Shown here: in pieces, positions 1 through 64,000 of the stretch
Layout of the letters: the number at the start of each line of letters is the position of its first letter
Numbering within the stretch: the stretch's first letter is position 1
Source of the DNA: Diadema setosum
Taxonomy: Eukaryota > Echinodermata > Echinoidea > Diadematoida > Diadematidae
Length of the DNA stretch: 64,000 bases
Assembly: GCF_964275005.1 (NCBI RefSeq)
Contig: NC_092693.1
Span: 20,885,706 to 20,949,705 of the forward strand
Direction: 5' to 3'
Program-made: the position numbers and the translations under genes
Notes under the pieces: model-generated
What the model saw: only the letters and a program-made list of their open reading frames with translations
Told to the model about the DNA's origin: nothing
Database searches by the model: none

Positions 1-1406
1 ATATGATACAAAGCGGTACATGTGTCGATTTGACTTTAATCCAACTGGAAAGGACAGTTCATTGAACACAATATAAAAGATATGTACGAATGGTATTATA
101 ACCAAAAAAAAAAAAAAAAAAAGATTTATGCAAATTTTGTCATGGTAACAAAGAAGAAGAAGCAATCATATCGATGAAAAAGAGTGTTCCACTAAAAAGC
201 CAAGCTTTGTCACCTACAAATACAGTGACGCAATTATGTAACTGCCGCAAAGAGATGAAAGGAAGAATAAATTCATATACCCATTGATAACGGATTTTTT
301 TTTCAACATTCTTGGTAAAATAAAATGTATATCACCTCACACATGATATGAGCACAAATCAGCTTGACAGAGCATGTGTCACACTGGCATCTAAAGTATT
401 GAATGAGTCAATGATTTGGTTTACCTTCCTTATAAAGGTCCATAACATGACAACACCAACCAACGATTTTGATCGAGAAAATAGTGATTTTTGTTTTAAT
501 AAAAATGACGTATCTGATCCTAGCATTGGTAACTCGCTCAGCGGCAGAGATGAGAAATGACGAATTTCAAATGCTTAATTTTAACATTTTGATCGACAAA
601 GCACGAATGCAAATTAATATGACGGGGGGGGGGGGGGGACCCAACACAAGGAGTCTGCTCATCTCTATATTTGAGTAGTCGGGCATTACCAGTCACGCGC
701 AACATGCATTATGCAGCTTGGTGAAGCTGGAAATAATGAAGTCCTTACAGCCCAGAGCCAGAATTTCTGAAAGCTACATTAATCATATATTAAGTCATAA
801 TCTTTGTTCGTGTGACAAGCTCACCTCAGTCGTCAGTGCAGAGATCTATACCTTACACAGATATTCCGTGTGACCCTGTGAGTCATCTTTTTATGAAGTA
901 GGTCGAAAATTCCTTAACATATTGTCTAAACTTTATGCTGACCGTAGTTTATCGGATGCATGGAAATATCATACGTCCGTTAATTACCGAAATGCCCGGT
1001 AAATCATGCGTCCTGTAATTATCGGGCGCATGGTTATGGAAAATGGCATGAATAAAAGGAAAATAAGCATGCAGTGAGTGAGAAATTGTTACATGGCAGT
1101 TGACCAGTTAGACTGCGAAAATTCCCTAACTAATTCTATAAAGACGTTTTAACAATCAATTTATACCAAATGGTGACGCATCCTTCGAATGAAATGGCAC
1201 ATGTTATTGACTGTGTGTTCTCTTTTTAGTGAACGTGAGTTTGCCCTCTAAAACTTTTCATTTTCGGTTCAGTGAGCCGAGAGTAACAGTTTTTTTTTTT
1301 TTTTTTTTTTGACTAACTTCCTTGCAAGTTCATCGTAATACTCGAGATACATGTTTAATTCTCGAACCAACCTGTGGGGATTCCGAGGTTAAAAAGAGAT
1401 AACAAT
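1..1406. other. Upstream of the SLC7-like gene; no gene seen
   Basis: No coding exon or RNA gene was recognised here. The stretch is AT-rich, with A-runs near 103-122, a G-run near 626-638 and a T-run near 1291-1310. A short imperfect palindrome lies around 975-1030. The proximal part must hold the 5' UTR and promoter of the + strand transporter gene, but no core promoter motif stands out. Confidence 0.4.
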
Positions 1407-1890
1407 ATGGCTGCTAGTAGTGACAATGTGGGTGTCAGCGATAAACCGTCGACGCCGACCACCTCGGCGTCGCAGAAAGTGGTCCTTCGTAAGCAGGTGT
1501 CCCTCCTCGACTGTGTCGCTCTGTGTGCCGGCACCATCATCGGGTCTGGAATCTTTATCTCCCCGAAAGGCGTGCTGGCGAACACGGGGAGCCTCGGGAT
1601 GTCGCTGATCGTGTGGGTTGCCAGCGGATTCTTATCCATCATGGGTGCTCTGAGCTACGCCGAGCTCGGCACGACGTTCGCCAAGTCCGGCGGCGACTTC
1701 GTCTTCCTCTTGGATGGGTTGTCCCCTCTCCTTGCTTTCCTCCGCCTGTGGACGTCGATAGTGTCTATAAGGACGGGGGGTTGGACTGTGCTCTCGATCA
1801 CCTTCGCGAAGTACGCCTTAGCTCCTTTCTTCTACGGCTGCGACGATGCTCTTTTTCTCGCTGAACGGCTTCTTGCGGCTTGTGCCCTGT
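1407..1890 (+). CDS. SLC7-type amino-acid transporter light chain, first coding exon (TM1-TM4 region)
   Basis: This exon encodes the N-terminal third of a light subunit of heteromeric amino-acid transporters (SLC7A5-A11 group), which exchange amino acids at the plasma membrane when disulfide-linked to a 4F2hc-type heavy chain. The family signature GTIIGSGIFISPKGV in TM1 is present, followed by LSYAELGTTFAKSGGDFVF and LLAFLRLWTSIVSIR. A cysteine in the extracellular loop before TM4 (FFYGCDDALF) sits where the heavy-chain disulfide cysteine lies. The ATG at 1407 has A at -3 and G at +4; no earlier in-frame ATG was seen. The exon ends in phase 1 at a clean donor (GT|GTGAGT, intron from 1891). 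The next matching exon lies inverted at 3869-3994. The exact paralogue (LAT, y+LAT, xCT or b0,+AT) cannot be fixed from this fragment. Confidence 0.88.
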
Positions 1891-1958
1891 GTGAGTTCTG
1901 ATGTAATCACCAACCGGATGGCAAGCCATGATTAAGATTGGTTGAAATGTTCGGCAGA

Positions 1959-2378
1959 GGTACACTGAACGGAGTCATCCCACAAGACCGAACCCACGAG
2001 TCATACGACCCACAAGATTGACATTGAAAAAAGGTCTATGAGTAATACGGTTAAAGAGTCATATAGCCCATGAGTCCGATACTTAATAGGCAAACAAGGC
2101 CCACAAGTTCGACACTAGGCAAACAAGGCCTATATGGGTTCGACACTAAGCAAAAGGCCCAGGGCTTTCGAGACCGACATTACATCACGGGGCTTTTGTG
2201 TCTGTCTCGTGGGCCACGTTTGCGCAGTGTCGAACTCGTGGGCCATGTTTGCCTATAGTGTCGGACTCATGGGATTTATTTGCTTATCCATAGTGTCGAA
2301 CTCATGGGCTGTATGAGTCAAGGGCTATGTAACTAGTGGACTGTATGACTTTTGTGTGTCGAGCTCATGACGTGCACC
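1959..2378. repeat. Foldback repeat of iterated CCCACGAGT/GACAC units, copy 1
   Basis: The left half repeats short units such as cccacgagtcatac and cccacaagttcgacac. The right half carries their complements (gtgtcgaactcgtgggc), so the ~420-bp segment can fold on itself. The right end, gacgtgcacc, is the reverse complement of the left end of a second copy at 51994 (ggtgcacgtc). This suggests a non-autonomous element with defined ends. It sits in the intron 70 bp after the first SLC7-like exon. Confidence 0.7.
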
Positions 2379-3242
2379 CCACTGAACCATATTAGCAGGG
2401 AACGTCTTCGACATTTTGGTGGCATGCGGGGAAAGGTCTTCTGGTACATCGAATTTCGGGCGAATGATGCACGAAACTAACTGATAATGTCTTCGTAGTG
2501 ATACTTGAATGTTCTTTCTTATGCATCTTTTTGTACAATTTCTCGTGTTTGTTTTGTTTTTTTTTGTCTGGATTTATCCGTTTCCTCTATGTTTCGAAAT
2601 AAGGTTGATCTTTTCGAGTATGTTGTGTGTATTTTGGTATTATTTTGGTGTTATTTGGTGTATAATTTGTTTGTCTCGTATCCATTGGAACATTGGTGCT
2701 TTATTTGGTGATTTGTTCTCTAAAATGATCATGAAGATCATGAAGGTTCTGAATGGTTTGCAAAGACGAAATGATTACATTGAAATGATGCTAACAGCGG
2801 TCTCTTAAAGGAACACTACGGTTCATAATGACGAATAGAAAGAAAATTAGTGACTAGAAACACTACTACTACTAATTTTCGCAATAGAATAAGCGCCAGA
2901 TTTGGGACAGGAAAGCAGAAAAGGGTGCACCGCAATCGAATTCCCCGAGCTCCAAACAGAATGAAAAAACAAGAAGCGTGAATTATTCATGAACTCTCTT
3001 TGCGTCGGAACAGCGTTTAAAAGCTATTCTTGGCAATTTCATAAACTTTTCAAAGTTGAATTGTAGCAAATATGGGACTCTTGAGGTACAATTCCTGTTG
3101 ACTCATTTAGATAAATTTGATTCCGGAAAATAGTCTTACTAACAGCAATAACCATATATAGCCATCTCATCGGAGCATCTAAGATTTCACATCGGAGGAA
3201 ATCATAGACTTGATGAAAGCAATGATTGCAAGACTTTATCAA
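2379..3242. other. Intronic DNA, no feature recognised
   Basis: AT-rich intron sequence of the SLC7-like gene. No exon with transporter similarity was seen on either strand, and the open frames here are short and without recognisable domains. Confidence 0.4.
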
Positions 3243-3278
3243 ACCAAGGAGGTACTAGGCGAGCTCGCCTACTTGAAC
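3243..3278. repeat. Small palindrome, left bracket of the inverted exon
   Basis: It contains caaggaggtactaggcgag followed by the near-complement ctcgcctacttga. The core aggcgagctcgcct is a perfect palindrome. The right arm lacks about 7 bases present in the second copy at 4559-4596. Both copies share caaggaggtactaggc. Confidence 0.8.
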
Positions 3279-3868
3279 AAACTAAATATTAGATCCGGAC
3301 GATAGCCTCTTTGAAATGGTTGTTTGAAGGTTAAGTATAAATTCAAAACTCGTCTTTTAATATTACATGAGAAAAAGTACCAACGCACCCTTTCGGCAAA
3401 ACCGGGGGGGGGGGGGGGGGGGCTTTGGACGAAGGGTGGTGTTCCCATTAACGCGACGCGCCACCACCCAACCCACCCTTTCGGCACAAGCCCATCGATT
3501 GACCCCTGCATGTTGAAAATTACAGTTTTGTACAGGGGAAAAAATATAGCAAAATCTAAAACCTAACTTGAAAATAAATCTTGAATTTAATTAAACTGAT
3601 TTATGCTTTCATTTTTAAATTACCTCCAACAAAATTGTACATTATTCAGCTATTGCTAATATCAATGTCAGTGTTATCTGATTTATAGTTTTTTAACTAT
3701 TAAGGATCAAAAGTGGGAAATGTTTTTGGAACACTTAGTACTTCCCTCCTCTCGTGTTTATCTTCCTTATTTGCGATATTTGTTCCAGCACAACAGAAAA
3801 ATGAAGGAATGAAATAATGTAATTTAACAAATTAAAAATTCAGTTGATAAGTAAAACATATCACTCAC
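3279..3868. other. Intronic DNA with a poly-G tract
   Basis: Contains a run of about 19 G at 3404-3422, followed by a stretch rich in ccaccaccca. No exon was recognised. It lies inside the segment bracketed by the two small palindromes. Confidence 0.4.
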
Positions 3869-3994
3869 CTTGACCTAAGACTACCAACCCCGAGATGACG
3901 ATGACAAGAATAGCAAGGAACTTTGTCGCACTGAAAACGACTTGTACACGTCTACTCCACGTGACACTGGCGCAATTCATGAAAAACATCAGAC
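3869..3994 (-). CDS. SLC7-type transporter exon 2, on the strand opposite to the rest of the gene
   Basis: The 126-bp minus-strand exon reads LMFFMNCASVTWSRRVQVVF then SATKFLAILVIVISGLVVLG. This matches the TM4-TM5 segment of SLC7 light chains (family pattern INC.SVR..T+.Q..FT..KLLAL..II..G). It has a CTAG acceptor side and a GTGAGT donor. Its phase (one base carried in, one carried out) completes the 1407-1890 exon exactly: the final T of exon 1 plus GT gives Cys, producing ACALCLMFFMNC. So it belongs to this gene by sequence and phase, but it is inverted. It lies inside a ~1.3-kb interval whose edges carry two copies of one palindrome (3243-3278, 4559-4596). Either the gene is disrupted in this haplotype, or the assembly has flipped the segment. 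Confidence 0.85.
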
Positions 3995-4558
3995 CTAGAG
4001 AATGGGTATCACAAATGCATACAAAGATAAATCGTCATGAAACTTTCGTCGGGTAAATCTTCGAGCATATACAGGTCCTGGTTTGTGGGAATGCCTAAAC
4101 GCTATAGAAGAGCATAAATTTTCACAGTTGTTTGTTTTTGTTTTGTTTTGGTTTTTAGGATGTAGGTTGACGATTTTCATTACCAAATGCATGGGTATAT
4201 AGACAGCAGAGTGTAGGAGGAGTAGAGTATTTATTGCCCGGAACTCTACATGACTGTGCCAAATTTCCAGCAGAATTCGATTTTTTTTTTTTTTTTTACA
4301 TTTGTAAAATCATTCAGAAATATTATCTGGCACATCATTATTCTGTTTCTTTAAAAAAAAAAAAAAAAATCAGTTCTTTGAAACAGATGAAATTGGAGTA
4401 CAGTTGATTCAGTACACATCAATGCATTGAAATATTTGATTGCCTATAAGTATCCGAAAACACTGTGATGAATTATAGTTACTGGTTCAAGCAATTACCA
4501 AGTCAATTTCGGGCACGACATTGATGTTAAGAGCGATCTCGAATACGAAATCCATTTG
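3995..4558. other. Intronic DNA, no feature recognised
   Basis: Contains homopolymer T (4280-4297) and A (4354-4369) runs. No exon was found. It is part of the palindrome-bracketed interval. Confidence 0.35.
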
Positions 4559-4596
4559 ATCAAGGAGGTACTAGGCTCGCCTAGTACCTCCTTGAT
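4559..4596. repeat. Perfect 18-bp-arm palindrome, right bracket of the inverted exon
   Basis: Arms atcaaggaggtactaggc (4559-4576) and gcctagtacctccttgat (4579-4596) are perfect complements separated by two bases. It is the more complete copy of the palindrome at 3243-3278. Confidence 0.9.
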
Positions 4597-5587
4597 TTCC
4601 CATACTCTGTATCATGTCATACAATAAGTCGCAAGTTGGTATAGACCCTGGACTCACAGCTACTCCATACAATGTCATAAGAGACATGACTTCACATGTA
4701 TAACTATAGCAGTCATCTATCACTCACCGCTCACATTGGTCAAGACCAATTCACTAATTCCCTTTAACTCTAAGGGCTGAGGAGAATTAGGTTATGAGAA
4801 AATTCAAGCTCCTTCGTTGATATCAACGCGTCAGATGTGACGCAGAAGAAGAAGAAATAAATACAATGGGAGTCGGACTACTCTTAAAAATAGAAACGGA
4901 ACGGTAATGGACTAGAGGGACAAAGCACCGTCTTTTAAAGCCACATCAAAGTCCTAGGCGGAGGTCCCAAAATTCATTTCCCATAGTTCGGAATTCGTTT
5001 GCAATACATCAAATGAGTCTACGAACAAACAAATAAACTCACCTGGCTAACGCGGTATGCCAGGATGGTGAGTTGTTTTGGAGTTTTACTTGAGATTAAA
5101 AGCGTAGGATGATTTTGATCGCAGTACACGACTTTTATTCCAGAGGATACTTCCCCGTAAGCAGTGTGGGTAGCAAGAATCTTGCGTGACAATCGATCGA
5201 GCCCTATGTATAGCAATCGCATTTTCTAACAAGCTCCATTACTCTAGAGCGAAAGATAGGCGAGTACTGTTGTTGCCCGATTTGTCCATTATCGACAATC
5301 GATCATTAAAAACAAAATTAAAAGGCAATTACGATCCAGTATGCTCTTGGACTGTCGTACTTCTGGCAAACTTTTTTTGGCTACTATTTCGCATTTTCGT
5401 CGTTGCCCAACAGAAGTCGTATTATTACAGCGTTATTTCTTACATTAATTAACTTAAGGATATTTACACATTTTAGAGCAAAAAATCGACAGTTCTGCAG
5501 GCAAATGGGAACTATGTTTTCCCTTTGAGATAGACGAAATGTATATCATCGTAACTTAAATTGCAGCAAGTAATCTGATGGTTACAG
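4597..5587. other. Intronic DNA; expected SLC7 middle exons not found
   Basis: The exons for TM5-TM10 (roughly 180-200 residues) should lie between the inverted exon and 6593. Neither strand here shows the conserved blocks expected (FAYGGWN-like, TEE, or proline-rich TM8 motifs). The minus-strand frame at 5019-5222 does not resemble the family. Confidence 0.45.
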
Positions 5588-5935
5588 TTCTTTATTCCGA
5601 AGATTCGGTATCCCAAATGTTCGTAATTCCGAAAATGAAATAAGCTGCGTTATTCCAAATATTCATTAATCCGACCATGAAATACTAAGGTTTGGAATTT
5701 CGAAGGTTGGTAATTCCGAAAACGAAATAAAGTTCGTAATTCAGAAGGTTCGTTAGTACACACTTTCCTTGCAATTTCGGATCGACGAACCTTATTCCAT
5801 TTTCGGATCATTAGTGCACCTTCGGAATGACAAACCTTTTTTTTTTTTTCATGTTCAAATCAACGAACGTTATTTCATTTTCGGAATAACGAATCTTATT
5901 TCACCTTCGGTATTAGGAAATAACGAACCTTGGCA
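5588..5935. repeat. Foldback repeat of iterated CGAAGGTTCGTAATTCCGAAAA units
   Basis: The left half repeats gttcgtaattccgaaaatg-like units in one direction. The right half repeats their complement (cattttcggaataacgaa). This gives a ~350-bp self-complementary block. The architecture matches the repeat at 1959-2378, but the unit sequence is unrelated. Confidence 0.7.
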
Positions 5936-6078
5936 TAACGCAAAACTCAAAACTTGATTTCACAAAACTCTGGAAGGGAAATTCTCCATAATAGTTGTTT
6001 GTTCGTTTGTTTGTTTGTTTGTCTTTCCACTTAAGAGCAAATGATAATCAAGATGTTACCCTCATTTTCAGTCCTTGA

Positions 6079-6392
6079 CAGGGGCGGATCTAGCTTTTTA
6101 TAAAGGGGGGGGAGGGTGTGGGAGAGGGGTGTCGCCCCTCCCACAGTAGGGAGAATTTTTGAAAATCTGTGTGTGAAAATGGCGTTTTCTTGCATTTTTT
6201 TTTTTTTTTTTGGTATAGAGGTCATTGCCATAAATAGAAAAAAAAATAAAATTACAAGTTAAAAAAAAAAAAGATAAGATAAAAAAAAAAATGATCCCCG
6301 GATTTTTTTTTTTTTTTTTTTTTTTGGGGGGGGGGGGGGAGAGGGGTTGCAAACCACCCCCCCCCCCCCATCCCCCTCTAGATCCGCTTCTG
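6079..6392. mobile_element. hAT-like MITE (314 bp)
   Basis: Terminal inverted repeats caggggcggatctag and ctagatccgcttctg bound the block. The 6-bp direct repeat ccttga lies immediately outside each end (6073-6078 and 6393-6398). The interior is low complexity (G, C, A and T runs) with no transposase. A CAG..CTG terminus suggests hAT, though the family normally makes 8-bp duplications. Confidence 0.65.
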
Positions 6393-6592
6393 CCTTGATT
6401 AAACAACACCCAAGATGCTGATTATCTATTGACAGAAGATTCGGTCTAAGGACAGATATACCTCGAGTCACGTGCATTTTACCACCTTTAAACCTGCTTT
6501 TATTGGCCTTAGTTTCGAATGGCGTTTCTGTTCTTCTTTCCTTTATATTCTTTATTGACTTGCCAAATGTTTCCGTCTATTTCATACTATAG

Positions 6593-6770
6593 ATTCCCGC
6601 GGTTATTCCAATCGTATTTTCGTGCTTCGCCTTGTTCGTTGTGGTCATGTCGTTGTACTCGGCACCCGTGGAGTGTGGGATAGGTCTGGCCATAACAGCC
6701 GCTGTTATCCCCGTCTACCTGGTAGGCGTGAAATGGCAAACCAAGCCAGTTTGGTTTGTCGGAATGTCGG
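6593..6770 (+). CDS. SLC7-type transporter, penultimate exon (TM11-TM12)
   Basis: This exon reads PAVIPIVFSCFALFVVVMSL, then YSAPVECGIGLAITAAVIPV, then YLVGVKWQTKPVWFVGMS. It corresponds to the last two membrane segments and the PVYFLGVYW-like block at the C-terminus of LAT/xCT-type transporters. The acceptor is a pyrimidine-poor ACTATAG at 6592 and the donor is G|GTAAAA at 6770/6771. The exon starts in phase 0 and ends in phase 1, joining the last exon (G plus AG gives Glu). It is on the same strand as the first exon, so the + orientation is the gene's orientation. Confidence 0.85.
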
Positions 6771-7352
6771 GTAAAAAAACAAAAAATCTTAAATATCTTT
6801 TTGTCTTATTCAAATATATAACGAAACCATTCAAATGGACACTGAAGGGCATGTACAGCGTTATCATTTTTGCATAGTCGTTAAGACCGTTTGCACGGTC
6901 ATGTAATCGAGAGAATATGACAACCCTGCTGGAAAGAGAAAGGAGTTTTTTTTTTCTTTCAACTGGTGAAAGTTAACACTTTGTTGGACTTACCTTCCCA
7001 ACGCTTTTTTTTTTTCATCACTGCACCGCTAAAACGGGTTTCATGAATGCGACAGAAGGTTTTTAGAAACTTCCGAAGTCACTCTTCTAGGGATGAGGTT
7101 TTAATTGTTCATGAACGATTTTCTATTCTATATCCCGATGAATGAATGGCTGTATTAATGTATGAATGTATAAACATTTTTCAATGTTGTCTATGAATCG
7201 GTTAAATATCTATTGATATTTTCGCTACACTATATAGCACAGAAAGGGCACCATGTTGCCACAAGTACTCATCAATGCTTTTAAAAGAATAATTACTTTT
7301 CCACGTTTTGTGTATGCGCTGTCTTATTATTTTTTTTTTTCTTCTGTTTCAG

Positions 7353-7417
7353 AGAGCGTGACCATATTTCCGCAGAAGCTATTTTTGGTCATCTGTCAAG
7401 AAGAGAAGACCTGCTGA
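7353..7417 (+). CDS. SLC7-type transporter, last coding exon
   Basis: After a good polypyrimidine tract and CAG acceptor, the exon reads ESVTIFPQKLFLVICQEEKT plus Cys and a stop (TGA 7415-7417). The SVT.F.QKL..V block matches the cytoplasmic tail of light-chain transporters. It completes the split Glu codon from 6770. Confidence 0.82.
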
Positions 7418-8050
7418 GTATCCACCGCAACGAAATGGACGGCATCCGTTTCCCAGACGACCGTCTTTTCACTTAAATGTTTTTGAAACATCATATATTT
7501 CATAATCATCTTTTTTGCCAGGTGAAATTCCTCAACTTCAAGTGCTACATTGATTTCGGTCAATTCACTGGAGTGACTAATATTTTAAAATACATTTCAA
7601 CCTTGTCTACACTGGTAAAATCGTTGCCTAATGTAACAAGATTAAAGGGATGGTATAGTTTTCGTCGAGATGGGGTTTTCAGATCTTAAATTACTACGAC
7701 AAAATTAGTTACCCTTATTGTACTTGCAATACATTCCTATGAAAGTCTATTTCATGTATGCTAATAATATTATCAGCCATGTACTGGGTGTGTTAATTTT
7801 TGGTGGTTTTTTTTTTTTTCCTTTTTTTCAGTTTTCAGTTGTTTTTTTTTTTTTAAACTGCGATTCCATACACCCTAATCAATTATAGTCTTTTAATCAG
7901 TATATCTTGTGGCAATGTATATGTAACAGTATGCAATTCAGGGTAATAAACCTGTAGATGTGTTGTAACTATGGCAGTCACTTGTTTAATCTTTTTACAA
8001 GGTCTTCATTTTTCATGAGTACGAAATAAACTGCTTGTTGATACAATCTG
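7418..8050 (+). other. Probable 3' UTR of the SLC7-like gene
   Basis: The stretch after the stop is AT-rich and non-coding. AATAAA signals lie at 7945-7950 and 8025-8030, either of which could set the transcript end. The ttaaagggatggtatagttttcg motif near 7644 resembles one terminus of the TTAA MITE family seen at 62971-63483. Confidence 0.5.
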
Positions 8051-8189
8051 TCACAAAAATCTTTGTGATATGCCTCTTTTAAAGTGTGCATGAGTGTGTG
8101 AATACTTTGATACACAATGTATACAAAAACATCACACACACAAACATATATACATCTTTAAAAACTGATGAAACACCTCACGCTTATAT

Positions 8190-8207
8190 ATGCATATATA
8201 TATATAT

Positions 8208-8284
<77 letters not shown>
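8190..8284. repeat. (TA)n microsatellite
   Basis: An almost uninterrupted TA dinucleotide run, with a short interruption near 8210. Confidence 0.95.
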
Positions 8285-8286
<2 letters not shown>

Positions 8287-8354
8287 TTATATTTTGTAAA
8301 CACGTTCTGTATACACAGTGCATATCAACAACAAAAAAAAAAAGGACAAATGTA

Positions 8355-9125
8355 TTCCAACTTTGCAGGGCTACTATTTCATAATTGTCAGCTATGGAGA
8401 GCACAATGTTAGTTTTGAGGAAAGAACTCTTCCTCTTTAAAGACAATAATGACAAACTGCACTTTTCCAAGTTTGAGTGTCACATAAAGGAACAATGACT
8501 GTCTCAATGAAGGGATGGGATCTGTCAATGAAAATGGTCACATAAATAGGCAAGCTTGCATGACTGCAGGTTTGTGTTTAAGGGTTTGTGTTTCAGGTTT
8601 CTTCTAATATTTTATGATCCACAACCTTTTATAGGGCCACCTGTCCAATAACTACTTGGTCACTCCCACAAAGGCCAACCCACACAGTCCATTTTTCTCT
8701 ATTCATATTCAACACATAGCTCATAGCGACAAACCATGTCTTGAATATGAAGAGAGAAAAATGGATAATGGGTTAGCCTTTGTGGGAGTGACCAAGTTCT
8801 CGACAGCGTGGTCATGTTGAAGGTTATGGACCATAAAAGGTTAGAAGAAACCCTAAAAACACAAACCTGCAGATGTGCAGGCTGGCCTGTTAATCTGACC
8901 ACTGTGACTGACAGATCTCATCCATTCAGTGAGACATTCATCATTCCTTCACGATAAAACTCAAACTCGGAAAAAGTGCAATTAAAGTTCATGCGCTCGG
9001 TCATGCATGACATTTGTCAACTTAATTAGGTATCAATAGAAAGAGGAAGAGTTTCCCCTTTTCTCACAACCAACACTGCACTCTCCATTGCTGACAGTTA
9101 TGAAATAGTAGCTCTCCAAAGTTTG
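8355..9125. repeat. Long imperfect hairpin repeat (~360-bp arms, ~28-bp loop)
   Basis: The left arm (8355-8712) and right arm (8741-9125) are reverse complements along their length. Matching blocks include gctactatttcataattgtc against its complement near 9092-9112, tgcacttttccaagtttgag against 8963-8982, and attcatattcaa against ttgaatatgaag. Divergence is moderate. No coding capacity is seen. It lies between the SLC7-like 3' end and the TANGO6 3' end. Confidence 0.85.
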
Positions 9126-10433
9126 ATTACCTTAAAAAAAAAAAAAAAAAAAGATACGCACTGTAAATATATGTGAAATATACATAAGTGGGGTGTTTTT
9201 GTTTTTGTTTTGTTTTTTGTCTGTGTTCACATCCTCTAGAATGTCCTACATGTCTAGTCACTATCATCACAATTCATACTTCAGCCACATGGCAGCTCCA
9301 CTACACCCTTTCACTAAACAAACACACAAAATAGGTTTTAACGCATCATCAAATTCAAATTTTGGAAAAACAAATACATAATGTATATTTCAAAAATCTT
9401 CCTCTGAAAGGCACCTGAGCCCCTACGATTTTCACAGTACACAAAATGTAACAGGTTCTCTTGTTTTTAACGAAAAGCTCAGCAAGCTGCTACTATTATC
9501 GACATGTAAGAGTCATAAAATGAGGAAGAAGCTACCCAGACCAAGTGTCATTTTGATGACTACAGTTTTACGTTGCAAATCACAGGAAAAGTTGTAGTAT
9601 TTGTTTGGTATGATTGATTCACAATGAAAAAATTATCCCTTCATGTTCCTGCATCTAAATCAACATGCTCTGCTCATTGTTTTCTATATCTTCACTGTTT
9701 TCAATGTAGGAATCCTACCATTGAAGGAAAGACAAAAACTGGTCTCTTTGTAAAGTTAATGAAATAGAATACCTCTCAAAGTTTTGGGGTAAAATTTGCA
9801 TTTGACAGAGAGGGTGGGGAAAAAAAAATCTTATTTTAGAACATTGATGTCAATGCAGACTACTGTAAAACCAGGGTTATGTATTCGCAGCATGAAATAT
9901 TCATGAATTGCCACCACCATTCAATGCATTATAGTGTAGACTAGAACTTTCGCGTGCATTTTAACTTTGGAAATCTTGGCTCCTCGTGAAATTCGCAAAA
10001 ATTTTATGCATGCAATAATTTCTGGTTCTGTAGGATCTGTAATACCTTCAAAAATGCCACTCTACTTGTATTTAATTTGAGGTTATCTGTTTTTTCTGTG
10101 TCAAAAAAAAAAGGAAGAAGTCTTGACTATTAAATTTTGTCTTCTCAACTCTACTTCTTTGTGTAAATTATGGCTTTTACCATCTCTCAAGATATCAGAG
10201 AGAGAGAGGAAATTGATTCCATTGCAGACATGATCTTTTAAGTAAAGCACAAACTTGTTACAGCAAATGTAACATGCATATTGCTTTTAAAAAATGTGTA
10301 ATCGGTAAAATCATTCATAAACTTTGAAGCATTTCATATTTTGCATTATTTGATAAAAGTGGGAAGCAAACGAATCAAAACATATCTCAAGATAATGATA
10401 ATATTTGTAGATGCATATCCATTGTGAGTCAGG
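9126..10433. other. Intergenic DNA, no gene seen
   Basis: AT-rich, with an A-run at 9134-9151. It lies between the convergent 3' ends of the SLC7-like gene and TANGO6, and may include the TANGO6 3' UTR. No domain-bearing frame was found. Confidence 0.4.
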
Positions 10434-11048
10434 TTTGGAATTTTCAAGGGTGGAACATCATCACCATGGCAACACAGCTTGGGCTCTTAAAATGTCCTCA
10501 TGGATGCAGGATGGTGATCTTCTTCTCCAGTGTCTGCTTAGGAAACAGATAGTCCCTCATGATGAGGTCCAGTTCTTCCAGGGCCAGCTACGTGTGGAGG
10601 AGGAGAACCTCGTCGGTCGTCATTTTCAAGGGTGGGGCATCATCACCATGGCAACATCATCTTGGGCTCTTTGAGATGTCCTCATGGATGCAGGATGGTG
10701 ATCTTCTTCTTCAGAGTCCGCATGGGAAACAAACAGTCCCTCAGGATGATGTTCAGTTTCTCCAGAGCCTGCTGTGTGTGGAGGAAGAGAACCTTGCCGT
10801 CCGTCATTTTTAAGGCTGGGGCATCGTCACCATGGCAACATCATCTTGTGCTCTTTGAGATGTCCTCATGGATGCAGGATGGTGATCTTCTTCTCCACAG
10901 TCTGCTTGGGAAACAGAAAGTCCCTCATGGTGAGGTTCAGTTTCTCCAGAGCCTGCTGTGTGTGGAGGAAGAGAACCTCGTCGTCTGTCATTTTTAAGGC
11001 TGGGGCATCGTCACCATGGTGACACAGCTTGGGCTCTTTGAGATGTCC
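10434..11048 (-). repeat. Tandem ~184-bp copies of the TANGO6 terminal exon
   Basis: Just downstream (in the minus sense) of the TANGO6 stop, the end of the last exon plus ~50 bp of 3' flank is repeated. The exon-end motif tcctcatggatgcaggatgg recurs near 10497, 10679, 10864 and 11048. Read on the minus strand, the two middle copies keep an open frame from an ATG (MTDDEVLFLHTQQALEKLN..., ending KKITILHP and stop). The most distal copy has a CAG-to-TAG stop. A short AATGACAG or similar precedes each open segment and could serve as an acceptor. Confidence 0.9.
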
Positions 11049-39399
<28,351 letters not shown>

Positions 39400-39620
39400 T
39401 CTTCTATCGTCACCGGTCGGCGGCACCACATCGGTTCGACCGCGCCGCGCCGGGCCGGCGTGGCCGGCCGGACTGGTGCAAAACCTAGTCGGCTCAATGA
39501 GGGTCGTACACTTCACCTGCCGAGTCGAGCGCGAGTCATGTCAGCTCTCTCCTCACACGCAACCACTCTTGAAGCATCCATAAAATGACGGCAGTGAACT
39601 GTCCTTTTCTTGATTATTTG
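39400..39620 (-). promoter_or_regulatory. TANGO6: GC/CpG-rich 5' UTR and probable promoter of TANGO6
   Basis: A local GC- and CpG-rich patch (around 39415-39490, with many GCCGG/GCGCC words) sits immediately upstream of the start codon in otherwise AT-rich DNA, as expected for a housekeeping promoter. No TATA box was identified at a convincing position. Confidence 0.45.
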
Positions 39621-40149
39621 CAAAGTTAATTGTTTTACCCGAGGTACAAAGATGCACGCAATAGGTCTAGAAAACAATTTAACTGAAATATTAGTTTCTC
39701 TGTGTATAAATGCCCTTCTGCACTTACCAAAGGCTTTAGGGTATGAAATCCAAATATAGGCCTACATGTGGATTGAGTGAATGCAGGAATATTGTGGACC
39801 GCATCAGTTTAAGTTTGAGGTAAATTGGACAATCCTTTTTAAAGTTAGGAATTTTTACAGTTTTGGTGCAGCCATCGTTTGATGAGAAGACTACTGCAGC
39901 TTGTGACGTCATGTATGAAGAACGATGTAAAGAAAGAAAATTAAATATAGGCCCTGGTAATTATTTTCATTTTTCTAGCACGATGAAAGAGCGTTTGACT
40001 TACCTCTTTCAGAAAGCGGCGAAATGATTTTACCCTTAACATTTTATGTCGGTAACAAGTTGAGGAAATGTATTGCCCTACTTTTCATAAAAAGTTTTTG
40101 TTGAATTTTCTTTTAATTTTCTATATATCAAGAAATATGCAAATAGTAA
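39621..40149. other. Intergenic DNA, no feature seen
   Basis: AT-rich and upstream of TANGO6. No exon or repeat was recognised. Confidence 0.4.
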
Positions 40150-40305
40150 AAACTATTCAAGAGTGATAAAGCATCAGGTTTAGACGAGTTTAATGTCATT
40201 AAATGCGTCATTGATGAAATCAGTTAACCACTTTATTTTGAATTTGTCAGTGAATAAAGGTGCTTTTCCCCCGAGAAACTGAAAATTGCCAGTCACCCCA
40301 ATCTT

Positions 40306-40465
40306 AGCCTTTTGTCAAGGCCCTCTCGCTGTAATGGATCCTTAATGGGCGAGCGAAGAGAGCCCAGCCGAGCGCGAGTGTCCGCGACAGCGCGAGGTCC
40401 TCGCGCAACCCCACTCAGCTGGGCTCTCTTCACCATCCACAGCGAGAGGGCCTTGACAAAAGGCT
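40306..40465. mobile_element. MULE-type foldback MITE with perfect 11-bp target duplication
   Basis: Terminal inverted repeats agccttttgtcaaggccctc and the complement ending caaaaggct bound 160 bp. The direct repeat accccaatctt is perfect on both sides (40295-40305, 40466-40476). The TSD falls in the LINE codons for TPIF, so the MITE inserted after the LINE. A 9-11-bp TSD suggests a Mutator-like origin. Confidence 0.88.
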
Positions 40466-41544
40466 ACCCCAATCTTTAAAATGGGTGACGAAAGCGAAAT
40501 AATTAATTATACCGCCCATTTCGGTTCCTTCATGTTTGTCTAAGATACTTGAACGGATTTGGCCTATTCATAAACAGTTGATAACATTATAGATAAGAAT
40601 GATTGAGTAGGAATCAGTTTGGATTTCATAATAAGTATAGTGGATATAGGGGTCTATAATACTCAACCTCGATGGCCCTAATTGACATGTAATAAAAGAT
40701 TGTGGAGACATTTAAAGATAACTCCTTTATGATTGCATTTTCATATATTCATCAAAGGCTTTTAATACTAATTACAGTATTATTCATCAAAATTAAGACA
40801 CTACAATGATATTCGTGGAATTGCTTGTGATTGCATCGTTCATTAGTTATCTTTCAAATCGCTGGCATGTACTAAATTTAAATTATCTGTTTCAAATTGA
40901 CAAGTTTCCTATGGTGTTACTTGGGGCTCCTTGCTTCATTGTATACACCGACATTGAGAATTCATCGCCTATTTCTTTTCTTCTCTATGGAGACGATACT
41001 AATCGCAAGTAGATTCCGTGATTTTTAAAAGAGCACTTGAAATTAATTTGAATTGTGTAAGAATACCTATGGTTGAGTACACCAAGTTCCTGGAGGTTTA
41101 TGTAGGCTCAAAGTTGAGTTGGAAGCCTTCCAACAACATTTATAAGAGAAGTTGAGAAAAGGCCATCAAAAAGCATTACAAGGTATTAGACTCCGGTAAC
41201 ATTTTGTGTAAAATGTCTTGCGAATGTTCCTACACTCATCCTCCCCTTATTCTCTGAATACTGCAATTTGGCATAGCAAACACATGCCAGTCGCATCTTA
41301 AAAAAACAATTTGTCTTCAAAATGAAATTGTTAATGGTTGGTGCATCCCCTAGAAGAAATGCTGAACAATGCAATCATAAAATGGGGCTGATGGCAATTC
41401 ATGATATACTGCTTTTTCAACAAGGTGTTTTTGTGTACAAAACGATGAACAACACCATACCATCCTGTTTTAGAGACATTTTCCCTCTCAACAAGAGTTA
41501 TATTATTCAAATTCATGAAATTCTTCCGTCGAGATGTTTTTCAT

Positions 41545-41821
41545 TGCAACTTATTGACAAATTACCCTACATCGACGTAAATAAGCACTGAATTGATCAG
41601 TATTTTAGTAGTAATCATGATTTTAAAAAAAAAGAAAAGAAAAGCGAAAGCTCGGTGGTCTAGTGGAGATGACGCCTGTCCGGTGATCAGGAGGTCGTAG
41701 GTTCGAATCCCGCTCGAGTATGTACGCCCATGCTTTTTTATCATCACATGGTTACTACTAAAACACTGATAAATTCAGTGCTTATTTACGTCGATGTAGG
41801 GCAATTTGTAAATCAGTTGCA
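41545..41821. repeat. Palindrome in the LINE with a tRNA-like sequence in its loop
   Basis: The left arm (41545-41622) and right arm (41740-41821) are reverse complements (tacatcgacgtaaataagca against tgcttatttacgtcgatgta). The left arm is LINE coding sequence, so the right arm is an inverted duplicate of it. The loop holds the tRNA-like element. Confidence 0.85.
41650..41720 (+). mobile_element. tRNA-like head of a SINE (or tRNA pseudogene)
   Basis: It contains ggtggtctagtggagatgac (box A region), an anticodon-arm-like cctgtccggtgatcagg, and ggttcgaatcccgc (box B). The acceptor ends pair only weakly (gctcg with cgagt), and the anticodon loop lacks the usual T33, so a working tRNA is unlikely. 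It resembles the tRNA-derived head of a SINE. Confidence 0.6.
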
Positions 41822-42089
41822 AAGAGTTATATTAATTACAGCACACGATTTTCGGCTCGTCTATATATCTTGCAAGTCATAGAACAATGTCTGTATACCA
41901 GTATAATATTCGTTTTACTGGACCAAAACTGTGAAACTCATTACCACTGCATGTTGCCAGTGTCTCATCTATGAATGCATTTAAAAGCAAATTTAAGAAA
42001 TACCTGTTATCAATGCAATGTAAACAGTAAGATTCACCAGAATTGTAGATCAGGGATAGATAAACAAACATACATGCACACTATACTAG

Positions 42090-42090
42090 T

Positions 42091-42122
<32 letters not shown>

Positions 42123-42280
42123 GTCTGTGAACATGTACCTTGCTTATTTGTTCTTCTTTTTCAATTCCCAGGTTTTTTTTTTTGTTCTTTTTTATTTTTA
42201 TTTTTTTTTTGGGGGGGGGGGGTCTGTGCACATGTACCTCTCCTGTTTTTTTTTTTCTTCTTATTCAATTCCTCTTTTGT
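42090..42280. repeat. Two tandem ~105-bp units with T and G runs
   Basis: The pattern T-run, G-run, gggtctgtg, acatgtacct, ttcttctt, attc occurs at about 42091-42170 and 42196-42275. The first copy is followed directly by the second. It lies in the 3' untranslated part of the LINE. Confidence 0.75.
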
Positions 42281-42490
42281 GTATGTGTGTGTGTGCTTGT
42301 AAGTAATTCTTGTATCAATTTTATTCACACTGTTATATCAGGGCATCCCATCCCTACTGTTTGTGTAACTTCTCGGGAAATGCCCTCCTTATCAGATCTC
42401 TGCACAGCTGTCATGATACATGTAACTGCATCCCTGTAGGAATATTTGCAACCTGATTTGAATAAATGCATCTGAATTGAATTTAATTGA

Positions 42491-43060
42491 TATCGTTCTT
42501 CATCACGTGGCGTCACACTGTAGTAGTCTTCTCACCCAGCGATGCCTGCACCGAAACTTTAAAACTTTTGTACAGATTGTCAGATTTTCCCTCGGATCCC
42601 GTTTCCTCAAACGTTCACTGACAACCGATTGACGGTGTTCTCCTACTGGTACTCGCCTATATATGGGTTACACAACTCATTGTATGATGTCGGTGGTTGA
42701 AGACAAATAGTGACAAAAAGGGTTCACGTCTTAGAAACATAACAATCTTGTCTGGTTTGATGCCTGTATACAGTACGTGCATGTTGCGCTACTACGACCA
42801 AAACAAAACAAAACAAACAAACAAACAAACAAACAAACTGGAAAAAAAAAAGGAGCCAGCAAACAGCCAGAATGTCCATGCAGTCTACATTCTGCTTAGG
42901 AACCATCGGTGTTTTTTTTTTTTTTTTTTTTTTTCAGGTTTGAAGTTTACTGAAGACAGAAGGGAATCCCCCAATCATGCCAAACGAAAAGTCGTGCGAA
43001 ATCGGTTAAGGTCAAACCGGCAGACAGATGGCAGTGAAGCTGGGAATGCATGAAGTGTCA
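42491..43060. other. Intergenic DNA with (AAAC)n and T-run
   Basis: Contains an (AAAC)n tract (42801-42838) and a T-run (42912-42934). No gene was recognised. Confidence 0.5.
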
Positions 43061-43178
43061 GGTATATAATATATACCTTGGGACGCCAAGCTCTTCGAAA
43101 ACGCACCGTCTTCACCACTTCCTGATATTATCAGGAAGTGGTGAAGACGGTGCGTTTTCGAAGAGCTTGGCGTCCCAA
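43061..43178. repeat. Perfect 101-bp palindrome with an adjacent 17-bp palindrome
   Basis: Arms 43078-43127 and 43129-43178 (50 nt each, starting ttgggacgccaagctcttcg and ending in its complement) match without a mismatch around a single central base. Directly to the left, 43061-43077 (ggtatata-a-tatatacc) is an independent 8-1-8 palindrome. RNA from either strand would form a 50-bp perfect hairpin. No transposon termini or target duplication were seen. Confidence 0.95.
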
Positions 43179-46100
43179 GCACAATGCCGAGTTAGTGAAA
43201 CTTGTTTGGTCGTTGAGATGTTTGTCCTCTCCGGTTTGACATGTTTACATACTGTCTGTCCATAGAAAGGGAATTTCCCACCGTAAAGCATAACCAATAA
43301 GATAAAAAATGACAGCTCAGTCAATCTTTGACTTACGGAAATTTGGATAGGAGTGGAATGTCTTATATACTTCCTTTTCATGTGTGTGTGTGTGGGGGGG
43401 GGGGGTCGACGAATGAGAAGGACTTTCAGCTTTGAATTATCCATTTTATCAGGTCAAGAATATGTAGGTCCTATTTTATACTTTATCGTCAAAAAACAGG
43501 GGACAGCTCGGGCGAAACTCGCATTAGAATATTTACCAAGCGTCACTAAAAATTCATATGATTGTCAGTGTAATAGTCTAACTTGACATCTAAAAATATT
43601 GGCATCTTGAGATAACAATTACATTCAGACGTCTGTGTGCGTCTCATCCGCAGTTTCCTAGTCTGAACACTCAGTACCATATTCAGCAAACGTTGTATGC
43701 TTCATCTGGATTAATTCTTGAAGAAAGTAACTCCTCCTACAATAATTCTGTGCTGATTGAAGTATACTAACATGCAGGCCTGCTAACGTATACCATTGAC
43801 ACATTTCACGCTGTCTTAATATCCAGTTCGTTTGTCCCTTTTGCAACACTGAAAATGGAATTCGTTTCATAAGCTGCTGGTATAGGATCTATATTGTATA
43901 GAGGTAAGTAATTCAGACTTTTCCTTAGAATAATGAAATTGGAAACTTCTTCCTGACGTAGGGGGAATAAATATAGTGTACTATAATATTAGAATTCCGG
44001 TAAATTCATTTGGACCCCGAAAACACCCAATCGTTATGTTCAGTAGAAAAAGGGAGCGTAATTTCGAGTGACATTAGGTTAAATCTTCACTTCTTTCTTT
44101 CTTTTTTAACCTCTCTTGTGTATTACCACAAGATTACATACACGATGTTGGGAGACATTAGTCTTTAATCGTGCAAAATTTCATGATAAATATTTGCAAA
44201 AGGGCTTCATACCTTTGGAGTAAATAAAACTTTCAAAGAAATTAGGTAGACCTTTATATCCCACCTCCCAGTCACGTGGCAGTCACGTGACTATAAGTCG
44301 CTCTGTGGATTACTCGAGATGACAATGATGAGATAAGCAGACATGTCATTGCTCAATTCTCCCTAATCACACATGGCCAATATCAAGCAATATCACCTCG
44401 CGTCTCTGTCCAATCGCTGTAAAATTTCGATTGATTTTGATGATTATGCTTCGTTTTAGAGATGAAGATTAAATTATCAATAGCAGTCTGACGGTACATT
44501 TTCATTGACATATGATTATACGTGTCACTTCGAAGATAACCATGAGATTACATTGTGTGTAATTCCTATAATTATGGGTATAAGCAAAACAAAACAAAAC
44601 AGAAGCACTGTACTTCAATTCACCGCAAGTCACAGCAAGGAGATGGGATAGGGAAGTACTCCCACAACTCCCTTCTCCTGCTTCCCTCATCATGTACCTT
44701 TTCACCATTTGATTCTCTCATCTGCAACATTCCTTCCATGAATGCGCTTTCACCCTCCTTCACCGTCCCCCCCCCCCCTCGTGTCACTTTCCTTTTGTAA
44801 ATTTCAACGTAAAAGGTGCCTATAGCCTAGACAATTTTCGTCACACAATTCTTCATCACCAGCAAACCCGTTGCACTGCATGATCCACATCCCTTGCGTC
44901 TCCCATATCCATTGATGGCGATCGATTATTTTGCACAATCCGTCAGTGCTACTCTGAGATGCCTGTTTTCTTAGAAGGTTGTAAAAGGAGCAACGTTAAT
45001 ACAGGCCAAGTCCAAAGTCACCCCCCCCCCCCCCCCAATTGTTTCTAACACCCCCGGACAATGCCCCCCGCGGCCTTTGTCATACGAGACAAGCTTTGCC
45101 CCGGGTCGTGATCGCGGGAAGCACTGTTTGGCATCCGTTCAATCGTGTTATGTGTCGAGAGTTGAAGTACAAATACCGATGAACGATAACACAGACGCCC
45201 GATTAACATACAATGCTCATTTAGTTCCTGTCCACTGGCCCAAGTGCAAATTAGGCCCATTGTGTTTTTCAACCATCGGTATCGCAGCTGGTCCACTCAT
45301 ACGGTGGCGTTTTGTCAGTGAGTCAGCTTACCTGTGAAGTACAGAGCGCGTTTGTAGAAAGCTCCAAGTCTGAAATCAATCCAGATGAATCGGGTAAGTT
45401 TTTCTCCTTACTTTCTACCTTTTGAACATCTCCCTTCTCAGTGTTACCATTACTTTTTATAAAACAACACTACAACACCAACGGTTGGCTTGGATAAGCG
45501 ATATCATACTTGATTTTATTATCTTCGTACGGATAGTTCGTTGTTCATATACAAGTCAGGCGTTCTATGCTCAAAAGACCTAACAATATCATACTGCGTG
45601 CAACATCTTTGCATAATGTTTGTGATGTATTTTTGCCTTACACCGCCGTTGTCTATGTGTTTTTGTTTTTTTTTTGAATGGTCTAGACTGCCCGAACCCT
45701 GACCTTCATTGGTCAACGCATGATGCCGAATCATCATGATGTCGCATGGTAGTATCATATAAGCTACAAATGTATACATTTATTCTCGTAATAGTGTGCC
45801 AAATTGTCCTTCATCGGGGGGCCAATGAAGTATCCCACATCTTTAATCGACTAAAGAATACGTAGGTCAAAGTTGGTATAGTCCCTCGACAAAACGTTGC
45901 GCAATTTATGATTTGTTCAAAAAGCACGTCAGCTGACCTCCAAATGCTCAGTGAAGGAGAATATTAACAATTTTATTGCATCAATAAATCTCATCCTGGC
46001 ATCTGATTTAATTGTAAGACGAGGTACAAAGGGCAACCAAATGATCAGCGATACGAGTAAACGTGATTGTTTAGCAATCTTTAAACTTTAAATCGCAGAT

Positions 46101-46890
46101 AACTACACAAGAGCTGGCAGATAAGATATCAATGCGTCAAATGGACGATTTTTTTTTTCTTGCCATCATTCAAAATGTAGGCTGTTATGCGCTCATTCGA
46201 CGCAGTTAATACAGTAAGCAACATAAAGACGTGAGCGTATTTGATTGCACTGGGTTCCTTTGAACTCTGCCGAAGTTTACTTCGGCTAATGGTAAGGTAT
46301 TGTTCCAACAAACAAACGTTCGATGACATTCTCATCAAACAGTATCACTATTTTGCCTACTCCCATAACGAATAAATAAGCTAGCATATTTCACACTATA
46401 TGGTTCTCGATCATGACGTTTATTATCATGGCCGGAATTAATATACGTTGCTGCACCTTTTTTCTTTCTTTTTTTTTTTTTTTGTTCATTGAGAGATTGC
46501 AAACGGACATGTTCAAAATACCAAGCTGCAATGACTGTATATGTTTTGATGCTAGGATGTTATATTTGTTTGACTTCGAGCTGATATTGTTGTTTTATCT
46601 GATTGTTTTGCTGGATATCGTTAATCTTATGTTGGGGTTGTTTTGTAGCTCCACAGTAAATAATATTGCAATCACTGAAACTGCATAATAAAGAATGATT
46701 CCGAATACCGGAACTAGCTAGAACAGGGACCCGGGAAGCTATATCATGCTCGTCCTTTCCCTGACTTCCTCTTACACAGCACTTGTAATGCTTGTCTTAT
46801 ACTAAGTTGTAACCCTGGTTCTAACATTGAGCTGTAGTTACAGCCTCAAGGCTATAGCTCCGTGCTCGCTCTAAGTTCAAGGAACACTTA
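43179..46890. other. Intergenic DNA, no gene recognised
   Basis: Mixed composition with G/C-runs near 43395, 44767 and 45021, (AAAAC)n near 44587 and a T-run near 46470. Open frames here carry no recognised domain. Regulatory sequence cannot be excluded. Confidence 0.4.
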
Positions 46891-47408
46891 AGGGGGTATC
46901 TCACCGGGCTTGAAACTAGTTCGTGACTATAGTTCGCGACTCCAGATTTTGCTAGCTGCAGAGACGTCTCTTGAAAATTATAGAGTCTCCGGGGAGTCGC
47001 AAGAAATTTAAACATGTTCGATTTTTCGCGAAGTCTCCGCGACGTCTCCGAGACGTCTCCATCAGTTGCGGAGACGTCGCGGAGACTAATTATATCCGCG
47101 ATTACTGAGACGTCTCCGCGATGTCTCCCAGACGTCTCAGAGACGTCGCCGAGACCTGCTGGAGACCAGAAAAACTGGTGACAGGTCGCGAAGACGTCTC
47201 CGCGACTCTATTTGACGCTGTTTTACCTACTTTAGATCCTGCAACGGCTCCATCATATTTGAATTTTTTTAACACTTGCCATAACTCGTCTCAGAGACGT
47301 CTCCTTGGTGAGACCGCAAGCCATTTTTATGTTGGAGACGTCTCCGCGATTGTTGCGACTGATAAGTTGGAGATGTCGCGGAGACGTCTCCGTTGGTGAG
47401 ATACAGCC
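46891..47408. mobile_element. Harbinger-like MITE rich in GAGACGTCTC units
   Basis: Ends agggggtatctcacc and ggtgagatacagcc are inverted repeats flanked by TTA (46888-46890, 47409-47411), a 3-bp duplication typical of PIF/Harbinger. The ~520-bp interior is packed with overlapping self-complementary units (gagacgtctc, gtcgcggagac, cgcgacgtctcc) in both directions, so it folds extensively. An open frame through it has no domain and reflects the unit periodicity. A diverged relative lies at 18968-19447. Confidence 0.72.
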
Positions 47409-47672
47409 TTAGAGATTATAGTTCAGTCGGCTACATATTCTGCACCAAGTGCAAAAGCCCAGTGGTTTAACTAGTTTCGATGGATTGCGCACAGCAATGT
47501 GGTCTGTGTGAGGTCAACAATAAGCAGTGCTCATCTTTTGACCCTAACCTTACAATTTCAGTCTATACTTACGTAGTTAATCACTCTTTTATCTTTGACA
47601 CTTGCTAAGCGCATCTCGCAGTATTGAAAGAGAGGACCTAACAAAAGATCATTCTACGTTGGGCACTGCAGA

Positions 47673-47721
47673 CCTTGATACCATGGATCATGGAGGTACT
47701 ACCTCCATGCATGGATCAAGG
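47673..47721. repeat. Small near-perfect palindrome
   Basis: ccttgat...catggaggta, a central c, then tacctccatg...atcaagg. The arms differ by a short gap. The ggaggtact/tacctcc core resembles the palindromes at 3243 and 4559. Confidence 0.8.
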
Positions 47722-49811
47722 ATAAGTAAACAGTAGTGCTCATGTTGTTATCGCGCCCTTGTGAACGGCATTCAGTCAGATCAAGTACTGCACTGCTGGA
47801 GTAACAAAGTCTTGAGTGGGCTCGTCTCATGAATTTCGCGAGCATAGTGGCACTGATATCTCGTTTTCCATGAAAATGATTCTTTCAGTTATGCTACTCT
47901 AAACCTGTGCCAAGGCTAGCGCTGAAGAACACATCAATATGTCCAAAGGACAAGAAGACTCACTCTAACGCATAATTTCACGAGATAAGTATATGTATCG
48001 ATATTACCATTCTGCACATTGCACACAGCCCAGATGTTTGCTTTAACTTAGCGTTTTTATACAGTTTTATGTAAATTTGTGATAACATCGGCGTTATGAT
48101 AGTCCCAAATAATTACGAGCATTGGTCTAGCCCCTCTCGTGTATTGGAGTGGCCTATTCTAGGCAGGTGGACAGCCAATCACGGTCCCCTCCTTTCTGAG
48201 AAGCCTGCTCAAGGTACCGAAGATACGATCGTCGATTGGGCAACTCGAACTGGGGCTAGTGAGGGAGACTTATTTGATATTATGAATTATTTTTTGAATT
48301 ATTTCCAATAAATGAAAATAATGTAGGCTAAAATTAGAAACTTAAAGTAATTTTATAAGTAAAGATTTGGCGTAAATATTCTTAGGGGAATGATATAAAT
48401 GATACAAATAAATTCAAATAATAACAATAACAACAACAGCAATCACCCAACATAATTCTATAAGGAATCATACAACATTTTGCTTCTCAGCTTGTATGTG
48501 CTGCTGGGTGTTCTTACCAGACGAATTTTACGGAAGCGAAACAAGTCATTCGTGACATTATCTAAAAGCATTGCAGTTTACAGGTATAGACCACGCACTC
48601 AAATTCTTATGATACTTGACACTTTATTAATTTGTCAATGTTTCACTAATCGATCGCTTATTCCGATCTTACTGCTTATTTTCATACTATTTTTTCTTCT
48701 AATGGGAAGTTTTCTCTTTCATCGGTAAAATAAACATTACACAGCCAGGAGAATGAACATTCAAAACCTGGTATAGTTCTTTTTTTTCCGACATCTTACC
48801 TGATCCACTCTCGAACTCCCCAACTTCCGTAAGTTCCTCAGTTCTTGATTCTTTGATGCAGTCAAAATTCCGGTATATAAGCTGTTCTTACTTCACCTGG
48901 GCTCATAATATACTTTTATGAGAAAATTCCCCGTTTGTCGATAGATAATACACATTCAAAGGTAAAATAATTATTTCAAGCTGGGATCCAACCCTCTTTT
49001 TTATTCGAGTTCCCCATTTGTCACCAATTTAGACGACTCGTGCAGGCCGCCGCTGCTGCTGTATTGCCATTATAGTCCTCATAGAACCGTCGAAATTCTG
49101 TTGTGTTGCCCTAAGTCTTATGCCTCGGCAATTCCTCCTTTCGTCCACTTACCTGATGGCAAACACTCTTTCTCTTTTCTTTTGTTTTCAAAGTGACTTT
49201 CTCATTGCTGGTTCTTGACATAGGAAACTTTTGCAGATTTATAGTCTTGATCCTTCTGATTTTATATTCCTTTTTCTTGCGGATATTCTCCCCTATTATC
49301 AGGGAGTAGAAAATTCGAACCAGTGAGAGTGAACATGTAAAAACGAAGAGTTTCGTCACAAGCGAGTTGGGAAGTCTATTCCTGTCAATATGTGAGATAT
49401 TTGCGATTAAACCTGCTAAAAACAAAGAAAGTGAGAAGAAAATATGTGACATCTTTGATCATTATACATGTATAATTGCAAGAATGTTTTTGTTATGCAA
49501 CAACTGAGGTATCATCGGATAGTAATTTTGTTCTATTTGATGGTGGCCTTACTTTAAAATGTTCAAAATGGCGTTTAACCCGTTTTGCATGCGATCAAAC
49601 TCTTTAACCCTTTGTGTTCTTAGAGTGCCGACTGACACAAAAAAAAAAACCCATAGCACTGTACACACTGTCCAAAGCCCTTGGTACAGAAAGGGTTAAT
49701 GTAAGCCCAACTCCCCTTTCATTCGATGTCATAGCGTGCATGGGATTGTGTAGAACAGTATATACAAGTTCATTGAGAGGTGGCTGCTTTTAAGGACTGG
49801 TAGTTGACACC
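47722..49811. other. Intergenic DNA, no gene recognised
   Basis: AT-rich. A minus-strand frame at 49111-49452 (113 residues, hydrophobic start) has no recognisable domain and no splice or start support, so it is not called. Confidence 0.4.
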
Positions 49812-49990
49812 AGGGGGACGTTTCATCAACGAGTTCGTCGGAGGTTTTCACCGACGAATTTGCTATCAGCCAATCAGACGCAAGGATTTACACTGACAAC
49901 TGTTAAAAGCTAATGAAATCCTTGGTCTGATTGGCTGATAGCAAATTTGTCGGTGAAATCTCCGACGAACTCGTTGATGAAACGCCCCCC
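49812..49990. mobile_element. Foldback MITE (179 bp)
   Basis: Nearly the whole element is an inverted repeat. gacgtttcatcaacgagttc and ccaatcagac on the left match gaactcgttgatgaaacg and gtctgattgg on the right, with a ~45-bp loop. No clear target duplication was seen. A decayed relative lies near 63575-63665. Confidence 0.82.
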
Positions 49991-50136
49991 GATGTTCATT
50001 TATGGCGGCATTAGATCTGTGATAAAAACACCTTAAAGACAAAAATTTTGATATAGTGTCAGTCTAGAGCGTATCAGGGTACACACCTTAATTACCCCCG
50101 AGGGCAAGTATCCCCGGCTAAATACTGGTTAGCGAT

Positions 50137-50231
50137 AAGGTTAGAGTAAAGATTAGGGTTAGGGTTAGGTTCAGGGTTAGAGTTTGAGTTAGGGTTAGGA
50201 TTAGGTTCAGGATTAGGGTTAGGGGAAGGGG
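50137..50231. repeat. Degenerate telomere-like TTAGGG repeats
   Basis: Contains gattagggttagggttagg, then variants (ttcagggttag, gagttagggttagg, gattagggttagggg). It is an interstitial stretch of ~95 bp with TTAGGG and TTAGG variants. Confidence 0.8.
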
Positions 50232-50938
50232 AAGGGTACGGGGTAATTGCCCTAGACCCGTCTAGAGATATTCAAAGTCGATCAGACTTACAGATAAAGG
50301 GGTTAAGATTTGACGCATATTAGTGATATAGCAAAGAGGGAATGACTATTTCATCCCACACCGCACTTCTGACAGTTTGCTACGTGACAATATTTTTGAT
50401 GTCCTGACCTCCGACTGTTTTGAAATGCAACAAATTTCTTCATACGCTGACATTTTCACCTGTGAACTTTTTATTTTCTACATTTCAATGTCGATGGAAG
50501 ATACCGGTGTGTGAAACATGCAACACATGACTGTGGTAGGTTTGTGAACCGTATAACTGCAATAGTCTCATTAATCAATGTGTGAAAGAAACTTGTTTTT
50601 GTTTTAGTTCTTCATTGTAGGCGAGTTTAGATGTTTTCAAATTTTGAAATATCGATCATCCCGTGAAACCTTCAGACGATAGTGTCAATGAGCACAAAGG
50701 GGTACACTTGTAGGTTGCAACTGTGATTGGAACAATAGTGAAACAAAATTGCCTGAACAAATCTGAATGTTGTTCGCATGGTTATTTTTTTTTTTTGACT
50801 ACCTCTCTCTTTATATCTATAGCGTCAAACGCACACCTTCATAACATGTATGTTCGGTCACGTGATTGTTAAGTCATTTGGGTGCCACTCGTGCTTTGAA
50901 TATGCAAAAAGCTTGCAAGATTTATGAACAATGTGATG

Positions 50939-51076
50939 CTGATAATAATAATAACAATAACAATGATGATGATAATAATAGTAATAGTAATAATGATAAT
51001 AATAATAGTAATAATAATAATAATAACAATAACAATGATGATGATAATAATAGTAATAGTAATAATGATAATAATA

Positions 51077-51126
<50 letters not shown>

Positions 51127-51127
51127 T
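50939..51127. repeat. (AAT)n array with a ~70-bp higher-order repeat
   Basis: Trinucleotides AAT, GAT, AGT and AAC follow a pattern (aataacaataacaatgatga...gtaatagtaataatgataat) that occurs twice in series before pure AAT. Frames through it are composition artefacts. Confidence 0.92.
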
Positions 51128-51371
51128 ACACTGTATTATAATGATAATAGTAAAATCGCTGTAAGCATAATTTACACACAACTGGTAACAACATGATAGC
51201 ATAAGTATATACAATCATGTACTAGTATCTCCTTTCTGGTGGGAGGGGGATGGGTCTGTGTTCAGGTCGTGTTCTATCTCGGATGTACCGAGGAATTACC
51301 AGACACACCTTGGATGTACGAACCGCGACGTTATCGTTCTCGCTGTTCGATCTCTTTGCATTTTCCAGATC

Positions 51372-51539
51372 ATGCTGAACTGGACACTGCTGCTGATCGG
51401 GCTCGTCTTCGGCTCTAGCGGCTTTGTCACCACTCCCCGTAGCTCCGAGGGCAACCACCATCCCCACCACCACCGCCACCACGGACATCGTAGTGGCCAG
51501 GATGTCGGCGTCGCCTTCCAAGAGACGGTCGTCTATCAG
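51372..51539 (+). CDS. Avidin-like gene, exon 1 (signal peptide and His-rich linker)
   Basis: The ATG at 51372 directly follows a CATTTTCCAG acceptor-like site at 51368, so a separate upstream 5' UTR exon is likely. The reading frame continues upstream only through non-ATG codons. Encodes 56 residues and ends in phase 0 (CAG|GTATGA). Confidence 0.8.
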
Positions 51540-54500
51540 GTATGAGAATATTTTACTCCTACCGTATACCCTTATACAACACTCTAAGAAAAATGGATTC
51601 AACTTTGCACCTTTTGCCTGTGACACTTGCAATTGTAGCACCTTTAAATACGGGTGCAACTTTGCACCTTCCAGACCAGTGAGCACATACAGATTTTAAC
51701 ATAGATTCATTCGTGGGATTTTATTTATAAGAAGGCATAGCATAAAAAAGTCTGTTTAATCTAACATATTCTTACGGTTACTATTAAGGAAGTGCATATT
51801 TTACTCATTCTTTTCTAAATCCAGAAGAGTAAATTCTCAGTATACCTGTAGTTACCTCAACAAGTTCATATGTTCCATTGCAGATACCAGAGAGTAACGA
51901 TCCAGACGAGGGAGTGAAAGGTAAGAAATCAACACTTTTTGTGTCAGGGACTTTATTCCAAAGTTTGTTCAACGCTATAATATGGAGTTTTCAGGTGCAC
52001 GTCAGAGTTCGACACCCAAAATCATACAGTCAACGAGTCATAAAGCCCATGAGTCATATTACAGTCCACAAGTTATACATCCAAGGAGTTATGCAGCCCT
52101 GAGTCCGACACTAGACAAATAAGGTCCATGAGTCTGGCATTATAGGAAAAGAATGCCCACGAGATCGTCACAATCACATTAAGCCCCGTGATTGAATGTC
52201 GAACTCGTGAGACGTCTTTACCTTTAAATGGCGACCCTTTTTTTTCTACTTAGTGTGGAACTTGTGGGTCTTGTTTGCCTAGTGTCAGACTTATGGAAAT
52301 TTGTTGCCTTGTGTCGAAGTCAAAGGCTGTATAACTTGCGGTCTGTTTGACTCATGGACCTTCTTTTTTTTTTCCAAATGTCGAACTAGTAGGCTGTAGA
52401 CTCGTAGGTGTCGTTCTCGTGGGACGGCCCCGGGATTTTCTGTACCAATCGGCATTCAAAGCACACAAAGATCTAAGCGTCGTTTGGATGAGCGTTTTTT
52501 GTTTTTTGTTTGTTTTGTTTTGTTTTTAGCATGCCTGCCAGTGATTTCACATAATATGAAATGTCATGTTTTGTACAGTACAATATACTGTGAGAAGTTT
52601 TTAGACGATGAAATCATATTCTGATTTAGGATTGAAAACAATATTACTGTTATGACATAGAATTTGGATACGTGTAGAAAAGTATTCCATTCAGATATAA
52701 TCAAAATGCAATTGAAATGCCGTGCATCGTTGGATTTTTTTTCTACCATTATTTTTATTCTTATTTTTGTTTTCAGTTCTTAGAGAGAGAAGGCAGTTTC
52801 AGATACGAATTTATCTCGTGTGGTGGAAATAACACATATCATTTGAAGAAAGTTAGACAGGTTTTCGTTGTGTGTTTTTATTTCTTTCTGTAACAAAGCC
52901 TGCAATGTCAGTGGCACATGGTACAACGGGCATGGCTCTGAGATGATCATCGAAATTGAACCTTCTGGTCACGTGACTGGGGAATTCAGGACTGCCGTTG
53001 AGCGTGAACTTGGAACAGCTGGTAATATTCAGTGACCGTTATGTTGGCTAAGATCTTTGTTTTACTTTAAAATTGATTTCATAAGAGACTTTATAGAGAA
53101 TTCAGAGGAAAAAGCATTGAAAGGCATCACATCAATGCAATGTTGAGTTAAATCTATATAATGTTTGATGATGAAAATGTAACTATGTTTGAATAATGGT
53201 TACAGACATGTTCGATGACCTATTCAGCTCACTTTATAGCGGTAATTCGCGGGGAATTCTTACTATGTCTAGCATACAAAATACTTGTTCATATAAATTA
53301 TGTAGTTATAAGTTAAGCTAGACACTTTTGATATTCTCTCTTATGACATGCTTTGTTTCAAGGATTCAGAATTTATTTCGTCTATTCGTTGTATAAAACG
53401 GCGTAATTGCGTTGTTTTCATCTTCGTTGAACAGCAAAAGAGTACCGGTGTATCAACTAATTCCATAAAAATAGCATTCTCGGATATAGAATTATATGAA
53501 ATAAGAAAAAAACACGTCACGACCATTTCCAGTCATTTCGTTAGCATAATGGTACAATTATAATAAGGTACGCCCTGGTACGGAAAGCATGCTCGGTAGA
53601 TTCGTATTGAAAATTGGGTAATAACATTGCTTCCTTTACCGTCAACGAAGGGATCATCCCTGGCCGAGTTACAGGCTGGACGTCCGCCGACGGCTCTCGA
53701 AAGACGGTCAGTCTCTCCGTCCTGTGGAACGGCGGCACGTCGGTCACCGCCTGGACTGGTCTCTGTCACGTCTGCAACGGCGTCGAGGTCATGAAGACCA
53801 CGTGGATTCTGACCAATGATGTGGACAGCTGTGGGGACCACTGGTCTTCTAACAGGTACGTAACACGTAAACGTACTTTTCTTTTTGCCAATTATCGCTA
53901 CACTCTTTTGGCTATCATCGTTCCTGCACAGACAATTACTGCTAAAATATAAGTCTGGACGTTGAACGTTGTTTGTAATGTGACGGTTGACCTATACAAA
54001 AGACTCCATCCTATAATATGGATGGTGAAACTATCAACGTAAAATTCCACATCAGTAAACGAGTTTGTATAGACATAAATTTAAGGAGGAAATTACCTTA
54101 ATTATCATGTATTATGAAAACAGTTGCTAATCAGTTGGCAGTGGATTCAGTCTCGGTCTCGAGAACATTTTGCAAAGTTAGCAGGAAATTTGAACGGACC
54201 TAACCCAGAGTAAATTGAGAAAGATTTAAAAAAAGAGAGAGGGGTAAGGAGGCAGACAAGGCAACCCCCCTCAAAAAACAAAAAAACAAACAAACAAACA
54301 AACACACACACACAGATATAGAGGGAGACAGAGAAAGGACACTAACATCAGGCTGCAGACACGCTGTTCTCAGAAACTTTCATTGTGCAAGTTCATACTC
54401 TGAGCCACTCTTCTTGCATTCTTCCTGCGTCCATCACAGAATCGGTCAGGACGACTTCACTCGTATGGAACAGGCCCCCGGCCCTCGTCGCCATCTGGGT

Positions 54501-54593
54501 ATCCACACACCATCCGACTTCGCCGCCCAAGCCCGCCCCCGCACCCAGCAGCCTGACGAAGGTGTGCTGTCTCAACTAAGGCAGGATAACTAG
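51372..54593 (+). CDS. Secreted avidin-like biotin-binding protein, five coding exons
   Basis: This is the overall span; exons are listed separately. Splicing gives 687 bp (228 residues plus stop) with all phases matching. Residues 1-17 form a signal peptide (MLNWTLLLIGLVFGSSG). Residues 27-38 are His-rich (HHPHHHRHHGH). The avidin fold spans about 70-190. Equivalents of biotin contacts of avidin/streptavidin are present: N78, S82, F98 (Tyr33 in avidin), T100, W135, S140, T142, W144, W161, L163, W174 (the inter-subunit Trp110/120) and D182 (Asp128 of streptavidin). Eukaryotic avidins occur in birds, fish, amphioxus and echinoderms, where sea-urchin fibropellins carry non-binding avidin domains. 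Retention of the pocket here suggests real biotin binding, possibly for defence of eggs or coelomic fluid (inference). Confidence 0.9.
51884..51920 (+). CDS. Avidin-like gene, exon 2 (37-bp micro-exon)
   Basis: Encodes IPESNDPDEGVK, an acidic linker between the His-rich part and the avidin domain. It is flanked by TTGCAG and AAAG|GTAAGA. Phase 0 in, phase 1 out. It is short, but the phases on both sides require it. Confidence 0.78.
51994..52430. repeat. Foldback repeat of iterated CCCACGAGT/GACAC units, copy 2
   Basis: Starts ggtgcacgtcagagttcgac, the complement of the right end of the copy at 1959-2378. It is built from the same units in the same two-halved arrangement. It sits in the avidin gene intron 2. 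The right end is approximate. Confidence 0.7.
52899..53021 (+). CDS. Avidin-like gene, exon 3 (first avidin strands)
   Basis: Encodes CNVSGTWYNGHGSEMIIEIE then PSGHVTGEFRTAVERELGTA. It matches avidin C.L.G.W.N..GS.M...... .G..TG.Y.TAV, with the biotin-contact Asn and Ser in place. Phase 1 at both ends. Confidence 0.92.
53651..53855 (+). CDS. Avidin-like gene, exon 4 (core of the biotin pocket)
   Basis: Encodes IIPGRVTGWTSADGSRKTVS, LSVLWNGGTSVTAWTGLCHV, CNGVEVMKTTWILTNDVDSC, GDHWSSN. It aligns with avidin FTVNW...STTVFTGQCF.....VLKTMWLL........DDW. Cysteines at 148, 151 and 170 could form a disulfide not found in chicken avidin (inference). The acceptor (CAACGAAG|GG) is weak. Phase 1 in, phase 2 out. 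Confidence 0.88.
54440..54593 (+). CDS. Avidin-like gene, exon 5 (last strand and C-tail)
   Basis: Encodes IGQDDFTRMEQAPGPRRHLG and a Pro/Gln/Arg-rich tail ending DEGVLSQLRQDN-stop. RIGQDDFTR corresponds to RVGINIFTR, the last beta strand of avidin. The ~40-residue tail beyond the fold is unusual for the family. The stop TAG lies at 54591-54593. Confidence 0.88.
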
Positions 54594-57500
54594 AGGGCCT
54601 GTCTAGTCTAGTCTAGTCAATCACGACCAAACGATGGTGGCCCTGTATTTTGAGGTCTCAACAAAATCTCTTTTTAAAGTGCTCAGAATTGGTTGTGTAG
54701 TATATACCAACTAAAGTGTGAAGTGTGTGCCTCCGTACTCATTATCAAAACGTTGCTATAAAGCAGAACTCTTCCCGATCATGATAATACCGTGTATTAA
54801 GATAGATATTCATCACACATTGTGAATGTAGGTCTCTACTTATCGTAAGGATCGCTTCCATAGTTTGGCAGGCATGATTTTAGTCAGGATGCAGCGTCGT
54901 ATTGCATCCACACCTTCAACAATACCGTTGTGCTGTTTTAGTTTGATTCAGCGCACTTTAACACTTACAGGTATACACACAACATGGATAGGTTCTACTC
55001 ATGTTTCAACATTTTTTTTTTTCAAGCGAAGACTACCCACGACATTAAAGTCCACGTTGAAACGTATCATGCGAAAGGATCCATTTTCATGCATTCTTAA
55101 AGTCATTTGAGGGGTTTCATGGCACAAAAGTCAAATTGATGAACGAATTTGCAATCAGTTGCATTATTTCATATTTGCCAACCTGAAAGACAACTATAAT
55201 GATACATTGATGCAAAAAAAAAAAACAACTGCCTAAAACGAAAAAGAGTCTTAATTAAAAAACACAAACAACGTATTGTTGAGATTTTTTATTGTTCATA
55301 ATATATATATATATTTTCTATAATATGAAGTACAGATGATTTCTCCCATATGTACAAGGCAATTGATATGATGTCAGTTAGAATTTATTTCGTTATGCTC
55401 GATTTTCTTGTCTACTGGACCGCAATTAATACCCAAAATGGACAATGAAATTAGCATTTGGCAATTTACTTATTTCAAGCATGATAAACTCACAGTGGAA
55501 TATAACTCCCCCTTTCATGTTGAATATCCCCGAAAAAAAAGAGCAGAACGCAGTGCGAAAACTAAAGATGATTCATAATTATTCATTTGTTTAACTGTCC
55601 CAATTTCCATCGACTAAAACATCCTGTGAATGCTGATTTTTATTTTCTGAATACATATTTCTTGCACCTTCACCCAATTTATAGCATTTCATCTCTGAAA
55701 AAAAACTTATGCAAACGACCATGCTTTGTCGCAGTGGAGACAAGAAATATACGTTTATGTAACCAGGTGCATTTCATAATGTAATTGATATTATATCATG
55801 ACCAACGGCAAGGTTGCAGCAAAATTCATTAATAAAATCCAAGTTGACAACACAGCAGCATCACGTTTCGTTTATTGTGCTTTTACAGTCGTGAAACAAT
55901 GAGTTCTCATATACTATCAATGAATTTTGTGCTCACTGGTAGTGTCGTAAAGGAGGAGTTGACTACGAACAGCGCAGTTTAGTTAGAAGAAATAGTAAAG
56001 TCAATAGTGAAACACACACACACACCCGCACGCACAGAGACATTGAAAACTCGCTAATCGCTAATAATATACTCGCATTATGCAGAGGAAATAAAAGAAG
56101 CTGTTTCATTGTCTATAAAATGTGATTTTGGTGGTGCGACAGGCACCTATCTTTGTCCAGAACGATGTATGTAATCGCATGGTTATAACTACAGCAATTT
56201 AAAATTTCAACGGACAAGATATTTTCATTGAAATTACCTTTCCCCCATACCTCTGTAATCAATGTTGACAGTGGTATTTCCAAACTGTTGTGGGAAAACA
56301 AATCTTGACTAACCTGATACTTTAATGTCCGTTTTATGTAGGCACTAACTATTCTCTTAATGGGCAGCTAACTCCTTGTAACTTTATTGAACACCGTCAC
56401 AATTACGCCTACATCTTTCCCTTATCCTGGAGACACGGTGTTTTAATGCTGGATAAAACGTGTCAGAAAGTTAACATACTAGAGGTAAATATGCTAATGG
56501 TATACATGTAATAAGGTATAAACAATCTATCATCATTATGGACCCATAATACTCCACAACGTGAACGTTATTAAGGGCAACGCGTTTGGGAATATATTGG
56601 TGATTGGTATCAGGAATATACCAGTTTTGAATTTAGTCATGTTGAATTTGACATACTTTATCAAATGCGACAGGTTTACTTTTAGAATATTCCCATTTGG
56701 TAGTTTCAACTGGTGTAGGAAAATCAGCGGAAAATCGCTGCAAATTGCATATAATATTCTCTCTTTCTATTTCCTTCGTGCTCTGACGTTGATATCAAAT
56801 GTTGTCAGTAAATCCATTGAGGATGAATCGAAAAAATAGTAATAAGCACCCCCTACGCACAACAACTTCCTATATACCTATGATTATATGTCACGATCAC
56901 ACCTCAAGACTTACACCATATGGCAGTGGAAATAATGGCTTCATACAAATGACATGAACATTCGGAATTAAAAAAAAAAAAATCAAGCCCAAAATAGTAT
57001 TTTGTCCGACTGTCAAATAATAAGCAGCTTGAGAAAAATAAATATTTGATAATGTAATACAATGTGATAATGTAAATATGAAATTCAGTGGAACACGTGA
57101 ATTCGGTAGCCATTTGGAATACTCGTTGCTCAGACCCATGGGCAAAGCCCGCCCTTTATAATTTTAGACATATATTCCAATTCTCATTCTGGCTTAACTG
57201 CAGCGTAACATCCCGCTTCTCTTACAGGAAAAACAGCATACATCAATGTTCCATCTTTAAGCAAACTGTATACTCATATAAATGTCAAAACATTTCTTAA
57301 ATCAATAAAAATCATCCACCAATAAGTTATTAGAAAAATATCAGATCAAGTTGATACAAACTCATACTAATGATGAAACACTAGATGGATCGTGGCATTG
57401 ACTTTGCACTTATAAACTGGCACTTCGAAATAACCGTGCTTTCTGATTGCGTATCTCTTTTAATAGACATGAGGGTGTGGTTTTTCTTACACATAAAAAA

Positions 57501-57644
57501 CTGAATTCAAATTTGATCAATTTTGAAAATGTTTATTTATTCAAATTTGAAGTAAACAAAGTGGTCCTCATAAGGTGGGACCGCTACGTTATTAGGGCCA
57601 CTTTATTTTACTTTTAGATTAGATTAGAGATTAGATTTTTAGAT
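54594..57644. other. 3' of the avidin-like gene; no further gene seen
   Basis: AT-rich. A ctagt-type short repeat lies just after the stop (54602-54618). Open frames, such as 56561-56839, have only AT-rich, domainless translations. The avidin 3' UTR must lie in the first part, but its end was not fixed. Confidence 0.4.
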
Positions 57645-57804
57645 ATCTAATCTATTTCAAAACCGATTTTCAACAAATAAACTTTTAACTCCATTTATGG
57701 AGAATTGTATGATCTTTGATATCATATATAAGTGATTTCTAACAATCTCGTAAAATGTAAAAACCTGAATCTCCATCTCCAACCAAAACTATTCCATCCC
57801 TTTA
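57645..57804. mobile_element. TTAA-type MITE, one arm
   Basis: Read in reverse it starts agggatggaatagttttggt next to TTAA and includes tttgttgaaaatcggttttg followed by aaatag. The same blocks occur in the fuller copy at 62971-63483. Only one terminus was identified here; the inner side meets a gatta-repeat (57614-57655). Confidence 0.6.
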
Positions 57805-58773
57805 ACACCCTCCGTGATTTTCACAAGTAAATGCTGGCAATTCTCTATTAGTTGCTATTTTAGATAGTTGTTGCACTCCTTAATCATAAATTACGATTGT
57901 TGTGATAGACATTCCTAATATTCTAGCTGCCCAGATGTTAAATAGGCCAAAGAAAAAAACTGGGAATAAATGCACACAAGTGTATTTGGAGATCCCGTCA
58001 TATAGATCGTCATAATGGTATCGTTGTAAACATCAGCATTTTGCATTATGTTCTTTTTCTAGAACCAATCTCGTTTTATTTTCCACACCAAAAGAATGAA
58101 ATAAGGCGAACCTGATAACCGAGACAGCACGCGCGAACAATGAAAATATCCCAATATACTACACCAATATCCCCCAAATAATTTTTCACCAAGGAATGTC
58201 GAGAGAAAGGAACTTCAATGCACTGCTGTCCCATATTAATGCACAAATGATAAACCCTAAAACATACCCTTAAAATAAAATGTTCCATACCACCTAGGCA
58301 CTGGCCACGCCCACTCTAAAGCTCCATCAAGTTATACATCTATTAAGATTGTGATCAGAGAACAGTCAGCTTTATATGATGTCGCCAAACGTTTGATCCA
58401 ATAGAGATGGGACTGCGATGTAAACGGCCATAGTTTTGTTTTGTTTTGTTTTGTTTTTTTGTTTTTTTAACACAGCATTATTCTCTAGTCGTCGTGTTCT
58501 GCTACTGATTTCTCACATATGCAAGATGAATCTGATTTATTGATGTATCTGGTAATTGCTCTTGGTAACGGCGTTGGACAAAGTTTAAACCAAATTGAAA
58601 CACCTGCTTGATCAACGATCTAGCCTCTCGTAGCTTCTATAGAGGGTTATCTAGCTGCTCCTGGTGAATCTAGCAAATAGTATACCAGGACAACCCCCAT
58701 TCTCGCCCCACCCTTTCCCTCATCCCCACGGGGTATATGGGTTGATCACCGCCTAGAACTTTTACGCGATGTA
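57805..58773. other. Intergenic DNA and SLC52A 3' UTR
   Basis: A minus-strand AATAAA lies at 58536-58541, 233 nt beyond the SLC52A stop, and is a plausible poly(A) signal. A T/TTTG-rich run occupies 58436-58468. No other gene was seen. Confidence 0.5.
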
Positions 58774-59025
58774 CTACGTCATCAGGTCGGGATCGACGAC
58801 AAGGCAAGCAGGGAAGCCGGCGCACGGATCTCGGACGTACTCCGTGAAGACACCCAGAATGCTCACGAGCGGGAACATGATGAAAGCTCCAAGCATTGTC
58901 CCGAGCGTGGTGAACCCGCCAAACCACAAGAGCAGCTTGCGGCTCTCCTCTTCAGCTCGGAGTATGCCGGCGATCGTGGCCCGGCAGTAAGAGAAGCACA
59001 GACCCTGAAGAATCCACGCTAAAAG
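58774..59025 (-). CDS. SLC52A: SLC52A riboflavin transporter, last exon
   Basis: Encodes LLAWILQGLCFSYCRATIAG, ILRAEEESRKLLLWFGGFTT, LGTMLGAFIMFPLVSILGVF and ends DPDLMT-stop. It matches the last two membrane segments of human RFVTs (SYVKV.LGV.LR......LLW.G...QLGS..GALLMFPLVNVL..F). Phase 0 acceptor (AATCAG); stop TAG at 58774-58776. Confidence 0.92.
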   Translation of the reverse strand, partial: LLAWILQGLCFSYCRATIAGILRAEEESRKLLLWFGGFTTLGTMLGAFIMFPLVSILGVFTEYVRDPCAGFPACLVVDPDLMT

Positions 59026-59566
59026 CTGATTAAGAAAACGAGCAAACGAGACCAGACGAAAGGTTATTATTTTCCGTTATCATTTTGACCAGTAATCTCC
59101 TAATGCAGTTACTAATACCAGGTAGAATTTCTCTCCTAATAAAAGTGCACTGATGTGGTGTTGCAGGCTGCTTTTGCAAAAAAAAAAAAAAAAAAAAATC
59201 AAACAAAGTCGGCTAGTACTTTTATTGAACTCGTAATAGATGATTTAGTATTGCGGAAGGGTTTTACCCTCGATACTCGACACAAATTTATTATGATATT
59301 ATTCATTAAAAACTTACCTTTATTTTTGAACACGGAAGAGTAAGCATTCTAGCGGCAACTATTCTTAAATGTCACCAGATCCGAGGAGTTCATGGATTAT
59401 ACAATAAGGGCTATAGTAATCGACGGTGATAACATGTTTCAAACGCAACCATGACCCAAGGAGTCTCGCTTTGATATGGGCAATCATCAAATTAAAAAAC
59501 AAACAAACAAACAAACAAACTAAACGACCATCATCACAATACTTCATAGAGTTCATGTCAACTTAC
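59026..59566. other. SLC52A last intron
   Basis: Contains an A-run (59178-59197) and an (AAAC)n tract (59497-59521). No other feature was seen. Confidence 0.6.
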
Positions 59567-61048
59567 GATTAATACTTTTCCAAAAGATCGGTCGTGGAAT
59601 GGTGGACTAGGACTAAGTAAGGCGGCCACCATACAATACGAGCCCGCCATTATGCCACCGGCGGAAGTCAGGGCAACCACCGCATAGCTGTTCGTGGGAT
59701 AGATCGTCACCAACAGGAACCCTACTGGTGTGCTCATCTCAGCGAAGGTGGCCACCAGGAGGTATATGTCCGCACCGTATGCACCTGCCGAGTAACTCTC
59801 GATGGACGGAAGAAAGCCGTAAGTGGCCCCGCTTATTATTGTCAGGGTGACGAAAAGAAACGCGTATCTTCCTGAACAGGAACGGGTCTTGCTCGCCGAA
59901 TCAGTAAGGTGTTGTCTATCATCAGCAGCATCTGATGAACACTGCTGCGAGCTGTCTTCCATGCTGTCACTGGCGTTGTTTTCTCCCGCATCTTCGAAGT
60001 TGGAAGTTCTTAAGACTTTCCGTGGAAAATTCCCGGTAGGATCCAGGGAGTTGTAACTGCTATTTCCATTGTGGGAAGTTTTAGCCGCTCCCTCTTTGTT
60101 ACGGCCTTTCAGTATACTCTCACCCTCCAGTTTACTATGTTCCCTATGTCGGAGGCTAACCATCGGAAATTCCTCATCTTTCGTACGGCTGCCCTTATTG
60201 CACGGATCACACGACGTGAGACAGCAACACCAACATTTTCGAGGGTTCTCATCATACTCTGCCGTATCATTGTGTTTGATGATTTCGTACTCTCCTTGGA
60301 GGATTGGCAGCCATCGAAGGAGACAAAATGACGCCGCACTGATAGCTGTAAGAGAGAATATGAAAGTGAAGTACATCTGGGGAGAAAAGCGTTCGCCATG
60401 ATCCATGCCCACAACCCATTCTGTGCAGTTGTGGATCACAGTGATGTTGGTTTCAGGGTCAACTGTTACATTCAGGTAGGTGGAATTTACTAGGCATTCT
60501 TCGTCGGCTCCAGAGCCCTGTATCAACACCATCAAACTTGGGAGAATGGCGCTTAGTCCCTCGCCTATAAAGTATAGATTTAAGTAGCTCTGCTTCAGGC
60601 CCTCCACGAAGGCAATAAATGTAAGATTTGATGTGCTGTCAACGAAAGATATGAAAAACGTCAGCACCAAGAAAGCAGTACTGTGGTCAGAGCCATCCAG
60701 GGGCCAGAAGGTATCGTCGTCCCATAAGAAGATCAGGAGGAAACTTCCGACCGCCCCAAGAGCGAGTACGATATATATCGCTGGGACCTCCAAGCGATAT
60801 TCTTTCGGGACCACTCTCTGGACGACTACAAATATCAGCGGACCAATAACAGCCCCTTGGGTTACGACGATGACATAGGACCCTATCTTGTACCCTTCAT
60901 CTATACCGAAATTAGTCAGGAGTGGCAGTTCCACCCATATCCCACTTAAAGTCACCCATGTGCTCATACCAAAGGTCATGAGCAGCACCGACGTTAAGAT
61001 TTGTGGAAGCGACACTTTGCAATACATGGTGTGAGTCCTCTGAACCAT
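59567..61048 (-). CDS. SLC52A: SLC52A riboflavin transporter, first coding exon
   Basis: RFVT proteins import riboflavin across the plasma membrane. The exon gives FGMSTWVTLSGIWVELPLLT (TM1; human [20 protein letters not shown]), AFLVLTFFISFVDSTSNLTF, and YFIGEGLSAILPSLMVLIQG. An extracellular loop with four N-glycosylation sites (NST, NVT, NIT, NCT) follows, then a long Ser/Asp/Lys-rich cytoplasmic loop of about 120 residues, then ISGATYGFLPSIESYSAGAY and four more helices. With the last exon it makes 577 residues, longer than human RFVTs (about 445-470) mainly because of that loop. The start at 61048 is the first in-frame ATG; a second at 61027 (context caccATGT) lies closer to the human start. 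The donor is ATC|GTAAGT. The paralogue (A1, A2 or A3) is not resolved. Confidence 0.93.
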
Positions 61049-62280
61049 GTATAAAGTAGTAAACGATATCACAGCAGGGAGTATATGTTATCTTCTTATC
61101 GACGTCTCACAGAAGAGAGCAGGCAGAGGCATTGCTTTTCGTCAACAGCAATGCAGATTCGGACACCTTGCGTTGAGTCGTGAAGAAAACCAATGCAAAC
61201 ACAGGCTGTGGTTATGTGATCAGCGTCAATAGGATGTAAACTGTCGACTGCTTTCCGTATCCAGTGCAAGTGCCATCATCAGATTTAGTTTTATGGCATT
61301 CTGCTATAAGGAGAAACAGGAGAGAGAGAAAAAAAAAAACAAGCCTGGCTTTGATATTGAGAATATTAATGGTGACAATAGACTACATGCAGCATCATAT
61401 TGATTTTGACAACAGGACAATAATCATGACGAGCATCATATGATTTCACATGTACTTTTGGTAACAATTTACGGAAATTTAAAAGATTATTCAAACCCAA
61501 TTTTCTCTTCAGAGCGATATTTAGTTACCGCAGCAGGGCTGAATCGCATTGCTATTCTGCCCCAGTTATTTATAGAATGAACTCTTAGATTTGCTTTTGT
61601 AAAGCTTGCAAGGACTTACAAAATGTAAACAACAAATATCAAGAAGAGTTCAACCAATATATGATGGAAATTAATCTGTACAGCAAAATGCAAAACTTGG
61701 AAAACGGGAGAAAGGAAAAGTCTTTTAAAAACTTTTTTTTAATGTCATAATGATTTTTCTCTACAATAATTTATGTTCACTCTAAAAAAAGTAAGCCATA
61801 ACGACCAATATACAGTCCTACAAACGAGTACAAAAATTGACATCGTCCATATCGTAAGGAATATAAATACAGTAGGGCCTACCTCATGGGGAGCAAAAAT
61901 GGTCCGAATCTGTATCACTGAAGTTTCCAGCTTATGTCCTCAGTTACGGGGCATGCCAATCATCTCCAGAGCTGGTCCGCTGTTTGTCACGGTCTCGGAG
62001 CAGTCGGTCATAGCAAGAGGTCGCGGACTGTTCTATACGCCATCATCACGTGAATTGCGGTGGATTTTACGCACGAAAGGACGGAGTGAGTGCGCTCTGA
62101 TTATATCCTCGAGTAGTCTGTGATAAAAAAAGGAAACTACTATTTTAAAAAAAAGAACACGAAAAAGTTGGCCTCGATCAAAATTGTCGAAGAAATGAGC
62201 AAAATGGGAAACGGATTTGATTCACCATCATGTGTATACAACTACATCTAATATTATAATCGAGAGAGCTGTTTTTTGTA
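61049..62280 (-). other. SLC52A upstream region
   Basis: This is the 5' flank of SLC52A on the minus strand. No core promoter element or upstream exon is clear. Short frames within it have no domain. Confidence 0.4.
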
Positions 62281-62454
62281 GAGCTATCTCCTCCGAAGCC
62301 GTCGGCTCCGGGCCCCCCAGACCGGTGTCGTCGGCAGCGGGAGGGTCTCTTCTATTTGTCTGAGTTTGTCCCACGGTGGGGGAATGAAGGGTTTGCTCTT
62401 TTCCCGCATGCCTATAAAAGAGGTGTTCTGGTAATTCATGGCACTTGGTGCTTT

Positions 62455-62710
62455 GTTTGTTTGTTTGTTCATTTCCATCTGTGAAGATGGCTGGATAGCC
62501 CATATTCAGCTATGCTAAGCTGGTCTTCCATGGGGTCCAGTTGGATGTGAGGTGGGACCACTTCACCGGGTTAAACACCCTGCTCTTTGCGATGAATGAA
62601 TGAAGCGGGTTCTTTTACGTGCATGAGTTGTTACTCTCTCATACACGGGACCTCCATTTTATGTCCTATCCGAGGTGCTTGAAGCTGTTTCAACGTGAAA
62701 TGATTCGTAT
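62455..62710. mobile_element. SINE/LINE-like repeat tail
   Basis: ggctggatagcccatattca...agctggtc...ggtgggaccacttcaccggg matches, in reverse, the body of the SINE at 21600-21715. It is followed by ttcttttacgtgc...acacgggacctccattttatgtcctatccgag, a block common in dispersed repeats of marine invertebrates. The ends are approximate. Confidence 0.5.
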
Positions 62711-62970
62711 GATAGCTTAGATACGGTCGTAACCAAGTGATGGTCACGTGACTCACAAAGATGATCGTTTTACGCCTCTATGCGACTTTATTATGTAGGC
62801 TGTTTGGTCTGGCGGACAACCACAAAGGGTGATTCGCGCATCAGAGGTAACTTAACTCAAAGGTTATTGCAGCATTACATGCATGGGAATGATGCTGGCT
62901 TTTCATAGATTGTAGAAGAGAAGAAAGATGAATTTCCACTGGTAATACAAAGGTCTTACATCAAAATTAA

Positions 62971-63483
62971 AGGGATGATGAAGTATTGGTTGAGGTGAGG
63001 ATTCAGCTTGTAACTTTTTGCGGGATACGTATACAAGAAACCACTTATGAAACGTTAAAGAGTATGCAATTCAAAGAGGAATTCAAACTTTATTTGATGA
63101 AAATTGGTTTTGAAATAGCTGAGATATCCAAAAAAAAACAACAACAACAACAACAAAAAAAACAACAACACCGTAGTGAAACAAAGCGATCCTAATAAAT
63201 GATGGGTCCCATCTTTTTTAGAATCGATTTGTTTTGGATAACCCAGCCGTTATTAAACCAGCAAAATGAAGAGCTTGCTTCCAAAACTCGCTAACTCCAT
63301 CATTTTCAATGAATTTAGCGCCTTTTGGAAACAAGCTCTTCAAATACACTTTGAAATCATCTTAGAATTAAATGCTCTTTCATATTCAACAAGACGTTTC
63401 TAATTATCTATTAAAAAAAAGAAATCCGTCAAAAACGGTTGAAACCTATAAAGCCCCATCTCAACCGAACCTTTACCATTCCT
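62971..63483. mobile_element. TTAA-flanked MITE (513 bp)
   Basis: TTAA at 62967-62970 and 63484-63487 bounds inverted termini agggatgatgaagtattggttgag and ctcaaccgaacctttaccattcct. The inner part also folds: gcaaaatgaagagcttgcttcc pairs roughly with ggaaacaagctcttcaaat. The TTAA duplication suggests mobilisation by a piggyBac-type transposase. A CAA-rich run lies at 63139-63170. Confidence 0.7.
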
Positions 63484-63574
63484 TTAAGTTCAGCCGTGCT
63501 TCCTCTCTGAGAAATAATGCTTGCTTTAATATATCTCCTCAAACATCATGATCGAGTGTTTTGTCATTGATTTT

Positions 63575-63668
63575 CAAGGACTAATAATTTGTTCTCGGCC
63601 AATCAGATGCAAGGATTTCAGTAGCTAAAATCAGTTGTCAGTGACTGACAAGTTTAATGAAACGCTGC
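63575..63668. mobile_element. Decayed relative of the 49812-49990 MITE
   Basis: ccaatcagatgcaaggattt (63599-63618) and gacaagtttaatgaaacgct (63647-63666) match blocks of the intact copy. Only part of the element is left. Confidence 0.5.
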
Positions 63669-64000
63669 CTTGAATGACTACACAACTAGGGGAAAAAAGT
63701 ACCTTATTGTCTAGGGGCACTATACCGGAGGGGGCCGTGGAACAAGGGGACTGCAACCCCCCCCCCCCACACACACACACACACACAACACACATTAGAC
63801 TCGTTAAAAATGCAAAAGATTGGAAAAAATCTGAAAGAATTCCACCCGGAAATTCTTCAAGTTTGACAATTATCACCCAAGTGTGAGTGAATAAACTTAT
63901 TCTGCCGGTCAGCGATTCTGAGGTGGATACTAAAGAGAACTTGTGAAAAGCAAGGGTGAGTGAGAGTCAAGTACAAAAGCGCAGGACTATACACTTTCAA
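63669..64000. other. Window end; C-run and (CA)n microsatellite
   Basis: A C-run and (CA)n tract occupy 63757-63793. No gene was recognised. Confidence 0.5.

Follow-up and report, generated by a model that had tools for sequence, protein, structure and literature searches.

A broken tandem SLC7 copy with an inverted exon between related palindromes in the sea urchin Diadema setosum

Results

Copy B retains four SLC7 exons, one of them inverted

The window, i.e. the whole 64,000-nt stretch of Diadema setosum DNA analysed here (NC_092693.1, positions 20,885,706 to 20,949,705), contains part of an SLC7 transporter gene (copy B). Exon 1 (1407-1890, plus strand) runs from the start codon to a phase-1 donor and encodes an intact SLC7 N-terminus; it scores 50.8 bits against Pfam AA_permease_2 (cut-off 27), and its best PDB match is y+LAT2 (E 1.9e-41). 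Exon 2 (3869-3994, 126 bp) is inverted: it lies on the minus strand, with canonical AG/GT edges and phase 1 at both ends, and matches y+LAT1 (E 4e-06). The plus strand resumes with exon 9 (6593-6770), which starts in phase 0 and best matches the xCT consensus, and with exon 10 (7353-7417), which ends in TGA. Hence, judging by the best relatives of exons 1, 2 and 9, copy B is homologous to the solved SLC7 light chains.

The coding sequence of copy B is incomplete, with about 200 aa of the protein middle (profile positions ~218-423) missing. We searched both strands of the window for this middle and found only matches that we judged to be noise, the best having E 3.4 with the profile and E 0.058 by tblastn with three human relatives (a weak, gapped match at 14818-14937).

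Copy A is an apparently complete sister gene

At 17 kb upstream, and thus beyond the window, there is a tandem paralogue, copy A (exon 1 at window positions -17171 to -16685). It is apparently complete: exons 1-3 and 5-10 follow in order, exon 4 was located as well, making ten, and exon 2 is upright, i.e. plus-stranded. The junction of exons 1 and 2 in copy A, AACALCLMFYVNC, where both exons are on the plus strand, is the same as that formed by conceptually joining the two copy B exons (ACALC to LMFFMNC). Hence, the pairing of the copy B exons is not by chance, and the proposal of the sequence-only reading that the minus-strand exon completes exon 1 in both sequence and phase is borne out. Exon 2 of this SLC7 branch was found only twice genome-wide, on the plus strand in copy A and on the minus strand in copy B.

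Homology to copy A around the inverted exon covers 3846-4088 of the minus strand (82%) and is weak at 4165-4282; the unique part of the flipped segment is single-copy in the assembly. Part of intron 8 remains on the plus strand at 5949-6592, where homology to copy A (A -3349 onward) is in pieces (5949-6078, then 6410 onward), and exons 3-8 are missing to the left of this remnant. Querying the 912.7-Mb assembly (102 contigs) with copy A exons 3 and 5-8, exon 4 (15 aa) being left out, we found one place each for exons 3, 5, 6, 7 and 8 at at least 83% identity, all in copy A, and no second copy of any of them. With exon 2 inverted and exons 3-8 missing, no normal protein can come from the window copy, as had been supposed. 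The sequence-only reading had also taken a nearby complete second SLC7 gene as the sign of a pseudogene, and copy A is apparently such a gene. Hence, the apparently complete sister gene and the missing exons indicate a pseudogene rather than a switch: copy B is most likely the disabled downstream member of a tandem xCT/y+LAT-like SLC7 pair, lost through inversion and deletion.

Over 281 codons, the two copies differ by dS 0.165 and dN 0.041 (omega 0.25), and this omega suggests that selection held both copies during much of the time since duplication. The intron middles of the copies are too diverged to place ancestral sites; in their alignment, the reverse complement of 4283-4560 against copy A intron 1 was the only comparison to beat shuffles (z 3.2), with scoring too lenient to inform.

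Palindromes probably mark the edges of the inverted piece

Two palindromes bracket the inverted exon. P1 (3245-3275) has a 19-nt left arm, CAAGGAGGTACTAGGCGAG, a right arm 7 nt short, and the flanks ATCAAAC (left) and AACAAAC (right). P2 (4561-4594, 34 bp, centre TC) has the flanks ATTTGAT and ATTTCCC and lacks a 7-bp duplication; the region 4559-4596 is a perfect palindrome with 18-nt arms and a 2-nt loop. Together P1 and P2 make up an inverted repeat that is exact over 20 nt and has a span of 1350 bp, one of only two complex inverted pairs in the window with arms of at least 20 nt and a span of 200-2000 bp. Hence, the two edges do share a repeat, as had been claimed, but not the same unbroken palindrome, the right arm of P1 being short. 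We found no other copy of the arm (at most 1 mismatch) in the surrounding 134 kb.

The flanks of P1 agree with each other at 6/7 positions and those of P2 at 4/7. Across the segment, 6/7 positions agree between P1-left and P2-left when the latter is reverse-complemented (chance 54/1722), and 3/7 between P1-right and P2-right in the same comparison, so a full exchange of target duplications is not seen.

Beside P1, a high-copy element of about 1.3 kb with terminal inverted repeats of about 205 bp is cut off, and only its terminal ~219 bp are present (3273-3491, plus strand); we found the remainder nowhere in the window. As the exact join is ambiguous, the first bases of the cut transposon overlap the last bases of P1. 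With a truncated transposon beside P1 and the target duplication lost at P2, P1 and P2 probably mark the edges of the inverted piece, i.e. they fit real breakpoints. The idea of an inversion between palindromes thus holds for the inverted exon and probably for its edges, but a simple balanced inversion is not supported, exons 3-8 also being lost.

The palindrome is dispersed and flanked by 7-bp duplications

The palindrome occurs at 130 exact places in the assembly, compared with 0 for a reversed-pattern control; a scan of viral contigs also gave 0. We read 45 palindromes listed first among the exact places (contigs C1-C8), a non-random sample with a few listed places left out, and found a perfect 7-bp target-site duplication in 36 and agreement of at least 6/7 in 42. 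Exact duplications of other lengths were rare among the 45 (two of 8 bp, one of 4 bp, and none of 5, 6 or 9-11 bp). Counting independent sites, 39/42 have flanks agreeing at 6/7 or better, against 32/1722 in chance pairings. The duplication consensus is GTNNNAC, with G in 26 and T in 27 of the 36 at positions 1-2, and A in 28 and C in 23 at positions 6-7.

Family members are 21-46 bp long. A duplication of at least 6/7 together with a right-end remnant is seen in 11 of 16 scars read with trimmed right ends or filler (one of which, L100, is also L047 of the 45). Disagreeing flanks occur outside P2 as well, at L050 (3/7, among the 45) and at L090 and L092 (among the 16). The end sequence left per side has an upper limit (up to 19 nt, with a few variants, L040 and L050, suggesting 20 nt), combined with variable trimming and filler. 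We also weighed whether a perfect palindrome of 103 bp at 43077-43179 could be a footprint but rejected it because of its mismatched flanks.

The assembly contains 52 matches to the P-type transposase domain; the same search was silent in 14 control genomes, which are probably microbes and hence a weak control. None of the 52 has so far been linked to palindrome ends, with 16/41 half-sites covered, and no intact element with palindrome ends was found among these 16. Around two of the transposase copies, at C6:39085064 and C18:36246021, the palindrome sequence was not seen in the stretches covered, which stop short of the copies' ends. One site (L086), a candidate left terminus of an intact element, was followed for 10 kb and rejected, as neither a partner end nor a long open frame appeared.

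Discussion

We propose that copy B is a dead tandem duplicate that was rearranged by breaks from the excision of P/Galileo-like elements and that the palindromes are the scars of the joints, a reading to which we give a probability of about 0.65. The dispersed palindromes would mark places where a P/Galileo-like DNA transposon was excised and the gap closed by end joining, with as much as 19 nt retained from each end. Copy B would have carried three such elements: one in intron 1, one inside a different transposon within intron 2, and a third, which must be assumed, in intron 8. Their excision would have opened the chromosome at these three points; the exon-2 fragment would have been re-ligated backwards, the fragment with exons 3-8 lost, and P1 and P2 left at the two joints. 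That transposase made the breaks is our inference. P-type transposase excision in human cells is reported to lead to many aberrant rearrangements (PMC10983969). Several observations weigh against the proposal: the right flanks of P1 and P2 match poorly (3/7), flanks also disagree at sites other than P2, no intact element turned up in the 16/41 half-sites, and the diverged intron middles do not allow the ancestral sites to be placed.

End-joining deletion-inversions, in which one fragment is inverted and its neighbour lost, are common. An ordinary non-homologous event of this kind, with the palindromic scars being older insertions nearby by chance, is the strongest competitor, albeit unlikely. 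As the two flanks of P1 nearly match each other (6/7), P1 could be an ordinary scar unrelated to the joint, which counts against our proposal. However, the truncated transposon begins within a few bases of P1, P2 has no duplication, and the lack of a second arm copy in the surrounding 134 kb makes chance proximity harder to accept.

Less likely still is ectopic recombination between two inverted copies, which would have flipped exon 2, with exons 3-8 lost in a separate, later deletion. There is a precedent in Galileo of Drosophila buzzatii (PMC2775673), and the left flanks of P1 and P2 agree at 6/7 in inverted comparison. However, the right flanks should then also agree, and they match at only 3/7; moreover, homologous recombination would have had very little to work with in an exact match of 20 nt, unless the elements were still full-length at the time.

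We are slightly more doubtful that the short palindromes (21-40 bp) are themselves complete mobile elements which insert with 7-bp duplications, two of them having made the deletion-inversion by aberrant transposition. If so, few animal transposable elements would be as short.

An assembly error, with the segment placed backwards and exons 3-8 dropped, is improbable. Homopolymers of 17-18 bases flank exon 2 (G from about 3405, T from 4281, A from 4353) and could favour such an error, but the surrounding 134 kb is free of N, the inverted repeat is exact over just 20 nt, and the 102 contigs yielded no further copy of exons 3 and 5-8.

A natural on/off switch, as the sequence-only reading had suggested from an exon bracketed by an inverted repeat, is refuted for this assembly: exons 3-8 are gone, so re-flipping exon 2 restores nothing; even when re-flipped the gene would be out of frame, with phase 1 at the ends of exons 1 and 2 but phase 0 at the start of exon 9; and copy A supplies the gene. 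Opposite-strand exons are trans-spliced at mod(mdg4) in flies, and the inverted exon retains intact splice sites, but damage is indicated by the loss of the middle exons, by copy A having the exon upright and by the transposon being truncated, leaving next to no chance that exon 2 is used in this way.

A suggested genetic switch becomes a worked case of the death of a duplicated gene, which was inverted in one part and deleted in another and whose two joints may bear transposon scars. As a by-product of more general use, this 912.7-Mb animal genome provided many short palindromes whose 7-bp duplications are intact. Should these be P-type excision footprints, they record former element sites and the repair of breaks, including breaks that rearranged genes, and are readable from assemblies alone.

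Copy B resembles a tandem-duplicate pseudogene of the SLC7 light chains (xCT, y+LAT, LAT), having the exon order and phases of copy A, human light chains as sequence relatives, and a lost middle; unlike an ordinary pseudogene of this kind, it keeps one exon in reversed orientation instead of having lost or mutated it. It shares the inverted fragment and lost neighbour with end-joining deletion-inversions but differs in that its breaks appear to sit at transposon scars.

The palindromes have the 7- or 8-bp duplications with a GT...AC consensus that characterize the P superfamily (P, 1360, Galileo). P-element scars keep both ends, and the palindromes likewise hold what is left of the two ends, trimmed or with filler, inside target duplications. 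Unlike P-element footprints, they apparently keep up to 19 nt, compared with the 17-nt 3' extension that P cleavage produces (PMC10983969), and no parent element was found in the 16/41 half-sites. The Galileo target duplication consensus is GTANTAC (PMC4168063). In the Galileo inversions of Drosophila buzzatii (PMC2775673), transposon sequence at both edges, 7-bp GT...AC duplications, which we found across the palindrome family, and one edge with disagreeing flanks are all as in the present case; in contrast to those inversions, copy B has just 31-34 bp left per edge, an inverted segment of 1.3 kb with an exchange visible on one side alone, and exons 3-8 deleted.

An inverted exon and a missing middle in copy B

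Copy B, the SLC7-type gene of the window, has exon 1 at 1407-1890 on the plus strand (best solved-structure match of its translation y+LAT2, E 1.9e-41), exon 2 at 3869-3994 on the minus strand (translation resembling y+LAT1 among solved structures, E 4e-06) and exon 9 at 6593-6770 (similar to an xCT consensus, E 2.5e-11). With three human relatives as queries, these three exons were clear on searching both strands of the 64 kb; exon 10 was weak (tblastn E 39) and is secure because of its counterpart in copy A, the upstream tandem paralogue. Copy B has canonical splice sites, and its exons 1 and 2 are compatible in phase. Hence, given the homology to solved structures, the sequence-only reading of an SLC7 exon that lies on the opposite strand and fits exon 1 holds as an observation.

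We found no counterpart of profile positions ~218-423 on either strand of the 64 kb (best E 3.4 by profile and E 0.058 by tblastn, treated as noise), so a gene that is flipped but otherwise whole, as had been proposed, is wrong for the assembly studied. The earlier reading had overlooked this missing middle. Exon 9 starts in phase 0, which neither exon 1 nor exon 2, both ending in phase 1, can supply. Hence, there is no frame into exon 9 whether exon 2 is skipped or re-flipped, and the suggested on/off switch fails for this assembly. Read-through beyond exon 1 stops at codon 165.

Copy A as the only other member of the branch

The window is C9:20885706-20949705 of the assembly (912,680,840 bp, 102 contigs); extended by 50 kb on its upstream side and by 20 kb on its downstream side, it gives 134 kb with zero N. 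Copy A is a plus-strand gene upstream of the window; its exon 1 is at -17171..-16685 and its exon 2 at -15169..-15044 (negative positions precede the window start), followed in order by exons 3, 5, 6, 7, 8, 9 and 10; the small exon 4 is at about -8665. A nearby second SLC7 gene, which the sequence-only reading had named as a sign of a pseudogene or paralogue fragment, is thus present. It is called complete here because no break is apparent, with the exon 3-8 joints judged by eye.

Genome-wide, copies A and B are the sole members of their SLC7 branch (next best 51% identity). Exon 2 of the branch occurs twice, once per orientation, and exons 3, 5, 6, 7 and 8, the middle exons queried, occur once each at at least 83% identity, all in copy A. 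The copies differ by dS 0.165 and dN 0.041 (omega 0.25; 31 synonymous and 25 other changes in 281 shared codons). Three human relatives polarise 15 of the 24 amino-acid differences, with 11 departures in B and 4 in A, a mild sign that constraint on copy B may be relaxed. We conclude, with a probability of about 0.9, that copy B is a tandem-duplicate pseudogene with a deletion and an inversion.

Further along the window are TANGO6 (13571-33578, minus; TANGO6_N 139.7 bits at 32853-33578, RTP1_C1 97.1 bits at 13574-14740) and an SLC52-family riboflavin transporter (59558-61087, minus; 327.9 bits). The sole tRNA-like Rfam match in the window (41649-41721) sits in a dispersed repeat at 41644-41825 with three copies at ~93% identity in one fetched locus (L005), so this is probably a tRNA-derived short repeat.

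A dispersed palindrome family with flanking duplications

An exact palindrome with arms CAAGGAGGTACTAGGC and a centre of 0-8 nt occurs at 130 places in the genome (reversed control, 0). Of 45 read from the top of the listing, 36 are flanked by an exact 7-bp duplication and 2 by one of 8 bp; 42 match at 6/7 or better. Once three repeats of the same locus (L035, L036, L039) are removed, 39 of 42 independent sites reach at least 6/7, versus 32 of 1722 randomly paired flanks. The duplication has the consensus GTNNNAC; the flanks are otherwise unrelated, save for repeated loci and one 29-bp match (L048 and L060).

A sequence-blind scan of the 134 kb, with 27 complex palindromes tested, returned two short relatives with perfect 7-bp duplications, one of 21 bp at 47689-47709 (CATGGAGGTACTACCTCCATG) and one of 22 bp at -10172..-10151 (CAAGGAGCTATATAGCTCCTTG). 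Each is enclosed by inverted repeats further out, an arrangement like that of nested scars. The third hit, at 22414, is unlike them in sequence and is probably fortuitous. A perfect 103-bp palindrome at 43077-43179 (51-nt arms, 1-nt centre) has flanks that do not match.

The 19-nt arm with any base but C after it (CAAGGAGGTACTAGGCGAGD) occurs at 41 places, of which we read 16 (L085-L100). Eleven carry a duplication of at least 6/7 and keep 19 nt of the left end and 4-19 nt of the right, with 0-22 nt of filler between these remnants; L100, among the eleven, is the site that appears as L047 in the set of 45 palindromes. Flanks match at 5/7 in L094 and L095. Both transposon ends are present in L090 and L092, where the flanks disagree and which are possibly other rearrangement joints; for L086, no partner end turned up over 10 kb.

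Joints within copy B

Homology to copy A covers 1255-1912 (plus), 3846-4088 (minus), weakly 4165-4282 (minus), and 5949 to 7649 (plus), the last beginning at A -3349, within intron 8. A fragment of a high-copy element at 3273 to 3491 is 95-97% identical to seven fetched copies (40 of 2686 candidates scored). Elsewhere the element is ~1.3 kb long with terminal inverted repeats of ~205 bp, and its other end is present in 6/7 fetched loci; the window holds the outer 219 bp alone. The inner side ends at P1, the palindrome at the left edge of the inverted segment, where the last 10-20 bases align ambiguously and the terminal CTTG of P1 is assignable to either.

If one element in intron 1 had been cut and its two sides joined into separate joints, the left flanks of P1 and of P2, the right-edge palindrome, would be inverted copies of one duplication; this is nearly seen (6/7 after reverse-complementing P2-left; chance 54/1722). 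P1-right, within the intron-2 transposon, and P2-right, in intron 8, would be unrelated, as is seen (3/7, likewise compared). The P2 flanks match each other at 4/7 (ATTTGAT/ATTTCCC). Counting against a split element, the P1 flanks nearly match each other (ATCAAAC/AACAAAC, 6/7), and disagreeing flanks occur also at scars L050, L090 and L092. On balance, we lean towards transposon excision as the cause of the rearrangement. Copy B is very likely a dead tandem copy of an ordinary kind, and its likely cause is unusually legible.

P-type transposase and comparison with Galileo

PF21787, which we take from its name to be the P-type transposase domain, has 52 matches in the assembly (for example at C6:39085064 and C18:36246021), some being parts of one copy, and none in 14 control genomes (probably microbes). 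Open frames exceed 700 aa in 6 of the 52, and two copies are 97.7-98.8% identical over the fetched 2.4 kb, which stops short of their ends, so that their link to the palindrome is at most putative. These sequences possibly reflect a recent P-superfamily burst. P excision sites keep 17-nt end extensions after end joining; a limited length per side (mostly <=19 nt in the sites read here), with trimming and filler, would be expected of P-type excision scars.

According to PMC10983969, P transposase leaves 17 nt of transposon sequence as a single-stranded extension, and excision in human cells was followed by many aberrant rearrangements. For Galileo, of the P superfamily, PMC2775673 and PMC4168063 give duplications of 7 bp, occasionally 8, with a palindromic GT...AC consensus, and the duplications around the palindromes here are like them in each of these respects.
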